Part shown: piece after piece, positions 1 through 64,000 of the stretch
How positions within the stretch are numbered: position 1 is the stretch's first letter
Layout: every line of letters starts with the position of its first letter
Assembly: GCF_007994135.1 (NCBI RefSeq)
Contig: NZ_VLKF01000001.1
Coordinates: 1,488,001-1,552,000, forward strand
Origin: Modestobacter roseus
Lineage (GTDB): Bacteria > Actinomycetota > Actinomycetes > Mycobacteriales > Geodermatophilaceae
Length of the DNA stretch: 64,000 bases
Direction: 5' to 3'
The notes under the pieces: generated by a model
Told to the model about the DNA's origin: nothing
The model's input: the letters and a program-made list of their open reading frames with translations, nothing else
Databases searched by the model: none
Position numbers and translations under genes: made by a program

Positions 1-42
1 CGCCGTGGCGGACCGGCGGCCCCGGGTGCACGATCGACCGCG

Positions 43-888
43 ATGACCGAGATCGAGCAGCCGGGTGTACGGGCGGAGCTGAGCTTCCTGGACCGGGGAT
101 CCCGCGTGCTGCGGCAGTTCATCTCCCCGGCCGGCCGGGCGGCCACCGCGGGCACCGAGCCGCACCCGGTGACCGTCCACGACGGCCGCCCGGTCCAGCG
201 CTCCTTCGCCCTCGACGAGCACGGGTTCGCCGTCGTCGACCACCGCAGCGCGGTCACCGACTTCACCGACCGCGCCCAGCTGGAGGACGTGTACGTCCCC
301 GAGGTCTGCCACCTCGTGCAGCAGCAGCTGGGCGCCGACCACGTCCTCTCCCGGGGGTGGGAGCTGCGCCGCTCGGTCGACCCCGCCCAGCACGGCGCGC
401 AGCCGCCGGCCAGCGGAGTGCACGTCGACTACGCCCCGGACCACGTCCCCGGGATGGTGGCCCGGGCGTACGCCCGGCACGTCCCCGACGGCCCCGCGTT
501 CCGGCGGGCCGTGGTCACCAGCACCTGGCGGGTGTTCAGCCCGCCGCCGCAGGACTGGCCGCTGGCGCTGTGCGACTCCCGGACCGTCGCCGCCGACGAC
601 GGCGCGGCGGTGGCCACCTACTTCGTCGACGAGCTGCCGGCCGACCCGTTCGGCCCGGTCGACCACCTCACGCCGGTGGGCAGCAGCTGGAAGACCCGCC
701 ACTCCCCCGCCCAGCAGTGGTGGTGGTTCCCCGGCATGACCCGGGACGAGGTGCTGCTGATCAAGCTGGGCGACACCGACCCGGGTGCGGCCGGGCCCGC
801 GCCGCACACCGCGTTCCCCGACCCCGCCGCGGTCGGTGCCGCGCCGCGGCACAGCATCGAGTTCCGCACCTTCGCCTACTTCTGCTGA
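43..888 (+). CDS. CmcJ/NvfI-family putative oxygenase
   Basis: The 281-residue protein resembles the CmcJ/NvfI family (7-alpha-cephem-methoxylase P8-type and fungal NvfI-like proteins), thought to be non-haem iron oxygenases or their partners. Visible family features are an HVDY segment near residue 127, a TSTWRVFSPPP stretch near 163 followed by PLALCD, and a WWWFPGMTRDEVLLIKLGD block near 225-245. The ATG at 43 has no clear Shine-Dalgarno sequence. It is convergent with the FAD oxidoreductase only 10 nt downstream. The substrate cannot be inferred: no antibiotic or terpenoid cluster is visible here, though upstream neighbours are outside the window. Confidence 0.75.
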   Translation: MTEIEQPGVRAELSFLDRGSRVLRQFISPAGRAATAGTEPHPVTVHDGRPVQRSFALDEHGFAVVDHRSAVTDFTDRAQLEDVYVPEVCHLVQQQLGADHVLSRGWELRRSVDPAQHGAQPPASGVHVDYAPDHVPGMVARAYARHVPDGPAFRRAVVTSTWRVFSPPPQDWPLALCDSRTVAADDGAAVATYFVDELPADPFGPVDHLTPVGSSWKTRHSPAQQWWWFPGMTRDEVLLIKLGDTDPGAAGPAPHTAFPDPAAVGAAPRHSIEFRTFAYFC

Positions 889-898
889 CCTCCGCCGG

Positions 899-2383
899 TC
901 ACCCCACGATGGCCGGCTCGGTCGCCGGGCGCAGGTGCGCCCCCTGCCGCAGCAGCTCCCGCTGCACCCGCCCGACGTCGACCGCCGCGGCCGTCGTCCC
1001 CGTCTGCACGGCCAGCGCGGCGGCGACGCCGGCGGCCTGCCCGGTCATCCAGCACTGCGGGATCTCCCGCATGAACGCCTGGGTGGCGGGGTCGCTCGCG
1101 ACGTGCCGGCCGGCGGCGAGCACGTTGTCCAGGTCGCGCGCGACGAGCGCCCCGTAGGGCACCGAGATGTTGGCGTACTTCTGCGACGGCGACGGGGAGA
1201 CGCCGACCTCGTCGGGGTGGACGACACCGTCCATCCACTCGGCCCGGCTCATCCGGTGCAACCCGATCAGCCGCCGGGTGTGCCGGATGCCCAGCTGGGG
1301 CGCCGAGAGCATCAGCCACGCCCGCTCGAACCCCGGTGCGTGCGCGCGGAAGAACTCCAGGTGCGCCAGCATCCGCCGCCGCGACTCCAGCTCGACCGCG
1401 GTCAGGTCGGCGACCGCCAGCCCGCTGTAGCCGGACAGCCGGGGGCCCAGGAACACCGCGACGTCGTCCCGCCAGCCCACGAAGGGCCGCTCGACGTAGC
1501 CCAGCTCCGCCCGGGCGGAGGCCATCAGCGCCGAGTGCCCGGCCGGGTCGGACCGGCGGAACTCCAGCCAGCGGCCGAAGTCGACCCCCGCCCACATCCA
1601 GCTGGTGTTCAGGCAGTGCGCCACCGGGCTCTCGGCACTGTCGACGTCGGACTCGAAGGGCACGTCGGCGCCCGCGACGACGTCGAGGTCACCGGTGGTG
1701 TCGACGACCACCTTCGCGGTGATCGCGCGCCGCCCCTCCTTGCTCTCGAACAGCACCCCGGTCACGGTCCGCCCCTCCCGGAGGGTGCCGACCACCCAGG
1801 AGTGCAGCACCAGGCCCACGCCCTCGGCGTGCACCAGCTCGGCGGAGACGGTCTTGAGCCACTCGGGGTCGATCATCGGCGACCAGGTCACGGTCTCCCG
1901 GGCGGCGCCGAGCCGCTCCTGCCAGTACGCGACGTGCGCCGGGTCCGTCGAGCCCCACAGCTCGCGCGGCGCGCCGGCGACGGCCTCGGCCGGGAGGCGG
2001 TCGAGGATCTCGCCGGCGAACCCGGAGATGACCGGGAAGCCCGTCCAGTCGGTCATCCGGTCGATCCAGATGACCAGCCCACCGGTGGAGAGGCCACCGA
2101 GGTGGTTGTAGCGCTCGACGAGGATCACCCGGGCCCCGGCCCGGCGGGCGGCGATCGCCGCGGCGCAGCCCGCCGGACCACCCCCGACGACGAGGACGTC
2201 GGTCTCGGCGTACACCGGCGTCTCCCGGGCGGGCTCGTGCACCGAGCCCAGCCCGCCACTGCCCGACCCCGTCCCGCCCGGTTCCCCGGGACGCAGCTCG
2301 CCGTCGGTCGTGTAGCCCTCCTCCCGACCGGGGTGCCACTCCCCCGCGTCGCCGTGCTCGTCCTGCGCGCTGTCGACCGTCAT
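899..2383 (-). CDS. FAD-dependent oxidoreductase
   Basis: Encodes 494 residues. After about 55 low-complexity residues a Rossmann FAD-binding motif (DVLVVGGGPAGCAAAIAARR) is followed by an LVERYNHLGGLSTGG segment, as in the FAD_oxidored family of flavoproteins. A C-terminal FAD-contact region has AAGRHVASDPATQAFMRE and a GQAAGVAAALAV segment. There is no signal peptide. The ATG at 2383 is preceded by GAGGCGAGGA and is preferred over longer upstream reading. Substrate unknown; the relatives that act on sugars or polyols share this fold, but nothing here decides it. It stands alone and converges with the CmcJ-like gene. Confidence 0.8.
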   Translation of the reverse strand: MTVDSAQDEHGDAGEWHPGREEGYTTDGELRPGEPGGTGSGSGGLGSVHEPARETPVYAETDVLVVGGGPAGCAAAIAARRAGARVILVERYNHLGGLSTGGLVIWIDRMTDWTGFPVISGFAGEILDRLPAEAVAGAPRELWGSTDPAHVAYWQERLGAARETVTWSPMIDPEWLKTVSAELVHAEGVGLVLHSWVVGTLREGRTVTGVLFESKEGRRAITAKVVVDTTGDLDVVAGADVPFESDVDSAESPVAHCLNTSWMWAGVDFGRWLEFRRSDPAGHSALMASARAELGYVERPFVGWRDDVAVFLGPRLSGYSGLAVADLTAVELESRRRMLAHLEFFRAHAPGFERAWLMLSAPQLGIRHTRRLIGLHRMSRAEWMDGVVHPDEVGVSPSPSQKYANISVPYGALVARDLDNVLAAGRHVASDPATQAFMREIPQCWMTGQAAGVAAALAVQTGTTAAAVDVGRVQRELLRQGAHLRPATEPAIVG

Positions 2384-2607
2384 GCGTCCTCGCCTCGTCG
2401 CTGAGCTCCGGACCCTCCACACTCGTCGCCGCGTCCACGGTGCGCCAGCGCACTTCCACCGGGTGGCCGGTCCGCCGGGTCCGGTGCCGTCCCCCGGGGC
2501 ACGGGACGACGAGGACGTCGGACCCGCGGGGAGGGGCCCTCCTGCCGCGGTCGGCGTGCCCGGGCACCGGTCAGGCTCGACGGGCCCGGAGCCGGTGGAG
2601 GAGAGCC

Positions 2608-3285
2608 ATGACGACCGACCGCACCCGCACACCCGAGCAGACGCCGCCGCGCACGCGGGCGCGGACCGCCGCCGGGATGCTGCTGCTGGCCGCCGGTGCC
2701 GGCGTGCTGCTGGCGATCGTGACCGCCGAGGCGCTCTACCCCGCGGACTACCGCAGCAGCATCAACACCGTCAGCGACCTCGCCGCCATGCGACCGACGG
2801 ACGTCGTCCGCCAGCCGTCGGCCGCGATCTTCAACGCCGCGATGATCACCGCCGGCCTGGCCATCGGGACGGCGACCGCGCTGCTGTCCCGGGCCGGTGC
2901 CCGGCTGTCCGCGGTCCTCCCGTTGGGCGCACTGTCCGTGGGGATGGTCGGGGTGGGCCTCTTCCCGGGCAACACGATCATGGCCGTCCACCAGCTGGTG
3001 GCACTGCTGGCCTTCCTGGGGGGCGGGGTGGCAGCGATGCGGACCGCCGGCCTGGTGGCCCGTCCGCTGCGCCCGGTCCTGGTCCTGCTGGGCGCCGTGG
3101 CCCTGGCCTTCCTGCTCGGCTACGAGCTGTTCGGTGGGTTCACGGTGTTCGAGGCGCTGGGTGAGGGGGGAGTCGAACGTTGGATCGTGTACCCCGTCGC
3201 CCTGGCACTGGTCGTGCTGGGCACGGGGCTGGCCGCGGCACCGCCCCCTCCCACCGCACGCCCCGGAGCAGCTGCGGACCGGTGA
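2608..3285 (+). CDS. DUF998 family membrane protein
   Basis: 225 residues with about six predicted membrane segments, for example residues 21-39 (GMLLLAAGAGVLLAIVTAE), around 70-90, 100-120 and 150-215. It carries the DUF998 pattern of an early periplasmic-type loop with ADYRSSINTVSDLAA and a later FPGN motif. The ATG at 2608 has GGAGGAG upstream. Function of the family is unknown. A second, more divergent DUF998 gene lies at 23003 in an envelope operon. The 224-nt gap between this gene and the divergent FAD oxidoreductase holds the promoters; no strong operator was seen. Confidence 0.75.
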   Translation: MTTDRTRTPEQTPPRTRARTAAGMLLLAAGAGVLLAIVTAEALYPADYRSSINTVSDLAAMRPTDVVRQPSAAIFNAAMITAGLAIGTATALLSRAGARLSAVLPLGALSVGMVGVGLFPGNTIMAVHQLVALLAFLGGGVAAMRTAGLVARPLRPVLVLLGAVALAFLLGYELFGGFTVFEALGEGGVERWIVYPVALALVVLGTGLAAAPPPPTARPGAAADR

Positions 3286-3325
3286 CCCGGCGGCCGGGCG
3301 CCGGGACGGTCCCGTGCGACGGCCT

Positions 3326-3673
3326 TCACACGGTCACGGTGGTGACCCGGTCCAGGGCCGTCCGGCGGAGCACGGCGACCAGCTGCCGCGGCGAGCCGGC
3401 GCAGATCAGGTCCACCCCCTGCCGGCGGGCCTGCCGGTGCACGCGCAGCAGCACACCCACCCCTGCGGCCGCACCCACCCCTGCGGCGTCGAAACGCTGC
3501 ACCGCGTCGAGGCTCAACCGGAGCCGCTCCGGGACGGCGAGCAGCGCCTCCTCGACCACCGCCCGGATCTCCGCGGTCCGCGCCGCGACGAGATCCGGCC
3601 CGAGCGCGACGTCCACCACCGCCGGCCGCACGTCGCCCGCCGACCTGGTCGCCCCGGCCCCGTCCGGGACCAC
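3326..3673 (-). CDS. STAS-domain protein (anti-sigma antagonist-like)
   Basis: A short protein of about 115 residues matching a STAS fold: a predicted beta strand (AVVDVALG), helix, then LRLSLDAVQRFDAAGVG, which resembles the DxSxxxFxDxxG phosphorylation loop of SpoIIAA-type proteins, followed by a helix with LLRVHRQARRQGVDLICAG and a last helix. The serine usually phosphorylated is not obvious (RFDAAG), so switching by phosphorylation is doubtful. The GTG at 3673 is chosen because it starts just before the domain; a GTG at 3748 is also possible. It is divergent from a small LuxR-type HTH gene. Confidence 0.55.
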   Translation of the reverse strand: MVPDGAGATRSAGDVRPAVVDVALGPDLVAARTAEIRAVVEEALLAVPERLRLSLDAVQRFDAAGVGAAAGVGVLLRVHRQARRQGVDLICAGSPRQLVAVLRRTALDRVTTVTV

Positions 3674-3754
3674 GCGGGCAGCCGGCGCGTCGACCCCGGA
3701 GTCCGGTGCCGGACACCCGGTCCCGGCAGGTGACGACCACGTCGGCACGCCGGC

Positions 3755-4081
3755 GTGCCACCGTCGGCGGGACCCGGAAGGGGCGGTGGCCCCCGGACGC
3801 AGCCGACCCTCACCCCCCAGGAGCTGGAGCTGCTCCGTGACCTGCCCGCCCAGTTGACGATGGAGGACATCGCCGCCCGTCACCAGCTGTCGGTCAACAC
3901 CGTGACGACGCACGTCCGGGCCATCTACCGCACGCTCGACGCTCGGAGCCGCCGGGCGGCCGTCGCGTCCGCACGGCGGCGCGGCCTGCTTCGAGGCCAC
4001 AGGCCACGCCCCGATCCGCGGCGGACCGCGGTCCGGGCGGCGCGCTCACCGGCCCGCTGCGGCGTGGCAGGAGGGTCATGA
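3755..4081 (+). CDS. Small LuxR-type HTH protein
   Basis: 108 residues; residues 18-75 form a GerE/LuxR-type helix-turn-helix (LTPQELELLRDLP, then MEDIAARHQLSVNTVTTHVR, then IYRTLDARSRRAAVASA). There is no receiver or ligand-binding domain, so this is either a minimal DNA-binding protein or the surviving C-terminal end of a larger LuxR regulator. The GTG start at 3755 has no ribosome binding site, and the first 15 residues are low complexity, which fits a truncated gene. The C-terminal 35 residues are Arg/Pro-rich and unlike the family. Confidence 0.5.
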   Translation: MPPSAGPGRGGGPRTQPTLTPQELELLRDLPAQLTMEDIAARHQLSVNTVTTHVRAIYRTLDARSRRAAVASARRRGLLRGHRPRPDPRRTAVRAARSPARCGVAGGS

Positions 4082-4370
4082 CGAGCCCGGTCACCGACCG
4101 GGACCCGCCTAGGCTCACCCGCGCACCGAACACGGCTCGGACGGCCGGCAGGCCGACGTCGTCGCTCCCGACGCGCACCAGCCAGAGCAGCAGACCGCCC
4201 CGACCAGCCGCCGTCCTCGCCTCCCGCACCCGCCACCGGACCCGGCGCGTCACCGCCACCACGAGCTCGAGGACGACCTCGAGCGGCACCGCGGTGAGCA
4301 CCGGGAGGTCGAGCACCACGACGTCGACCAAGAGGTCCACGATCGCGGCGTTCGCCCACGCTCCCCGCAC
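3894..4370 (-). CDS. Hypothetical protein, doubtful
   Basis: A minus-strand reading frame of 158 codons overlapping the LuxR-HTH gene. Residues 8-40 read as strand-like and hydrophobic (AAIVDLLVDVVVLDLPVLTA), then a helix-like segment and GGLLLWLVRVG, faintly like a STAS fold; the C-terminal third is Arg/Gly/Pro-rich and looks like antisense shadow of the HTH gene. It may be a degenerate STAS relative of the gene at 3326 or chance. Apart from this the 4082-4549 stretch holds no convincing gene. Confidence 0.25.
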   Translation of the reverse strand: MRGAWANAAIVDLLVDVVVLDLPVLTAVPLEVVLELVVAVTRRVRWRVREARTAAGRGGLLLWLVRVGSDDVGLPAVRAVFGARVSLGGSRSVTGLVMTLLPRRSGPVSAPPGPRSAADRGVACGLEAGRAAVRTRRPPGGSERRACGRWPGRASSRC

Positions 4371-4549
4371 CAGCGGTCCCGGGGGCGTCCGACCCGGTGG
4401 CGGGTCGGTGCGCAGCTCCGGGTGTCGGCCCCCGCGCAGGCCGCGGGGACCGGTCCACGGGCGAGGATCGCGCTACCGTTCGGCGCACGCGCCGGCGCCG
4501 GGTGCCGTATCGGCGGCCACCCGGCCGCCCTGCTCCTCAGGAGGTCGCC

Positions 4550-5341
4550 GTGAACCGCAGCACCGACGGCGCGCCCATCCCGGTCGCGACGGGCGTGGAC
4601 GACGCCCGGCTGGCCGGCCTGCGCCGCTGGAACCTGGCGCTCACCGTGCTGCACGCCGCCCAGGCCATCGCGGTGCTGCTGCTCGCCAGCAGCTTCGCGA
4701 TCACCGTGACGTCGTCCTTCCCGGCCGGCCCGCCCGGCACGGCGGTCCCGGCGCCGGAACCGCTGGTCGACGTCGGCGTGGGAGCGGCGATCGCGGTCTT
4801 CCTCGGGCTGGCGGCTCTCGACCACCTGCTGACGGGCGCGGTGCTGCGCCGGCGGTACGAGGAGGACCTGCGCGGGGGGATCAACCGCTTCCGCTGGCTG
4901 GAGTACTCGCTCAGCTCGACGGTCATGGTGCTGCTGATATGCGCCTACACCGGCATCACCGGGCTGAGCGCGCTGATCGGCATCGCCGGCGCCAACGTCG
5001 CGATGATCCTCTTCGGCTGGTTGCAGGAGCAGGCCAACCCGCCCGGCCGCGCACGGACGACGATGCTGCCCTTCTGGTTCGGCTGCGTGGCCGGGGTCGC
5101 GCCGTGGGTGGCGATCACCGCAACCATCGTCGGCGCGGAGCAGATCCCGGGCTTCGTCTACGGGATCTTCGTGTCGCTGTTCGTCTTCTTCGCGAGCTTC
5201 GCGGTCAACCAGTGGCTGCAGTACCGGGAGGTCGGCCCGTGGCGCAGCTACGCGTTCGGCGAGCAGGCCTACCTCGTGCTGAGCCTGGTCGCCAAGAGCG
5301 CGCTCGCCTGGCAGGTGTTCGCCGGCTCGCTGGCCACCTGA
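4550..5341 (+). CDS. Heliorhodopsin
   Basis: 263 residues with seven predicted membrane helices. Family features: His35 and His92 (equivalent to His23 and His80 of the reference heliorhodopsin 48C12), the counterion Glu118 inside RFRWLEYSLSSTVM, and the retinal Schiff-base lysine Lys249 in SLVAKSALAWQVFAG. Heliorhodopsins sit inverted in the membrane compared with type-1 rhodopsins and are not known as classical ion pumps; a light-sensing or enzyme-regulating role is proposed for the family. The GTG at 4550 has AGGAGG 5 nt upstream. No retinal-producing dioxygenase is in the window, so retinal must come from elsewhere. It lies tail to tail with an NDQ rhodopsin. Confidence 0.93.
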   Translation: MNRSTDGAPIPVATGVDDARLAGLRRWNLALTVLHAAQAIAVLLLASSFAITVTSSFPAGPPGTAVPAPEPLVDVGVGAAIAVFLGLAALDHLLTGAVLRRRYEEDLRGGINRFRWLEYSLSSTVMVLLICAYTGITGLSALIGIAGANVAMILFGWLQEQANPPGRARTTMLPFWFGCVAGVAPWVAITATIVGAEQIPGFVYGIFVSLFVFFASFAVNQWLQYREVGPWRSYAFGEQAYLVLSLVAKSALAWQVFAGSLAT

Positions 5342-5383
5342 CCCGGTGCCGCCGGCCGCACCGCGGCGGCCGACGGCACCGGG
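5342..5383. terminator. Bidirectional terminator between the two rhodopsins
   Basis: A 17-bp inverted repeat with one mismatch (arms 5342-5358 and 5367-5383, loop of 8 nt) starts directly after the heliorhodopsin stop codon and ends 9 nt before the stop of the convergent NDQ rhodopsin. It has no T-tract, as is common in high-GC actinobacteria. Confidence 0.75.
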
Positions 5384-5392
5384 TCCGCCGGC

Positions 5393-6232
5393 TCAGGCGG
5401 CCCGGCCGGGGGCCGCGACGTCGGTGATGCCCCCGCGGGGCTGGGTGACGTCGGCCGCGAGCGCCTCCTCGTGGTGCTCGTGCTTGCTGACCTTCTGGGC
5501 GATGACCGCCAGCAGGATCCCGTAGACGACCTTGGAGACGATGTCGGCCACGGTGTAGGTGATCTGCCGGGCGACCACGCCGTCGGCGGAGTCCCAGATC
5601 GCCGGCATGAGGTAAGCGCCGGGGTAGAGCATCCAGGAGCCCAGCAGCAGCCACCAGACCGCCTTGACCAGCGGACGGACCTCCGCGGGCATGCGGCCTA
5701 CGTTGCCGTACACGGTGCGGTACACCAGCGCCAGGATCACCAGGAAGAAGACCGTGCTGATGGAGCCCCAGACCCAGAACGGCGCACTGCGCTCCACCTC
5801 GTGGAACTGGCCGACGTAGCCGGTGTAGATCATCCCGAGCCCGGCGACGGTGAAGACGATCCAGCCGCGGCGGAACGCCGCACCGGTCACCCCGAACACG
5901 ATCAGCATCTGCAGCAGCAGCACCGGGACGTCGATCGACCAGTTCATGTACCGGTAGCCGTTGGAGAACAGCGTGCCGGCCTGGACGAAGGCCTCGCCGT
6001 CCCAGCGGAAGGCGCTGTCCCAGCGCTGGGAGATGACCAGCAGCTCCAGGAACGCCGACAGCATGACGACGCCGGACAGGGTGGAGGACAGCCGGTACCG
6101 GGGCAGCGAGTTCCGGCTGGTCAGGACGAAGTACACCAGCCCGGCGGCCATCGCGGCGTAGCCGAGGGTGAACACGTGGGACACGATCGTGTACTGGGAG
6201 AAGTCGTAGGTGAAGGTGTTCTCGACGTTCAC
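5393..6232 (-). CDS. NDQ-type rhodopsin (light-driven sodium-pump class)
   Basis: 279 residues, seven membrane helices. Helix C reads RYMNWSIDVPVLLLQ, placing Asn97, Asp101 and Gln108 at the three diagnostic positions, the NDQ motif of Na+-pumping rhodopsins such as KR2. Other KR2-like segments: SHVFTLGYA (His19), YTGYVGQFHEV (Glu145), SWMLYPGAYLMP, and the retinal site ADIVSKVVYG (Asp230, Lys234). Expected role: outward Na+ (or H+) transport under light. The GTG at 6232 follows GGAGG by 4 nt. Differences from KR2: Ser50 where KR2 has Asn61, Ala242 where KR2 has Gly263, Thr87 where KR2 has Asp102. The tail contains KHEHHEE. Assignment to the class is firm; ion choice is inferred. Confidence 0.93.
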   Translation of the reverse strand: MNVENTFTYDFSQYTIVSHVFTLGYAAMAAGLVYFVLTSRNSLPRYRLSSTLSGVVMLSAFLELLVISQRWDSAFRWDGEAFVQAGTLFSNGYRYMNWSIDVPVLLLQMLIVFGVTGAAFRRGWIVFTVAGLGMIYTGYVGQFHEVERSAPFWVWGSISTVFFLVILALVYRTVYGNVGRMPAEVRPLVKAVWWLLLGSWMLYPGAYLMPAIWDSADGVVARQITYTVADIVSKVVYGILLAVIAQKVSKHEHHEEALAADVTQPRGGITDVAAPGRAA

Positions 6233-6440
6233 GTCGCCTCCGATCGAGAGCTGGTCGGGGCCTCTGCTCGACCACCGCCCTGGTCTCTCTTCTCCCGCCC
6301 GACGCGCGGTGGATGCACCGACCCGTGCCCTCGGGTCAGGTCGGGACCAGGTCCCACGGCGGGCGGAGGCGAAAGGCCCTGCCCGGGAGCCCGCCCGGGA
6401 CCGACAGTGGAGTTGCAATCAGCAACCACATGGAGGACCC

Positions 6441-6914
6441 GTGAGCAGCACCGCCGGACGCAGCCCGGATATCGTCGTCGCCGTGGACGGGTCGCCGTCC
6501 GCGCAGGAGGCCCTGCGCTGGGCCGTGGGCCAGGCCGAGGCCACCGGCGGCGAGCTGCACGCGGTCACGGCGTGGCACCAGCCGGAGACCTACGGCTGGG
6601 GCGTCGTCGTCGACGGCGTCGACTGGGCGGAGAACGGTCGGGCGGTGCTCGACCAGGCGCTGGCGGCGACGCTCGACCCGGCCGCGGCCGCCGCGGTGCA
6701 CCGGCACGTCGTCGAGGGCCACGCCGTGCAGGTGCTGCTGGACGCGGCCGCGGACGCGGATCTGCTGGTCGTCGGCAGCCGCGGGCACGGCGGGTTCACC
6801 GGCATGCTGCTGGGCTCGGTGAGCCAGCACCTGGTGGCCCACTCCCCCTGCCCAGTCGTCGTCGTCCGGGCCGGCCGCCGCGACGCCGAGACGCAGCCGG
6901 CCACGGCCGGCTGA
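6441..6914 (+). CDS. Universal stress protein (UspA family)
   Basis: 157 residues, one Usp domain. It starts with DIVVAVDGSPSAQEALRWAV (beta-1 and the ATP-contact Asp) and ends with the ATP-binding signature VVGSRGHGGFTGMLLGSVS followed by the SPCPVVVVR strand, so it looks like an ATP-binding Usp. The GTG at 6441 is preceded by GGAGGACCC; an ATG at 6430 is out of frame. It is divergent from the NDQ rhodopsin across 208 nt. A GTTGC-N5-GCAAC inverted repeat at 6412-6426 lies just upstream and may be a regulatory site. A short hypothetical gene follows after 42 nt and is probably co-transcribed. Confidence 0.88.
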   Translation: MSSTAGRSPDIVVAVDGSPSAQEALRWAVGQAEATGGELHAVTAWHQPETYGWGVVVDGVDWAENGRAVLDQALAATLDPAAAAAVHRHVVEGHAVQVLLDAAADADLLVVGSRGHGGFTGMLLGSVSQHLVAHSPCPVVVVRAGRRDAETQPATAG

Positions 6915-6956
6915 CCGCCACCCCCGCCCCCCCTGGACGAGACAGCAGGGACACCC

Positions 6957-7274
6957 GTGGACACCCCCCGCCCCCAGCACCTCGCCGCGCATGAACTGGA
7001 CCGCCCGGTCGCAGACATCGCCGGCCTGATCATCGACGACCTGACCTGGCACGAACGGCCGATCCCGGCCGCCGCCGAGCCCTACCTCCACACCATGCTC
7101 GGGTTGTCCACCAGCGACCTCCGCGACCGGTACGGGCACGCGCGCGTCGCCGACGTCGTCCGCGGCGCGCTGGACGCCCTCGACGGCTGGACGAGCCCGA
7201 CGGCCGTGCACGTCCGGCACGAGCTGCGGGCGGCGCTGCTGGCCGCGGACGAGACCACCCCCCACCGGACCTGA
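6957..7274 (+). CDS. Small conserved-looking hypothetical protein
   Basis: 105 residues, soluble, mostly helical by composition. I do not recognise a family. Features are HLAAHELDRPVADIAGLIID near the start, a WHERPIP patch, LGLSTSDLRDRYGH in the middle and a C-terminal helix VRHELRAALLAADE. The GTG at 6957 follows the USP gene by 42 nt, suggesting joint transcription and a stress-linked role. It converges with the P-type ATPase gene, with a terminator hairpin in between. Confidence 0.55.
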   Translation: MDTPRPQHLAAHELDRPVADIAGLIIDDLTWHERPIPAAAEPYLHTMLGLSTSDLRDRYGHARVADVVRGALDALDGWTSPTAVHVRHELRAALLAADETTPHRT

Positions 7275-7301
7275 CCGCCCGACGCCGGGTTGGCGCAGCG
7301 A

Positions 7302-7334
7302 TCGGGGCCAGCACCGCACCGGTGCGGGCCCCGA
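7302..7334. terminator. Bidirectional terminator
   Basis: Outer arms TCGGGGC (7302-7308) and GCCCCGA (7328-7334) enclose an inner palindrome CCGCACCGGTGCGG (7314-7327). It lies between the convergent small hypothetical gene and the P-type ATPase gene. Confidence 0.6.
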
Positions 7335-7338
7335 CCGC

Positions 7339-9729
7339 TCAGCGCGCGGACGTGGACGGCAGGCGGTGGACGACCTCGACCAGCAGCGCGCCGGCCGCCC
7401 CGACCGCCAGTCCGACGACCAGCGACGGCGCGGTCACCTCGAGCAGGACGATGGACTCCGCGACCGCCGGCACGCCGACGGCCACGACCGCGAGCCCGCC
7501 CATCGCGACCAGCAGGCCGACCTTCGCGGCGGTGAGCGGACGGGCCAGGACACCCAGCGTCCACAACGCCATGACCAGCACCGCGACGGTCGCCGTCGTG
7601 CGCGCGCCCGCCGTGCCGGCATCGGGCACCAGCCAGCGGCTGAGCGCGTAGCCGGCGTAGGCCGCGGCACCGATCAGCACACCGGTGGGCAGGGAGAAGG
7701 CCAGCACCCGGCGGAGGAACCCGGGCAGGTAACGCCGCCGGTTCGGCGCCAGCGCCAGGAAGAAGCCGGGCACCCCGATCGTCAGGGTCGAGATCAGGGT
7801 CAGCTGGATCGGCGCGAGCGGGTAGGCGCCCAGGGTCACCACGGTGATCAGCGCCAGCACGAGCGAGTACACGTTCTTGACCAGGAACAGGCTCGCCGCC
7901 CGCTCGATGTTGGCGATCACCCGCCGTCCCTCGGCCACCGCCTCCGGCAGGTGCGCGAACCGGCCGTCCAGCAGCACCAGCTGCGCCACGGCGCGGGTGG
8001 CCGGTGACCCGTTCCCCATCGCCACCCCGATGTCGGCGTCCTTCAGCGCGAGCGCGTCGTTGACGCCGTCCCCGGTCATCGCGACCACGTGCCCGCGCCG
8101 CTGCAGGGCGGCCACCATGGCCCGCTTCTGGTGCGGCGTCACCCGGCCGAAGACGCTGCGCTCCTCCATGACCTGGGCCAGCTCGTCGGCGTCGTCGGGC
8201 AGCGTGCGCGCGTCGACGGCGTCGCCCGCGCCGGCCACGCCCGGGACGCCGACCGCGGCCGCCACGGCCCCGACGGTCCTCGGGTTGTCCCCGGAGATCA
8301 CCGTGAGCGCCACGCCCTGGTCGGTGAAGTACCGGAGCACCTCCGCGGCGTCCTCCCGCAGGTGCTCCGCCAGCACCACCAGCGCGACGGGCACCAGGTC
8401 CGGCGGGAGGACCGGCTCCTCGCCGTGCACCGTCCAGGGCGCGGCCGACCGGGCGAGCAGCAGCACCCGCCGCCCCTGGGCCGCCAGGTCGTCGGCCCGG
8501 CTCCTCGCCGCCGCCTCGGTGACGGAGTCCGCGGCGGGCAGCACCATCTCCGGCGCCCCCAGCACCCACGACACCGCGTCCGGCGTCCGCACGGCGGACC
8601 ACTTGCGGGCGGAGGAGAACGGCACGACGTCCAGCGGTCCCGGCCCGGACGTCGGGAAGGCGGTGCCGAGCGCGGCGGCGGTGGCGTTCGCCGGGTCGGC
8701 GGCGGCCAGCACCCCGAGGGCCGCGGGTGCCTCGCCGGCAGCGGGGGTGAGCGGGATCAGCTCGTCGACGCGCACGTCCCCGTGGGTGAGCGTGCCGGTC
8801 TTGTCCAGGCAGACGACGTCCACCCGGGCCAGCCCCTCGACGGCCGGCAGCTCCTGCACCAGCGTGGCGCGGCGGGCGAGGGACACCGTGGCGACCCCGA
8901 AGGCCAGCGTGGTGAGCAGCACGAGCCCCTCGGGGACCATGCCGACCAGGGCGGCGACCGTGCCGGTCACGGCATCCTGCCAGCTGTCGTTGTCCGGCGT
9001 GCGGAACTGGCTCCACAGCACGGCCGGGCCGACGACGAGCAGGGTGAGCGAGATCCAGCGCAGCAGCCGGTCGGTCGCGGACACCAGCTCGGAGTGGGTG
9101 GTGGTGAAGCGGCGGGCCTCGGTGGCCAGCCGGGCGGCGTAGGAGTCGTCGCCGACCGCGGTCGTCTGCGCCAGCCCACGCCCGGCGACGACGATCGACC
9201 CGGACATGACCGGGTCGCCGGCCGCCTTGACCACCGGCTCGGACTCCCCGGTGAGCAGCGACTCGTCGACCGTCAGCCCGGTGCAGTCACGGACCACGCC
9301 GTCGGCCGGCACCTGGTCGCCGGCACGCAACGCGAGCAGGTCGTCGAGCACCACCTCGGCCACCGGGAGCTCCCGCTCGGCACCGTCGCGCAGCACCCGG
9401 GCACGCGGGGCGTTGAGCACCGCCAGCCGGTCCAGCGTCCGCTTCGCCCGCAGCTCCTGGACGATGCCGACCGCCGCGTTCGCGACGACGACGCCACCGA
9501 ACAGCGCGTTCTGCCACCGGCCGGTCAGGGCCACGAGCACGAACAACGCGACGAGCAGACCGTTGAAGAAGGTGAGGACGTTGGCCCGGACGATCTCGCC
9601 GATCGTCCGGCTCGTCCGCACCGTGGTGGCGTTGGTCTGCCCGGCGGCCACCCGCGTGGCGACGTCGCCGGCGCGGAGGCCGGTGTCCGGTGTCCTGGGT
9701 CGCTCCGGCGGGCCGCCGGGCTCCTGCAC
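7339..9729 (-). CDS. CtpE-like cation-transporting P-type ATPase
   Basis: 796 residues, matching the length of mycobacterial CtpE (about 797), a P-type ATPase linked to Ca2+ uptake. Motifs: TGES at 160-163, PEGL in membrane helix 4 near 266, phosphorylation site DKTGTLTHGD with Asp309, then GDGVNDALALKDADIGVAMG. There is no N-terminal heavy-metal-binding domain and no CPC in helix 4, so it is not a copper or zinc exporter. The GTG at 9729 has GGGGTG upstream; a GTG at 9759 would add ten residues. It is divergent from a CsoR/CstR-type regulator, but PEGL and the missing CPC make regulation by a thiol or copper sensor unlikely. Confidence 0.85.
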   Translation of the reverse strand: MQEPGGPPERPRTPDTGLRAGDVATRVAAGQTNATTVRTSRTIGEIVRANVLTFFNGLLVALFVLVALTGRWQNALFGGVVVANAAVGIVQELRAKRTLDRLAVLNAPRARVLRDGAERELPVAEVVLDDLLALRAGDQVPADGVVRDCTGLTVDESLLTGESEPVVKAAGDPVMSGSIVVAGRGLAQTTAVGDDSYAARLATEARRFTTTHSELVSATDRLLRWISLTLLVVGPAVLWSQFRTPDNDSWQDAVTGTVAALVGMVPEGLVLLTTLAFGVATVSLARRATLVQELPAVEGLARVDVVCLDKTGTLTHGDVRVDELIPLTPAAGEAPAALGVLAAADPANATAAALGTAFPTSGPGPLDVVPFSSARKWSAVRTPDAVSWVLGAPEMVLPAADSVTEAAARSRADDLAAQGRRVLLLARSAAPWTVHGEEPVLPPDLVPVALVVLAEHLREDAAEVLRYFTDQGVALTVISGDNPRTVGAVAAAVGVPGVAGAGDAVDARTLPDDADELAQVMEERSVFGRVTPHQKRAMVAALQRRGHVVAMTGDGVNDALALKDADIGVAMGNGSPATRAVAQLVLLDGRFAHLPEAVAEGRRVIANIERAASLFLVKNVYSLVLALITVVTLGAYPLAPIQLTLISTLTIGVPGFFLALAPNRRRYLPGFLRRVLAFSLPTGVLIGAAAYAGYALSRWLVPDAGTAGARTTATVAVLVMALWTLGVLARPLTAAKVGLLVAMGGLAVVAVGVPAVAESIVLLEVTAPSLVVGLAVGAAGALLVEVVHRLPSTSAR

Positions 9730-9829
9730 GTCGATGGCACCCCGGCTGGTCGACCGCACCGCACCCACCCGGTGACCGTGCCAGCGGCCCGGCGTCGCGA
9801 CCAGGGGCGGAGGTCCTGCGGGAACCGCC

Positions 9830-9858
9830 TTGCACATACCCCAGGGGGTACCTACTGT
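9830..9858 (+). promoter_or_regulatory. Promoter with internal CsoR/CstR-type operator
   Basis: A -35 box TTGCAC (9830-9835) and -10 box TACTGT (9853-9858) are separated by exactly 17 nt, and the spacer contains the inverted repeat TACCCC-AG-GGGGTA (9837-9850), the G/C-tract palindrome bound by CsoR/CstR-family repressors. Transcription should begin near 9865, directly at the GTG of the regulator gene, so binding would block its own promoter. Confidence 0.8.
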
Positions 9859-9865
9859 GGAGCGG

Positions 9866-10132
9866 GTGAACATCCCCCAGGGTGAGCTCGCCGACGTGGT
9901 CAAGCGCCTGCGGCGCATCGAGGGCCAGATCGGCGGCATCGTGAAGATGATCGAGGACGGCCGGGACTGCTCGGCCGTCGTCACCCAGCTGGCGGCGGCC
10001 TCGAAGGCCCTGAGCAAGGCCGGCTTCGCCGTCGTGTCGACCGGGATGCGTCACTGCTCCACGACGGAGGACGCCGAGGCACGTGAGCTGGACCTGCGCG
10101 AGCTCGAACGCCTCTTCCTCTCCCTGGCCTGA
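9866..10132 (+). CDS. CsoR/CstR-family transcriptional repressor
   Basis: 88 residues, all-helical DUF156 repressor. It has KRLRRIEGQIGGIVKMIED, then Cys at the first ligand position (GRDCSAVV) and a second Cys 29 residues later (MRHC), the spacing of Cu(I) sensor CsoR and of persulfide sensor CstR. The His found 25 residues after the first Cys in copper sensors is Gly here, which favours a CstR-like thiol/persulfide sensor. The GTG at 9866 is preferred over the GTG at 9857, which lies inside the -10 box; the mRNA would be leaderless. A Cys-rich 55-residue protein is encoded 65 nt downstream. Confidence 0.85.
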   Translation: MNIPQGELADVVKRLRRIEGQIGGIVKMIEDGRDCSAVVTQLAAASKALSKAGFAVVSTGMRHCSTTEDAEARELDLRELERLFLSLA

Positions 10133-10197
10133 CCTCCCCCGCGACCCTGACCTCCCCTCGGTCCGGCGCCCGTGCCCGACGCACGAAGGAGCTCCCC

Positions 10198-10365
10198 ATG
10201 TGCCGTGCGACGACCTGCCGGACCTGCGGCAGGACCACCTGGGCCGGCTGCGGCCAGCACGTCGACCAGGTGATGGCCGCGGTGCCGCCGGCCCAGCGCT
10301 GTCCCGGGCACCCACGGCTGGATCGGCCCGCCGGCCGGTTCAGCCGTCTCCTCGGCCGCCGGTGA
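10198..10365 (+). CDS. Small Cys-rich putative zinc-ribbon protein
   Basis: 55 residues starting MCRATTCRTCGRTTWAGCGQ, with cysteines at 2, 7, 10, 18 and 35 and a conserved-looking HVDQVMAAVP and QRCPGHP. Small proteins with CxxCGKTTWAGCG are widespread in actinobacteria and unassigned; a structural metal site is likely. AAGGAG lies 7 nt before the ATG. Its position behind the CsoR/CstR gene suggests co-expression. Its last 26 nt overlap the end of the convergent membrane-protein gene. Confidence 0.7.
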   Translation: MCRATTCRTCGRTTWAGCGQHVDQVMAAVPPAQRCPGHPRLDRPAGRFSRLLGRR

Positions 10366-10770
10366 CCTGCCGCATGCGCAGCAGGGCGAGCAGCCCCAGG
10401 CAGGCACCCACGACGCCGACGACGAGCACGACCCGCAGCACCGTCTCCCAGGTGTCCGAGACGTCGAACGGGAAGACCTGCCAGACCCGCACCGTCGCCA
10501 CCAGCCCGACCAGGGTGGTCAGCAGGGAGCCCGCTGCCGTCGGCCAGCCCGGGCTGCGCAGCAGCAGCACGACGTTCACCACGATGCCCACCACCAGCGC
10601 GGCGTCCACCACCCCGAGCACCGACCGGGTGTCCGCGGTGAGCACCGGGAACTCCTGCCACCCCGGCCAGACGTGCAGCACCACGAGACCGGCCGCGTTG
10701 ACCAGCACGGCGACCACGTAGCCGGTCCGGTTCGTCCGCACCTGGGCCACGGCCACCCGTCCGGCCGGCG

Positions 10771-10774
<4 letters not shown>
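10340..10774 (-). CDS. Four-helix membrane protein, unknown function
   Basis: 144 residues with four predicted membrane segments (about residues 19-36, 55-72, 80-98 and 112-132), preceded by a short basic cytoplasmic start. I recognise no family. Its ATG overlaps the TGA of the upstream SDR gene (ATGA at 10771-10774), so it was translated coupled to that gene; since the SDR is now broken, expression may be affected. The WPGWQEFPV and VWQVFPFDVSDTWE loops are the most distinctive segments. Confidence 0.6.
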
Positions 10775-12249
<1,475 letters not shown>

Positions 12250-12253
<4 letters not shown>

Positions 12254-12405
12254 CCTGGACCGTCGACGGCGAGGAGGAGACGGCGGAGCTGCCCGTCGCC
12301 GCGGACGGCCGGCTGCTGGGGGTGGGCATGCAGCGGTGGGGCACCGCACGTGCGGCCGAGGGCGGGTTCTCCCGCGCGCGGATCACCGGAGCCCGCTTCC
12401 GCTGA
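12250..12405 (+). CDS. Very short hypothetical protein
   Basis: 51 codons beginning MTWTVDGEEETAELPVAADG and ending ARITGARFR. The ATG overlaps the upstream TGA (ATGA at 12250-12253). The sequence looks like the C-terminal beta strands of a larger protein, so it may be a fragment rather than a complete gene. I do not recognise a family. Confidence 0.35.
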
Positions 12406-12412
12406 CGCCCGA

Positions 12413-13369
12413 TCAGCCGGCGGGGTCCCGGGGCCGCCGCACCGCCCTGCTGCGGAAGCCGGCCGGCGCCTCGCCGAACTGCCGGGTGAACGCGCGCGAG
12501 AAGGCGCTGGGGTCGCGCATGCCCCACCGGGCCGCGATGGCCGACACCGGGACGTCGGCGTTCCAGGGCGCCAGCAGCTCGTCCCGGATCCGCTCGAGCC
12601 GCCGGTCGCGGATGTGGGCGGTGACCGTCGTCCCGTGATCGGCGAAGAGCTTGCGGACGTAGCGGGCGGACAGGAAGTGCTCGGCAGCCAGCCTCTCGGT
12701 GGAGAGGTCGTCGGGCAGGTGCGCGTCCAGCCAGTCGGCCAGTTCCCCGAAGAGCAGGCTGGACCGCTCCCCCACCGCAGGTCCACGCGACTCGGCGACG
12801 ATCGCGAGCACGCACGCGAGGATCGCGTCCCCCAGGTGCTGGCCGGCCGCGGGCATCGGGTCCTCGCCCACCTCGACCACCGTGGCCAGCAGCGCACCGA
12901 GGGCGGCCGCGCCGACGAAGGCGGACAGGTCGCGGGCCATCAGGGAGTCGCGGTCCTCGGGGCGGAGCCGCACGACCTGGCGCCGGAGATGGGCCACCAG
13001 GTAGCGGTGCGGGACTTCCGAGTGGAGGGCGAAGGGCGTCAGGCCGTCGTACAGGCCGACCTGTCCGCGCCGCAGGGTCACCGAGTGCCGGTCCTGGGTG
13101 ATCTGCATGGAGCCGGCGGCGACGAAGCCCAGCGCGATCCCCCGTTCGTCGGCGCCCGGCCGCGGGACCGCGTTCCGCCGGTAGGGCACGACGTCGACGT
13201 CGGCGCCCTCGATCAGGCAGCAGTCGACGTCCCGGAGCCGCCACGAGCGCGCCACGGTGACGTCCGCCTGGCAGCGGACGAGGACGGCGTCCCGGGCCGG
13301 CCGAGCGGGGGCGCGGCGGGTGTCGAGATAGCCCTCGAGCACCCGGCTGCGCCGTCGGTCCGCACCCAT
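12413..13369 (-). CDS. AraC-family transcriptional regulator
   Basis: 318 residues. Residues 1-190 form an AraC_binding_2-type sensory domain (DVDVVPYRRNAVPRPG, GQVGLYDGLTPFALHSEVPH); residues about 210-310 carry two helix-turn-helix motifs, LSTERLAAEHFLSARYVRKL and ISAIAARWGMRDPSAFSRAF (the latter reading VSAIAARWG). The ATG at 13369 is used; GGAGG lies 12 nt upstream. It is divergent from a Tat-exported amidohydrolase across 187 nt. That gap has two CACGTG hexamers (13465-13470 and 13516-13521) flanking a perfect 8-bp hairpin (13494-13513), candidate regulator or RNA structure. Control of the amidohydrolase is likely but inferred. Confidence 0.85.
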   Translation of the reverse strand: MGADRRRSRVLEGYLDTRRAPARPARDAVLVRCQADVTVARSWRLRDVDCCLIEGADVDVVPYRRNAVPRPGADERGIALGFVAAGSMQITQDRHSVTLRRGQVGLYDGLTPFALHSEVPHRYLVAHLRRQVVRLRPEDRDSLMARDLSAFVGAAALGALLATVVEVGEDPMPAAGQHLGDAILACVLAIVAESRGPAVGERSSLLFGELADWLDAHLPDDLSTERLAAEHFLSARYVRKLFADHGTTVTAHIRDRRLERIRDELLAPWNADVPVSAIAARWGMRDPSAFSRAFTRQFGEAPAGFRSRAVRRPRDPAG

Positions 13370-13556
13370 GGTCGCCGTTGACCTCCGATGGCTTGACCGC
13401 GACGGCACTGCTCTCGGCCCCAGCGGCACTGTCCGGCCCGGTGGGGGCAGCCGTCCAGTACCAACACGTGCACCACGCCAGCAGGAACGTAGCGGCTGGG
13501 AGGACTCCCAGCCACCACGTGGGCGACACCGCACGGACAACGGATGCGAGTGACCA

Positions 13557-15440
13557 GTGACCGAACACCAGATCAGCCGCCGGAGCGCCCTCAAGATCGC
13601 CGCCAGCGTCGTCGCAGCGACCGGCGTCGCCACGAGCACCGCCACACCTGCCCACGCCCATCCGCGCTCCTGGGGAGCGGACACGGTGGTGGTCAACGGC
13701 AAGGTCCTGACCATGGACCGGCGGGGCAGCCGGGCCCAGGCACTCGCCATCGCGGACGGCCGGGTCGTCGCCGTCGGCACCAACCGCGAGATCGGCCGGT
13801 TCACCGGGCGCCGGACGGCGGTGGTGGACGCCGGTGGCGGCACGGTCCTACCGGGCATCAACGACGGCCACCTGCACTTCAACGGGTTCGGCTTCGAGGC
13901 GAGCAACTTCGGGTTCGAGGGCCCGCGCATTTACAGCTACGACGTCGCGAGGTCGACGGCCGCGGAGATCGCCGCGGTCATCGCGCAGGCCGTCCAGGAG
14001 GCCCCGGCACCCGACTCGTGGATCCGGGCCAGCCAGTGGGACGGCACCCGGCTGGACCGCCTCCCGACCCGCGACGTGCTCGACCCCGTGTCGGGCGACC
14101 ACCCCGTCTACATGTCCGACATCTCGCACCACGCGCTCGCCGTGAACTCCAGGGCACTGCAGCTGGCGGGCATCACCCGGGACACCGTCCCGCCACCGGG
14201 CGGCATCATCGAGAAGGACGCCACCGGGGAGCCCACCGGCATCCTCCGCGAGGCCGCGTCCGGGCTCGTGATGGCCGCGATCCCGCCGTACACGCCGGCC
14301 GAGGTGTCGGAGGCGATGGACTTCGCTGCCTCGGTGCTGCACTCCCTCGGCATCACCAGCCTCACCGACCCCGGCGTCGGCCTCGACCAGGTGGACCTCT
14401 ACCGGGGGAAGATCCTCGACGGCTCCCTGGACCTGCGCATCAACCTCATGCTCCGGGCCGGCGGGACCGCCGCCGCGCTCGAGGAGACGCTGGCCGGCCT
14501 CGGGCCGATGGGGGACGTCGACCCGCGGATGCTGCGTGTCGGCGAGGTGAAGGTGCTCGCCGACGGCGTCCCCACCGACGCCCAGACCTCGTGGCTGCAC
14601 GAGCCGTTCCTCGACGGCGGCAACGGTCACCTGCTCACCGCGGGGGCCGACGACGCCGAGCGGCTGGCCGCACTGCACGCCGTCATCGCGCTCGCCGCGC
14701 GGAAGGGCTTCCAGGTCGGCACCCACGCCACCGGCGACGCGGCCATCGACGCCGTCGTCTCCGGCTACCTGGCGACGCGGACGAACCAGCTCCGCCACTA
14801 CGTCATCCACGGGGACCTCACCCCGCCCGGGACCCTGCGGACGATGGCCAGGAACGACGTCGGGGTCAGCTTCAACCCGACCATCAAGCAGGTCTACAGC
14901 CGGTTCTTCGACACGACCATCGGACCCGAGCGGGTCGACTACCAGTGGCCCTTCCGCACGGCTCTGGACAACGGTGTCCGGGCGTCGAGCGCGTCCGACG
15001 CCGCCGTCGTGACACCCGACTGGCTCATCGGTGTCGCGGGGGCGGTGACGCGGCAGGGTTTCGACGGCAAGGTCGGTGGCATCGAGCAGGCCATCACCAT
15101 GGAGGAGGCCCTGCGCTCCTACACCGCCACGCCGGCGTGGCAGGACCACGCCGAGGACTGGAAGGGCCAGCTGCGCCGGGGGTACGTCGGTGACGTGACG
15201 ATCCTCAGCGGGGACGTCCTCCGGGCCCGCACGGCGGAGGAGATCACCGGCCTGGAGGTCATCGGCACGCTGATCGGCGGCCGAGTGGTGTACGACGCCA
15301 CCACGTCGACCGCACCGGCCGCGCGCGCCGCGACCGGGAAGGTCGCCGCCTACCGGCACCAGTCGGCGGCGGCCTGCAGCACGACGGGCGCCGTCTGCTG
15401 CTGCCGGGCCCACGAGGAGGCCAGGACCACCCGGGCCTGA
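13557..15440 (+). CDS. Tat-exported amidohydrolase (YtcJ-like)
   Basis: 627 residues. The N-terminus ISRRSALKIAASVVAATG followed by ATPAHA is a twin-arginine signal with a cleavage site near residue 34. The mature part is a metal-dependent amidohydrolase: VVVNGKVLTMDRRGSRAQAL, metal motif GINDGHLHFNG, a lysine region GEVKVLADGVPTDAQTSW, HATGDAAIDAV, and a C-terminal DVTILSGD. This matches the exported YtcJ/AmiH type, whose substrates are mostly unknown. The GTG at 13557 has no strong ribosome binding site. The last 35 residues (after GGRVVYDA) are unusual and include CSTTGAVCCC. It is probably controlled by the divergent AraC regulator. Confidence 0.85.
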   Translation: MTEHQISRRSALKIAASVVAATGVATSTATPAHAHPRSWGADTVVVNGKVLTMDRRGSRAQALAIADGRVVAVGTNREIGRFTGRRTAVVDAGGGTVLPGINDGHLHFNGFGFEASNFGFEGPRIYSYDVARSTAAEIAAVIAQAVQEAPAPDSWIRASQWDGTRLDRLPTRDVLDPVSGDHPVYMSDISHHALAVNSRALQLAGITRDTVPPPGGIIEKDATGEPTGILREAASGLVMAAIPPYTPAEVSEAMDFAASVLHSLGITSLTDPGVGLDQVDLYRGKILDGSLDLRINLMLRAGGTAAALEETLAGLGPMGDVDPRMLRVGEVKVLADGVPTDAQTSWLHEPFLDGGNGHLLTAGADDAERLAALHAVIALAARKGFQVGTHATGDAAIDAVVSGYLATRTNQLRHYVIHGDLTPPGTLRTMARNDVGVSFNPTIKQVYSRFFDTTIGPERVDYQWPFRTALDNGVRASSASDAAVVTPDWLIGVAGAVTRQGFDGKVGGIEQAITMEEALRSYTATPAWQDHAEDWKGQLRRGYVGDVTILSGDVLRARTAEEITGLEVIGTLIGGRVVYDATTSTAPAARAATGKVAAYRHQSAAACSTTGAVCCCRAHEEARTTRA

Positions 15441-15495
15441 CCTCGGTGACCGTGCCGCGCCGCCGTCCGGGTGGCCGGCACGACAGGATGTCGGC

Positions 15496-16191
15496 GTGTG
15501 CACGGTGGTGGTGCGCCGGTCCGCGGGCCGGCCGGCGGCGGTCCTCGCGGTCCGCGACGAGGTGACGACGCGCGGGTTCGACGACCCCGGCCGGTGGTGG
15601 CCGCAGTTCCCCGACGTCGTCGGCGGCCGGGACCACGTCGCCGGGGGCACCTGGTGCGCCACCTCCGTCGGCACCGGCCGGACCGCCCTGGTGTTGAACC
15701 GGCACCACGACCGGCCGGCCGCGCCCGGGGCACCGAGCCGGGGGATGCTGCCGCTGCTGGGCGCCACCCGCGGTCCGGACTGGACCGCGCACGTCCGGCT
15801 CGCCGGCATGGCGGGCTTCCTCCTCGTGCTGGTCGACCCCGACCGGCTCACCAGCTGGGACTTCGACGGGGACCGGCTCGTCCGGACCGAGCACCCCGAG
15901 GGCACCCACCTGCTGACCTCCGGCGGCCCCGAGGACCGCAAGGCCGACCGGTGGCTGGCCGACTTCGCGGCGCTGGACTCCCCCGGCGCCTGGCGCGGGC
16001 TGCTGCGCGGCCGGCCGCCGGCCGACGATCCCTCGGCGCTCGTGGTCCGGCACGAACGGGACGGCCGGGTCTACGGCACCGTGTTCGCCGAGACCCTCGA
16101 CGCCCGGCCCGGCCGGCTGGTCGTCGAGCACAGTCGCCGCCCCTGGGCCGACGAGCCCTGGCAGATCGCGGAGTTCGGGGCCGCGGGCTGA
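15496..16191 (+). CDS. NRDE/TANGO2-family protein
   Basis: 231 residues, starting MCTVVVRRSAGRPAAVLAVRDE, with the N-terminal Cys2 typical of the NRDE (Asn-Arg-Asp-Glu) family; here the signature is altered to VRDE. A GGTWCATSVGTGRTALVLNR segment follows, also characteristic. The family is related to Ntn-hydrolases and to eukaryotic TANGO2; function in bacteria is not settled. The GTG is used because it places Cys at position 2. It stands alone between the amidohydrolase and furA. Confidence 0.75.
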   Translation: MCTVVVRRSAGRPAAVLAVRDEVTTRGFDDPGRWWPQFPDVVGGRDHVAGGTWCATSVGTGRTALVLNRHHDRPAAPGAPSRGMLPLLGATRGPDWTAHVRLAGMAGFLLVLVDPDRLTSWDFDGDRLVRTEHPEGTHLLTSGGPEDRKADRWLADFAALDSPGAWRGLLRGRPPADDPSALVVRHERDGRVYGTVFAETLDARPGRLVVEHSRRPWADEPWQIAEFGAAG

Positions 16192-16220
16192 CCGGCCGGA
16201 CCTGCGCATCCCACCGGCCG

Positions 16221-16237
16221 TCTTGACTCGGTCAAGA
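16221..16237. promoter_or_regulatory. Candidate FurA operator
   Basis: A perfect interrupted palindrome TCTTGAC-TCG-GTCAAGA lies 20 nt before the furA GTG. The first half matches the TCTTGAC core of mycobacterial FurA boxes upstream of furA-katG, so autoregulation of the operon is expected. Confidence 0.75.
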
Positions 16238-16257
16238 AGAGCCGGGAAGCTCATGAC

Positions 16258-16728
16258 GTGCCGGACGCCGCCTCCCTCGAACGACTGCTGCGGAGCGCGG
16301 GCCTGCGGGTCACCCGGCCCCGGCTGGCGGTCCTCGACGCCGTGCACGCCCACCCCCACGTGGACACCGAGGCGCTGATCGCGGCCGCCCGCGCCAGCCT
16401 GGGCGCCGTCTCGCACCAGGCGGTCTACGACGTGCTGCGCGCGCTCACCGACGCCGGTCTCGTCCGCCGGATCCAGCCGCAGGGCTCGGTGGCCCGCTAC
16501 GAGGCCCGCGTCGGCGACAACCACCACCACCTGGTCTGCCGGGAATGCGGCTCGATCGTCGACGTCGACTGCACGGTCGGCGCCGCACCCTGCCTCACCC
16601 CGTCCGACGACGCCGGCTTCGTCGTCGACGAGGCCGAGGTCGTCTTCTGGGGCCGGTGCGGGTCCTGCGCCACCGCACCGGCCCTCCTGCCCACCACCGA
16701 CCGTCCCGCAGAGAGAGGCAACCCGTGA
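16258..16728 (+). CDS. furA: Fur-family repressor FurA
   Basis: 156 residues. A winged-helix domain ([20 protein letters not shown], then [20 protein letters not shown]) is followed by the metal region [19 protein letters not shown] and a distal CGSC pair. It is the expected peroxide/iron-responsive repressor of katG. The GTG start at 16258 fits the family N-terminus. Its TGA overlaps the katG GTG (GTGA at 16725-16728), so the two are translationally coupled, as in mycobacteria, and a matching operator lies just upstream. Confidence 0.9.
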
Positions 16729-18986
16729 CAGAGCACGACAAGTCCGAGGTCAGCACGGCCGACTACGACCAGACCGAGGTCGCCAAGACGCAGTCGGAGA
16801 GCACCAGCGAGAGCGAGAACCCGGCGATCAAGGCGCCGGAGCAGGTGACCAGCGGTCGCCCGCGCAGCACCCGCGACTGGTGGCCCAACCAGGTCGACGT
16901 CCAGGTGCTGAACAAGACCTCCCGGGACTCCGACCCGGTCGGCGCCGACTTCGACTACAAGGCCGCCGTGGCCACGCTCGACGTCGAGGCGGTCAAGCGC
17001 GACGTCGTCGAGGTCATGCGCACCTCGCAGGACTGGTGGCCGGCGGACTGGGGCCACTACGGCCCGCTGTTCATCCGGATGTCCTGGCACGCCGCGGGCA
17101 CCTACCGCATCGCCGACGGCCGCGGTGGCGGTGGCGAGGGCGGGCAGCGCTTCGCCCCGTTGAACAGCTGGCCGGACAACGCCAACCTGGACAAGGCCCG
17201 CCGGCTGCTCCTGCCGGTCAAGCAGAAGTACGGGCGCAAGCTCTCCTGGGCCGACCTGCTGGTCCTCGCCGGCAACGTCGCGCACGACGACATGGGGCTG
17301 AAGACCTTCGGCTTCGCCTTCGGCCGCGCCGACACCTGGCAGCCCCAGGAGGTCTTCTGGGGGCCGGAGGACACCTGGCTCGGCGACGAGCGCTACGCCG
17401 ACGACGCCCCGCTGGACCTGGACGACGGCCACCTCGCCGCCGTCACCATGGGCCTGATCTACGTCAACCCGGAGGGCCCGCAGGGCAAGCCGGACCCGCT
17501 GGCCTCCGCCCACGACATCCGCGTCACCTTCAGCCGGATGGGGATGAACGACGAGGAGACCGTCGCGCTGATCGCCGGCGGCCACACCTTCGGCAAGACG
17601 CACGGCGCGGGCAACCCCGAGCTGGTCGGCCCGGAGCCCGAGGGCTGCCCGGTGCACGGCAACGGCATCGGCTGGGTCAGCCAGTACGGCACCGGCAAGG
17701 GCGCCGACACGATCACCAGCGGCCTCGAGGGCGCGTGGACGCCCACGCCCACGACGTGGGACAACACCTACTTCGAGATGCTGTTCAGCTACGACTGGGA
17801 GCTCACCGAGAGCCCGGCCGGCGCCAAGCAGTGGAAGCCGAAGAACCCCGAGGCGCAGGAGCTCGTGCCGGACGCGCACATCGAGGGCAAGAAGAACGCC
17901 CCGATGATGGCGACCACCGACCTCGCCCTCATGGCCGACCCCGGCTTCCGCGAGATCTCCGAGCGGTTCTACAACGACCCGGAGTACTTCGCCGACGCCT
18001 ACGCCCGGGCGTGGTTCAAGCTGCTGCACCGCGACATGGGCCCGAAGAGCCGCTACGTCGGCCCGGACGTGCCGGCCGAGGACCTCATCTGGCAGGACCC
18101 GGTGCCGGCCGTCGACCACGAGCTCGTGGGTGAGGCGGAGATCGCCGACCTCAAGGCGCGCCTGCTCGCCTCCGGGCTGACCGTCTCGCAGCTGGTGCAC
18201 ACCTCCTGGTCGGCGGCGGCGTCCTACCGCGGCACCGACAAGCGCGGTGGGGCCAACGGCGCGCGGCTCCGCCTGGAGCCGCAGATCGGCTGGGCGGCGA
18301 ACCAGGGCGTCACCGACGTGCTGCCGGTGCTGGAGCAGGTGAAGAGCGACTTCGAGTCGCAGACCGGCAAGCGGGTGTCGCTGGCGGACCTGATCGTGCT
18401 CGGTGGCACCGCGGCGGTGGAGAAGGCCGCGGCCGACGCCGGCGTGCAGCTCACCGTGCCGTTCTCCCCGGGTCGCACCGACGCCAGCCAGGAGCAGACG
18501 GACGTCGAGAACTTCCGCTGGCTGGAGCCGCGGGCCGACGGCTTCCGCAACTACCTGCAGCCGGGGGCGAAGCTCGAGCCGGAGACGCTGCTGATCGACC
18601 GCGCCTACATGCTCGAGCTGACCGCGAAGGAGATGGTCGTGCTCCTGGGCGGCCTGCGGGTGCTCGGGGCCAACACCGGTGGCGTGCAGCACGGCGTCTT
18701 CACCGACCGGCCGGGCGTCCTGTCCCAGGACTTCTTCCGCAACCTGCTGGACCTGGGCGTCCAGTGGCGCACCTCGGTGCAGGACGAGGACGTGTACGAG
18801 GGCCTGGACGCCGACGGGAACGTCGTCCGCACGGCGACCGCGGTCGACCTGGTGCTCAACTCCAACTCCATCCTGCGGGGCATCGTCGAGGTCTACTCGG
18901 GTGACGACATGCAGGAGGAGTTCGCCCGGGACTTCGCCGCCGCCTGGGTCAAGGTCATGGAGCTCGACCGGTACGACCTGCGCTGA
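16725..18986 (+). CDS. katG: Catalase-peroxidase KatG
   Basis: 753 residues, full length for KatG with both the catalytic N-terminal and the degenerate C-terminal peroxidase-like halves. Visible: distal-side [20 protein letters not shown] and [10 protein letters not shown] (Arg/Trp/His), [11 protein letters not shown] (Tyr of the Met-Tyr-Trp adduct), [10 protein letters not shown] (Met), and proximal [12 protein letters not shown] (haem His). It breaks down H2O2 in the cytoplasm. The N-terminus has a Ser/Glu-rich extension of about 35 residues. Its stop codon lies in a 14-nt tandem duplication and is followed by a terminator. Confidence 0.96.
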
Positions 18987-19001
18987 TCGACCTGCGCTGA
19001 T
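18974..19001. repeat. 14-nt tandem duplication across the katG stop
   Basis: CGACCTGCGCTGAT occurs twice back to back (18974-18987, 18988-19001), followed by a third partial copy CGACCT. The first copy contains the last codons and TGA of katG. Confidence 0.9.
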
Positions 19002-19013
19002 CGACCTCGCTGA

Positions 19014-19044
19014 CGCCCCGGTCCGCCACGTGCGGGCCGGGGCG
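19014..19044. terminator. Terminator between katG and the response regulator
   Basis: A 13-bp stem with one G-T pair (19014-19026 with 19032-19044) and a 5-nt loop, between convergent genes. Confidence 0.75.
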
Positions 19045-19052
19045 TCCGCGCA

Positions 19053-19727
19053 TCAGCCGCCGCTGCCCGGCCGGACCAGCCCGTTCTCGTAGCCGTACAC
19101 CACCGCCTGCACCCGGTCCCGCAGGTGCAGCTTCTGCAGCACCTTGCTGACGTGGCTCTTGGTGGTCTGCTCCGCGATGAACAGCGTGGACGCGATCTCG
19201 GCGTTGGACCGCCCGGCCGTCATCAGGGCGAGCACCTCCCGTTCCCGGTCGGTCAGGCCGTTCAGCGCCGGGTCCGGTGCGCGGGACGCCGGGCGGGCGT
19301 CGACGAACTGCTCGATCAGCCGGCGCGTCACGCCCGGGGCCAGCAGCGCCTCACCGCCGGCGACGACGCGGATCGCCCGCAGCACCTCCTCGGGCTCGCT
19401 GTCCTTGAGCAGGAACCCGCTGGCCCCGGCCCGCAGCGACTCGTAGACGTAGTCGTCCAGGTCGAAGGTGGTCAGCACGACGACCTTGGGGCGGTGGCTG
19501 CCCGGCTGTGCCGGGTCCAGCATCCGGCGGGTGGCCGCCAGCCCGTCCAGCACGGGCATCCGCACGTCCATCAGGACGACGTCGGGACGGGCGCTGCGGG
19601 CTGATGCGACCGCCCGCTCGCCGTTCTCGGCCTCGCCGACGACGGTCATGTCCTCCTGGGCGTCGATGATCGAGCGGATGCCGAGGCGGATCATCGCCTG
19701 GTCGTCCACCACCAGCACCCGGATCAC
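19053..19727 (-). CDS. NarL/LuxR-family response regulator
   Basis: 224 residues. Receiver domain 1-120: acidic pair in VLVVDDQ, phospho-acceptor Asp in DVVLMDVRMPVLDG, Thr in VVVLTTFDLDDYV, Lys in LLKDSEP. LuxR-type HTH about 155-215: LTDREREVLALMTAGRSNAE and TTKSHVSKVLQKLHLRDRVQ. The GTG at 19727 follows GGGAGG and overlaps the TGA of the upstream histidine kinase by 4 nt. The pair is a typical actinobacterial DesK/NarL-type system. Target genes unknown; the divergently placed envelope operon is a candidate because its promoter faces the kinase promoter. Confidence 0.92.
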   Translation of the reverse strand: MIRVLVVDDQAMIRLGIRSIIDAQEDMTVVGEAENGERAVASARSARPDVVLMDVRMPVLDGLAATRRMLDPAQPGSHRPKVVVLTTFDLDDYVYESLRAGASGFLLKDSEPEEVLRAIRVVAGGEALLAPGVTRRLIEQFVDARPASRAPDPALNGLTDREREVLALMTAGRSNAEIASTLFIAEQTTKSHVSKVLQKLHLRDRVQAVVYGYENGLVRPGSGG

Positions 19728-20998
19728 CGGGCACCTCCCGCCTCGGCCGGGACGCCGGATCCCGGTGGGTCCGCCGGGGCGGGGCCGGCCGGTGTCCACG
19801 GCAGGTGGGCGCCCACCTGCCAGCCGCCGCCGGAAACCGGGCCGGCGCTGGACCAGCCACCCAGCAGCGCCGCGCGCTCGCGGATGCCGATCAGCCCGTG
19901 GTGCGCCCGGGCGACGTCCCGCGGGTCGGTCGCCGGGGCGGGGCCGGCCGGCGGCGGGTTGGTGACCGTCAGCTCCAGGGCCGGCCCCTCCGGCGCCAGC
20001 CGGACGTCGACGGCCGCCGGCGCCCCCGGGGCGTGCCGGAGCACGTTGCTCAGCGCCTCCTGCACCACCCGGTAGGCCGCGGCCTGCACGATGTCCGGTA
20101 CTCCTGCGGCCGCCACCGCGGGGTCGACGGCCAGCCGGGCCGCCGTCCCCGCGCGCGCGGTCCCGGCGACCAGCTCCGGCAGCTCGGCCAGCGTGGCGGT
20201 CGGGGTGCGCGGAGCGTCGCCCCCGTCGTCCCGCAGCACCCCGAGCAGCTGGCGCATCTCCGCCATGGCCTCCTTCGCGGCCCCGGCGATCTGCTGCAGC
20301 TCGGCGGCCGCCGCCGGGTCGAGGTCGGGCAGCCGGAACCGCGCCGTGCTGGCCTGCATGTGCACCACCGACATGGTGTGGGCCACCACGTCGTGCAGCT
20401 CGCGGGCGATCCGGGTGCGCTCCTCGACCAGTGCCCGCCGGGCCTGCGCCACCGCCACGTCCCGCTGGGCCGCCGACAGCTCGCCGCTCAGCACGGCCCG
20501 TTGCCGCCAGACGGCGCCGGTGACGAGCACCAGCAGCGCGCTGACCGCGTAGACCGCGACGGTGATGTCGCTGGCGGTCTCGCTGCCCCACTCCCCCACC
20601 TGGACGCCCATCAGGCAGGCCAGGCCCACGAGCGAGGCACCCCAGACCAGGGCAGCGAGCCGCCAGCCGCGGGAGACCGCCAGCAGTCCGACGTGCGCCA
20701 CGAGCAGCAGGACACCGGGGACGGTGAGCGGCCAGGCCTGCCCGTCCACGGGGTCGACCGCCAGGGCGGTGGCCGCCGCCGCCACGAACTGGACGGCGGT
20801 GGCGAGCAGCGGACGGCGCAACGCCAGCGGGAGCGCGAGGCCCTGCATCAGGTGGATCGGCAGCGCGGCGGCCATCGGCAGCCCGTAGGTGCCCGTGGTG
20901 GTGGGCAGCTGCAGGAGCACCAAGAGGGTCCCGGCGATCGCCGTGCCCGCCGTCCAGGACCTCGCCGGGGCGTTGCCGTCCTGCGCCCTCACGTCCAC
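19724..20998 (-). CDS. Sensor histidine kinase (HisKA_3 type)
   Basis: 424 residues. The first about 165 residues contain some five to six membrane segments with short loops and no large sensor domain. The DHp motif ERTRIARELHDVVAHTMSVV places the phospho-accepting His near residue 201; the ATPase part has YRVVQEALSNVLRHAPG (N box) and HHGLIGIRERAALLGG (G box). The GTG at 20998 is used. Signals are probably sensed in or at the membrane. It is coupled to the response regulator through a GTGA overlap. Confidence 0.92.
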   Translation of the reverse strand: MDVRAQDGNAPARSWTAGTAIAGTLLVLLQLPTTTGTYGLPMAAALPIHLMQGLALPLALRRPLLATAVQFVAAAATALAVDPVDGQAWPLTVPGVLLLVAHVGLLAVSRGWRLAALVWGASLVGLACLMGVQVGEWGSETASDITVAVYAVSALLVLVTGAVWRQRAVLSGELSAAQRDVAVAQARRALVEERTRIARELHDVVAHTMSVVHMQASTARFRLPDLDPAAAAELQQIAGAAKEAMAEMRQLLGVLRDDGGDAPRTPTATLAELPELVAGTARAGTAARLAVDPAVAAAGVPDIVQAAAYRVVQEALSNVLRHAPGAPAAVDVRLAPEGPALELTVTNPPPAGPAPATDPRDVARAHHGLIGIRERAALLGGWSSAGPVSGGGWQVGAHLPWTPAGPAPADPPGSGVPAEAGGAR

Positions 20999-21240
20999 CG
21001 TCCCCGCACCCGCCGCTGCTCCGCGGCACCCTGCCGCGCGGCCTGCCGGGAACGCTAGGGCCTCGCCGCGCTGCCGTCGTCCCCCTGGGGAACGGGCAGA
21101 CCCCCTACCGGAGTAGCGGTCCGAACGGCTCCGCCGGTCGATGTCCGCCCGGCCAGCCCCTTCCTACGGTCTCGCCACCGCCGGACGGTCCGGCGGTGGA
21201 CCCGCCCCTCCCCCGGGGCGCACCCGGGAGGCGCGGACCC

Positions 21241-21801
21241 GTGCAGCTCCACCTCACGCTCGCCGCGCTGATGCTGCTGGAGGGGCCGATCACCACGGTG
21301 GCCGCCGGCTCGCTGGTCGCCACGGGGGTGCTGTCCCTGGTCCCCGTGTGGGTGCTCGCGGTCTGCGCCGACGTCGTCAGCGACAGCCTGCTGTTCCTGC
21401 TCGGCCGGTACGGGCGGCACCCCCGGGTGGCACCGCTGCTGGCCCGGTTCGGTCTCTCCGCGGACCGCGCCGACCGGCTGCGGGACCGCGTCGGCCGCCA
21501 CCTGCCCCGGGTGGTCGTCGGCGCGAAGCTGGTCGACCTGGGCGCGGTCCCCGCGTTCCTGGCCGCCGGCCTGGCCGGGGTCCGCTACCGCCGCTTCCTG
21601 GCCTGGATCGCCCTCACCAGCGCCGTCCGGGCCGCCGTGCTCGTGGCCCTCGGCGTGCTCGCCGGACAGCACGTCGCCGCCCTCGTGGACACCCCCGGCG
21701 CCGCCGTCGCAGTCAGCGCGGCCCTGGGCGCCGTCCTGCTCACCGTCTCGCTCGTCGTCAAGAAGACGCTCACCCACCGGACCCGAGGAGCTCTCCCGTG
21801 A
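21241..21801 (+). CDS. VTT/DedA-like membrane protein
   Basis: 186 residues. The pattern EGPITTVAAGSLVATGVLSL near the start, ADVVSDSLLFLLGRYGR and VVVGAKLVDLGAVPAFLAAG matches DedA/VTT proteins, several of which move lipid carriers or phospholipids across the membrane. About five hydrophobic segments are visible. The GTG at 21241 is preceded by GGGAGG. It is the first gene of a four-gene unit in which every junction is a 4-nt overlap. Together with the distal DedA gene it brackets a glycosyltransferase, suggesting lipid-linked glycan work. Confidence 0.75.
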   Translation: MQLHLTLAALMLLEGPITTVAAGSLVATGVLSLVPVWVLAVCADVVSDSLLFLLGRYGRHPRVAPLLARFGLSADRADRLRDRVGRHLPRVVVGAKLVDLGAVPAFLAAGLAGVRYRRFLAWIALTSAVRAAVLVALGVLAGQHVAALVDTPGAAVAVSAALGAVLLTVSLVVKKTLTHRTRGALP

Positions 21802-23006
21802 AGATCCTGATCGCCGCCGACACCTACGCCCCGGACGTCAACGGGGCCTCCTACTTCGCCCAGCGGCTGGCCGCGGGCCTGGCCGCCGAGCACGAGGTGC
21901 ACGTGCTCGCCCCGTCCCGGAGCCGGCACACGACCTCCGCCCCCGCGCCCGGTGGCCTGACCGAGCACCGGGTGCGCTCGCTGCCGGTGGTGGTCCGCCG
22001 GGGCTTCCGGGTGTGCCCGCCCGCCGGGCTGCAGCGCCGGGTGCGTGCAGTGCTGACCACGGTGCGGCCGGACGTCGTGCACGTGCAGAGCCACTTCCTG
22101 GTCGGCCGGGCGGCCGTCCGGGCAGCGCGCGAGCTGGGCATCCCGGTGGTGGCCACCAACCACTTCATGCCGGAGAACCTGCTGCACTACCTGCCCGGCG
22201 GTGCGGCGGTGCGCCGCCGGGCGCACGGCTGGGCGTGGCGGGACGCCGCCCGGGTGCTGTCCCTCGCCGACGTGGTCACCAGCCCCACCCCGTTCGCCGC
22301 GGCGCTGGCCGAGTCGGCGGGCGTGCCCGGCCCGGTGCTGCCGATCTCCTGCGGGCTCGACCTGGACCGCTTCACCCCCGACCGTCCGGGCGGCCGGTTC
22401 CGCGCCGCCCACGGCCTGCCCTCCGGCCCGGTGCTGGCGCACGTCGGGCGGCTGGACCCGGAGAAGAACGTGCACGAGCTCGTCGAGGCGCTCGCCCTGG
22501 TCCGGGCCCGGTGGGACGTGCACCTCCTCGTCGTGGGCGACGGCCAGGAGCGCGGCCGGCTCGAGGCGCTCGCCGCCCGGCTGGGCGTGGCCGACTCGGT
22601 GACGTTCACCGGCCTGCTCGCCGACGCCGAGCTGCCCGAGGCCTATGCGGCCGCGGACGTCCTCGGGATGGCCGGCACCGCGGAGCTGCAGAGCCTGGTG
22701 ACCCTGGAGGCGATGGCCACGGGGCTGCCGGTCCTGGCCGTGGACGCCGGGGCCCTCCCGCACCTGGTGCGGCACGGGGAGACCGGCTGGCTCTACCGGC
22801 ACGGCGACGTGCCGGCGCTGGCCGGCCGGCTGGCCGCCCTGCTGGACGACCCGGCGGGCGCCGCGCGGATGGGCCGGCGGGCCCGCGCCGTCGCCGCCGG
22901 GCACGACCTGGGTGCCACGCTCGCCGCGTTCACCGGCCTCTACGACGCCTGCCTGCGCAGCCACTCCGCCGGCGACGCCCGGCCCGCGCCCCTGGCCGTG
23001 GCGTGA
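21798..23006 (+). CDS. GT4-family glycosyltransferase
   Basis: 402 residues with GT-B fold features. N-terminal MKILIAADTYAPDVNGASYF and VVATNHFMPENLL; hinge ISCGLDLDRFTP; C-terminal nucleotide-sugar domain with HVGRLDPEKNVHELVEAL and SLVTLEAMATGLPVLAVDAG (the EX7E-like region; the first acidic residue is in AELQS). This resembles retaining mannosyl- or glucosyltransferases that act on membrane lipids, such as the PimB/MgtA group. The GTG overlaps the upstream TGA. Donor and acceptor cannot be told from the sequence. Confidence 0.85.
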   Translation: MKILIAADTYAPDVNGASYFAQRLAAGLAAEHEVHVLAPSRSRHTTSAPAPGGLTEHRVRSLPVVVRRGFRVCPPAGLQRRVRAVLTTVRPDVVHVQSHFLVGRAAVRAARELGIPVVATNHFMPENLLHYLPGGAAVRRRAHGWAWRDAARVLSLADVVTSPTPFAAALAESAGVPGPVLPISCGLDLDRFTPDRPGGRFRAAHGLPSGPVLAHVGRLDPEKNVHELVEALALVRARWDVHLLVVGDGQERGRLEALAARLGVADSVTFTGLLADAELPEAYAAADVLGMAGTAELQSLVTLEAMATGLPVLAVDAGALPHLVRHGETGWLYRHGDVPALAGRLAALLDDPAGAARMGRRARAVAAGHDLGATLAAFTGLYDACLRSHSAGDARPAPLAVA

Positions 23007-23725
23007 CCGGGCCGGCGACGACGGTCGCCTCGCCACCCACTGCGCCGCCAGACGACCGGCTCGGCGCCGGGGTGCGGGCGCCGGCCGGGCTGCCGGTGGT
23101 GCACGGCGGCGTCGTCGTGGCCGCGCTGGCCGGGGCGGGCACCTGCGTGGTCGGCGGCGACGTGGTCGACGGGATGCTCAGCGACGCCGTGCACCGCCCG
23201 TCCGGCGGCGCGTGGCTCACCCTCTGCCTGGCCGGGCTGGGGCTGGTGGCCCTCGGCACCGCGGTCGCGGCCCGCCGGGCGCTGCCGCCCGGGTCGCCGC
23301 GCGCACTGGTCCTCGGGCTGCTCGCCCTGTGGGTCACCGGGCTGGCCGCCGTCGCCGTGTTCCCCACCGACCTCCCCGGGGTCGGCACGACGCCGGCCGG
23401 ACGGGCGCACCAGGCGGCCGCCGCGATCGCCATGCTGGTGCCGGTGGCGCTCGGGCAGGTCGCGGCCGGGCTCGCGGAGCCGCGTACCGCCCGGGCGCTG
23501 CGGAGAGCCATGGCCGCCGTGCTCGGCACCGGCGCGGTCTTCCTGGCGATGCACCTGCCCGTGGTGCTCACCGGCGACACCGCGGTGGCGGGGGTCGGGC
23601 TGGTCGAGCGGGTCCTGCTGGTCGCCGTCGTGGGGACGGCGCTGCTGGCCGCCACCGCGCTGTCCGCCCCGGGCTCGCACGGGCGGCCGGCTGCTGCCGC
23701 GGCGGTCGAGGGAACACCGCGATGA
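23003..23725 (+). CDS. DUF998-like membrane protein
   Basis: 240 residues with about six membrane segments and the typical VAVFPTDLPGVGTTPAGRAH motif following the third helix, as in DUF998 proteins. The start contains a Pro/Ala-rich cytoplasmic stretch of about 30 residues. GTG at 23003 overlaps the glycosyltransferase TGA (GTGA). It shares the family of the gene at 2608 but little sequence. Its place inside the lipid/glycan operon suggests a membrane transport or scaffold role, which is inference. Confidence 0.75.
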   Translation: MTGPATTVASPPTAPPDDRLGAGVRAPAGLPVVHGGVVVAALAGAGTCVVGGDVVDGMLSDAVHRPSGGAWLTLCLAGLGLVALGTAVAARRALPPGSPRALVLGLLALWVTGLAAVAVFPTDLPGVGTTPAGRAHQAAAAIAMLVPVALGQVAAGLAEPRTARALRRAMAAVLGTGAVFLAMHLPVVLTGDTAVAGVGLVERVLLVAVVGTALLAATALSAPGSHGRPAAAAAVEGTPR

Positions 23726-24357
23726 CCTGGCTGGCCGACCTGGTCGAGACCTCGCTGCTGTCGCCCTGGGTCTACCTCGCGGTGTTCGTGTTCACCGCCC
23801 TGGACTCCGTCCTGCCGCTGCTGCCCAGCGAGACGCTGGTCATCGGGGCCACCGTGTACGCGGTCACCACCGGCACGCCCCTGCTCTGGCTGGTGACCGT
23901 CGCGGCCGCGCTCGGCGCGGTCGTCGGCGACCACCTCGGCTACGGCCTGGGCCGGCTGGTGCTGCGACGACGGATGGCGGCCGACCCCGATCGGCTGCCC
24001 CGGGTCCGCCGGGCACTGGACGAACGGGGCGGCCAGCTGATCGTGACCGCGCGCTTCGTCCCCGGTGGCCGGACGGCGGTCACCACCGGCTGCGGAGCTC
24101 TCGGCTTCCCGCTGAGCCGGTTCACCCCCGCGACCGTGCTCGCGGCCGTGCTCTGGACCGCCCAGGGCGTGCTCATCGGGCTTCTCGGTGCCGCCACCTT
24201 CGCGCACGACCCGCTGATGGGCGTGCTCGTGGGGGTGGGCGTCGCACTGCTGATCACCGCCGTGGGCGAGCTGGTCCGCCTGGTCCGGCGGCGCCGGCGG
24301 GCCGCTCCGGCAGGCGCACCGGCGCCCCACGAGCCGCACCCGGCGCCCTCGATGTGA
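23722..24357 (+). CDS. DedA-family membrane protein
   Basis: 211 residues. Classic DedA features: FTALDSVLPLLPSETLVIGA, a GDHLGYGLGRLVLRR segment, and the conserved ARFVPGGRTAVTTGCGAL re-entrant loop with the key Arg. C-terminal helix ends in an Arg-rich tail. DedA proteins act in proton-dependent recycling of undecaprenyl phosphate or phosphatidylethanolamine. ATG overlaps the DUF998 TGA. A strong terminator hairpin follows 29 nt downstream, closing the operon. Confidence 0.9.
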   Translation: MTWLADLVETSLLSPWVYLAVFVFTALDSVLPLLPSETLVIGATVYAVTTGTPLLWLVTVAAALGAVVGDHLGYGLGRLVLRRRMAADPDRLPRVRRALDERGGQLIVTARFVPGGRTAVTTGCGALGFPLSRFTPATVLAAVLWTAQGVLIGLLGAATFAHDPLMGVLVGVGVALLITAVGELVRLVRRRRRAAPAGAPAPHEPHPAPSM

Positions 24358-24386
24358 CGAGCTCACCCGTCGGCAGCGGGAGCACT

Positions 24387-24432
24387 GTGCACCCACGGCC
24401 CACTCCAGGGGCGGAACGGGCCGTGGGTGCAC
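24387..24432. terminator. Perfect 15-bp hairpin terminator
   Basis: Arms GTGCACCCACGGCCC (24387-24401) and its exact complement (24418-24432) enclose 16 nt, directly behind the DedA operon. Confidence 0.75.
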
Positions 24433-24509
24433 GGTGCCCGGGCCCACCGGTGGCCGCGGGTGACCGGTCGCACGAAATGCCCGGCCCTCGAACGGGCGCT
24501 CTCGGTGTC

Positions 24510-25115
24510 ATGACCGTCAGCAAGGCCGCCGTCACCACCGTCCCCCTGCACCCGCTGCTCGCGGAGCGCTGGAGCCCGCGCGGGTGGGACGCGGGGCACG
24601 AGCTCCTCGACGACCAGCTGACCGCGTTGCTCGAAGCCGCCCGGTGGGCACCGAGTGCGAACAACAGCCAACCGTGGCGGTTCGGGGTCGCCCGTCGCGG
24701 CACGGCCGCCTTCGCCGCCGTGCGGGAGGCCCTGGCGCGGGGCAACCAGCTGTGGGCGCACGCGGCGTCCGCGCTCGTCGTCGTGGCGGCCGAGACCGTC
24801 GGGCCGGACGGCGCGCCCCGGCCGTGGGCGGCCTACGACACCGGTCAGGCGGTCGCGCACCTGACCGTGCAGGCCCAGCACGAGGGCCTCGCCGTCCACC
24901 AGCTCGGCGGCTTCGACCGCGACCGGGTCAGCGCGTTGCTGGACCTGCCGGCCACCGTCGTGCCCCTCGTCGTGCTGACGGTGGGCCGTCGGGACTCCGC
25001 CGCCGAGCTGCCCGAGGTGCTGGCCGCTCGGGAACAGGCGCCTCGGGACCGGGTCCCGCTCGACGCCCTGCTGCTGCCGGTCCCCGCGGACCCCGCCGGG
25101 GAGGCCCTCGCCTGA
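24510..25115 (+). CDS. Nitroreductase-family protein
   Basis: 201 residues with the FMN-binding nitroreductase pattern: LLEAARWAPSANNSQPWRFG near residue 40, a central WAAYDTGQAVAHLTVQAQHE helix, GLAVHQLGGF and a closing VVLTVGRRD. Such proteins reduce nitro groups, quinones or flavins with NAD(P)H. The ATG at 24510 lacks a Shine-Dalgarno; an in-frame ATG at 24477 is possible but the family start is near VSKAAVTTVPLHPLLAERW. It converges with the aldose epimerase, with a 10-bp hairpin in the gap. Confidence 0.85.
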   Translation: MTVSKAAVTTVPLHPLLAERWSPRGWDAGHELLDDQLTALLEAARWAPSANNSQPWRFGVARRGTAAFAAVREALARGNQLWAHAASALVVVAAETVGPDGAPRPWAAYDTGQAVAHLTVQAQHEGLAVHQLGGFDRDRVSALLDLPATVVPLVVLTVGRRDSAAELPEVLAAREQAPRDRVPLDALLLPVPADPAGEALA

Positions 25116-25120
25116 TCGCC

Positions 25121-25153
25121 GGCGGCGGGCGCCGGGTGCCCGGGCCCGCCGCC
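25121..25153. terminator. Terminator hairpin
   Basis: Perfect 10-bp stem GGCGGCGGGC (25121-25130) with 25144-25153, loop 13 nt, between convergent nitroreductase and aldose epimerase genes. Confidence 0.6.
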
Positions 25154-25159
25154 GTCCGA

Positions 25160-26449
25160 TCAGTGCGACAGCTCGAACACCGTCGTGCTGTCGTAGGTCT
25201 CGCCCGGCTGCAGGACCGTGGAGAGGAAGCCCGGCTGGTTCGGCGAGTCCGGGAAGTGCTGGGTCTCCAGCGCCAGCCCGTCACCCTGCCGGTAGACCGT
25301 GCCACCCGTGCCCACCAGCGTGCCGTCGAGGAAGTTGCCCGAGTAGAACTGCAGCCCCGGTTCGGTGGTGGAGATGGTCAGCGTGCGGCCGCTCTCCGGG
25401 TCGCGCAGGACGGCGGCCGGCTCCAGCTCGTCCTCGGCGTCCGAGCCCTCCCGCGCGCCGTTCCCGTCCCTGTCCAGCGCCCAGTTGTGGTCGTAGCCCT
25501 GCCCGTACAGCAGCTGCTGGTCGGCCTGGCGGATGCGGGCACCGATGGCGGTCGGCTCCCGGAAGTCGAACGGGGTGCCCGCCACCGGGGCGACCTCGCC
25601 GGTGGGGATCAGCGTCTCGTCGACGGGGGTGAACCCACTGGCGTCGATCTGCAGCTCGTGGTCGTAGATCGTCCCGGAGCCCTCCCCGGCCAGGTTCCAG
25701 TACGTGTGCTGGGTCAGGTTGACCACCGTGGGCGCGTCGGTGGTGGCCGCGTAGTGCACGGTCAGCCGGCCCTCGTCGTCCAGCCGGTAGGTGACCGTCG
25801 TGGTGAGGGTGCCCGGGAAGCCCTGGTCGCCGTCGGCGCTGACCAGGTCCAGTTGCAGCGCGGCCGTCTTCCGGTCGGAGACGTCGGTCGCCGTCCAGAC
25901 CCGGTCGTCGAAGCCGGTGGGCCCGCCGTGCAGGGTGTTCGGGCCGTCGTTGAGGGGCAGCTGGTAGGTCTCCCCGTCGAGGGGGAACGAGCCCCCGGCG
26001 ATCCGGTTGCCGTACCGGCCGATGAGCGAGCCGAAGTAGGGGTCGTCGTCGCTGGCGTAGCCGGCCACGTCCGGGAAGCCGAGCACGACGTTGTCGACGT
26101 GGCCGTGCCGGTCGGGGAACTCCAGGCTCTGGATGACCCCGCCCCAGGTGAGCACCCGCATCGTCAGCTCCCCGTTGCACAGCGTCCAGCGTTCCACCGG
26201 GGTGCCGTCGGGTGCGGTGCCGAAGGGCTCGACCGTCGTGCGCGGGTCACGGCAGCCGGCGTTCCCGTGGTGGTGACCGCCACCGCGCCCGTCGTGCTCG
26301 CCGCCGGCGGCGGCCACCGCCGGCGCCACGACGCCGGCGACGAGCACGCCGGCGCCGAGCGCGGCCACCAGCGGCAGCCGGGTGCGGCCGGCGCGCCGGC
26401 GCGCGCCGGGCGGGGAGGACGACGGGGTCGGAGCAGGACGTCCGGACAT
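25160..26449 (-). CDS. Exported aldose 1-epimerase
   Basis: 429 residues. After MSGRPAPTPSSSPPGARRRA a hydrophobic segment LPLVAALGAGVLVAGVVAPA followed by AVAAAG forms a signal peptide. The mature part is a galactose-mutarotase domain: NTLHGGPTGFDDRVW and NLTQHTYWNLAGEG (catalytic His), YDHNWALD, and a C-terminal Glu in GLALETQHFPDSPNQPGF. It interconverts alpha and beta sugar anomers outside the membrane. A DRDGNGAREGSDAEDEL insertion is atypical. The ATG at 26449 has GGAG upstream. A 14-bp palindrome of LacI type lies 72 nt upstream, so sugar-responsive control is likely. Confidence 0.9.
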   Translation of the reverse strand: MSGRPAPTPSSSPPGARRRAGRTRLPLVAALGAGVLVAGVVAPAVAAAGGEHDGRGGGHHHGNAGCRDPRTTVEPFGTAPDGTPVERWTLCNGELTMRVLTWGGVIQSLEFPDRHGHVDNVVLGFPDVAGYASDDDPYFGSLIGRYGNRIAGGSFPLDGETYQLPLNDGPNTLHGGPTGFDDRVWTATDVSDRKTAALQLDLVSADGDQGFPGTLTTTVTYRLDDEGRLTVHYAATTDAPTVVNLTQHTYWNLAGEGSGTIYDHELQIDASGFTPVDETLIPTGEVAPVAGTPFDFREPTAIGARIRQADQQLLYGQGYDHNWALDRDGNGAREGSDAEDELEPAAVLRDPESGRTLTISTTEPGLQFYSGNFLDGTLVGTGGTVYRQGDGLALETQHFPDSPNQPGFLSTVLQPGETYDSTTVFELSH

Positions 26450-26520
26450 GAGGACTCCGTTCTGGGCGGGGACCGCCGGGCGTGCGCCCGGCGGGCGGGA
26501 CGCCGCAGCCGCCGCGCTGT

Positions 26521-26534
26521 TCACAACGTTGTGA
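26521..26534. promoter_or_regulatory. Candidate LacI-type operator
   Basis: TCACAACGTTGTGA is a perfect 14-bp palindrome with the central CG typical of LacI-family operators, located between the GGT stop and the aldose epimerase start. No LacI gene is in the window. Confidence 0.6.
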
Positions 26535-26656
26535 CGCCCCCCACACGTCCTAGTGCGTCACGACGCCGCGGTCGACCGCTGGCCGGCAGGTCCGCGCAGC
26601 CGGCCGCAGGGCCGGAACGCTCCGGGACGACCCCGCTACCGACAGTCGCGGGGGTC

Positions 26657-28498
26657 TCAGCCGACGTCGCCCAGCTGCGGAGCACTGTCGGTGGTCCCGG
26701 TGCCGGGCACCGGGTGCACCACGCCGGCGCTGCCGCCACCGCGCCGGTCGGACTCCGCAGCGGCGAGCAGCAGCCCACCGGGCAGGTACTCGATCCCGGT
26801 CGCCGCGCCGATCTCCGGGTTCTCGGTGAACGTGTGCCCCAGCGCCGCGAGCTCCTCCCCGTAGGCGGCGAGGAACGCCGGCTCCGCCTGGACCGCCGCG
26901 GTGTTGCGCTGGGTCGCGCGCGGGGCGGCGATCGCCTCGGCGAGGTCCATGTTCCGGTCGATCCGGTTGACCAGCGTCTGCAGCACGGTGGTGATGATCG
27001 TGCTGCCGCCCGGGGACCCCAGGGCCAGCACCGGCTCTCCGTCGTCCAGCACGATCGTCGGCGCCATGCTGCTGCGCGGCCGCTTGCCGGGGGCGGGCAG
27101 GTTCGGCTCGGGCACGGTCGGGTCGGCGGCGGCGAAGGTGAAGTCGGTGAGCTCGTTGTTCAGCAGGAAGCCGCGGCCGGGGACGGTGATCCCGCTGCCG
27201 CCGGTCTGCTCGATGGTCAGCGTGTAGCTGGCGATGTTCCCCGCCGCGTCCCCGACGGTGAGGTGCGTGGTGCTCGGCCCCTCGGCACCGCTCTCCCCCG
27301 CTCCGGCGTCCTCGGCGGGGCACGGGCCGTACTCGCCGTCGGGCACACCGGCCGGCACCGGCTTGGCCAGCGCGGCCGCCGGGTCGATGACGCAGGCCCG
27401 CTCGGCGGCGAACCCCGGGGACAGCAGCTCCGCCAGCGGCACCTGGCTGTAGGCCGGGTCGCCCACGTAGGTGTTGCGGTCGGCGAAGGCCAGCGCGCTC
27501 GCCTCGAGGTAGTGGTGCAGCACCGGGACGGCGGGCAGCGAGCCGAGCCGGAACAGGTCGAGGATCCCCAGCGCCTCCCCCACCGTCGACCCGCCGCTGG
27601 ACGGCGGCGCCATGCCGTAGACCTCCAGCCCCCGGTACTCCGCCCGGGTCGGCTCGCGCCGGGGGGCGTCGTAGCGCGCCAGGTCCTCCTCGGTCAGCAG
27701 CCCGGCCCGCACCGGCGCGACGCCGGCAGCCTCCGGTGGGTCCTGCGCCGTCCGGACGACGTCGGCGGCCAGCTCGCCGGTGTACAGCTCGTCGACCCCC
27801 TCGTCGGCCAGCAGTCGGTAGGTCTCCGCCAGGTCGGGGTTGCGGAACACCGAGCCGACCTCCGGGGGCGCGCCGCCGGGCAGGAAGAGGTCGGCCGACG
27901 CGGCGAACGTGGCGAACTTCTCCTGGTTCTCCGCGGTCTGCTGGCGGAAGGTCTCGTCGACGACGAAGCCGTCCTCGGCGAGCTCCGTCCCACCCCGCAG
28001 CGCGTCCGCCAGCGAGAGCGTGCCGAACTCCTCCAGCGCCCGGGCCCACGTCAGCGCGGTGCCGGGGGTGCCGACCGACAGCCCGCTGCGGACCGCCTCG
28101 GAGAACGGCAACGGGTCGCCGGCCTCGTCGAGGAACGCGTCGGCCCCCATCGCCAGCGGCGCGGTCTCCCGGCCGTCGATCGAGGTGACCGTGCGGCTGG
28201 CCGCGTCGTAGTAGAGGAAGAACCCGCCGCCGCCGATCCCGGCCGAGTAGGGCTCGGTGACACCCAGCGCGGCTGCTGCGGCGACCGCGGCGTCCGCGGC
28301 GTTGCCGCCCTCGGCGAGCACCTCCAGGCCGACCCGGGTCGCGTCGGGGTCGACCGTGGCGACGGCGCCGCCGGTGCCCACCGCCAGCGGCTGCCGGTCG
28401 GGCACCGGGTCCGCGACCGCGGGGCCGGCGGGGGCGCCGACGACCAGGCCGGCGGTGAGGCCGGTGAGGGCCAGGACGGTGACGCGTCGACGTGGCAC
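26657..28498 (-). CDS. ggt: Gamma-glutamyltransferase
   Basis: 613 residues, secreted by a signal peptide (RRRVTVLALTGLTAGLVVGA, cleaved after AVA). Family blocks: GGNAADAAVAAAAALGVTEP, the SAGIGGGGFFLYYD segment, and the autocleavage/nucleophile Thr in PSTTHLTVGDAAGNIAS, then PRSSMAPTIV and ALGSPGGSTIITTV. It cleaves or transfers gamma-glutamyl groups of glutathione-like compounds outside the cell after self-processing into two subunits. The GTG at 28498 follows GAGGAG. It is 140 nt downstream of the phospholipase D gene on the same strand and may be read through from the long operon. Confidence 0.92.
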   Translation of the reverse strand: MPRRRVTVLALTGLTAGLVVGAPAGPAVADPVPDRQPLAVGTGGAVATVDPDATRVGLEVLAEGGNAADAAVAAAAALGVTEPYSAGIGGGGFFLYYDAASRTVTSIDGRETAPLAMGADAFLDEAGDPLPFSEAVRSGLSVGTPGTALTWARALEEFGTLSLADALRGGTELAEDGFVVDETFRQQTAENQEKFATFAASADLFLPGGAPPEVGSVFRNPDLAETYRLLADEGVDELYTGELAADVVRTAQDPPEAAGVAPVRAGLLTEEDLARYDAPRREPTRAEYRGLEVYGMAPPSSGGSTVGEALGILDLFRLGSLPAVPVLHHYLEASALAFADRNTYVGDPAYSQVPLAELLSPGFAAERACVIDPAAALAKPVPAGVPDGEYGPCPAEDAGAGESGAEGPSTTHLTVGDAAGNIASYTLTIEQTGGSGITVPGRGFLLNNELTDFTFAAADPTVPEPNLPAPGKRPRSSMAPTIVLDDGEPVLALGSPGGSTIITTVLQTLVNRIDRNMDLAEAIAAPRATQRNTAAVQAEPAFLAAYGEELAALGHTFTENPEIGAATGIEYLPGGLLLAAAESDRRGGGSAGVVHPVPGTGTTDSAPQLGDVG

Positions 28499-28638
28499 GG
28501 GAGCTCCTCGGGTCGCAGCGGGCACGGCCACTGGACACCCGACCGCATGACCTGCGCCACCCCTGCGGGCGTGTCCCGGCGTGTCCGCACCGTCCGCCGT
28601 CGGGGCAGGCAGGCCGGGTCGCCGTTCGCCGGAGTCCG

Positions 28639-30186
28639 TCAGGCGCGCACGCGTGACCGCCGGCGGCGGGCGAAGAAGCGCTCCACCCGGCGCCAGCGGT
28701 CCGGCGTCTTCTCCGGGTCGAGCGCCTCGGACTCGGCGAGGGACCGGTCGACCGGGTTCAGCTCCGGCGGCTCGAACAGCGCCAGCGACCGGCCGGTGGG
28801 CCGGCGCAGCCGCTCGATGCCCTGCACGAGCGAACCGGTCTCGGCGATCGCGGCGGCGACCTCCGCCGGGCTGCGGCCCAGGTGCTCGGCGAGCAGCTGG
28901 TCGCGGAACCCGGTGATGACGGCCGCCACCTGCTCCGCGCCCGGCCGGCCCGCGACGGCCTCGACCGCCAGGTCGCACTCGGTGTCCAGGCCCATCGACC
29001 GGTTGTTGAGGTTGCTGGACCCCAGGCGCAGCAGGCGGTCGTCGACCACGGTGACCTTGGCGTGGACGTAGACGTCCTCGCGCTGCTCGGTCACCGGCGT
29101 GTACAGCCGGAACCGGTCGTGCGCGTCGGCCTCGCGCAGCACCTCCAGGGCCAGGGCGCGCGCGGTGCCCATCGCCTTCTCCGAGAGCCAGCCGTCGGCC
29201 ACCCGCGGGTTGACCACGACGAACTCCGGCCCGTCGGGCTCGCGCAGCCGCTCGGCGATCGCGGCGGCGATCCGGGGGTTGGCGAAGTACTGGCTCTCCA
29301 CGTACACCGACCGGCGCGCCGCGGCGATCGTCGCCAGCCACAGCAGCTCGATCTCGTGCACGAGCTCCGTGCCTCCGTGCTCGGGCCGGGTGCGGGAGAC
29401 CGCGACGTCGACGTCGGTGAACAGCGGCTCGATCGCGGCGGGCCAGCACTCCCGCTCCCCGGTGAGCGGTTCCAGCCGCTCCCCGGTCCCGCTCTCCCAC
29501 CGCTCGCGGGCCAGCTCGGCGACCGCCCGGGCGGCGGGCCCGGTCATCATGCTCGTCGCGTCGTGCCACGGGCCGGTCGGCCGGCCCTCGCCTCGCCCGG
29601 CGGGACGACGGCGGTGCGGGTTCACGTCGGCGTGCTCGGGGGTGTCCCAGCGGTCGGCGGTGACGTCGATGCCGCCCGCGAAGGCCAGGCAGTCGTCGAT
29701 CACCACGATCTTCTGGTGGTGCGCACCGCCGACCGGGTGGTGGGTGTCGACGGCGAGGGTGAGCCGGTCGGGCGCGCGGCGGTCGAGCAGCACGATCGGC
29801 TGCAGCCCGCGGCCGAGCGCCCGCAGCATGCCGAGGTCCCACTGCAGGACCTTGATCTCCAGCTCGGGGTTGGCCTCCACCGCCTGCTCCAGCACGGCCC
29901 CCAGCCGGTCGTCCTCGGGCCGGCCGCCGCCGAGGGGGTCCAGCCGGATGCGCGGGTCGAAGTCCCAGCCGATGAACAGCACCCGCCGCTCGGCGCGCAG
30001 GACGGCCTGCTTGAGGGTGGCGAAGTAGCCGGCCGCGTCGACGAAGACCGCGAAGCGGGTGGCCCGCTCGAGCCGCCAGCAGGTCTCCCCGGGGATCAGC
30101 AGCGGTGCGCCCTGCTCCGCGGGGCCGTCCTCGGAACCGCCTCCCGCGGGGGTGGCGTCGGTCGTGGTCTGGCCGGGGTCCGTCAC
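28639..30186 (-). CDS. Phospholipase D-family protein
   Basis: 515 residues with two HKD motifs: HHQKIVVIDDCLAFAGGIDV and VHAKVTVVDDRLLRLGSSNL, each completed by the expected Asn/Gly/Asp positions. An RVLFIGWDFDPRIRL strand precedes the first, and YVESQYFANPRIAAAI the second, as in bacterial cardiolipin-synthase/phospholipase-D-like proteins. No signal peptide or membrane helix is evident, so it is probably cytosolic or peripheral. The GTG overlaps the TGA of the TIGR03084 gene (GTGA, 30183-30186), making it the last gene of the liv operon. Confidence 0.88.
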   Translation of the reverse strand: MTDPGQTTTDATPAGGGSEDGPAEQGAPLLIPGETCWRLERATRFAVFVDAAGYFATLKQAVLRAERRVLFIGWDFDPRIRLDPLGGGRPEDDRLGAVLEQAVEANPELEIKVLQWDLGMLRALGRGLQPIVLLDRRAPDRLTLAVDTHHPVGGAHHQKIVVIDDCLAFAGGIDVTADRWDTPEHADVNPHRRRPAGRGEGRPTGPWHDATSMMTGPAARAVAELARERWESGTGERLEPLTGERECWPAAIEPLFTDVDVAVSRTRPEHGGTELVHEIELLWLATIAAARRSVYVESQYFANPRIAAAIAERLREPDGPEFVVVNPRVADGWLSEKAMGTARALALEVLREADAHDRFRLYTPVTEQREDVYVHAKVTVVDDRLLRLGSSNLNNRSMGLDTECDLAVEAVAGRPGAEQVAAVITGFRDQLLAEHLGRSPAEVAAAIAETGSLVQGIERLRRPTGRSLALFEPPELNPVDRSLAESEALDPEKTPDRWRRVERFFARRRRSRVRA

Positions 30187-30986
30187 CCCCGCAGTGTGCC
30201 GGTCCGGCCTCGCCCGTGACCATGCGCCTCGCTGCCGCGGCCGGGAGCTCCGGCGAACGCCTGCGCGACGTCCAGCCAGCGGACCGCGTCCGGGCCGACC
30301 GCGACGAGCGCCAGCGCCGCGCGGGGACGCCGCTGCACCACGCGCAGGCAGAAGTCCTGCAACGGCCCGCTCACCCGCTGCCCGGCGTCCTCCGGGCCCG
30401 CGGTCCAGTGCGTGCCGTCGGCGCGGGTGAGGTCGACCCGGACCGGCGTGTCCGGCGGGGCGAGCCCGTGGACGGCGAACGCGGACGCGCGGGCCCGGAC
30501 GCCGAGGTGGGCGACGTGGTCCAGTCGGGCCGTCTCCACGATCGGCGTGCCGAGGGCGTCCCGGACGTCCACCCCGTGCGCCCAGGTCTCCATCAGGCGG
30601 GCGGTGGTCATGGACGCCACGCTCATCGAGGAGCCGATCCAGGGCACCCGGGCCCCCTCCGGCACGGTGGCGAGGGCGGCGGCGAGGCCCGCTCGGCCGG
30701 CCCGCCACCGGTCGAGCAGCGCCGCGGGCGGGTCGGCCGCCCCGCGTGCGGCGGCGACGTCGACGGAGTCGACGGTTTCCCCGGCGGCACGGACGGCGAA
30801 GGCCGCCGGGTCCGCCACCGCCGAACGGGCGAGCTCGTCGGTCCAGGCCAGGTGGGCGACCTGGTGGGCGATGGTCCACCCGGCCGCGGGGGTGGGCCGG
30901 GCCCAGTCCACGGCCGGCAGGGCCGAGACCAGCTCGTCCAGCGCGGCGCCCTCGGCGGCGAGGTCGGCCAGCAGCTCGCTCCTCAC
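30183..30986 (-). CDS. TIGR03084-family (MDMPI-type) protein
   Basis: 267 residues. A DinB/mycothiol-dependent maleylpyruvate isomerase-type four-helix N-terminus: LADLAAEGAALDELVSALP, WARPTPAAGWTIAHQVAHLA (first metal His), then WAHGVDVRDALG (second His region); the C-terminal half matches TIGR03084. The family is presumed metal-binding and mycothiol-linked but unassigned. The GTG at 30986 lies 10 nt behind the acyl-CoA synthetase stop and has GAGG upstream; a GTG at 31007 is possible. It commonly neighbours acyl-CoA ligases, as here. Confidence 0.8.
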   Translation of the reverse strand: MRSELLADLAAEGAALDELVSALPAVDWARPTPAAGWTIAHQVAHLAWTDELARSAVADPAAFAVRAAGETVDSVDVAAARGAADPPAALLDRWRAGRAGLAAALATVPEGARVPWIGSSMSVASMTTARLMETWAHGVDVRDALGTPIVETARLDHVAHLGVRARASAFAVHGLAPPDTPVRVDLTRADGTHWTAGPEDAGQRVSGPLQDFCLRVVQRRPRAALALVAVGPDAVRWLDVAQAFAGAPGRGSEAHGHGRGRTGTLRG

Positions 30987-30996
30987 GGCGCCGTCC

Positions 30997-32547
30997 TCAC
31001 GGTGCACCGGCCGCGATCCGGCGCAGCTCGGCGCGCTGCACCTTCGCCGAGGCGGTCATCGGCAGGTCGTCCACGACCCGCCACGACCGCGGCACCTTGA
31101 ACGGCGAGAGCCGTTCCCGGCAGTGCTCGGTCAGCTCCAGCGGACTCGGCCCAGGTCCGCCCGCCGGGACGACGAAGGCGACCACCAGCTCGCCCCACCG
31201 CTCGTCCGGCACGCCCACCACGGCGGCCCGGGCGACGCCGGGGTGCTCGACGAGGACCTCCTCCACCTCGCCCGGCGACACGTTCTCGCCCCCGGTCTTG
31301 ATCATGTCCTTGAGCCGGCCGACGACCCGGCAGGCGCCGCCTGGCTCCATCACGGCCAGGTCACCGGTGTGCAGCCAGCCGTGCGCGTCGATCGCCGCCG
31401 CGGTCGCGGCCGGGTCGTCCAGGTAGCCACGGGTGATGCGCGCGCCGCGCGCCCACAGCTCGCCCGGCGTGCCCCGCGGCACCACGTCGCCGTCGGGTCC
31501 GGCGATGCGCACCTCGGTGCCGGCCAGTGGGGCTCCGACGGTCCCCCGGCGCACCGGGTCGGGATCGGTCGGCGCGGTCTGGAGCACCGCTCCGCAGGTC
31601 TCGGTCATGCCGAAGGTGATCGACAGCCGGGCTCCGAACACCCGCTCCACCCGGTCCACGAAGGCCGGGGTCACCGTCATGCCCCCGGTGAAGAGGACAC
31701 GCAGGTCGGGCAGCTCACCGGGCCCCTGCTCGGCCAGCAGGTCCAGCAGCGTCGGGGCAGCGGACAGCAGGGTCACCCGGCGGTCGGCCAGGGCCTGCAG
31801 CACCGGCCCGGGGGCGAAGGGCAGGACGACGTGCTCGGCCCGCGCCCACAGCGCACCGACCACCCCGAGGACGTTGCCCGCGGTGTGGAACAGCGGCATC
31901 GGGTTGCACCAGGTCCGGCCCGCGACCGGGCCCAGCCGGCCGGCGAATGCGTGCCCGGTGACCACCATCGCGCGGTGGGTGATCCGGACGCCCTTGGCCC
32001 GGCCGGTGGTGCCCGAGGTGAACTGCACCTGGGCGAGGCTCTCGGGGTCGACGACGGGCAGCTCCCCCGGCGTGGCCGACGGCAGGGCGGCCGACCAGTC
32101 GTCACCGACCCGGACGACGTCCACGCCGGGGACTGCTGCGCAGAGGTCGGCCACGGGGTTGCCGGCCACCTCCTCGGCGGCGAAGGCGCAGGCCGCCCCG
32201 GAGAGCCGGAGGGCGTGCTCCACCTCCGCGGGCCGTGCTCTCGGGTTGACCGGCACGAGCGTCATCCCGGCCAGGGCGACGCCCAGCTGGAGCAGCACCG
32301 GCGCCGGGCCGTTGCCCAGGCAGGTGGCGATCCGGGCGCCGGGTGGCCGGTCCCGCAGCAGCCCGGCGGCGACGGCGCGGGCCGCGGCCAGCAGCTGCGC
32401 CGCCGTCCAGGTCTCCCCCGTCCCCGGTGAGCTCAGCAGCAGGTCGCCGGGCCCCTCGCGGGCCGCCCGGGAGAGGACGTCACCGAGCACGCCCTCTCCC
32501 GGGTCGGCCGCCGGCGACCGCAGCTCGCTCAGCACTGTCGCCGGCAC
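30997..32547 (-). CDS. Acyl-CoA synthetase (AMP-forming)
   Basis: 516 residues of the ANL superfamily. Motifs in order: P-loop VQFTSGTTGRAKGVRITH, FGMTETCG (A5), WLHTGDLAVM, hinge GRLKDMIKTGGENVSP, and the catalytic Lys in MTASAKVQRAEL. It should activate a carboxylic acid to its CoA thioester. It follows the importer binding-protein gene by 3 nt, so the imported compound is probably its substrate, an organic or aromatic acid rather than an amino acid. The first codon is GTG at 32547. Confidence 0.92.
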   Translation of the reverse strand: MPATVLSELRSPAADPGEGVLGDVLSRAAREGPGDLLLSSPGTGETWTAAQLLAAARAVAAGLLRDRPPGARIATCLGNGPAPVLLQLGVALAGMTLVPVNPRARPAEVEHALRLSGAACAFAAEEVAGNPVADLCAAVPGVDVVRVGDDWSAALPSATPGELPVVDPESLAQVQFTSGTTGRAKGVRITHRAMVVTGHAFAGRLGPVAGRTWCNPMPLFHTAGNVLGVVGALWARAEHVVLPFAPGPVLQALADRRVTLLSAAPTLLDLLAEQGPGELPDLRVLFTGGMTVTPAFVDRVERVFGARLSITFGMTETCGAVLQTAPTDPDPVRRGTVGAPLAGTEVRIAGPDGDVVPRGTPGELWARGARITRGYLDDPAATAAAIDAHGWLHTGDLAVMEPGGACRVVGRLKDMIKTGGENVSPGEVEEVLVEHPGVARAAVVGVPDERWGELVVAFVVPAGGPGPSPLELTEHCRERLSPFKVPRSWRVVDDLPMTASAKVQRAELRRIAAGAP

Positions 32548-32550
32548 CGC

Positions 32551-33819
32551 TCAGCCCCCGTAGGAGAAGGACTCCGCGCTGGGCCCGCTGAACTCCTCCA
32601 CCGGCGCGAGCCCGGCCGCCGCCTCGGCGTCCACCTTGGAGACGTAGACCGTGGTGGTGGGCGACTGCCCGGGCTGGGAGTAGTCCAGCCCGTCCGGCAG
32701 CAGCCCCTCGGTGTCCACCGAGGAGCTCTCCTGCAGGGCCGCGACGACGCCCTCCGGGGTGAGCTCCCCGGACTCGCACGCGCCCTCCAGCGCCTGCCGG
32801 AGCAGCTCGCCCTGGACGTAGGCCAGCGGGACCTCCCAGCCCAGGTCACCGTCGGGGGCGACGGAGGTGTACAGCTCGTTGGCGGCCTGCACGCCCGGGG
32901 CGTCCGAGGCGTAGGGGGCCACGCTGGTGATGCTGTAGGCGTTCGCCAGCAGCGCGTCCCGGACCGGGCTGCCCAGCAGCGACGGGTTGAACGTCGGGTT
33001 CATCCCGACGATCGGGATGTCGGCGCCCTGGGTGGCCAGCACGCCGGCCAGCGAGGCGAGCTGGGTGGGCGCCGCGCCCAGGATGACGCCCTCCACCCCG
33101 GCCTGGACCAGCGCCGAGGCCTGGGCGGAGAGGTCCGTGGTCTGCGAGGTGATCTCCTGCGCGACGATCTCCACACCCCGCTCCTCGGCCGCGTGCTCCG
33201 CCCCGAGGAGGACGTCGCCGCCGTAGTCGCCGGCGAAGTAGACGACGCCGATGCTGCCGCCCTCGGGGACACCGAGCTCGTCGACCAGGTAGTCGACGGC
33301 GTTGGCGGCCTGCACCGCGTAGCTGGCGCCGGGGAGCTGGTTGTTCGCGTACTGCAACGCCGACCCGGCCCACCCGACGCCGCCGACGTACACGTCGTCC
33401 TGCTCGGCGAGGGGCAGCACGGCGGCGCTGGTCGGGCCACCGAGGACCTGCTGGAGCGCGATGACGTCGGGAGCCATGCTGCGGTACAGGGTGACGGCGC
33501 GCTGCGGGTCGTAGCCGTGGTCCTGCACGTCGACGACGACGTCCCGGTCGCAGACCCCGCCGTCGGCGTTGACCTGGTCCCAGTAGGCGTTGGTCTGGGT
33601 GACCTGGACCGCGGCGCCGGCGGCGAAGGGCCCCGAGAGGTCGGTGAGCATGCCGACGGTGATCTCCGAGTCGGTCACCCCACTGCCGGTGTTCACGTCG
33701 CCCTCCCCACCGTCGCCACCACCGCCGGACGAACTCGGGTCCGTGGTGCTGCAGGCGGCCAGGGCGAGCATCGCGGCGCCCGCGACGGTGAGCGCACGGG
33801 TGCGGGGCAGGTGCTTCAT
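32551..33819 (-). CDS. Branched-chain-type ABC importer binding lipoprotein
   Basis: 422 residues. Signal with lipobox LALAACS, so the mature protein is lipid-anchored at Cys22. A Gly/Asp linker is followed by a type-I periplasmic-binding (Peripla_BP_6) fold: ITVGMLTDLSGPFAAGAAVQ, NADGGVCDRDVVVDVQDHGY, and IGVVYFAGDYGGDVL in the second lobe. Ligand unknown; the neighbouring CoA ligase suggests a carboxylic acid. The ATG overlaps the predicted end of the upstream permease gene (ATGA at 33816-33819). Confidence 0.9.
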   Translation of the reverse strand: MKHLPRTRALTVAGAAMLALAACSTTDPSSSGGGGDGGEGDVNTGSGVTDSEITVGMLTDLSGPFAAGAAVQVTQTNAYWDQVNADGGVCDRDVVVDVQDHGYDPQRAVTLYRSMAPDVIALQQVLGGPTSAAVLPLAEQDDVYVGGVGWAGSALQYANNQLPGASYAVQAANAVDYLVDELGVPEGGSIGVVYFAGDYGGDVLLGAEHAAEERGVEIVAQEITSQTTDLSAQASALVQAGVEGVILGAAPTQLASLAGVLATQGADIPIVGMNPTFNPSLLGSPVRDALLANAYSITSVAPYASDAPGVQAANELYTSVAPDGDLGWEVPLAYVQGELLRQALEGACESGELTPEGVVAALQESSSVDTEGLLPDGLDYSQPGQSPTTTVYVSKVDAEAAAGLAPVEEFSGPSAESFSYGG

Positions 33820-34990
33820 CGGGTGGTCTCCTTCGACCGGGGGTGGGTTGCCGGGGCCGGGTGGCCACCGTCGGGGGTGCTGCCGTCGGGGGTGCTGCCG
33901 TCCGGGGCCCGGGGTCGGGGGCGCCGGGTCCGGTGCGGGTGCGCAGCCGGCGGGCGGCGCCCGCGAGCCCGCCGCGGAGGAAGACCAGCACGGCGATGAT
34001 CGCCAGGCCGTAGACCAGCCGGCTGGCCGTGGACGGGTCGAGCCCGCCGGAGCCGGGCGCCGCGAGGAAGGGCAGCGCCGAGCTGTACTCGGCCAGCACC
34101 AGCGGCAGCGCGGTGACGAACACCGCGCCGACGACGGCGCCGGGCACCGAGCCCAGCCCGCCGAGCACGATCATCACCAGGAAGTCGATCGACGCGGTGA
34201 GGGAGAAGACGTCGGGGGCGACCCGGCCGTAGGCCAGGGCGAGCATCGCCCCCGCCGTCCCGGCGTAGGCGGAGGAGACGATGAAGGCCGACATCTTGGC
34301 GCGGGCCACCCCGATGCCCATCGCCGCGGCCGCGGTCTCGGAGTCGCGCACGTTCGCCCAGGCCCGGCCGGTGCGGCTGGTCCGCAGGTTCGCGCCCAGC
34401 CAGCAGGCCACGACCGCGAGCAGCAGGAACAGGTACCAGAGCCGGTGCAGGCCCTCGAACTCCACACCGGCGACGGCGAGGTAGTCGGGGTCGCGGTTGC
34501 TGAAGCTGAACCCGCCGAGCGCGAAGGACTCGACCGACCGGCCGGTGAACCCCCCGGTCCAATCGGTGAGGTTGAGCAGCAGGTGCCGCACGACGAAGAC
34601 CAGCGCCAGGGTGGCCAACCCGAGGTAGATGCCGCGCAGCCGGCCGGCGACGGGCGAGAAGGCAGCGCCCACGCCGGCGGCGACGAGCGCGGCCAGCAGC
34701 AGGCCCAGCACCGGGGGCAGGCCCGCGCCGGAGACCGCGGTCGTGGTCTCACCGGTGGACCAGGCGTAGACGTAGGCGCCGATCGCGGCGAAGGCCGCGT
34801 GCCCCAGCGACAGCTGCCCGGCGACGCCGACCAGCAGGGTGAGACCGACCGCGCCGATGGCGGCGGCCATCACGAACAGCCCGGTCTGCAGCCAGAAGTC
34901 GTCCAGCACGAGCGGCAGCGCGAGGGCGACGACCAGGAGCGCGAGGCCCCCGAGCCGGCGGAGCAGGCCCGACCGCAGGAGCTCAGACAC
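33816..34990 (-). CDS. livM: LivM-type ABC permease, apparent 3' frameshift
   Basis: The first about 350 residues are a complete LivM permease: GLTLLVGVAGQLSLGHAAFA, RGIYLGLATLALVFVVRHLL, and the coupling helix region NVRDSETAAAAMGIGVARAK. In the frame read from the ATG at 34990 no stop occurs until 32846, deep inside the next gene. The neighbouring frame from about 33,930 gives a Pro/Asp/Gly/Ser tail with two PDGST repeats, then HPRSKETTR and TGA overlapping the binding-protein ATG by 4 nt. One base therefore seems missing around 33,910-33,940 (runs of five C/G). Boundaries given assume that correction. The ATG at 34990 overlaps the LivH gene by 8 nt. Confidence 0.8.
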
Positions 34991-35876
34991 GGACGGCCTC
35001 CTTGCTGCCCAGCAGACCCGAGGGCCGCACGAGCAGGACGACGATCATGACCACGTACGGCGCGACCTCGCCGAAGCCGGCGCCGAGGTAGGGCTCGAGG
35101 TCGCCCTCGTAGCCGGTGACCAGGGCGCTGGTGAGTCCGATGACCAGGCCGCCGACGACCGCGCCGGGCACCGAGTCGAACCCGCCGAGCACCCACGCCG
35201 GGATGGCCGCGAAGGCGCTGAGGGCGATCGTCGGTGCGACGCCCGGCGAGGGGAAGGAGGTGAGGAAGACCCCGGCGACCGCGGCGAGCACCCCGGCGAG
35301 CGCCCAGCCGGTGGCCGCGGTGCGGGACAGCCGGATGCCCATGAGCGAGGCGGTCGGGCCGTCGGCGGCCGCGGCCCGCATACCCACGCCCAGGTCGGTG
35401 CGGGAGAAGAGGTACCAGAGGGCGGCGAAGGCGACCACGGTCACGCCGGCGGCCACCACCCGGCCGGTGGGCAGCGCGATGTCCCCGAACCGGACCACGG
35501 ACGCGCCCCACGGTGCACCGACGGGGAGCACCTGGTTGCCGATCCGCCGGGTCAGCTCGGTGAGGAGCACGATGTCCACCCCGAGCATGAGGATGGCCGC
35601 CGTCCCGGGGTTCGGGTCGGCGAGGTTGCGCACCAGCAGCGCGTTGATCAGCACTCCGACGACGGCCGCGCCGAACAGCGCCACGAGCAGCGCGGGCCAG
35701 AAGCCGATCGTCGGGTGCAGCACCGCGACGAGGTAGGCCCCCAGCAGCACGATCGACCCGTGCGCGAAGTTCAGCACCCCGGTCGAGGTGAAGACGATGG
35801 CGAACCCGGCGGCGATCAGGCTCAGCACCAGCCCGTAGGACAGGCCGTTGAGCACCTGGGTGAGGAAGTAGCTCAT
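34983..35876 (-). CDS. livH: LivH-type ABC permease
   Basis: 297 residues, about eight membrane helices, with LivH signatures: QVLNGLSYGLVLSLIAAGFA, STGVLNFAHGSIVLLGAY, and coupling-helix region RAAAADGPTASLMGIRLSR. It forms the channel with the LivM-type partner. The end overlaps the start of the LivM gene by 8 nt, and the gene lies 31 nt behind the fused ATPase gene, so all belong to one transcript. Confidence 0.92.
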   Translation of the reverse strand: MSYFLTQVLNGLSYGLVLSLIAAGFAIVFTSTGVLNFAHGSIVLLGAYLVAVLHPTIGFWPALLVALFGAAVVGVLINALLVRNLADPNPGTAAILMLGVDIVLLTELTRRIGNQVLPVGAPWGASVVRFGDIALPTGRVVAAGVTVVAFAALWYLFSRTDLGVGMRAAAADGPTASLMGIRLSRTAATGWALAGVLAAVAGVFLTSFPSPGVAPTIALSAFAAIPAWVLGGFDSVPGAVVGGLVIGLTSALVTGYEGDLEPYLGAGFGEVAPYVVMIVVLLVRPSGLLGSKEAVRV

Positions 35877-35907
35877 CTCGGGGTCTCCGCTCCGCTGCCG
35901 TGGCCGG

Positions 35908-37470
35908 TCACGCCGCCGACGCCCCGAGGTAGGCGCGGAGGACCTCCGGGTCGCGCTGGACCTGCGCCGGGGTGCCCTCGGCGATCTTCTTGCCGAAGTC
36001 CAGGACGGTGACCTGCTCGGCGAGCCCCATCACGAAGGGCATGTCGTGCTCGACGAGCAGGATCGACAGCCCGAGGTCCCGGCGGACCTGGCGGATCGTC
36101 TCGGCCATCTCCTGCGACTCGCCGTGCGTCATCCCGGCGACCGGCTCGTCCAGCAGCAGCAGCGAGGGGCGGGCGGCCAGCGCCCGGCCCATCTCCACCC
36201 GCTTGCGGTTGCCGTAGGACAGGCTGTGCACCGGGACGTCCAGCAGCGGGCCGAGCCCGAGCAGGTCGGCGATGTCGCGGACGGTCGCCCGGTGTGCGCG
36301 CTCCTCGCGGCGGGCGCCCGGCGTGCGCAGCGCGGTGGCGACCACCCCGGAGCGCATCAGCCGGTGCCGGCCGACCAGCAGGTTGTCCTCGACGGTGTCC
36401 TCGAGGGCCAGCGAGATGTTCTGGAAGGTGCGGGCCACCCCGAGCTCGGCGGTGCGGTGCGAGGGCAGGGCGGTCAGCTCCTCGTCCCCGTAGGTCACGC
36501 GGCCCTCGGTGGCCCGGTAGGCACCGCCGAGCACGTTGATGCAGGTGGACTTGCCCGCGCCGTTCGGCCCGATCAGCGCGTGCACGGTGCCCGGCTCGAC
36601 CGCGAAGGAGACCTCGGACAGCGCGGAGATCCCGCCGAAGCGCACCGTGAGGTCCTGGACGGAGAGCCGCCGGGGCGGGTCGGCGTGCGCGATGCCCGGC
36701 TCGGTGACGACCACGGGGGCCGGGCGCTCGGTCGCGGTGACGCCCAGGTAGCGCTCCCGGACGTCGTCGCTGGCCGCGAGCTCGTCGGCGCTGCCGGAGG
36801 CGGTGACGTGCCCGACCTCCAGCACGTGGGCCCGGTCGGCGACGCGCAGCCCCATCACCGCGTTCTGCTCGATCAGCAGCACGGCGGTGCCCTGGGCGTT
36901 GATCGTGGTGATGATCTCGCCGATCTGGTCGACCAGCAGCGGGGCCAGCCCCAGCGAGGGCTCGTCCAGCAGCAGCAGCCGGGGGGAGGTCATCAGCGCC
37001 CGGCCCATCGCCAGCATCTGCTGCTGACCACCGGACAGCAGCCCGCCGAGCTGGCCGCGGCGCTCGGCCAGCACCGGGAACAGGTCGAACACCCGGTCCC
37101 GGGCCTCGTCCCGGGCCGTGCCGTCGCGGACCGTGAAGCCACCGGCCCGCAGGTTCTCCTCGACGGTGAGGTCCCGGAACACCCGCCGCCCCTCGGGCAC
37201 CTGCACCAGACCCCGCCGCACGACGGCGGAGGTGTCCAGGCCGGCGAGGTCGACGCCGTCGAAGTGGATCGTCCCGCCGGTGACCGCGCCGCCGTAGGAG
37301 CCCAGCGCCCGGGAGACGGCGCGCAGCAGCGACGTCTTGCCGGCACCGTTGGAGCCGAGGACGGCGACGACCTCCCCCTCGGCCACCTCCAGCGAGACGT
37401 CGCGCAGCGCCTGGACGGCACCGTCGTAGGAGACGTCGAGGTGCTCGACGCGGAGCAGCGGTTCAGCCAT
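35908..37470 (-). CDS. Fused LivF-LivG ATPase of ABC importer
   Basis: 520 residues with two complete ABC domains in one chain. Residues 1-235 are LivF-like: Walker A GSNGAGKTS, signature LSGGQQQMLAMGRALM, Walker B LLLLDEPSLGLAP, EQNAVMGL. After a short linker, residues about 265-515 are LivG-like: Walker A GPNGAGKST, signature LSYGNRKRVEMGRALA (degenerate LSYG), Walker B LLLLDEPVAGMTHGE, VEHDMPFVM. Usually these are two proteins. The ATG at 37470 follows GGAAGGACGG. First gene of the minus-strand operon, with a clear promoter 82-110 nt upstream. Confidence 0.93.
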   Translation of the reverse strand: MAEPLLRVEHLDVSYDGAVQALRDVSLEVAEGEVVAVLGSNGAGKTSLLRAVSRALGSYGGAVTGGTIHFDGVDLAGLDTSAVVRRGLVQVPEGRRVFRDLTVEENLRAGGFTVRDGTARDEARDRVFDLFPVLAERRGQLGGLLSGGQQQMLAMGRALMTSPRLLLLDEPSLGLAPLLVDQIGEIITTINAQGTAVLLIEQNAVMGLRVADRAHVLEVGHVTASGSADELAASDDVRERYLGVTATERPAPVVVTEPGIAHADPPRRLSVQDLTVRFGGISALSEVSFAVEPGTVHALIGPNGAGKSTCINVLGGAYRATEGRVTYGDEELTALPSHRTAELGVARTFQNISLALEDTVEDNLLVGRHRLMRSGVVATALRTPGARREERAHRATVRDIADLLGLGPLLDVPVHSLSYGNRKRVEMGRALAARPSLLLLDEPVAGMTHGESQEMAETIRQVRRDLGLSILLVEHDMPFVMGLAEQVTVLDFGKKIAEGTPAQVQRDPEVLRAYLGASAA

Positions 37471-37551
37471 CGCCGTCCTTCCGTGGTGACCTCGGACCGT
37501 GCGGGAGCCGACCACACCGATCACCTGCACAGCGTGGTCGCGGTCACAGAA

Positions 37552-37580
37552 AAGCTAGAGACGCACTCGACGTCCGTCAA
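37552..37580 (-). promoter_or_regulatory. Promoter of the liv/CoA-ligase operon
   Basis: Read on the minus strand: -35 box TTGACG (37580-37575), 17-nt spacer, -10 box TAGCTT (37557-37552). It drives the fused ATPase gene with a leader of about 75 nt. Confidence 0.65.
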
Positions 37581-37582
37581 GG

Positions 37583-37594
37583 AGTTGTATAACT
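37583..37594. promoter_or_regulatory. AT-rich partial palindrome, candidate PaaX site
   Basis: AGTTGTATAACT (arms AGTT/AACT around GTAT) includes a TATAAC -10-like box for the PaaX-type gene and lies 3 nt upstream of the -35 box of the divergent liv operon, so one bound regulator could control both directions. Confidence 0.5.
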
Positions 37595-37639
37595 TCTCGG
37601 TCACAGCTCCGGCTCGGTGGCCGGGCCGGAGGAGGACAT

Positions 37640-38500
37640 GTGGACACGGCGGTCACCCCACCCGAGGCGCCCGGGACGACCGAGTCGGCGCCCGACCGGG
37701 CGCACCGGCCGCAGTCCCTGGTGCTGGGCTTCCTCGGCGGCTTCGTGCTGTCGAGCGACCTGCCCCCGCTGCCGTCGGCCGTGCTGCTGGACCTGCTGGG
37801 CGAGCTCGGGGTCACCGAGGCGGCCGCCCGGGCGACGCTGCAGCGCATGACCCACCGCGGCCTGCTGGTCCGCTCCCAGGTCGGGCGCACCGCCCGCTAC
37901 GAACTGACCGACCTGAGCCGGTCGGTGCTGAGCCGGGCGGGGGAACGGGTCGACTCCCCGACCCCCTTCGGCCATCCGGAGGGCAGCTGGACGCTGCTGA
38001 GCTACTCGATGCCGGAGAGCCGCCGCGACCTGCGGCACCGGATGCGCTCCCGGCTGGCGTGGGCGGGCTTCGGCGGGCTGCGCGACGGGTTGTGGATCGC
38101 TCCCGGCACCGTCGACGTCGCGGCGGTCTTCGCCGAGGCGGGGCTCGAGGACGCCGCCGAGCTGGCCGACTGGTTCGCCGCCCGGCCCATGCCCGGCACC
38201 GAGGTCGGCGCGATGGTGCGCCGGGCCTGGGACGTCCCGGCGGTGCTGGCCGCCCACCACGTCTTCCTCACCGCCTGGGCCACCCCTCCGGTGCACCTCA
38301 GCGAGCTGGGCCGCGCCACCCTGCTGATCGCCGACTGGCTGCGCCTCCTGCGCACCGACCCCGGGCTCCCCGCCGAGCACCTCGGTCCGGACTGGCCGGC
38401 CCAGCGGAGCGCGGAGTGCTACGGGCACACCTCCGCGGCCCTGCGCCCCGGCGCGGTGGCCGAGCTCACCCGGGCGCTGACCGCGGCCGGGGCCCCGTGA
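37640..38500 (+). CDS. PaaX-family transcriptional regulator
   Basis: 286 residues. N-terminal winged helix (PSAVLLDLLGELGVTEAAAR, then LQRMTHRGLLVRSQVGRTAR), a central PaaX domain with GSWTLLSYSMPESRRDLRHR and RSRLAWAGFGGLRDGLWIAPG, and a C-terminal domain with WRL-type helix LRTDPGLPAEHLGPDWPAQR. PaaX repressors respond to aryl-CoA thioesters. The GTG at 37640 follows GGAGGAGG. It is divergent from the liv/acyl-CoA-synthetase operon; the CoA thioester made by that ligase is the likely inducer. Confidence 0.88.
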   Translation: MDTAVTPPEAPGTTESAPDRAHRPQSLVLGFLGGFVLSSDLPPLPSAVLLDLLGELGVTEAAARATLQRMTHRGLLVRSQVGRTARYELTDLSRSVLSRAGERVDSPTPFGHPEGSWTLLSYSMPESRRDLRHRMRSRLAWAGFGGLRDGLWIAPGTVDVAAVFAEAGLEDAAELADWFAARPMPGTEVGAMVRRAWDVPAVLAAHHVFLTAWATPPVHLSELGRATLLIADWLRLLRTDPGLPAEHLGPDWPAQRSAECYGHTSAALRPGAVAELTRALTAAGAP

Positions 38501-38502
38501 AC

Positions 38503-38533
38503 GACCCGCGCGGCGCGTGCGCGCCCTCGGGTC
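38503..38533. terminator. Bidirectional terminator
   Basis: Outer arms GACCCG/CGGGTC (38503-38508, 38528-38533) and inner arms GGCGCG/CGCGCC (38512-38517, 38520-38525) between the convergent PaaX-type and DrrB-like genes. Confidence 0.55.
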
Positions 38534-39368
38534 AGCGGCTGCGGTAGAGCCTCGTGGTGACCGGGACGAACGCCGCGGCAAGCGCCACCGCCACCGCGAG
38601 GGAGACGCCGATCGCCACGCCGTCGGGCTCGCCGGCCATCAGCGACCGGGAGGCGGTGGCCAGCACCGAGATCGGGTTGACGCCGACGAACGCCTCGAGC
38701 GGGCCCGGCAGCGTCGCGGGGTCGACGAAGACGTTGGACAGGAAGGTCAGCGGGAAGATCGCCATGAAGCCCGCGTTCATCACCGCGTTCGGCGACCGCA
38801 GCAGCAGCCCGAGCACCGAGAACACCCACGACAGGCCGAAGGAGAAGACGACGACCAGCGCCAGCGCCGCCACGACGCCGCCGACGCCGCCGTCGGGCCG
38901 GAAGCCCAGCGCCACGCCGACCACGATGATCACGGTGCCGGCCACCAGGTAGCGGACGCTGTCCCCGAGCAGCGAGCCCACCAGCGGGGCCGGCCGCCAG
39001 ATGGGCAGCGAGCGGAACCGGTCGACGACCCCCTTGGTCAGGTCGGTGTTCAGCGCGACGCCGGAGTACACGGTGGTGAAGAGCACCGACATGACCAGCA
39101 GGCCGGGGAGCGTGTAGTCCAGGTAGGCGCTGGTGGAGCCGGCGATCGCGCCGCCGAACAGGTAGGTGAACATCAGCAGGAACATCACCGGGGTGACGGT
39201 GACGTCCAGCAGCTGCTCGGGCACGTGCTTGACCTTGAGCATCCCCCGCCAGCCGAACGTCACCGCGGTCGACAGCGGCCCGGGCCGGGGTGGCCGTGGG
39301 GTGGCGGAGATGGCCCGGCGGACCGCGGCGGTGTCCGCGACGCCGGACGTGCCGGTGGTGGTGGTCAT
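38532..39368 (-). CDS. DrrB-like ABC-2 exporter permease
   Basis: 278 residues with six membrane segments. Typical daunorubicin-exporter permease blocks: [60 protein letters not shown] (conserved F-R-S-L-P loop), and [16 protein letters not shown] with the NP motif in FVGVNPIS. The ATG overlaps the TGA of the partner ATPase gene (ATGA, 39365-39368). Works with the ATPase to export a hydrophobic compound; a MarR gene upstream probably senses it. Confidence 0.9.
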
Positions 39369-40366
39369 GACAGCTGCTCCTGCCGGACGTCGGAGGGGGT
39401 GGTGTCGGACGTCGCCTCCTCGGCGGCGTGGCCGGTGAGCGCCAGGAAGACCTCGTCGAGGGTCGGTTGCTGGAGGGCGAAGTGCGCCGGTGGGGTGCCC
39501 GCCCGGGCCAGCTCGGCGACGGCGAGCGCCGCGCGCTCGGGGTCGGCCCCGGTCGCCGACAGCGCCGTGGGGTCGCCCGCCAGCACCACCGGCCCGACCA
39601 CGCGGTCCAGGAGCTCCGCGGCGGCGGCCCGGTGCGCGGGGTCGGCGAGCCGGACGTGCAGCGACCCGGTGCCGACCGATGCCTTGAGGTCCGCGGGCGT
39701 GCCCTCGGCGATCACCCGGCCCCGGTCGATGACGGCGATCCCGTCGGCGAGCTGGTCGGCCTCCTCCAGGTACTGGGTGCAGAGCAGGATCGTCGTGCCC
39801 TCGGCGACCAGCGCCCGGGCGATCTCCCAGACCTGGTTGCGGGAGCGCGGGTCGAGCCCGGTGGTCGGCTCGTCGAGGAACACCAGCGGCGGCGTGACGA
39901 CGATGCTCGCCGCGATGTCCAAGCGGCGGCGCATGCCCCCGGAGTAGTGCTTGACCAGCCGGCCGGCGGCCTCGGCGACGTCGAAGGCATCGAGCAGCTC
40001 GTCCGCGCGGTCGCGGGCGGCGGCTCGGGAGTACCCGAGCAACCGGCCGAGCAGCACCAGGTTCTCCCGGCCGGTGAGCTCCTCGTCGACGGAGGCGAGC
40101 TGCCCGGTGAGGCTGACCAGCCCGCGCACCGTGTCCGCCTCGGCCACGATGTCGTGCCCGAGCACCTGGGCGCTCCCGGTGTCCGGCGGGATCAGCGTGG
40201 CCAGCATCCGGATGGTGGTGGTCTTCCCGGCGCCGTTGGGGCCCAGCACCCCGTAGACGGTGCCGGCGGGGACGGCCAGGTCGACCCCGGCGACCGCGCG
40301 GGTCCCGCCGAAGGACTTGCCGAGCCCGCTGGCGTCGATGGCGAGCGGGGGTCGGGTGGTGGTCAT
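39365..40366 (-). CDS. DrrA-like ABC exporter ATPase
   Basis: 333 residues. Walker [16 protein letters not shown]-loop [12 protein letters not shown], signature [15 protein letters not shown], Walker [18 protein letters not shown], and the DrrA-type C-terminal region ([16 protein letters not shown]) found in drug exporters. The ATG at 40366 has GAGGTGAGGAAG upstream. Paired with the DrrB-like permease. It starts 137 nt behind the predicted MarR stop; that gap shows no clear structure. Confidence 0.93.
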
Positions 40367-40503
40367 CGGCTTCCTCACCTCGGGTGACCGTGGGCATCTC
40401 GTCAGAGGTGGGACCGAGCGTGGACCCCGGACTCATCGCCGCGCGAGTGGTTTCCCGCCATCCCCGGTGACGCCACCCCCGCCGCCTCCGCGGATGCCGC
40501 CGG

Positions 40504-40910
40504 TCAGGACGCGCGGGGGCCCGCATCGTCGCCAGCAGCCCGGACAGCAGCTGCCGTTCGGCCGCGGTGAGCCGGCCCACGCTGTCGGCCGGGAAGGTGA
40601 AGGCCCGCCGGACGGCGCGGTGCTCGCGGCGGCCCGCCGGGGTGATCGACACCCGCTTGACCCGCCGGTCGGCCGGGTCGGGCTCGCGGGTCACCAGCCC
40701 GCGGGCCTGCAGCCGGGTGACCAGCTGGGTGACGTTGGAGGCGTCGCACAGCAGCACGGTCGCGAGCTCCCCCATCGTGCTGCTGCCCCCGGTCAGCTGG
40801 TCGAGCAGGCAGGCCTGGGCCGCGCTGAGCCCGGCCTGCTGCGCCGCCCGGTCGTAGGCCGCGTCGTAGCCGTAGACGAAGTCCCACAGCTGCTGGTCGA
40901 GGTCGGTCAC
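40504..40910 (-). CDS. MarR-family regulator, apparent 3' frameshift
   Basis: About 135 residues. Helices and winged helix are clear: QQAGLSAAQACLLDQLTGG, TMGELATVLLCDASNVTQLV, wing TREPDPADRRVKRVSITPAG, then LLSGLLATMRAP. In the frame as given no stop follows until 38532 (inside DrrB). A neighbouring frame provides PRAS and TGA at 40504-40506 if one base is added to the five-G run at 40514-40518. The GTG at 40910 suits a leaderless start behind TAATCT (40923-40918); an ATG at 40937 is the alternative. Likely repressor of the exporter and of the divergent reductase. Confidence 0.75.
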
Positions 40911-40919
40911 GGTCCCGAG

Positions 40920-40977
40920 ATTACTTGAGTGACTCATGTGTTTGTGCTTGCATGAGCCGAATTACTTCAGTGGCTCA
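40920..40977. promoter_or_regulatory. Direct-repeat operator in the MarR divergent promoter
   Basis: ATTACTTGAGTGACTCA (40920-40936) and ATTACTTCAGTGGCTCA (40961-40977) match at 15 of 17 positions and are 41 bp apart, about four helical turns. The first contains the palindrome TGAGTGACTCA. They lie between the MarR gene and the divergent NAD(P)-binding gene. Confidence 0.7.
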
Positions 40978-40997
40978 ACCAATCGGAGGAGAACACC

Positions 40998-41903
40998 GTG
41001 CCGGCTCCCAGCGCAGCAACCCACCCGACCCGCGTCCTGGTCACCGGCGTCCGTGGCAAGACCGGGAGCCCGCTGGCGGAGCTGCTCGCCGCCCGGGCGG
41101 GCGTGGAGGTGCTCGGCGGCAGCGGCGACCCGGCCACGGTCACCGCCGCGGGCGTCCGGCCGACCGCCTTCTCCTGGGACGACCCGGCCGGGTGGCGCGG
41201 TGCGGTCCAGGGCGTCGACGCCGTCTACCTCGTCCGGCCCGACCGCCCGGACACCCCGGAGCTGGTCGGTGCCCTGCTCGACCAGGTCCCACCCCGGGCG
41301 CACGTCGTCCTGCTGTCCGAGCAGGCCGCGGACGACCCCGACCCGGACGGCTGGGCGGTCCGGGTCGAGCGCGCGGTGGAGGTCAGCGGCCACAGCTGGA
41401 CCGTGCTGCGGCCGAGCTGGTTCATGCAGGTCTTCACCGACCCACGGTTCTACCGGGACCTGCTCGCCGGTGGCGGGGAGCTGCCGTTCCCCGACGGGGG
41501 CGCGGCCATCGCATGGATCGACGCCCGGGACATCGCGGCGGTGGCCGAGCGCGCCCTGCTCGAGCCGGGGCACAGCGGACGGGTCCACGAGCTCACCGGC
41601 CCCGAGGCGCTCACCCTGCCGCGCACCGCCGAGTTGCTCTCCGGCGTCGCCGGCGGTCCGGTGGTGCACCGCGAGGTGACCGTCGAGGAGGCCCTCACCG
41701 GCACCGAGGGCTTCGACCGAGACCTCCTCGCCCTGACCTACGACCGGGTGCGCCGCGGCAGCTTCACCCCCGTCGCCGGCACCGTCGAGCAGGTGACCGG
41801 GCGGCCGGCCCGCACGCTGGCGGCCTTCCTCGCCGAGGTCGGGTCGACCGAGCGGCCCGCAGCCGTCCCGATCCGGAACACCGCCGAAACACCGGTCACC
41901 TAG
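40998..41903 (+). CDS. NAD(P)-binding NmrA/QOR2-like protein
   Basis: 301 residues, extended-SDR/NmrA type. The nucleotide motif is VLVTGVRGKTGSPLAELLAA (TGxxGxxG-like), followed by DAVYLVRPDRPDTPELV, VVLLSEQAADDPDPDGWAVR, and LRPSWFMQVF in the centre. No Tyr-x3-Lys catalytic pair is visible, consistent with NmrA-like redox sensors or quinone oxidoreductase 2. GTG at 40998 has GGAGGAG upstream. It is expressed divergently from MarR through the paired operator, a common arrangement for an electrophile-responsive reductase. Confidence 0.82.
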   Translation: MPAPSAATHPTRVLVTGVRGKTGSPLAELLAARAGVEVLGGSGDPATVTAAGVRPTAFSWDDPAGWRGAVQGVDAVYLVRPDRPDTPELVGALLDQVPPRAHVVLLSEQAADDPDPDGWAVRVERAVEVSGHSWTVLRPSWFMQVFTDPRFYRDLLAGGGELPFPDGGAAIAWIDARDIAAVAERALLEPGHSGRVHELTGPEALTLPRTAELLSGVAGGPVVHREVTVEEALTGTEGFDRDLLALTYDRVRRGSFTPVAGTVEQVTGRPARTLAAFLAEVGSTERPAAVPIRNTAETPVT

Positions 41904-41906
41904 CGT
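41875..41906 (+). promoter_or_regulatory. Purine-island promoter P1
   Basis: GGAAC (41875-41879), 6 nt, GAAAC (41886-41890), 10 nt, -10 TAGCGT (41901-41906), then 7 nt to the ATG at 41914. It lies over the end of the preceding gene. Same layout as P2-P5. Confidence 0.7.
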
Positions 41907-41913
41907 CCGGCCG

Positions 41914-43002
41914 ATGACCGACCCCGTCCTGCAGCCCGGGCCCGTCCTCCAGCCCGGTCACGGCCCGATCCCGGCGGCCACCTACCTGCCCTCGACGCCG
42001 GAGCACGTGCTGTGGGGCCGGCTGCCCTGCGCGGCGGACGCCCCGGTGCTCACCGTCGCCCCCGGGACCGACGTCACCGTGGACACGGTGAGCCACGAGG
42101 GGATCCTGGAGGACCAGGGGCGCGACCCGGCCCGGTACTTCGCCCGGCACGGCGCGACCGAGGTGCTCGAGGACGCGGTCGCGCTGGCGGCCAGCGAGGC
42201 ACCGCACCGCTTCGGGGTCGACGGGCCGCACGTGGTGAGCCGGCCGATCGCCGTCGACGGTGCCCGGGTGGGCGACCTGCTGGCGGTGACCGTCCTGGAC
42301 GCCACCCCGCGGGTGCCCTACGGCGTCATCTCCAACCGGCACGGCCGGGGTGCCCTGGCCGGGGAGTACCCCCGGGACGCCGAGGCCCTGTACAGCGCCT
42401 TCGCGACCGTCAGCGCGGACGGCGCGTCGGGCCTGCTGCCACTGACCGAGGGGGGCGAGCGCTCGGTGCGGTTCCCGCTGCGCCCGTTCCTGGGGGTCAT
42501 GGGCATCGCCGTGCCGGGCCGCGAGCGGCCGCACTCGGTGCCGCCCGGCCCGCACGGCGGCAACATCGACATCGCCCTGCTGACCGCCGGCAGCACCCTC
42601 TACCTGCCGGTGCAGGTCGACGGCGCGCTCGCCTACGTCGGCGACCCGCACTTCGCCCAGGGCGACGGCGAGGTCAGCCTGACCGCACTGGAGGGCAGCC
42701 TGCGCGCCACGCTGCGCTTCGACGTCGTCGCCCGGGAGGACGCCCTGCGGCAGTTCGGCGAACTGGCCGGTCCGCTGGCCGAGACGGCGGAGTTCCTGGT
42801 GCCGACGGGCCTCGACGAGGACCTCGATGCCGCGGTGCAGCACTGCGTGCGCGCGGCGATCGCCCTGCTGCAGGCCCGGTTCGGGATGGACCCGCGGCTG
42901 GCCTACGCCTACCTCTCCGCCGCCACCGACTTCCGGATCAGCCAGGTGGTCGACGTCGTCAAGGGCGTGCACGCCACCATCCGCAAGGCCGACTTCGGGT
43001 GA
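41914..43002 (+). CDS. Acetamidase/formamidase-family hydrolase
   Basis: 362 residues of the FmdA_AmdA family: VTVDTVSHEGILEDQGRDPA near 55, PYGVISNRHGRGALAGEYP, MGIAVPGRERPHSVPPGPHG and GGNIDIALLTAGSTLYLPVQ, followed by GALAYVGDPHFAQGDGEV with the expected metal-site residues. Such enzymes split formamide, acetamide or related small amides to ammonia and acid. The ATG at 41914 has no Shine-Dalgarno and is probably leaderless from P1. It is translationally coupled to the following amidase (GTGA), suggesting that both work on small nitrogen compounds from ureide breakdown. Confidence 0.88.
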   Translation: MTDPVLQPGPVLQPGHGPIPAATYLPSTPEHVLWGRLPCAADAPVLTVAPGTDVTVDTVSHEGILEDQGRDPARYFARHGATEVLEDAVALAASEAPHRFGVDGPHVVSRPIAVDGARVGDLLAVTVLDATPRVPYGVISNRHGRGALAGEYPRDAEALYSAFATVSADGASGLLPLTEGGERSVRFPLRPFLGVMGIAVPGRERPHSVPPGPHGGNIDIALLTAGSTLYLPVQVDGALAYVGDPHFAQGDGEVSLTALEGSLRATLRFDVVAREDALRQFGELAGPLAETAEFLVPTGLDEDLDAAVQHCVRAAIALLQARFGMDPRLAYAYLSAATDFRISQVVDVVKGVHATIRKADFG

Positions 43003-44537
43003 CCGCCGCTCCCCCGCCCGCCGGTCTGCTCGACGCGGTCGCCGCCTACGAGGCCGCGCTGATGGCCGACGACGTCGCCACCCTCGACCGGCTCTTCGCC
43101 CCGGGGCCCGCGACCCTGCGCGCCGACGCCGAGGGCGTCCTGGTCGGGCACGAGGCGATCGCCGCGTTCCGCACCGCCCGCGGCGGCGCCCCGCGGCGCA
43201 CCGTGGTGCAGACCCACGTCCAGGTCGTCGACGCCGACCACGCCCTCGTCGTGGTGGTCACCGAGCTGGCCCGGGGCGGCCGGGGGCTGATGACCCAGCT
43301 CTGGGCCCGCGCCGCCGGGGTGCTCGAGCACGGCGGCTGGCAGGTCACGGCCGCGCACGTCTCCGTGCCGGCCCCGGCGCTGGACAGCCGCGTCTGGCGG
43401 GTGGTCGGCGACCCGCTGGTGCCGCCGCCGGGCGTGCACCCCCGCGACGAGGGCCCGCTGGCCGGCCAGACCGTGGCGGTCAAGGACCTGTACGCGGTGG
43501 CCGGGCACGCCGTCGGGGCCGGTAACCCGGCCTGGCTGGCCCAGGCGCCGGTCGAGTCCGCGCACGCCGGCGCCGTGGCCCGGCTGCTCGACGCCGGCGC
43601 CGCCGTCCGGGGCATCGCGCGCACCGACGAGTTCGCCTACTCGCTGGCCGGCGCGAACGCCCACTCCGGCACCCCGCCGAACGCGGCCGCGCCGTACCGG
43701 CTGCCGGGCGGCTCCTCCAGCGGCAGCGCCACCGCCGTCGGCCTGGGGCACGCCACGATCGGCCTGGGCACCGACACCGGCGGGTCGATCCGCGTACCGG
43801 CGGCCTACCAGGGGCTGCACGGCATCCGCACCACGCACGGCGCCGTCGACCGCACCGGGCTGCTGCCGCTCGCCCCGGACTTCGACACGGTGGGCTGGCT
43901 GACCCGGTCGGCCGACCTGCTGCAGGCGGTGGGCGACGTCCTGCTGCCCCCCGGGTCCCCCGGCGGCGCCGACGACCTGGTGGTCGCCTCCGGCCTGCTC
44001 GACCTGGCCGAGCCCGACGTCGCCGCGGCGGTGCGCGCCTGGGCCACGGCCGCCGGCGCCGCCGAGGTGCAGCTCCCGCTGGACCGGCTCGACGACTGGC
44101 GCACCGCCTTCCAGACCTGGCAGGCCGCCCAGGCCTGGACGGCCCACGGCCCCTGGCTGGACGGCCGGCTGGACGTGCTCGGCGCCGACGTGCGGTCCCG
44201 GTTCGCGCACGCCGCCACCGTCGACGCCGGTACCGCCACCGGCGCTCGCGCGGTGCTGGACGACGCCCGGCTGCGGCTGCGCGAGCTGGTCGGTGACCGG
44301 GTGCTGGTGCTGCCCAGCGCGCCCTCGGTGGCACCGCCGGCCGCGACCGGCGCCACCCCGGAGAACCGGACCGCGACGATGCGGCTGACCTGCCTGGCCG
44401 GGATCGCCGGGCTGCCCGCGGTGAGCCTGCCGGTCCGCACCGCCGACGGCCTCCCCGCCGGCGTCTGCCTGGTGGCCGCGGCGGGGCGGGACCGCGACCT
44501 GCTCGCCCTCGCCGCGGGGCGTCCCGGCCCGGGTTGA
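42999..44537 (+). CDS. AtzH-like domain fused to amidase
   Basis: 512 residues, two domains. Residues 1-125 are an AtzH-like (DUF3225, NTF2-fold) domain: LLDAVAAYEAALMADDVATL, then VQVVDADHALVVVVTELARG. Residues 140-510 are an amidase-signature enzyme with Lys162 (TVAVKDLYAV), cis-Ser near 239 (LPGGSSSGSATAVG) and nucleophile Ser263 (GTDTGGSIRVP). In the cyanuric-acid pathway AtzE (1-carboxybiuret hydrolase) is a separate amidase helped by AtzG and AtzH. Here AtzH-like and AtzE-like parts are one chain, in a urate pathway. Oxalurate, chemically close to 1-carboxybiuret, is a plausible substrate (inference). Confidence 0.88.
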   Translation: MTAAPPPAGLLDAVAAYEAALMADDVATLDRLFAPGPATLRADAEGVLVGHEAIAAFRTARGGAPRRTVVQTHVQVVDADHALVVVVTELARGGRGLMTQLWARAAGVLEHGGWQVTAAHVSVPAPALDSRVWRVVGDPLVPPPGVHPRDEGPLAGQTVAVKDLYAVAGHAVGAGNPAWLAQAPVESAHAGAVARLLDAGAAVRGIARTDEFAYSLAGANAHSGTPPNAAAPYRLPGGSSSGSATAVGLGHATIGLGTDTGGSIRVPAAYQGLHGIRTTHGAVDRTGLLPLAPDFDTVGWLTRSADLLQAVGDVLLPPGSPGGADDLVVASGLLDLAEPDVAAAVRAWATAAGAAEVQLPLDRLDDWRTAFQTWQAAQAWTAHGPWLDGRLDVLGADVRSRFAHAATVDAGTATGARAVLDDARLRLRELVGDRVLVLPSAPSVAPPAATGATPENRTATMRLTCLAGIAGLPAVSLPVRTADGLPAGVCLVAAAGRDRDLLALAAGRPGPG

Positions 44538-44538
44538 G

Positions 44539-44594
44539 CCGCGCCGGGCAGGGTGGAGCCGCGGGCGCACGCGGCTCCACCCTGCCCGGCGCGG
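44539..44594. terminator. Perfect 25-bp hairpin
   Basis: Arms 44539-44563 and 44570-44594 are exact complements with a 6-nt loop, starting 1 nt behind the amidase stop. Inner core GAGCCGCG...CGCGGCTC recurs in the hairpin at 57093-57132. Confidence 0.85.
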
Positions 44595-44654
44595 GTCGAG
44601 CCGGACGAGGATGCAGGACAACGGGGCACCAGGACACACGACGCTGAAACGAAC

Positions 44655-44686
44655 GCAACGCGGCTGAAACGCCGGTTTCCTACGGT
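44655..44686 (+). promoter_or_regulatory. Purine-island promoter P2
   Basis: GCAAC (44655-44659), 6 nt, GAAAC (44666-44670), 10 nt, -10 TACGGT (44681-44686), 6 nt, GTG of uraD at 44693. A further GAAAC lies at 44646-44650, and GAAAC-GCCG-GTTTC (44666-44679) is palindromic. Drives the ten-gene urate operon. Confidence 0.75.
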
Positions 44687-44692
44687 CGTCCG

Positions 44693-45190
44693 GTGCGCAT
44701 CGCCGAGTTCGACCAGCTGCCGGTCACCGAGGCCGGGGCGCTGGTCCGGCAGTGCGCCGCCGTGCCCTCCTTCGTGTCGGCGCTGGTCGACGGCCGGCCG
44801 CACGGCAGCGTCGAGGCGCTGCTGACCGCGGCGCGCGCGCAGGCGGCCGGCTGGACCGACGCCGAGGTGAGCACCGCCCTGGCCGACCACCCCCGCATCG
44901 GTGAGCGGGCGGCCGGTGGCGGCCCGGGCGCTGCGCTGTCCAGCCGCGAGCAGGCCGGGGTGGACCCCGCCGACGCCCACCTGCGGCACCGGCTGGCCGA
45001 GGGCAACCGGCGCTACGAGGAGCGCTTCGGCCGCATCTACCTGGTCCGCGCCGCCGGGCGCACCGGTCCCGAGCTGCTCGACCTCCTCGAGCAGCGGCTG
45101 ACCAACGACCCCGCCACCGAGCTCGCGGTCACCCGCGGCCAGCTGACCGAGATCGCCCTGCTCCGACTGGAAGGCCTCCTCACCCCGTGA
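44693..45190 (+). CDS. uraD: OHCU decarboxylase
   Basis: 165 residues. Decarboxylates 2-oxo-4-hydroxy-4-carboxy-5-ureidoimidazoline to (S)-allantoin, the last step of urate breakdown to allantoin. Family features: VRQCAAVPSFVSALVDGRPH, the catalytic His in ALADHPRIGER, LSSREQAGVD, and a helix YEERFGRIYLVRAAGRTG. The GTG at 44693 sits 6 nt behind a -10 box and is probably leaderless. First gene of an operon in which nearly all following junctions overlap. Confidence 0.92.
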   Translation: MRIAEFDQLPVTEAGALVRQCAAVPSFVSALVDGRPHGSVEALLTAARAQAAGWTDAEVSTALADHPRIGERAAGGGPGAALSSREQAGVDPADAHLRHRLAEGNRRYEERFGRIYLVRAAGRTGPELLDLLEQRLTNDPATELAVTRGQLTEIALLRLEGLLTP

Positions 45191-45501
45191 GCACGTTCAG
45201 CACCCACGTCCTGGACGCCGTCCTCGGCCGGCCCGCGGCCGGCGTCGACGTCGTCCTGACCGGCCCTGACGGCAGCACCACCACCGGCCGCACCGACGAC
45301 GACGGGCGCTGGCGCCCCGACGGCGAGCTGCCGGCGGGCGACTCCACCCTCCGGTTCGCGACCGGCGCGTGGTTCGCCGCCCAGCAGCGCGAGACCTTCC
45401 ACCCCGAGGTGACGGTGGCGTTCACCGCCACCCCCGGGGAGCACCACCACGTGGCCCTGCTGCTGAGCCCGTTCGCCTACACCACCTACCGGGGGTCCTG
45501 A
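45187..45501 (+). CDS. uraH: 5-Hydroxyisourate hydrolase
   Basis: 104 residues of the transthyretin-related HIU hydrolase family: FSTHVLDAVLGRPAAGVDV (active-site His), LRFATGAWFA with Arg, ETFHPEVTVAFT (second His) and the invariant C-terminus YRGS. It hydrolyses the urate oxidase product 5-hydroxyisourate. GTG overlaps the uraD TGA (GTGA). Confidence 0.95.
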   Translation: MSTFSTHVLDAVLGRPAAGVDVVLTGPDGSTTTGRTDDDGRWRPDGELPAGDSTLRFATGAWFAAQQRETFHPEVTVAFTATPGEHHHVALLLSPFAYTTYRGS

Positions 45502-46415
45502 TGAGCAGCAACACCTCCCTGCCCGGCCCCTACGTGCTGGGCCCGAACCAGTACGGCAAGGCCGAGTGCCGGCTGGTCCGGATCGAGCGGGACACCCCGG
45601 TGCACGCGATCGCCGACCTGAACGTCAGCACCCAGCTGCGCGGGGACTTCGCCGCCGCCTACGCCGACGGCGACAACGGGCACGTGCACGCCACGGACAC
45701 CCAGAAGAACACCGTCTACGCGCTCGCCCGGTCCCACGGCGTGGCCTCCCCCGAGGCATTCCTGCTGCTGCTGGCCGACCACTGGCGTGCTCAGCCCTGG
45801 GTGACGGGCACCCAGATGTCGGCGGAGCAGTACGCCTGGGAGCGCATCGGCGCCGGCACCGGCGGCGCCGGCCACTCCTTCGCCCGCACCGGCCGGGAGA
45901 CCCGCACCGCGGTGGTGCAGACCGACGGCGCGGAGACCTTCGTGCTCGGCGGGCTCACCGGCCTGACCGTGCTCAAGAGCACCGGCAGCGAGTTCTCCGG
46001 GTTCCCGCGCGACCGGTTCACCACGCTGGCCGAGACCGACGACCGGATCCTGGCCACCAGCGTGACCGCCTGGTGGCGGTACTCCGGCACCGACGTCGAC
46101 TGGGACGCCGCCCACACCGGCGTGCGGACCGCGCTGGTCGACGCCTTCGCCGGCACGCACAGCCTCGCGCTGCAGCAGACCATGCACGCCATGGGTGCGG
46201 CGGCGATGGACGCCGTCCCGGAGGTCGCCGAGGTGCGGATCAGCTGCCCGAACAAGCACCACTTCGAGGTCGACCTGAGCCCGTTCGAGCTGACCAACGG
46301 CGGCACGGTGTTCCTCGCCGCCGACCGGCCCTACGGGCTGATCCAGGCCACGTTGCAGCGCGCCGGCGTCCCCGCGGAGCCCCGCGCCTGGACCGCCGTC
46401 CCGGCGTTCGCGTGA
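45501..46415 (+). CDS. uox: Urate oxidase (uricase)
   Basis: 304 residues, cofactor-free uricase with two T-fold halves. Visible catalytic residues: Lys in NQYGKAECRLVRI, Thr in HATDTQKNTVYAL, and His in SCPNKHHFEVDLSPF; LKSTGSEFSGFPRDRFTTL and the AWWRY segment are diagnostic. Converts urate with O2 to 5-hydroxyisourate and H2O2; the furA-katG pair 27 kb away could remove peroxide, though no link is shown. The C-terminus lacks a peroxisomal-type signal, as expected. ATG shares one base with the uraH TGA. Confidence 0.96.
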   Translation: MSSNTSLPGPYVLGPNQYGKAECRLVRIERDTPVHAIADLNVSTQLRGDFAAAYADGDNGHVHATDTQKNTVYALARSHGVASPEAFLLLLADHWRAQPWVTGTQMSAEQYAWERIGAGTGGAGHSFARTGRETRTAVVQTDGAETFVLGGLTGLTVLKSTGSEFSGFPRDRFTTLAETDDRILATSVTAWWRYSGTDVDWDAAHTGVRTALVDAFAGTHSLALQQTMHAMGAAAMDAVPEVAEVRISCPNKHHFEVDLSPFELTNGGTVFLAADRPYGLIQATLQRAGVPAEPRAWTAVPAFA

Positions 46416-47749
46416 CGGCCAGCCCCACTGCCGTGCGCGCGCGGCGGGTGCTCGTCGGCGACGCGGTCCGCCCGGCCACGGTGCGCATCGCCGACGGCCG
46501 GATCAGCGCGATCGACCCCCACGACAGCCCCGCCGACGGCGCCCTGGAGGTGCCGGACACCGCCACCCTGCTGCCCGGCGTCGTCGACACCCACGTGCAC
46601 GTCAACGAGCCGGGTCGCACGCACTGGGAGGGCTTCGCCACCGCCACCCGGGCCGCCGCGCTGGGCGGGGTCACCACCCTCGTGGACATGCCGCTGAACT
46701 CCCTGCCGCCGACCACCACCGTCGGGCACCTGCGCCGCAAGCAGGAGGCCGCCCGCGGCCAGCTCGCCGTCGACGTCGGCTTCTGGGGCGGCGCGGTGCC
46801 GGGCAACGCCGGCGAGCTCGAGCCGCTGTGGGACGCCGGGGTCTTCGGCTTCAAGTGCTTCCTCTCCCCCAGCGGCGTCGACGAGTTCCCGCCGCTGGAC
46901 GGGGCCGGCTTCACGCGCGCGCTGCGCACCGTCGCCGGCTTCGGCGGCCTGGTGATCGTGCACGCCGAGGACGCCGCCGTCCTGGCCTCCGCCCCGGCGC
47001 GGCCCAGCCGCGCCTACGCCGACTTCCTGCTCAGCCGCCCCGACGACGCCGAGACCGCCGCCATCCAGCAGGTGGTCGACGGCGCCCGGGAGACCGGCGC
47101 CCGGGTGCACGTGCTGCACCTGTCCAGCGCCCGGGCGCTACCGCTGCTGCAGGCCGCCCGCGACGAGGGGCTGCCGGTCACCGTGGAGACCTGCCACCAC
47201 TACCTGACCTTCACCGCGGAGCAGATCCCCGACGCCGCCCCGCAGTTCAAGTGCTGCCCGCCGATCCGGGACGCCGGCAACCGCGACGAGCTGTGGTCGG
47301 CGCTGCGCGCGGGCGTCGTCGACTGCGTGGTGAGCGACCACTCCCCCGCCACGGCCGAGGAGAAGAACCGCGGCGACGGCGACCTGCAGCAGGCCTGGGG
47401 CGGGGTCTCCGGCCTCCAGGTCGGGTTCACCGCCCTGGCCGCCGAGGCCGCCCGCCGCGGCATCGACGTCGCCGACGTCAGCCGGTGGACCTCGCAGAAC
47501 ACCGCCGACCTGGTCGGGCTGAGCCGCAAGGGCCGGATCGCGGTCGGGGCCGACGCCGACCTGGTCGTGCACGACACCGCCGCCGCCACCGTCGTCGACG
47601 CCGCACGGCTGGCGCACCGCAACCCGGTCTCGGCCTACGACGGGCTGACCCTCCCCGGCCGCGTCACGCACACCCTGGTGCGCGGCCGCCTCGTCGACCC
47701 CGATCTGCCCGACCCCGGCTGGGGCACCCAGCTGGAGAGGAGCGCCTGA
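46412..47749 (+). CDS. allB: Allantoinase
   Basis: 445 residues, cyclic amidohydrolase family. Metal motif DTHVHVNEPGRT, carbamylated-Lys region GVFGFKCFLSPSGVDEF, HAEDAAVL, HVLHLSSA, CHHYLTF and the Asp of VVSDHSPAT. It opens allantoin to allantoate. Full length for AllB. GTG overlaps the uricase TGA, so translation is coupled. Confidence 0.95.
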   Translation: MTASPTAVRARRVLVGDAVRPATVRIADGRISAIDPHDSPADGALEVPDTATLLPGVVDTHVHVNEPGRTHWEGFATATRAAALGGVTTLVDMPLNSLPPTTTVGHLRRKQEAARGQLAVDVGFWGGAVPGNAGELEPLWDAGVFGFKCFLSPSGVDEFPPLDGAGFTRALRTVAGFGGLVIVHAEDAAVLASAPARPSRAYADFLLSRPDDAETAAIQQVVDGARETGARVHVLHLSSARALPLLQAARDEGLPVTVETCHHYLTFTAEQIPDAAPQFKCCPPIRDAGNRDELWSALRAGVVDCVVSDHSPATAEEKNRGDGDLQQAWGGVSGLQVGFTALAAEAARRGIDVADVSRWTSQNTADLVGLSRKGRIAVGADADLVVHDTAAATVVDAARLAHRNPVSAYDGLTLPGRVTHTLVRGRLVDPDLPDPGWGTQLERSA

Positions 47750-48969
47750 TGGTCCCGCCCGGCGAGCTGAGCGTGCCGCCCCGGCTGCTGATGGGCCCCG
47801 GCCCGATCACCGTCGACCCCCGCGTGCTGCGGGCGATGTCGGCCCAGCTGGTCGGCCAGTTCGACCCGTTCATGACCGCGACCATGAACGAGACGATGGC
47901 GCTCTACCGGGAGGTGTTCCGCACCGCCAACGAGCAGACCTTCCTGGTCGACGGCACCTCCCGCGCCGGTATCGAGGCGGCGCTGGTCTCGCTGCTGGAG
48001 CCGGGTGACCGGGTGCTGGTGCCGGTGTTCGGCCGGTTCGGCGCGCTGCTCACCGAGATCGCCGCCCGCTGCGGCGCCGAGGTGCACACCGTCGAGGTGC
48101 CCTGGGGCGAGGTGGTGCGCGCGGAGGCGGTCGAGGAGGCCGTCGTCCGCGTGCGGCCGAAGCTGGTCGCCGTCGTCCAGGGCGACACCTCCACCACCAT
48201 GTGCCAGCCGCTCGCGGAGCTCGGGGAGATCTGCCGCCGGCACGACGTGCTGCTCTACTGCGACGCCACCGCCTCCCTCGGCGGCAACCCGTTCGAGACC
48301 GACGCCTGGGGCATCGACGTCGTCACCGCCGGCCTGCAGAAGTGCCTGGGTGGCCCGTCGGGCAGCGCGCCGATCACCCTGTCGCCGCGCGCGGCCGCGC
48401 TGATCGAGGGCCGCACGCACGTCGAGGCCGGCATCCGGGCCGACGACGACGCCGACCGCGGCACCCGGATCGCCTCGAACTACCTCGACCTCGCGCAGAT
48501 CATGGAGTACTGGGGCCCGCGGCGGCTCAACCACCACACCGAGGCCGCCACCATGCTCTACGCGGCGCGGGAGTGCGCCCGGTTGCTGGTCGAGGAGGGC
48601 CTGGACGCCGCCGTCGCCCGGCACGACCTGCACGGGCGGGCGATGCTCGCCGGCGTCGGCGGCCTGGGGCTGCAGGTCTTCGGCGACGTCGCGCACAAGA
48701 TGACCAACGTCGTCGCGGTGCACATCCCCGACGGGGTGCCCGGCGAGGGGGTCCGCGAGGCGCTGCTGACCGACTTCGGCATCGAGATCGGCACCTCCTT
48801 CGGCCCGCTGCACGGGCGGGTGTGGCGGATCGGCACGATGGGCTTCAACGCCCGGCGGGACGCGGTGCTCACCACGCTGGCCGCCCTCGAGCAGGTGCTG
48901 CGCAGCTACGGCGTCCGGGTGACCGGCGGCGGCGGCGTCGGCGCCGCGCGCGAGGTCTACGCATCATGA
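47749..48969 (+). CDS. pucG: (S)-Ureidoglycine-glyoxylate aminotransferase
   Basis: 406 residues, class-V PLP aminotransferase. Features: LLMGPGPITVDPRVLRAMSA, GTSRAGIEAALVSLLEPGD, cofactor Asp in YCDATASLGG, and the PLP Lys in VTAGLQKCLGGPSGSAP; the absence of typical alanine-glyoxylate residues and the ureide context point to PucG, which converts (S)-ureidoglycine plus glyoxylate to oxalurate plus glycine. No ureidoglycine aminohydrolase (AllE) is seen in the window. ATG shares one base with the allB TGA. Confidence 0.88.
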   Translation: MVPPGELSVPPRLLMGPGPITVDPRVLRAMSAQLVGQFDPFMTATMNETMALYREVFRTANEQTFLVDGTSRAGIEAALVSLLEPGDRVLVPVFGRFGALLTEIAARCGAEVHTVEVPWGEVVRAEAVEEAVVRVRPKLVAVVQGDTSTTMCQPLAELGEICRRHDVLLYCDATASLGGNPFETDAWGIDVVTAGLQKCLGGPSGSAPITLSPRAAALIEGRTHVEAGIRADDDADRGTRIASNYLDLAQIMEYWGPRRLNHHTEAATMLYAARECARLLVEEGLDAAVARHDLHGRAMLAGVGGLGLQVFGDVAHKMTNVVAVHIPDGVPGEGVREALLTDFGIEIGTSFGPLHGRVWRIGTMGFNARRDAVLTTLAALEQVLRSYGVRVTGGGGVGAAREVYAS

Positions 48970-50216
48970 CCACACCCCTGACCACGACCGCCGCCGAGGT
49001 GCTGGCCCGCTGCGCCGAGCTGGACCGGCTCTCCGCCGACCCGCACCACCTGGCGCGCCTGCACCTCACCCCGGAGCACGCCGCAGCCAACCGGCTCGCC
49101 GCCGGCTGGATGCAGCAGGCCGGGCTGCGCACCTGGACCGACGCCGCCGGCAACCAGTGGGGCCGCCGGGAGGGCACCACGCCCGGTCAGCCGGCGCTGG
49201 TGCTCGGCTCGCACCTGGACACCGTGCCCGACGCCGGCAGCTTCGACGGGATGCTCGGGGTGGTCATGGCCGTCGCGGTCGCCGAGCGGCTGCGCGGTAC
49301 CGAGCTGCCCTTCGCGCTGGAGGTGGTCGGGTTCGGCGACGAGGAGGGCGCCCGGTTCGGCAAGGCGCTGCTGGGCAGCCAGGCGGTCGCCGGCACCTGG
49401 GACACCTCGTGGGAGGACCTGCGCGACGCGGACGGCGTGACCCTGCGCCAGGCGTTCGCCGACTTCGGGCTGGACCCGGCCCGCGTCGGCGACGCCGCCC
49501 GCCGGCCCGACGAGCTGGTCGGCTACCTGGAGGCGCACATCGAGCAGGGGCCGCTGCTGGAGGCCGCCGACCGGTCGCTGGGCTACGTCACCGCCATCGC
49601 CGGGGCCCGGCGCTTCCGGCTCACGGTGACCGGCGAGGCCCGGCACGCCGGCGGCACCCCCTGGGAGCGCCGCCGCGACGCGCTGGTCGGGGCGAGCGAG
49701 GCGGTGGTCGCGATCGAGCGGCTGGCCCGGGCCAGCGACACCATCGCCACCGTCGGCCGGCTCGAGGTCCGGCCCGGCGCGGTCAACGTCATCCCCGGCC
49801 GGGCCGACCTCACCCTCGACCTGCGCGCCGCGACCGACGAGGCGCGCGACGGCATGTGGGCCGCGATGCACGCCGAGATCACCGCGATCTGCGACCGGCG
49901 CGGCCTCGGCCTGGAGGTGGTGGAGAACCACCGCGCGCCCGCCGCCGCGTGCGCCGGTTGGCTGCAGCAGGCCGTCGTCGACGGCATCCGCGCCACCGAC
50001 GACCTCGGCGCCGCCGAGCCGATGGGGCTGTGGAGCCGCGCCGGCCACGACGCCATGGCGCTGGCCGCGGTCACCGACGTCGGCATGCTGTTCCTGCGCT
50101 GCGCCGACGGCATCAGCCACTCCCCCGACGAGGACGTCCGCGAGGTCGACGTCGCCCGCGGCCTGGACGCCTTCGAGGCCGCCGTGCGCGCCGTCGCGGC
50201 GAGGTGGCAGCCGTGA
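48966..50216 (+). CDS. allC: Allantoate amidohydrolase
   Basis: 416 residues of the M20/hydantoinase family. Metal-site motifs GSHLDTVPDAGSFDGMLGV, FGDEEGARFGKALLGS, EAHIEQGPLLEA, and SRAGHDAMALA; dimerisation domain between about 205 and 320. Hydrolyses allantoate to (S)-ureidoglycine, CO2 and NH3, feeding PucG encoded just upstream. ATG overlaps the pucG TGA (ATGA). Confidence 0.93.
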   Translation: MTTPLTTTAAEVLARCAELDRLSADPHHLARLHLTPEHAAANRLAAGWMQQAGLRTWTDAAGNQWGRREGTTPGQPALVLGSHLDTVPDAGSFDGMLGVVMAVAVAERLRGTELPFALEVVGFGDEEGARFGKALLGSQAVAGTWDTSWEDLRDADGVTLRQAFADFGLDPARVGDAARRPDELVGYLEAHIEQGPLLEAADRSLGYVTAIAGARRFRLTVTGEARHAGGTPWERRRDALVGASEAVVAIERLARASDTIATVGRLEVRPGAVNVIPGRADLTLDLRAATDEARDGMWAAMHAEITAICDRRGLGLEVVENHRAPAAACAGWLQQAVVDGIRATDDLGAAEPMGLWSRAGHDAMALAAVTDVGMLFLRCADGISHSPDEDVREVDVARGLDAFEAAVRAVAARWQP

Positions 50217-51052
50217 GCGGACCGAGCACCGGGCTGCGGACCGACGAGCGGATCGACGCGCGGATCGCCCGCCGCCGCCCGGAGCTCACCGCCCAGGAGC
50301 GGCGCGCGGCCGAGACGCTGCTGGCCCACCTGGACGACCTGGCCATCTACCGGGCGGCCGAGCTGGCGGCGCTGGCCGGGGTGTCGAAGGCGACGATGAG
50401 CCGGTTGTTCCGCTCGCTGGGCTTCACCGGCTTCGACGAGGTCCGAGAGCACCTGCGCGCGCTGCGCAGCGCCGGCGAGCCGGGGCGGGTGCCCGGCCCA
50501 CCGGACCTCGCCGCGCACGCCGAGGCGGAGGGGGCGGCGGTCGCGGCCGCGATCGGCCCGCCGGCGGTGGCCGACGCCGTCGCGGTGCTCGCCGGGGCGC
50601 GGTCGGTGCTCGTCGCCGGCTGGCGCAACAGCCACCCGGTGGCGCTGCACCTGCGCGAGCAGCTGGTCCAGGCCCGCCCCCGGGTCGCGCTCGCGCCACT
50701 GCCCGGGCAGGTGGTCGGTGAGGAGCTGGCCGACCTCGGCCCCGGCGACGCGGTGGTCGCCGTCGGCTTCCGCCGCCGGCCGGCCGGTTTCGCCGGGTTC
50801 CTGACCGCGGCCGCGGCGACCGGCGCCGACGTGGTGCTGCTCGGTGACCCGACCGCCGCCGGGCACGCGGGTGCCGCCCGGGTCTGGCTGCCCTGCCCCG
50901 TCCAGGGCGCGCTGGCCTACGACTCCTACGCCGCCGCCATGAGCCTGGTGGCGGTGCTCGCCGACGGCGTGCTCACCCGCGTGGGCCGCGCCGGGCGCGA
51001 CCGCATCGCCGCGATCAGCGCCACCTACGACCAGCTCGCGGAGGTGGAGTGA
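50213..51052 (+). CDS. MurR/RpiR-family transcriptional regulator
   Basis: 279 residues. N-terminal HTH_6 (RRPELTAQERRAAETLLAHL, then AELAALAGVSKATMSRLFRS) and a C-terminal SIS-type ligand domain (VAVLAGARSVLVAGWRNSHP, ADLGPGDAVVAVGFRR). The Asn/Ser phosphosugar residues are altered (GWRNSHP), consistent with a non-sugar effector. Sitting inside the urate operon with 4-nt overlap, it is the best local candidate regulator of the island, possibly responding to urate, allantoin or a related ureide. Whether it binds the shared GNAAC elements is unknown. Confidence 0.85.
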   Translation: MSGPSTGLRTDERIDARIARRRPELTAQERRAAETLLAHLDDLAIYRAAELAALAGVSKATMSRLFRSLGFTGFDEVREHLRALRSAGEPGRVPGPPDLAAHAEAEGAAVAAAIGPPAVADAVAVLAGARSVLVAGWRNSHPVALHLREQLVQARPRVALAPLPGQVVGEELADLGPGDAVVAVGFRRRPAGFAGFLTAAAATGADVVLLGDPTAAGHAGAARVWLPCPVQGALAYDSYAAAMSLVAVLADGVLTRVGRAGRDRIAAISATYDQLAEVE

Positions 51053-51861
51053 TGGACCTCGCCTGGGTGGAGAGCCACCGCAACGCCACCGACCGGGGCA
51101 GCCTCGCGCTGGCGCCCGGTGAGCACCTGCTGGCCGGTGGCACCTGGCTGTTCTCGGTGTCCACGCCGGAGGTCACCGGGCTGGTCGACCTCACCACCGC
51201 CGGCTGGCCGCCGTGGGAGCCGCTGCCGGACGGCGGGCTGCGGCTGGCCGCCACCTGCACCGTCGCGCAGGCCCGCCAGGCGCCCTGGCCCGACCCGGTG
51301 CTGGCCGGGCAGTGCGCCGACGCGCTGCTCATGTCCTCGAAGGTGGCCGCGGCCGCGACGGTGGGCGGGAACATCTGCCTCGGGCTGCCGGCCGGTGCGA
51401 TGACCGCCCTGACCGCCGCCCTGGACGGCGAGGCCGTGCTCTGGACCCCCGACGGCGGGGAGCGGCGCACGCCGGTCGCCGCGTTCGTGACCGGTGCGCA
51501 GACCGTGGACCTGCGACCCGGCGAGGTGCTGCGGGCGGTCGACCTGCCCGGCGCCGCGCTGCGGGCACCGACCGCGTTCGGCCGCGCCTCGCTGACCAGC
51601 CACGGCCGCAGCGCCGCCCTGGTGATCGGCCGCCGCGACCCGGACGCCGTGGTGCTCACCCTGACCGCCGCGGTCCCCCGGCCGGTCGTCCTCACCCTGC
51701 CGCCGGAGCCCGACGAGCGGGCGGTGCGCGACGCGGTGGCCGACGCCGGCGCCGCGGTCGGCTGGTACGCCGACGTGCACGGCGCCCCCGACTGGCGGGC
51801 CGCGCAGACCGCCCGGCTCGCCGTCGAGGTCTGCGCCGAGCTCGCGGGGGTGGCGGCGTGA
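51052..51861 (+). CDS. Xanthine dehydrogenase FAD subunit
   Basis: 269 residues. FAD-binding PCMH-type fold of the CoxM/XdhB family: LLAGGTWLFSVSTPEVTGLV, AATVGGNICLGLPAGAMTAL, and a C-terminal CO_deh_flav domain with RASLTSHGRSAALVIGRR. Passes electrons from the iron-sulfur domain to NAD+ or another acceptor. The ATG at 51052 shares a base with the regulator TGA; a GTG at 51049 would add one residue. The next gene encodes the other two modules. Confidence 0.88.
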   Translation: MDLAWVESHRNATDRGSLALAPGEHLLAGGTWLFSVSTPEVTGLVDLTTAGWPPWEPLPDGGLRLAATCTVAQARQAPWPDPVLAGQCADALLMSSKVAAAATVGGNICLGLPAGAMTALTAALDGEAVLWTPDGGERRTPVAAFVTGAQTVDLRPGEVLRAVDLPGAALRAPTAFGRASLTSHGRSAALVIGRRDPDAVVLTLTAAVPRPVVLTLPPEPDERAVRDAVADAGAAVGWYADVHGAPDWRAAQTARLAVEVCAELAGVAA

Positions 51862-54506
51862 ACCTCGACGGGGCCGACGTCGCCGGCGCGCCCGCGCCCG
51901 GTCAGTGCCTGCGCACCTGGATCCGCCAGTGCGGGGGCACCGCGGTGAAGAAGGGGTGCGACACCGGCGACTGCGGCGCGTGCACGGTGCTGCTGGACGG
52001 GTCGCCGGTGCACTCCTGCGTCACCCCCGCCGTCCGCGCGTCCGGCCGGTCGGTGACCACCGCCGCCGGGCTGGGCACCCCGGAGCAGCCGTCGCCGGTG
52101 CAGCGCCGGTTCGCCGAGGCGGCCGGCTTCCAGTGCGGCTTCTGCACCCCGGGGTGGGTGGTGACCGCGACGGCGCTGGCCGGGCCGGACGGCACCGTCG
52201 AGGTCGCCGAGCCGGAGCGGGCCTTCAAGGGCAACCTGTGCCGCTGCACCGGCTACCGGTCCATCCGCGACGCGCTCGCCGGCCGGTGCAACGTGACCAC
52301 CACGGGCTGCGGCGCGGTCGGCTCGTCGCTCGCCGCCCCCGCCGGACGGCGGGTGGTCACCGGCCGCGAGCCGTACACCCTCGACCTGCCCGACGCCGGG
52401 GTGCTGCACGTGCGGCTGGTGCGCGCCGACCAGGCGCACGCCCGCGTCGTCGCCGTCGACACCTCGCGCGCGGCCGCGCTGCCCGGCGTCGAGCTGGTGC
52501 TCACCGCCGCCGACGCCCCCGACGTGCTCTACTCCACCGGGCGGCACGAGAACCGGCTCGACGACCCCGACGACACCCGGCTGTTCGACGACGTGGTGCG
52601 GTTCCGCGGGCAGCGGGTGGCCGCGGTGGTGGCGGTCTCCGCCGCCCTCGCCGAGCGGGCGGCCACGCTGGTCGCGGTCGAGTACGCGCCGCTGCCGGCG
52701 GTGTTCGACCCGGAGGCGGCCCGGGCACCGGGCGCACCGCTGCTGCACGGGGACAAGGACGCCGTCGCCTCCCGGATCGCCGAGCCCGGGCGCAACGTCG
52801 TCGCCGCCTCCCACGGCGAGGTCGGCGACGTGCCGGCGGCGCTCGCGTCGGCGGCGCACACCGTCCGGGGCACCTGGACCAGCGCGCGGGTCACCCACGC
52901 CGCGCTGGAGACCCACGGCGCCCGGGCCTGGGTCGACGACGACGGCACCCTGGTGGTGCGCACCAGCACGCAGGTGCCCTTCCTCGTCCGCGACGAGCTG
53001 GCCCGGGTGCTCGGCCGCGACCCGGGCGGCGTCCGGGTGGTCGCGGCGCGGGTCGGCGGCGGGTTCGGCGGCAAGCAGGAGCTGCTGGTCGAGGACGTGG
53101 TCGCGCTGGCGGCGCTGCGGCTGGCCGAGCGCGGCGACCGGCGGCCGGTGCAGCTGGAGCTGACCCGGGAGGAGCAGTTCACCGCCGTGCCGATGCGCCA
53201 CCCCATGCGGGTCACCGTGGCCGCCGGCGCCGATGCCGACGGCCGGCTCACCGCGCTGCACGTCGACGTGCTCAGCGACACCGGCGCCTACGGCAACCAC
53301 GGCCCCGGCGTCATGTACCACGGCGTGCACGAGTCGGTGGCGGTCTACCGGTGCCCGAACAAGCGGGTGGACGCCGAGGCCGTCTACACCAACAACCCGC
53401 CCAGCGGCGCGTTCCGCGGCTACGGCCTGGGCCAGGTGGTGTTCGCCATCGAGTCCGCGCTGGACGAGCTGGCCCGCGAGGTGGGCATCTCCCCCTTCGA
53501 CCTGCGCCGGCGCAACGTCGTCGTCCCCGGCGACCCGTTCGTGGTCGACGGCTACCCGAACACCGACCTGGCCTTCGGCAGCTACGGGCTGGACCAGTGC
53601 CTGGACCTGGCCGAGCGGGCGCTCGCCGAACGGGCGACCCCGGCGCCGAACGGTGCGGGCTGGGCGGTCGGCGCGGGGATGGCGCTGGCGATGATCGCCA
53701 CCATCCCGCCGCGCGGGCACCACTCGCACGCCCGGGTCGTGCTCGACCCGGGCGGCACCGCCACCGTCGAGGTGGGGACGGCGGAGTTCGGCAACGGCAC
53801 GGCGACGGTGCACACCCAGCTGGTCGCCGACGTCCTCGGCGTCTCCCCCGACCGGGTCCGGCTGGTCACCTCCGACACGGCGACCTCCGGCTACGACTCC
53901 GGCGCCTTCGGGTCGACCGGGTCGGTGGTCGCCGGCCAGGCGGTGCAGCACGCCGCGGAGGAGGTGCGCCGGCAGCTGGACGCCCTCGGCGGGCCGGCCG
54001 CGCTCACCCGGCTGGACGACCCGTTGATCGGCACCGGCCAGAACACCGGCACCGGCCGGTCGGTGGCGTTCAACGTGCACGCCGTCCGGGTCGCGGTGCA
54101 CCCCGCCAGCGGCGAGGTGCGGCTGCTCGACTCCGTGCAGGCCGTGGACGCCGGGGTGGTGCTCAACCCCGAGCAGCTGCGCGGGCAGGTCGAGGGCGGG
54201 GTCGCCCAGGCGATCGGCTCGGCGCTGCAGGAGGAGCTGGTGATCACCGACGGTGAGGTGCTCACCCGCGGCTTCCGCGACTACCGCACCCCGCAGCTGG
54301 GCGACGTGCCGCCCACCCGGGTGCTGTTCGCCGACACGTACGACGCGCTGGGCCCGCGCGGCGCCAAGTCGATGAGCGAGGCCCCCTACAACCCGGTGGC
54401 CCCGGCCATCGCCAATGCCGTCCGGGACGCCCTCGGCGTCCGGCCGCACGACCTGCCGATGAGCCGCGACCGGGTGTGGCGGCTGACCTCAGGAGGACAC
54501 CGATGA
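51858..54506 (+). CDS. Xanthine dehydrogenase, fused [2Fe-2S]-molybdenum subunit
   Basis: 882 residues. Residues 1-155 carry both [2Fe-2S] sets: KKGCDTGDCGACTVLLDG with a fourth Cys in VHSC, and FQCGFCTPGW with LCRCTGYRS. Residues about 165-880 form the molybdopterin module: GGRHENRLDD region, ARVGGGFGGKQELLVEDVVA, NPPSGAFRGYGLGQVV, and the catalytic-Glu region KSMSEAPYNPVAPAIANAV. Most bacteria use separate XdhA/B/C-type chains; here iron-sulfur and Mo parts are one protein with FAD separate. Expected reaction: hypoxanthine/xanthine to urate, which fits the operon. GTG overlaps the FAD-subunit TGA. Confidence 0.9.
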   Translation: MNLDGADVAGAPAPGQCLRTWIRQCGGTAVKKGCDTGDCGACTVLLDGSPVHSCVTPAVRASGRSVTTAAGLGTPEQPSPVQRRFAEAAGFQCGFCTPGWVVTATALAGPDGTVEVAEPERAFKGNLCRCTGYRSIRDALAGRCNVTTTGCGAVGSSLAAPAGRRVVTGREPYTLDLPDAGVLHVRLVRADQAHARVVAVDTSRAAALPGVELVLTAADAPDVLYSTGRHENRLDDPDDTRLFDDVVRFRGQRVAAVVAVSAALAERAATLVAVEYAPLPAVFDPEAARAPGAPLLHGDKDAVASRIAEPGRNVVAASHGEVGDVPAALASAAHTVRGTWTSARVTHAALETHGARAWVDDDGTLVVRTSTQVPFLVRDELARVLGRDPGGVRVVAARVGGGFGGKQELLVEDVVALAALRLAERGDRRPVQLELTREEQFTAVPMRHPMRVTVAAGADADGRLTALHVDVLSDTGAYGNHGPGVMYHGVHESVAVYRCPNKRVDAEAVYTNNPPSGAFRGYGLGQVVFAIESALDELAREVGISPFDLRRRNVVVPGDPFVVDGYPNTDLAFGSYGLDQCLDLAERALAERATPAPNGAGWAVGAGMALAMIATIPPRGHHSHARVVLDPGGTATVEVGTAEFGNGTATVHTQLVADVLGVSPDRVRLVTSDTATSGYDSGAFGSTGSVVAGQAVQHAAEEVRRQLDALGGPAALTRLDDPLIGTGQNTGTGRSVAFNVHAVRVAVHPASGEVRLLDSVQAVDAGVVLNPEQLRGQVEGGVAQAIGSALQEELVITDGEVLTRGFRDYRTPQLGDVPPTRVLFADTYDALGPRGAKSMSEAPYNPVAPAIANAVRDALGVRPHDLPMSRDRVWRLTSGGHR

Positions 54507-55552
54507 CCGCCTTGACCGTGCCCACCGTCGACATCTCCGCCTACGTCGACCCCGGTGGCTCGGCCGCCCAGCGGCAGGCCGCGGCCCGGGCCTTCGACGA
54601 GGCGGCCCGCACCGTCGGCTTCGTCCAGGTCGTCGGCCACGGCGTCGATGCCGACGTCACCGACGCCTTCGCCGCCGCGCTCGACGAGTTCTTCGCCCTG
54701 CCGGCCGAGGTGAAGGGCGGCTACCGGACGCCGCCGGAGGTCAACCGCGGCTACACCGCCCCGAAGACCGAGTCGCTGAGCCTGAGCCTCGGGCTCGCGC
54801 CGGCCAACCGGATGCACGACTTCTTCGAGGCGTTCAACGTCGGCGCCGCCGTCTCCGACCACCCCGGGCTCGACCTGCCCGTGGCCGACTACCCGGAGAA
54901 CGTGTGGCCGGCCGAGGCCCCCGGCTTCCGGCCGGCCGTGTCCGCCTGGTTCGCCGAGGCCGGCCGGGTGGCGCGCACGCTCACCACGCTGTTCGCCGAC
55001 GCCCTCGACCTGCCGCCCGGCTTCTTCGACCGGTACACCGGCCACAGCCTGGACGTGCTGCGGATGAACAACTACGCGCTGCCGCCCGGTGAGGTCACCC
55101 TCGACGGCGACCTCACCGGCATGGGCGAGCACACCGACTACGGCATCGTCACCGTGCTCTGGGCCGATCAGGTGCGCGGCCTGCAGGTGCTCGGCCGCGA
55201 CGGGCACTGGCACGACGTCTCCCCCGCCGACGGCGCGCTGCTGGTCAACCTCGGCGACCTGATGGCCCGCTGGACCAACGAGCGCTGGCTGTCCACGCTG
55301 CACCGGGTCAAGCCGCCCGTCGTCGACGGCCGGATCGAGCGCCGCCGCTCGGCGGCGTACTTCCACGACGGCGACGTCGACGCGGTCATCGAGACGCTGC
55401 CGACCTGCCGGGACGCCGACGGCGGCACGCCCTTCCCGCCGATCACCGTCGGCGAGCACATCCGGGCCAAGCTGGCCGGCTCCCGCGCGGGCGTGGCCAA
55501 CCCCGGCGCGGCGCGCGAGGCCGGCCGGGTGCTCGCCGCCCGGCAGCCCTGA
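54503..55552 (+). CDS. Isopenicillin-N-synthase-like 2-oxoglutarate dioxygenase
   Basis: 349 residues, Fe(II)/2OG dioxygenase of the IPNS family. N-terminal DIOX_N: VPTVDISAYVDPGG and FVQVVGHGVD; iron ligands His and Asp in GMGEHTDYGIV and distal His in LSTLHRVKPPV; 2OG-binding Arg-x-Ser in RRRSAAYFHDGD. AGGAGG precedes the ATG, which overlaps the XDH TGA, so it is the last gene of the urate operon. Relatives act on plant hormones, antibiotics or bases; its place suggests oxidation of a purine or N-methylated purine, but this is inference. Confidence 0.85.
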   Translation: MTALTVPTVDISAYVDPGGSAAQRQAAARAFDEAARTVGFVQVVGHGVDADVTDAFAAALDEFFALPAEVKGGYRTPPEVNRGYTAPKTESLSLSLGLAPANRMHDFFEAFNVGAAVSDHPGLDLPVADYPENVWPAEAPGFRPAVSAWFAEAGRVARTLTTLFADALDLPPGFFDRYTGHSLDVLRMNNYALPPGEVTLDGDLTGMGEHTDYGIVTVLWADQVRGLQVLGRDGHWHDVSPADGALLVNLGDLMARWTNERWLSTLHRVKPPVVDGRIERRRSAAYFHDGDVDAVIETLPTCRDADGGTPFPPITVGEHIRAKLAGSRAGVANPGAAREAGRVLAARQP

Positions 55553-55579
55553 CCCGGCCCCTGACCCGGCCCCTGACCC
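55547..55579. repeat. 12-nt tandem repeat across a stop codon
   Basis: CCCTGACCCGGC occurs at 55547-55558 and 55559-55570, with a third partial copy CCCTGACCC. The first copy contains the TGA of the dioxygenase gene, so further in-frame TGA codons follow. The rest of the gap to 55665 holds only the next gene's ribosome binding site. Confidence 0.85.
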
Positions 55580-55665
55580 CCAGCCGTAACGCGGGCGTCC
55601 CCGCAGCGAGACGACCCGCGACCAGGCTGGGTACGACCCACCGCAGCGTCCCGAGGAGCCCCACC

Positions 55666-57060
55666 GTGACCGTCACCGACCTGACCCCGGACACGCCCGC
55701 CGCGGTGTTCGCCGGCCTGCTGGGCGCCGACCGGGTCGTGCCCGGCGGCGCCGAGGCCAGCGCCTACCTGCGGGACTTCTCCTGGTACTCCCCCGTGCTG
55801 GAGAACGCGCTGGCCGACACCACCGTCGACGCGGTGCTGCGGCCGGCCACCGTCGAGGAGCTGCGCGCCTGCGTGGCCACCGCCGCCCGGCTGGGCGTGC
55901 CGGTCACCCTGCGCGGCGCGGGCACCGGCAACTACGGGCAGTCGCTGCCGCTGCAGAGCGGTGTGGTCATCGACGTCCGCGGCATCGCCGGGGTGCTGGA
56001 CGTCCAGCCCGGCCGGATCTCGGTGCTGCCCGGCACCGTGGTGAAGGACGCCGAGGACGCCGCGCTGGCCGGTGGCCAGGAGCTCGCCGTCATGCCCAGC
56101 ACCTACCGGATCTCCACCGCGTCGGGCTTCATCTCCGGCGGGTCGGGCGGTATCGGAGCGGCGGCGAACGGCGACCTGTGGGACGACAACATCCTGGCCG
56201 TCGAGCTGCTCACCGTGGAGGAGGAGCCGCGGACCGTACGGCTGGAGGGCGACAACGTGCGCCCGGTGCTGCACACCTACGGCACCATCGGCGTGCTCAC
56301 CCGGATCGAGATGCGGCTGGTGCCGGCGCACGAGTACACGCCGCTGATCGTCGCCTTCCGCGACTTCCCGGCCCTCACCGCCTTCGCCTTCGACCTGGTC
56401 GCCGGGGACCTGCACGTCCGGCTCTGCTCGGTGCACGAGGCCACCGGCGCGGCCATGCTCACCCCGATCGCCGGCCTGTACTCACCGGGTGAGGACGTCG
56501 CGCTGCTCTGGGTGGACAGCGGGGACGTCGCGGCGCTGCGGGAACGCGTCACCGCGGCCGGCGGGCGCACGATCGACTGGTCGGCGAAGCCGCACATCAG
56601 CCAGTTCCCGTTCAGCCACACCATCCTGTGGGCCCGCAAGGCCGAGCCGACGTCGTCCTGGCTGCAGTGCGAGTACGCCAGCGACCGCGGCGAGTTCCTG
56701 GCCCAGGTCGCCGCGCTGCGAGACCGCTACCCCGGGGTGTTCCTGCAGCACGTGGAGTTCGCGACGTCGGCGGGCCGGACCCGGCCGCTGGGCATCACCC
56801 CGCTGGTCGGGCTGCCCGACCACGAGGAGTCCCTGGAGGAGCTGATCGCGTTCTGCCGGGAGCTGGGGCTGATCGTGATGAACCCGCACAGCTACGTGGT
56901 CGAGGAGGGCGGGTTCGTCGGGGACACCGCCCAGGTGGTCGAGCTGAAGACCACCTGCGACCCGCACGGGCTGCTCAACCCCGGCAAGCTCGGCGACAGC
57001 TTCTTCACCGCCCGCGGGCTCACCCCGCCCAGCGCCCGGGCCGCCACCGCCCGCCGCTGA
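55666..57060 (+). CDS. FAD-linked oxidase (PCMH/GlcD type)
   Basis: 464 residues. FAD-binding domain 1-210: VTLRGAGTGNYGQSLPLQSG (pyrophosphate loop), DVRGIAGVLDV, STASGFISGGSGGIGAAANG. The C-terminal domain resembles GlcD/D-lactate dehydrogenase-type oxidases (LKTTCDPHGLLNPGKLGDS). No His-Cys bicovalent site is apparent. GTG follows GAGGAG, and the promoter region lacks the GNAAC motif seen for its neighbours. Possible substrates are hydroxy acids or glyoxylate-level products of ureide breakdown (inference). Confidence 0.83.
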   Translation: MTVTDLTPDTPAAVFAGLLGADRVVPGGAEASAYLRDFSWYSPVLENALADTTVDAVLRPATVEELRACVATAARLGVPVTLRGAGTGNYGQSLPLQSGVVIDVRGIAGVLDVQPGRISVLPGTVVKDAEDAALAGGQELAVMPSTYRISTASGFISGGSGGIGAAANGDLWDDNILAVELLTVEEEPRTVRLEGDNVRPVLHTYGTIGVLTRIEMRLVPAHEYTPLIVAFRDFPALTAFAFDLVAGDLHVRLCSVHEATGAAMLTPIAGLYSPGEDVALLWVDSGDVAALRERVTAAGGRTIDWSAKPHISQFPFSHTILWARKAEPTSSWLQCEYASDRGEFLAQVAALRDRYPGVFLQHVEFATSAGRTRPLGITPLVGLPDHEESLEELIAFCRELGLIVMNPHSYVVEEGGFVGDTAQVVELKTTCDPHGLLNPGKLGDSFFTARGLTPPSARAATARR

Positions 57061-57092
57061 CGCACGCTGCTGGCCCGGGTCAACCCGGGCCG

Positions 57093-57132
57093 GGGAGGGT
57101 TGAGCCGCGTGCGCCCGCGGCTCAACCTTCCC
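57093..57132. terminator. 17-bp hairpin sharing a core with 44539-44594
   Basis: Arms 57093-57109 and 57116-57132 pair with one G-T pair and a 6-nt loop; core GAGCCGCG...CGCGGCTC equals the hairpin at 44.5 kb. It is flanked by small palindromes GCCCGGGTCAACCCGGGC (57073-57090) and GCGGGTCAACCCGC (57137-57150). Confidence 0.75.
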
Positions 57133-57156
57133 GCATGCGGGTCAACCCGCCTCCGG

Positions 57157-57939
57157 TCAGCCCCGGGGCAGCGCCGGGTCGAAGCGGGCCACCTCGGCCA
57201 GCGCCTCCCCCAGGTAGGCCACCATGCCGGCGACCCGCTGCTCGCCGGCCTCGGCGGTCGCGGTGCTGGCGTCACCGATCACCCCGGCCGGCCCGAACTC
57301 GTCCGACGTCCAGCCGAAGGAGACCGAGCCGCCGAACCGCACGTGCCGGTACTCCGCCAGGTGCTCGGGCACCCATCGCCGGGCCTGGGACATGTCGACC
57401 AGGTCCGGGCGCAGGTGCAGCATCACCGAGGTCTCGTCGTGCCCGCCGTGCACGCCCATCCCGAGCTCCCCGGCCGGGCTCTGCCCGCCCTGGTCGGCCG
57501 GCAGCCGCGGGTGCAGCGTGAAGGTGCGCAGCCCGGTCTCCAGCCGGACGTCGCGCGCCACCACCTGCAGCAGCGCCGAGTTGCCGCCGTGCCCGTTGAG
57601 GAACGCGAGCCGCCGGGCCGGCGTGCGGGCCAAGCTGCGCCCCAGGTCGTGCAGCACCGCGGTCAGGGTGGCCGCCGACAGCCAGAAGGTGCCGGCCGAC
57701 CAGGCGTGCTCGTTGGACTTGGTGTAGGCCAGCGGCGGGAGCAGCCACAGGTCCAGCGCGTCGCCGAACTCCGCGACGGCCCGCTCGGCCAGCGCCTGGG
57801 CGGTGATCAGGTCGGTGGCCACGGGCAGGTGCGGGCCGTGCTGCTCGATCGCGCCGACGGGCAGCACCAGCACGCTGTCCGGGCCGAGGCGGTCGTGCAG
57901 GGCGGGGGCGGAGAGCTCGGTGAGCAGTCGGACGGTCAC
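57157..57939 (-). CDS. Creatininase-family amidohydrolase
   Basis: 260 residues. Metal-site motifs of the creatininase family: VLPVGAIEQHGPHLPVATD (Glu, His, Asp), FLNGHGGNSALLQVV (His) and GVHGGHDETSVML (Glu). Members hydrolyse creatinine or open-ring amides in cofactor biosynthesis; here the setting suggests a cyclic or open ureide. GTG at 57939 is 6 nt from a -10 box TACCGT and is probably leaderless (promoter P4). Divergent from the oxoguanine-deaminase-like gene. Confidence 0.87.
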   Translation of the reverse strand: MTVRLLTELSAPALHDRLGPDSVLVLPVGAIEQHGPHLPVATDLITAQALAERAVAEFGDALDLWLLPPLAYTKSNEHAWSAGTFWLSAATLTAVLHDLGRSLARTPARRLAFLNGHGGNSALLQVVARDVRLETGLRTFTLHPRLPADQGGQSPAGELGMGVHGGHDETSVMLHLRPDLVDMSQARRWVPEHLAEYRHVRFGGSVSFGWTSDEFGPAGVIGDASTATAEAGEQRVAGMVAYLGEALAEVARFDPALPRG

Positions 57940-57945
57940 GGCCGC

Positions 57946-57977
57946 ACGGTAGGCAGGCCGCGTTGCACCGGTGTGTC
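57946..57977 (-). promoter_or_regulatory. Purine-island promoter P4
   Basis: On the minus strand: GACAC (57977-57973, one mismatch to GNAAC), 6 nt, GCAAC (57966-57962), 10 nt, -10 TACCGT (57951-57946), 6 nt, GTG at 57939. Confidence 0.65.
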
Positions 57978-57992
57978 GGCGCGGCGACAGCT

Positions 57993-58024
57993 GGAACCTG
58001 TTCGGAACACCGGCCTGCCAGGGT
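57993..58024 (+). promoter_or_regulatory. Purine-island promoter P3
   Basis: GGAAC (57993-57997), 6 nt, GGAAC (58004-58008), 10 nt, -10 CAGGGT (58019-58024), 6 nt, GTG at 58031. CGGCCTGCC upstream of this -10 (58011-58019) is mirrored as GGCAGGCCG (57952-57960) in P4, forming a 9-bp inverted repeat. Confidence 0.7.
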
Positions 58025-58030
58025 CTGCCC

Positions 58031-59338
58031 GTGCTGAACGTGACTGGTGCGCAGACCGTCTGGACCGGCACCGGCGAGGAGCTCGCCGGAGCGGACGTGC
58101 AGTGCGGGGACGACGGGCGCATCCGTTCGTTCGACCGGACCGAGGGGGTCGAGACCCTCGACGCCGCGGGCTGCGTGGTCACCCCCGGGCTGGTGAACGC
58201 CCACCACCACCTGCTGCAGACCGCCTTCCGCACCCTGCCCGGCACCCGCGGCGTCCCGATGGCGCAGTGGCTGCCGACCATGGCCGCCGCCTACACCGCG
58301 GTCGGCGTCGACGACGAACTCGCGCACGCAGCGGCGTCGGCCGGGCTGGCCGAGGCGCTGCTGTGCGGGGTCACCACGGTCGCCGACCACCACCTCACCT
58401 GGCCTCCGCTGACGGACGGGGGCGTGGCGATCGCGTCCGCCACCGCCACCGCCGCCCGCGAGCTGGGCGCCCGGCTGGTGTTCGTCCGCGGCAGTGCCCG
58501 GGACGACGCGGAGACCGCCGCCGCCTCCGCCGCGGCCATCGCCGCGGCGCTGGTGCCGCACGGCGGGGTCACCGACGACGGGGTGGTGCAGGTCGCCGTC
58601 GGCCCGGCCGGGGTGCACAGCGACTCACCCGACACGTTCCGGCTGATGGCCGAGGTGGCCGCCGCGCACGGGTTGCGCCGCCGCACCCAGGCCAACGAGC
58701 AGGTCGACGTGGTCATCGCGGCCGAGCGCCACGGCCGCCGCCCGCTGCAGCTGCTGGCGGAGTGGGGCTGGCTCGCCCCCGACGTCACCCTCGCCCACCT
58801 CTGCGACCTCACGCCCGCCGACCTGGCGCTGGTGGTCGAGTCGGGGGTCACCGCGACGCACGCACCGGGCTGCGACCTGCCGATGGGCTGGGGCGTGGCG
58901 CCGATGGCGGCGCTGGCCGACGCCGGGGTGACCGTCGGGCTGGGCACCAGTGGCGGCGGCTCCAACGACGCCGGGCACCTGCTCGCCGACGCCCGCCTCG
59001 CGCTGCAGGTCGCGCCGCTGGCCGGCCGCCCGGTCAGCGCCCGGGAGGTGCTCGGCTGGGCCACCCGCGGCTCGGCCGACGGGCTGGGCCGGTTCGACCT
59101 GGGCCGGCTCGCCGTCGGCGCCCGGGCCGACCTGGTCTGCTGGGACGTCACCGGGGTCGCCGACGCCGGGGTGGCCGACCCGGTGGCCGGGCTGCTGTGG
59201 GCCTCCCCCGGCCGGCGACCACGCCACGTCGTCGTCGGTGGCCGGGTGGTGGTCCGCGACGGGGTGCTGCAGACCCGTCCGGAGGCCGACGTCGTCGGCC
59301 GGCTGCAGGCGCTGCTCGCCGCCCGGGGCACCCGGTGA
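58031..59338 (+). CDS. 8-Oxoguanine-deaminase-like amidohydrolase, altered metal site
   Basis: 435 residues. Overall similarity to 8-oxoguanine/guanine deaminases: VVTPGLVNAHHHLLQTAFRT with His58 and His60, CGVTTVADHHLTWP, and RRPLQLLAEWGWLAPDVTLA with a further His (LAHLCDL). However, the usual THLAET is TQANEQ (Gln220 instead of metal His) and the usual LGVDGSASND is LGTSGGGSND (Ser307 in place of the catalytic Asp). Activity may therefore be changed or lost. The GTG at 58031 is 6 nt behind a -10 box (P3). The VOC gene follows with a GTGA overlap. Confidence 0.82.
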   Translation: MLNVTGAQTVWTGTGEELAGADVQCGDDGRIRSFDRTEGVETLDAAGCVVTPGLVNAHHHLLQTAFRTLPGTRGVPMAQWLPTMAAAYTAVGVDDELAHAAASAGLAEALLCGVTTVADHHLTWPPLTDGGVAIASATATAARELGARLVFVRGSARDDAETAAASAAAIAAALVPHGGVTDDGVVQVAVGPAGVHSDSPDTFRLMAEVAAAHGLRRRTQANEQVDVVIAAERHGRRPLQLLAEWGWLAPDVTLAHLCDLTPADLALVVESGVTATHAPGCDLPMGWGVAPMAALADAGVTVGLGTSGGGSNDAGHLLADARLALQVAPLAGRPVSAREVLGWATRGSADGLGRFDLGRLAVGARADLVCWDVTGVADAGVADPVAGLLWASPGRRPRHVVVGGRVVVRDGVLQTRPEADVVGRLQALLAARGTR

Positions 59339-59742
59339 CCGGCCCGCTGGCCGGCGCGGTGCTGGACCACGTGGGCACCGAGGAGACCGACATCGACGGC
59401 CGGGTGGGCTTCCTCGTCGAGGTGCTGGGCTTCCGGGTGCTGCGCTGGGGCACGCACGTGGTCACCGGGATGCGCATCGCGATGCTGGCCGACCCGGCCG
59501 GCACGAAGCTGGAGCTGATGGAGGTGGCCGAGCGGACCGGCGAGCTGGAGCACGTGGCCTACCGGGTCGCCGACGTCGACGCCGCGCACGCCCTGCTGCT
59601 GGCCGCCGGGTGCACCGAGGAGCGGGCGCCGTTCGACATCCCGCCCGCCGCGGCCCGCTCGTCGCTGGTGCGCGAGGCCGCCGGGCACCGCCTGCAGCTC
59701 ATCGCCTACCGGCCCGGCTCACCGGACCTGGTGGTGACCTGA
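59335..59742 (+). CDS. VOC/glyoxalase-fold protein
   Basis: 135 residues, two beta-alpha-beta-beta-beta units. First: LDHVGTEETDIDGRVGFLVE and LGFRVLRWGTHVVTGMRIAM, ending KLELMEV (Glu ligand position); second: LEHVAYRVADVDAAHALLLA, ending HRLQLIAYRP. His in LDHVG and HVAYR are likely metal ligands. Resembles methylmalonyl-CoA epimerase/glyoxalase-type proteins. Coupled to the deaminase-like gene. Role unknown; ring-opening or isomerisation of a ureide intermediate is possible. Confidence 0.8.
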   Translation: MTGPLAGAVLDHVGTEETDIDGRVGFLVEVLGFRVLRWGTHVVTGMRIAMLADPAGTKLELMEVAERTGELEHVAYRVADVDAAHALLLAAGCTEERAPFDIPPAAARSSLVREAAGHRLQLIAYRPGSPDLVVT

Positions 59743-59744
59743 CC

Positions 59745-59776
59745 GCAACGGCCCGGCAACACGCGCCGGGGATCGT
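59745..59776 (+). promoter_or_regulatory. Purine-island promoter P5
   Basis: GCAAC (59745-59749), 6 nt, GCAAC (59756-59760), 10 nt, -10-like GATCGT (59771-59776), 6 nt, GTG at 59783. Confidence 0.65.
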
Positions 59777-59782
59777 CCCGGC

Positions 59783-61150
59783 GTGACCCGTCTCCTCGTG
59801 CACAACGCCGTCCTGCTGACCCTGGACCCCCTCCGGCCCGACCCCTTCCGCGGCTGGTTCGCCGTCGGCGACGACGGCCGGCTGACCGATGTCGAGGCGG
59901 GTGACCCGCCGGACGGGACGACCGCCGACCAGGTGCTCGACGTCGGCGGCGCGCTGGTCGGGCCGGGCTTCGTGTCCGCGCACAGCCACCTGTTCACCTC
60001 CGGCTCCCGCGGGCTGGGCATGGACCAGTCGCTGTACGGCTGGATCGAGGCGATGACCCGGTACACCGAGGTGGCCGACGCCGAGGACATCTACTGGACG
60101 ACCCGGCACGGCGCGCAGGACTTCCTGCGCAACGGGATCACCACCGCCTACGACTTCACCGACGCCGGGCTGGTGTTCGAGGCCGAGTCCGACGGCGTCG
60201 CGCGCTACACCGCGACCGTGCCCGACCCGGAGTACCAGCACGCGCAGGCCCGGGCGAAGGTCGACGCCGGGCTGCGTTCGGTGCACAGCGTGATGCTCGG
60301 CCAGGGTCCGGTCGAGACCGGCCCGGCGCTGGCGCACCTGGACGAGGTGGTGCGGCTGGCCGGCACGCTGGACCCGGACCTGCTGCTGCGGGTGGCGATC
60401 AGCGGCACCGTGCAGTGGGCGGAGTCGCCGGACGCCGCCGCGCTGGAGGTGACCGCGATGCGCCGCCACGGCCTGCTCAACCAGCCGCACTTCCTGGAGA
60501 CCCCGCACGAGGTGGCTCTGCAGCAGTCGAAGTTCGGCTGGTACCGCGACGCCGGCGCACTCGGCCCGGACCTGGTGTTCGGCCACTTCATCCAGACCAG
60601 CGACGAGATCATCGCCGAGGCCGCGGCCGCCGGCTGCGGGATGAGCTGGCAGCCGATGAGCAACGGCCGGCTCGCCTCCGGGGTGGCGCGGATCCCGGAG
60701 ATGCGGGCCGCGGGCATGCGGGTGGGCATGGGGCTGGACGACCAGTCGTGCACCGACGTCAGCGACCCGTTCGCGAACATGCGCACCGGGCTGTCGCTGG
60801 TCCGTGCCACCCACCACGACCCGGCCGCGCTGCCGGTGCGGGACGTGCTGGCGCTGCACACCCGCGGCTCGGCGGAGGTGCTGGGCATCGACGACCACGT
60901 CGGCACCCTGCGGGTGGGCCGGTTCGCCGACTTCTGCGTCGTCGACCCGCGCCGTCCCGACACCGGGCCCGTGTGGGACGCCCACGGCACCTACGTGCTG
61001 GCCTGCTCGCTGCGCAACCTGCGCCAGGTGTGGTCCGGTGGCCGGCTGGTCGCCGAGGGCGAGGAGCTGTGCGATCCGCAGGCCGACGAGGTGGAGTCCC
61101 AGGTGCACGAGCGGATGGCCCGGCTGCGCGCCCAGGTCGACGGCGCCTGA
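59783..61150 (+). CDS. Amidohydrolase of the ATZ/TRZ (guanine deaminase-like) group
   Basis: 455 residues with an intact mononuclear metal site: GFVSAHSHLFTSGSRGLG (His-x-His), NQPHFLETPHEVALQQSKFG (His with nearby Glu), LVFGHFIQTSDEIIAEAAAA (His), and Asp in VGMGLDDQSCTDVSDPFANM. C-terminal beta-sandwich part: GTLRVGRFADFCVVDPRRP. Expected reaction: hydrolytic deamination of an aromatic ring base such as guanine or a methylthio/aminopurine. No Shine-Dalgarno, so probably leaderless from P5. Convergent with the importer genes. Confidence 0.88.
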   Translation: MTRLLVHNAVLLTLDPLRPDPFRGWFAVGDDGRLTDVEAGDPPDGTTADQVLDVGGALVGPGFVSAHSHLFTSGSRGLGMDQSLYGWIEAMTRYTEVADAEDIYWTTRHGAQDFLRNGITTAYDFTDAGLVFEAESDGVARYTATVPDPEYQHAQARAKVDAGLRSVHSVMLGQGPVETGPALAHLDEVVRLAGTLDPDLLLRVAISGTVQWAESPDAAALEVTAMRRHGLLNQPHFLETPHEVALQQSKFGWYRDAGALGPDLVFGHFIQTSDEIIAEAAAAGCGMSWQPMSNGRLASGVARIPEMRAAGMRVGMGLDDQSCTDVSDPFANMRTGLSLVRATHHDPAALPVRDVLALHTRGSAEVLGIDDHVGTLRVGRFADFCVVDPRRPDTGPVWDAHGTYVLACSLRNLRQVWSGGRLVAEGEELCDPQADEVESQVHERMARLRAQVDGA

Positions 61151-61166
61151 CACCGGCGCCTGACAC
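61141..61166. repeat. 13-nt tandem duplication across a stop codon
   Basis: CGGCGCCTGACAC is repeated directly (61141-61153, 61154-61166); the first copy contains the TGA of the amidohydrolase gene. Confidence 0.85.
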
Positions 61167-61171
61167 GCCAC

Positions 61172-61201
61172 GGCGCCGGTGACCGCGAGGTCACCGGCGC
61201 C
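61172..61201. terminator. Bidirectional terminator with GNRA-type loop
   Basis: Perfect 13-bp stem (61172-61184 with 61189-61201) and GCGA tetraloop between convergent genes. Confidence 0.8.
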
Positions 61202-61217
61202 GCCCTGCGGGGGTGTG

Positions 61218-62387
61218 TCAGCCGACGCTGATGGAGTCGTCGATGAACTCGTTGGTGGCGATGTCCTCCGGGGCGAGCCCGTCGGCCGGCGGGCTGCCCT
61301 GCTCGGTGAAGATCGGCGTGGTCTGCTCGATCAGGGTCTGCAGCCGGTCGGTGTCGAAGGTGCCGTGCACCCCGTCGGTGCCGTTGCCGGTCAGCTCCAG
61401 CTCCTCCATCGTCTGCGCGGCGTAGTCGGCAACCTCGAGGGAGTACTGCCAACCGGTGTCGTACTCCTCGACCAGCTCGACGATCAGGTCGTTGGCCCCG
61501 GACGGGTCGGCGATGTAGTCGACGTCGGCCTGCTGCATCACCGGGATGAGCTCGGACATGCAGCCGGAGAGGTCCTCCAGCTGGTCGGCCCGCACCGACA
61601 GCGACGAGGCGTAGACCTCGAAGCCGGCGTCGTGGATCAGCTGGTACTCCACCGGCTTGCCCCAGGCGTCGACCTCGTTCTCGTAGATGAACGGCTCGGC
61701 GCTGGCGTAGCCCTGCTGGGCGTCCTGCCCGCCCGCGGCGACGAAGGCTGCCGGCGTGCCGTCGTAGCTGCCGTCGAGCTGGGCCTCGTCGAGGATGCCC
61801 GCGCCGGTCAGGTAGTCCATGTAGGCCGAGCCCTCGAAGTAGCGCACGGTCGCGCCTGCCTCACCGAGGTCGGCGATGGTCTCCACGTCCGGGTAGGTCT
61901 CCGGGTCCCACATGATCATCTGCGGGGAGATGTCCAGCTGGGCCAGCACGCCGACCGTCGGCTGGCTGTCCGAGAGCTGGATCGCCTCGTCGGTGTCCAC
62001 GTAGCCGAGGGTGATGTCCGGGTCGGTGTACATCTGAGCGCTGACCGCCTGGAAGCCGATCGCCGGCCCACCGGCCCGGATCTCCACCATCACGCCGGTG
62101 CTGTCGCCGTTGCTGTCGACCAGCGTGCCGCGGACGGACTTGGCGCCGGCGTCGATCTCGGCGTCGTCACCGACCAGCTGGTAGATGCCGCCGTGCTCGG
62201 CCTCGGGGTTCCAGTCGGTCTGGATGACGACGGTCTCCGGGCACCCGGCTGCAGCCAGGTCCACGCTGCCGACCTCGCCGGTCGGTGCGGCGGCGGCGCT
62301 GCCGCCGTCGTCGCTGCCGCAGGCGGTCAGGCCCAGCGCGGTCATGCTGAGGGCGGCGAGCCCGATCGTGGTGCGGATGCTGCGCAA
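61218..62387 (-). CDS. NitT/TauT-type ABC importer binding lipoprotein
   Basis: 389 residues. Signal peptide with lipobox LGLTACGS; mature protein of the SsuA/THI5-like fold: VVIQTDWNPEAEHGGIYQLV, MVEIRAGGPAIGFQAVSAQM, YVDTDEAIQLSDSQPTVGVL. This resembles binding proteins for pyrimidine precursors or small oxidised heterocycles. The start appears to be TTG at 62387, with GAGGAG 6 nt before it and the basic start of a signal peptide directly after. Lies downstream of its permease gene. Together with the adjoining purine genes it suggests uptake of a purine or ureide. Confidence 0.88.
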   Translation of the reverse strand: MRSIRTTIGLAALSMTALGLTACGSDDGGSAAAAPTGEVGSVDLAAAGCPETVVIQTDWNPEAEHGGIYQLVGDDAEIDAGAKSVRGTLVDSNGDSTGVMVEIRAGGPAIGFQAVSAQMYTDPDITLGYVDTDEAIQLSDSQPTVGVLAQLDISPQMIMWDPETYPDVETIADLGEAGATVRYFEGSAYMDYLTGAGILDEAQLDGSYDGTPAAFVAAGGQDAQQGYASAEPFIYENEVDAWGKPVEYQLIHDAGFEVYASSLSVRADQLEDLSGCMSELIPVMQQADVDYIADPSGANDLIVELVEEYDTGWQYSLEVADYAAQTMEELELTGNGTDGVHGTFDTDRLQTLIEQTTPIFTEQGSPPADGLAPEDIATNEFIDDSISVG

Positions 62388-62483
62388 TCGATCTCCTCGG
62401 GGACGGCGGTGACCCCGTGCGGGGTCGCCGCGGGCCGGCGCCGCGGGGTGCGGCGCCGGGACGACGGGGTGGGCGGGTGGGGT

Positions 62484-63377
62484 CTAGGCGTCGCGGGTCT
62501 GGTCGTACCAGCGGCCGACGGCGAGCTTCCCGAGCCAGCCGAACAGCAGGAAGACCGCGATGCCCAGCGCGGCGGCGGTGAAGATGGCGGCGAACAGCTC
62601 CGGGCCCTGCAGCCGGGAGCGGAAGTTGTCCAGCGCGATGCCCAGGCCCGGGGTGCCCTGCTTGAAGAAGATGTCGCCGACGATGGCGCCGACCACCGAC
62701 AGCCCGGCGGAGATCCGGAACCCGGCGAACACCGCCGGTAGCGCCGCGGGGAACTGCAGCTTCCGCAGCCGGGTGAGCCGGCTCGCGCCGTGCAGGTCGA
62801 ACAGCTCGTGCATGCCCCGGTCGACCGACTGCAGCCCGAACAGCGTGTTGGAGACGATCGGGAACAGCGCGATCAGCACGCAGACGATGACCCGGGACAG
62901 GAACCCGAAGCCGAACCAGAAGCCGATCAGCGGGACCAGGGCGAGGATCGGGATGCACTGCAGCGCGACGGCGTAGGGGAACAGCGAGCGTTCCGCGGCC
63001 TTCGCCTGGCTCATCAGCACCGCCCAGGTCATGCCGATCACGATCGCGATCGCCAGCCCGGTGAAGGAGACCACCACGGTCTGCCACAGCGCGGTGCCGA
63101 TCCGCTCCATCGCCGGCCCGTCGAGGAACGCCTCGGTGACCACGTCCTGCGGCGGCGGCATCAGGAACCGGCGTTCGGGGTCGAGCACCAGGTAGGTGAT
63201 CGCGTACCAGATGCCCAGCAGCGCGGCGAGCACCGCGAGCGGCAGCAGCGCGTTGCCCACCGTCTTCCGCCGGCGGCGCACCACCGGTGCCGCTCCCCCG
63301 CCGCCCGCCGGCGGAACTGTCGACTCCGGTGCCGCGGTCTCGGTCGTGCCGGTCGGCCGGTGCTCCACGGCGGTCAC
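62484..63377 (-). CDS. NitT/TauT-type ABC importer permease
   Basis: 297 residues. A 35-residue Ala/Thr/Pro-rich cytoplasmic head precedes six membrane helices. BPD_transp_1 features: WQTVVVSFTGLAIAIVIGMT, SLFPYAVALQCIPILALVPL, and the EAA loop HELFDLHGASRLTRLRKLQF. GTG at 63377 overlaps the ATPase TGA by 4 nt. The 96-nt gap to the binding-protein gene is GC-rich and contains short inverted repeats that may attenuate transcription. Confidence 0.92.
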   Translation of the reverse strand: MTAVEHRPTGTTETAAPESTVPPAGGGGAAPVVRRRRKTVGNALLPLAVLAALLGIWYAITYLVLDPERRFLMPPPQDVVTEAFLDGPAMERIGTALWQTVVVSFTGLAIAIVIGMTWAVLMSQAKAAERSLFPYAVALQCIPILALVPLIGFWFGFGFLSRVIVCVLIALFPIVSNTLFGLQSVDRGMHELFDLHGASRLTRLRKLQFPAALPAVFAGFRISAGLSVVGAIVGDIFFKQGTPGLGIALDNFRSRLQGPELFAAIFTAAALGIAVFLLFGWLGKLAVGRWYDQTRDA

Positions 63378-64000
63378 GAGTGACCCGCCCGCAGCGCGTG
63401 CGAGACCTGCCCGGAGAGCGCGGCGAACTCCGGGGTGAACCGCAGTTCGGGCGTGCGGTCGGGGCCGAAGGGGACGTCGAAGGAGTCGACGATGCGACCC
63501 GGTCGGCCGCTCATCACCAGCACGCGGGTGGAGAGGTACACCGCCTCGCTGACCGAGTGGGTGATGAACAGCGCCCCGAAGCCCTTGCTGGTGAACAGCC
63601 GGATCAGCTCGTCGTTCAGCCGCTCCCGGGTGATCTCGTCCAGCGCCCCGAACGGCTCGTCGAAGAGGAACAGGTCGGGGTCGAGGGTGAGCGAGCGGGC
63701 CAGCGAGGCGCGCATCTTCATCCCGCCGGACAGCGCCCGGGGCAGCTTCTTCTCGTGCCCCTTGAGGCCGACCAGCTCGAGGGCGTCCCGGGAGGCCTGG
63801 TTGGTCGCGGTCGTGCTCATCCCGTGCAGCTCGGCGAGCAGCTGCACGTTCTTCAGCACCGTGCGCCAGGGCAGCAGGGTGGCGTCCTGGAAGACGTAGC
63901 CGATCCGCTCGGCGTCCATCTGCACGGTGCCCGAGGTCGCCGGGGAGAGCCCCGAGGCGATCCGCAGCAGGGTGCTCTTGCCGCAGCCCGAGGGGCCGAC
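63374..64000 (-). CDS. NitT/TauT-type ABC importer ATPase, partial
   Basis: The gene runs off the window end, so the N-terminus is missing; 208 codons remain. Walker A GPSGCGKST appears at the very edge (63,975-64,000), Q-loop IGYVFQDATLLPWRTVLKNV, signature LSGGMKMRASLARSL, Walker B LDPDLFLFDEPFGALDEITR, and switch His in LFITHSVSEAVYLS. Energises the adjoining permease. The importer promoter lies outside the window. Confidence 0.93.
   Translation of the reverse strand, partial: VGPSGCGKSTLLRIASGLSPATSGTVQMDAERIGYVFQDATLLPWRTVLKNVQLLAELHGMSTTATNQASRDALELVGLKGHEKKLPRALSGGMKMRASLARSLTLDPDLFLFDEPFGALDEITRERLNDELIRLFTSKGFGALFITHSVSEAVYLSTRVLVMSGRPGRIVDSFDVPFGPDRTPELRFTPEFAALSGQVSHALRAGHS

What the first reader, a model, noticed from the sequence alone, without database searches (positions are those of the whole stretch)
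4550..6232. Heliorhodopsin and NDQ sodium-pump rhodopsin tail to tail
Seen directly: a heliorhodopsin with its His/His/Glu/Lys set and an NDQ-motif rhodopsin with a KR2-like core are neighbours, convergent around one 17-bp hairpin. Known: NDQ rhodopsins are described mainly from marine bacteroidetes and a few other groups; heliorhodopsins sit inverted in the membrane and have no settled function. Inference: an actinobacterium combining both may couple light sensing with a sodium motive force, and the convergent 3' ends allow antisense interference between them. No retinal-forming dioxygenase is in the window.
Basis: partly seen in the sequence, partly recalled or inferred. Interest (0 to 1): 0.88.

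Follow-up and report, generated by a model that had tools for sequence, protein, structure and literature searches.

The report
Two rhodopsins without a retinal-making gene
A bacterium of the genus Modestobacter carries genes for a light-driven sodium pump and a second light-absorbing protein end to end, but the gene that makes their shared pigment, which follows the pump gene in most of its relatives, is missing here, so the pigment must come from elsewhere or from an unknown enzyme.

Summary
In detail: a heliorhodopsin (HeR, 4550-5341 +) and an NDQ rhodopsin (NaR, 5393-6232 -) lie tail to tail, 51 bp apart, around a strong hairpin. The known active-site residues are intact. The NaR has glutamate at KR2 L74, so it is ErNaR-like (Subgroup 2), not KR2-like. 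The host is a Modestobacter. Six other Modestobacter also have HeR and NaR convergent on one contig, 4.9-12.5 kb apart; Verrucosispora sioxanthis has a separate NaR-HeR pair. What sets this genome apart is a loss. In 7 of 9 Geodermatophilaceae NaR loci the retinal-forming gene blh follows NaR; in an eighth only decayed pieces remain (another blh exists elsewhere); here blh is gone, and neither the Blh nor the RPE65 family matches anywhere in the 99.8% complete genome, although carotenoid genes up to a lycopene cyclase are present. Both opsins look constrained (branch dN/dS 0.17-0.34). Best reading: a sodium pump and light sensor that depend on foreign retinal or on an unknown retinal-forming enzyme; recent loss of function is not excluded. 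The hairpin looks like an ordinary terminator. Each part is of a known kind; the island and the loss are the new points.

The parts
4550..5341 (+). heliorhodopsin gene, 263 aa, GTG start
   Evidence: PF18761 332 bits, NF038020 279 bits, retinal Lys249 and H35/H92/E118 kept, dN/dS on this branch 0.17-0.24
5393..6232 (-). NDQ rhodopsin gene, predicted light-driven outward Na+ pump of Subgroup 2 (E63), 279 aa, GTG start
   Evidence: PF01036 123 bits, PDB relatives 8jh0, 8qle (ErNaR), 4xtl (KR2), residues, dN/dS on this branch 0.21-0.34
5340..5385 (.). hairpin between the two stop codons, probably a two-way terminator; begins inside the HeR stop codon
   Evidence: control of 48 convergent gaps
5383..5392 (-). 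about 10 nt after the NaR stop that still align with the NaR-blh spacer of relatives; possible scar at the edge of the loss (short, inference)
   Evidence: junction sequences; blastn alignments with four relatives run to 5383

Best explanation
This is the remnant of a Modestobacter rhodopsin island. In relatives the order is HeR -> (two-component system, ABC transporter genes, usually a gamma-glutamyltranspeptidase) <- blh <- NaR. In the window's genome what lay between the HeR stop and the NaR-blh spacer, blh included, is no longer there, and the two genes now end on one shared terminator-like hairpin. The NaR is a Subgroup 2 (ErNaR-like) NDQ rhodopsin and should export Na+ in light over a wide pH range. 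The HeR should be a slow, non-pumping light sensor. Both need retinal. With no Blh or RPE65-family gene but carotenoid genes up to a lycopene cyclase, the cell either takes up retinal made by neighbours or makes it by an enzyme not yet known, as reported for Aurantimicrobium minutum. Shown here: the genes, residues, synteny, absence of the two oxygenase families, purifying selection. Inferred: deletion as the event, ion and direction, sensor role, source of retinal.
For: blh is the next gene after NaR on the same strand in 7 of 9 Geodermatophilaceae NDQ loci; in 6 of these 7 an in-frame GTG stands 15-16 nt after the NaR stop. The two exceptions are G102 (decayed blh pieces after NaR, best 87% over 141 nt; another blh beside its DTE rhodopsin) and the window. 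B. capsensis, just outside the group of nine rows that holds the window in the NaR tree (midpoint root), also has NaR-blh. PF15461 rings in 16 of 22 family genomes but not in G000; PF03055 rings in 2 of 18 and in 2 controls, not in G000. G000 has crtE-like, crtI and crtB genes and two lycopene cyclase domains. Omega of the G000 NaR branch 0.21-0.34 in 12 combinations, highest upper bootstrap limit 0.68, not different from sisters. The window NaR departs from no column at least 90% conserved in the other 28 actinobacterial NaR. A neighbour gene (fam8, 84-87% identical) lies on the same side of HeR, in the same orientation, in G000 and four relatives, though 11 kb off in G000.
Against: The G000 HeR does not fall in the clade of the five other Modestobacter HeRs (93/92; its own place unresolved), so HeR may have come separately. 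A ggt 77% identical to the island's lies about 20 kb away in the window, which points to rearrangement rather than one clean deletion. Most flank genes differ from those of relatives. No expression, retinal or ion-flux data. An omega well below 1 cannot date the loss: it may lie late on the branch. Whether the missing ABC and two-component genes sit elsewhere in G000 was not searched genome-wide.
Confidence: 0.68

Rival explanations
1. The strain makes its own retinal by an unknown carotenoid-cleaving enzyme, so the loss of blh had no cost and the locus is fully self-sufficient.
For: A. minutum, also an actinobacterium without blh or diox1, holds endogenous retinal and pumps protons without added retinal (PMC7734400, abstract and passages). 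G000 keeps carotenoid genes with two lycopene cyclase domains, and both opsins look constrained.
Against: No candidate enzyme found; only two oxygenase families were searched. Rhodoluna lacicola without blh needed added retinal (as told in PMC7734400).
Confidence: 0.3
2. The NaR has lost its job since blh went and is decaying, kept only by recency of the loss.
For: blh gone; HeR is broken in the assemblies of two family members (frameshift in G086, fragment in G006), so opsins in this family are lost at times. The G000 NaR branch has more dN than its sisters (0.036-0.049 against 0.009-0.023), but also more dS.
Against: No stop, no frameshift, known active-site residues kept; omega 0.21-0.34, no bootstrap upper limit above 0.68.
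Confidence: 0.15
3. HeR was brought next to NaR by a rearrangement or transfer of its own, which replaced blh; the likeness to the other Modestobacter arrangement is coincidence.
For: The HeR tree leaves the G000 HeR outside the other Modestobacter, unresolved; flanks mostly unshared; a ggt lies elsewhere in the window.
Against: Same convergent orientation as in relatives and one shared flank gene, 84-87% identical, on the same side of HeR; all 7 NDQ-bearing Modestobacter have a linked HeR.
Confidence: 0.25
4. HeR and NaR work together as one light unit (sensor plus pump), so that selection keeps them linked.
For: HeR in 7 of 9 NDQ-bearing against 7 of 103 other family genomes; an HeR of another clade directly downstream of NaR in V. 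sioxanthis; HeR in 14 of 28 further NDQ genomes against 26 of 397 in the order sample.
Against: The 7 Modestobacter are one lineage, so the Fisher p of 3e-6 is not a fair probability. Both NDQ-bearing Blastococcus-group genomes lack HeR. Only 1 of 28 further NDQ loci has HeR within the held flank. The order sample is no fair background for the 15 Acidimicrobiia, whose own HeR rate was not measured.
Confidence: 0.2
5. The 3' ends of the two genes regulate each other by antisense read-through.
For: Convergent genes 51 bp apart.
Against: A -52 to -56 kcal/mol hairpin sits between the stops, of a kind seen at other convergent ends here; no transcript data.
Confidence: 0.04

Closest known systems
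ErNaR and Subgroup 2 of the NDQ sodium-pumping rhodopsins (PMC11006869, abstract and passages)
   Same: R-N-D-Q-D-K residues and the extra Schiff-base glutamate (E63 = ErNaR E64 = KR2 L74); KR2 D102 of the inter-protomer Na+ site is not kept (T87)
   Different: from an actinobacterium, not from Erythrobacter; no function measured; blh lost beside it
KR2 (NDQ Subgroup 1)
   Same: same core residues
   Different: has leucine where the window has the extra glutamate; different inter-protomer site
48C12-type heliorhodopsin
   Same: PF18761/NF038020; H23, H80, E107 and K241 kept
   Different: stands alone, convergent to a pump gene, not in an operon with glutamine synthetase (PMC9529153, search listing), photolyase (PMC9769723, search listing) or ABC transporter genes (PMC11109279, passages)
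blh-less rhodopsin bearers: Aurantimicrobium minutum, Rhodoluna/Aquiluna (Luna-1), Saccharibacteria
   Same: opsin genes without blh; many Luna-1 genomes also combine HeR with a type-1 pump (PMC12422013 passages; PMC9296517 passages; PMC7734400)
   Different: there the pumps are proton pumps; here an NDQ rhodopsin, with close relatives that still have blh directly behind the same gene
Geodermatophilaceae rhodopsins of Tarlachkov et al. 2020 (doi 10.1093/bioinformatics/btz840)
   Same: same family; I recall, without a call, that NDQ rhodopsins and heliorhodopsins are described there
   Different: paper not held, only its title seen in reference lists; whether it shows linkage or blh loss I cannot tell

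Membership tests
NDQ light-driven sodium pumps | R109, N112, D116, Q123, D251 and Schiff-base lysine of KR2 | tested here: met
   R94, N97, D101, Q108, D230, K234
NDQ light-driven sodium pumps | light-driven outward Na+ transport | not testable with these tools
   needs expression and flux assay
NDQ Subgroup 2 (ErNaR-like) | glutamate at KR2 position L74 | tested here: met
   E63 in the window; E in all 28 other actinobacterial NaR of the alignment; criterion from PMC11006869
NDQ Subgroup 2 (ErNaR-like) | no KR2-type inter-protomer Na+ site (KR2 D102) | tested here: met
   T87 at that place by sequence; the column is variable, some Acidimicrobiia and cyanobacteria have D; no structure made
Heliorhodopsin | profile match over curated cut-off | tested here: met
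   PF18761 332 bits (cut-off 26.7), NF038020 279 bits (cut-off 100)
Heliorhodopsin | retinal lysine, Glu counterion and the two histidines | tested here: met
   K249, E118, H35, H92
Heliorhodopsin | inverted membrane orientation (N-terminus inside) | tested here: inconclusive
   N-terminal stretch has 4 K+R (and 3 D+E) against 0 K+R in that of the NaR, which fits, but my simple plot found only 6 of 7 helices
Retinal prototroph with NaR-blh gene pair (as in relatives) | blh directly downstream of NaR, or any Blh/RPE65 family gene | tested here: not met
   no PF15461, no PF03055 in G000; the gap is only 51 bp
Opsin bearer without known retinal gene (A. minutum / R. lacicola kind) | opsin present, blh and diox1 (RPE65) families absent, opsin works with retinal | tested here: inconclusive
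   first two met; function not testable

The most novel reading that the evidence does not exclude
In Actinomycetota the NDQ sodium pump and heliorhodopsin form a recurring light unit that was brought together at least twice (Modestobacter; Verrucosispora, with a third rhodopsin and blh), and in the window's lineage that unit has been cut free from its own retinal synthesis: both opsins are kept by selection while living on retinal from neighbours or on an undescribed retinal-forming enzyme.
Probability: 0.2. Interest if true: 0.72.

Novelty: new member of a known kind. Interest (0 to 1): 0.45.

Why it matters
Opsins without a known retinal gene are a standing puzzle: are they dead, fed by neighbours, or served by an unknown enzyme? 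Here is a matched case: one Modestobacter genome without blh, and relatives with a 90% identical pump and blh directly behind it, several of them isolates held in the VKM collection (PMC10190537). If the window's strain is in culture, comparing retinal content and light-driven Na+ export between them would separate the three answers. It also places Subgroup 2 sodium pumps, of which ErNaR works even at acid pH, in actinobacteria whose relatives come from desert salt crusts, where sodium and light stress coincide.

Tried and rejected
Antisense regulation by the convergent 3' ends: set aside as unsupported; strong hairpins occur at other convergent ends too. Decayed pump: not favoured, because codons and active site look constrained, though a late loss cannot be excluded. 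Retinal from an RPE65-type enzyme: none in G000. Lack of a lycopene cyclase as the reason: rejected; G000 has two TIGR03462 domains beside crtB, crtI and a crtE-like gene, while six other Modestobacter (five with NaR-blh, and G099) have a strong CrtY-type match instead; whether the G000 pair cyclises C40 or C50 carotenoids is open. Remains of blh near the locus: tblastn of 12 Blh proteins on the fetched G000 stretches gave nothing better than E 0.06. HeR of six Acidimicrobiia loci (L104-L109) could not be pulled out by my script and are absent from the HeR tree. G086 (HeR frameshifted) was left out of the HeR dN/dS table and tree, and the G006 fragment was not called as a gene, so it is in neither. 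Structure prediction was not used: sequence settles both families.

Full report
What is there. The window (G000:C1:1488001-1552000; genome of 4.52 Mb in 2 contigs, 99.83% complete) holds two intact opsin genes tail to tail. The heliorhodopsin runs from a GTG at 4550 to 5341 on +, the NDQ rhodopsin from a GTG at 6232 to 5393 on -, with 51 bp between the stops. Pfam and NCBIfam place the first as heliorhodopsin far over cut-off. The second has the general bacteriorhodopsin profile and no NCBIfam match; its best solved relatives include the sodium pumps ErNaR (8qle) and KR2 (4xtl), with chloride pumps further down. It is the only PF01036 match at E <= 0.001 in the genome.

Active sites. Against KR2, the pump keeps R109, N112, D116, Q123, S70, N106, E160, R243, D251 and K255; it departs from none of the columns at least 90% conserved among the 28 other actinobacterial NaR. 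Eleven sites differ from what all six Geodermatophilaceae NaR used there share, among them Y144H next to E145 and T232V two residues before the retinal lysine. At KR2 L74 the window has E63. That residue divides the NDQ clade in PMC11006869 (abstract and passages read): Subgroup 2, shown there for ErNaR to pump Na+ over a wide pH range with high selectivity. All 28 other actinobacterial and all 5 cyanobacterial NaR of my alignment have E; the Phycisphaerales one has I. The heliorhodopsin keeps the counterparts of 48C12 H23, H80, E107 and K241.

The host and its relatives. Of 112 family genomes, 14 have a heliorhodopsin match (one only a fragment, one in two frames) and 52 a PF01036 rhodopsin, in 58 matches. 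I read the motif of all 58 (57, the 58th, the NDQ copy of G100): 9 NDQ, 48 DTE, 1 NTQ. All 7 Modestobacter have HeR on the same contig, convergent with NaR. Stop-to-stop distances are 51 bp in the window and 4.9, 7.8, 7.9, 8.8, 9.0 and 12.5 kb in the others. HeR occurs in 7 of 9 NDQ genomes against 7 of 103 others (Fisher p 3e-6), but the seven are one lineage, so this counts as roughly one event.

What lies between them elsewhere. All six other Modestobacter have, between HeR and NaR, a histidine kinase with a LuxR-type regulator and an ABC ATPase with an adjoining protein of 261-269 aa without Pfam match; five of six have a gamma-glutamyltranspeptidase there (in G090 it lies beyond HeR), and five of six have blh there (PF15461, TIGR03753). 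In 7 of 9 NDQ loci blh is the next gene after NaR on the same strand; in 6 of these 7 an in-frame GTG stands 15-16 nt after the NaR stop, though a GGAGG motif precedes it in only two. In G102 only decayed pieces of blh follow NaR, while an intact blh sits beside its second, DTE rhodopsin. In the window's genome nothing is left but perhaps ten nucleotides of the spacer.

No known retinal-forming gene. PF15461 finds nothing in G000, yet rings in 16 of 22 family genomes given to the same search. PF03055 finds nothing in G000, rings in 2 of 18 and in two controls. Carotenoid genes are there: two lycopene cyclase domains and crtB at C1:873835-875281, then crtI and a crtE-like prenyl synthase. So the substrate is likely and the cleaving enzyme is not known. 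A gap in the assembly is unlikely (2 contigs) but cannot be excluded by me. The state is not unique among NDQ bearers at large: of 28 further NDQ genomes, 9 have PF15461 (6 of 6 Micromonosporaceae, 1 of 1 Pseudokineococcus, 1 of 15 Acidimicrobiia, 1 of 6 others). The 15 Acidimicrobiia are all metagenome bins by title, their completeness not shown, and cyanobacteria have their own enzyme, diox1 (PMC7734400).

Selection. Pairwise dN/dS of the window NaR is 0.20-0.27, that of other pairs 0.10-0.28. Three-taxon branch estimates for the window NaR are 0.21-0.34 (twelve combinations, highest upper bootstrap limit 0.68); every interval for the difference from the sister branch includes zero. For HeR they are 0.17-0.24; four of five intervals include zero, and in the fifth the window branch is lower than its sister. 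This fits proteins kept in use over much of the branch. The loss of blh cannot be placed on that branch, so a recent loss followed by little decay is still possible.

Is the arrangement older than the window? The NaR tree (midpoint root) groups the window with Modestobacter, G021 and Pseudokineococcus (96/85, unresolved inside), with B. capsensis just outside (99/98); B. capsensis and G021 also have NaR-blh. This makes NaR-blh the older state. The HeR tree does not place the window HeR with the other five Modestobacter (their clade 93/92). One flank gene (fam8, an NAD-dependent epimerase-like protein, 84-87% identical) is shared on the same side of HeR with four relatives, though 11 kb off here, and a ggt-like gene lies about 20 kb off in the window. 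I take loss within an old island, with rearrangement, as most likely, and mark it as inference.

A second, separate pairing. In Verrucosispora sioxanthis an ATG of HeR stands 106 nt after the NaR stop on the same strand; divergent from NaR stand a DTA-motif rhodopsin and blh. Its HeR is in another clade (100/100). All five other Micromonosporaceae NDQ loci also have blh on the opposite strand within 2 kb upstream of NaR; a homologue of the DTA rhodopsin was found in four of those five. Among 28 further NDQ genomes 14 have HeR (3 of 6 Micromonosporaceae, 11 of 15 Acidimicrobiia, one of these a fragment; 0 of 7 others), but only this one within the flank held, which contig ends often cut short. 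The order sample has 26 of 397; the fair background for Acidimicrobiia was not measured.

Hairpin. The stem is strong, but 48 convergent gaps of 10-150 nt in the stretches compared have a median of -35.9 kcal/mol and four at -52 or lower; the window's ranks second. I read it as a two-way terminator without a U-run, usual at such GC content (recalled). The consensus scan found no U-tailed terminator there.

Literature. In searches of the held open library no listed title or abstract start describes HeR-NDQ linkage in Modestobacter or blh loss there. The key earlier paper (Tarlachkov et al. 2020) is not held, so I do not claim that the co-occurrence is new. PMC10190537 was read whole: it reports rhodopsin genes in the VKM strains without naming types. 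PMC7734400 (abstract, introduction, start of methods, passages), PMC12422013 (passages) and PMC9296517 (passages) set the frame for opsins without blh; PMC8612252 and PMC11109279 (passages) for HeR contexts; PMC9728251 (passages) for NDQ rhodopsins in general.

Verdict. Real and correctly read at the gene level; more interesting for what is missing than for what is adjacent.

Noticed in passing
L153:7141-11288 (Verrucosispora sioxanthis): cluster of three opsins and blh: HeR downstream of NaR, divergent DTA-motif rhodopsin followed by blh
   Followed up: partly
L069:14916-17847, L082, L083, L084, L085: MerR/B12-binding regulator (LitR/CarH-like, label recalled) - DTE rhodopsin - blh cluster in several Geodermatophilaceae (Pfam read for L069 only, the others by clustering)
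   Followed up: partly
G086:C52:21764-22476 and G006:C2:55333-55455: heliorhodopsin split over two frames in M. caceresii (draft) and reduced to a C-terminal fragment in a genome of the Blastococcus group
   Followed up: no
L099:8924-9600: lycopene cyclase swap inside Modestobacter: the window, G102 and G092 have two TIGR03462 domains, six others a strong CrtY-type (PF05834) match
   Followed up: partly
G062:C1:3512104-3512784: NTQ-motif rhodopsin (putative chloride pump) in a Geodermatophilaceae genome that also has HeR and a DTE rhodopsin
   Followed up: no
window 10771-11384 (-): short-chain dehydrogenase gene appears split over two frames; possible pseudogene or sequencing error
   Followed up: no
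(Acidimicrobiia bins): 11 of 15 NDQ-bearing Acidimicrobiia bins have HeR (one a fragment) but only 1 of 15 has Blh; a larger possible case of pumps without a known retinal gene
   Followed up: partly
window 26657-28498 (-): gamma-glutamyltranspeptidase 77% identical to the one in the relatives' rhodopsin island, here about 20 kb away from the opsins
   Followed up: no
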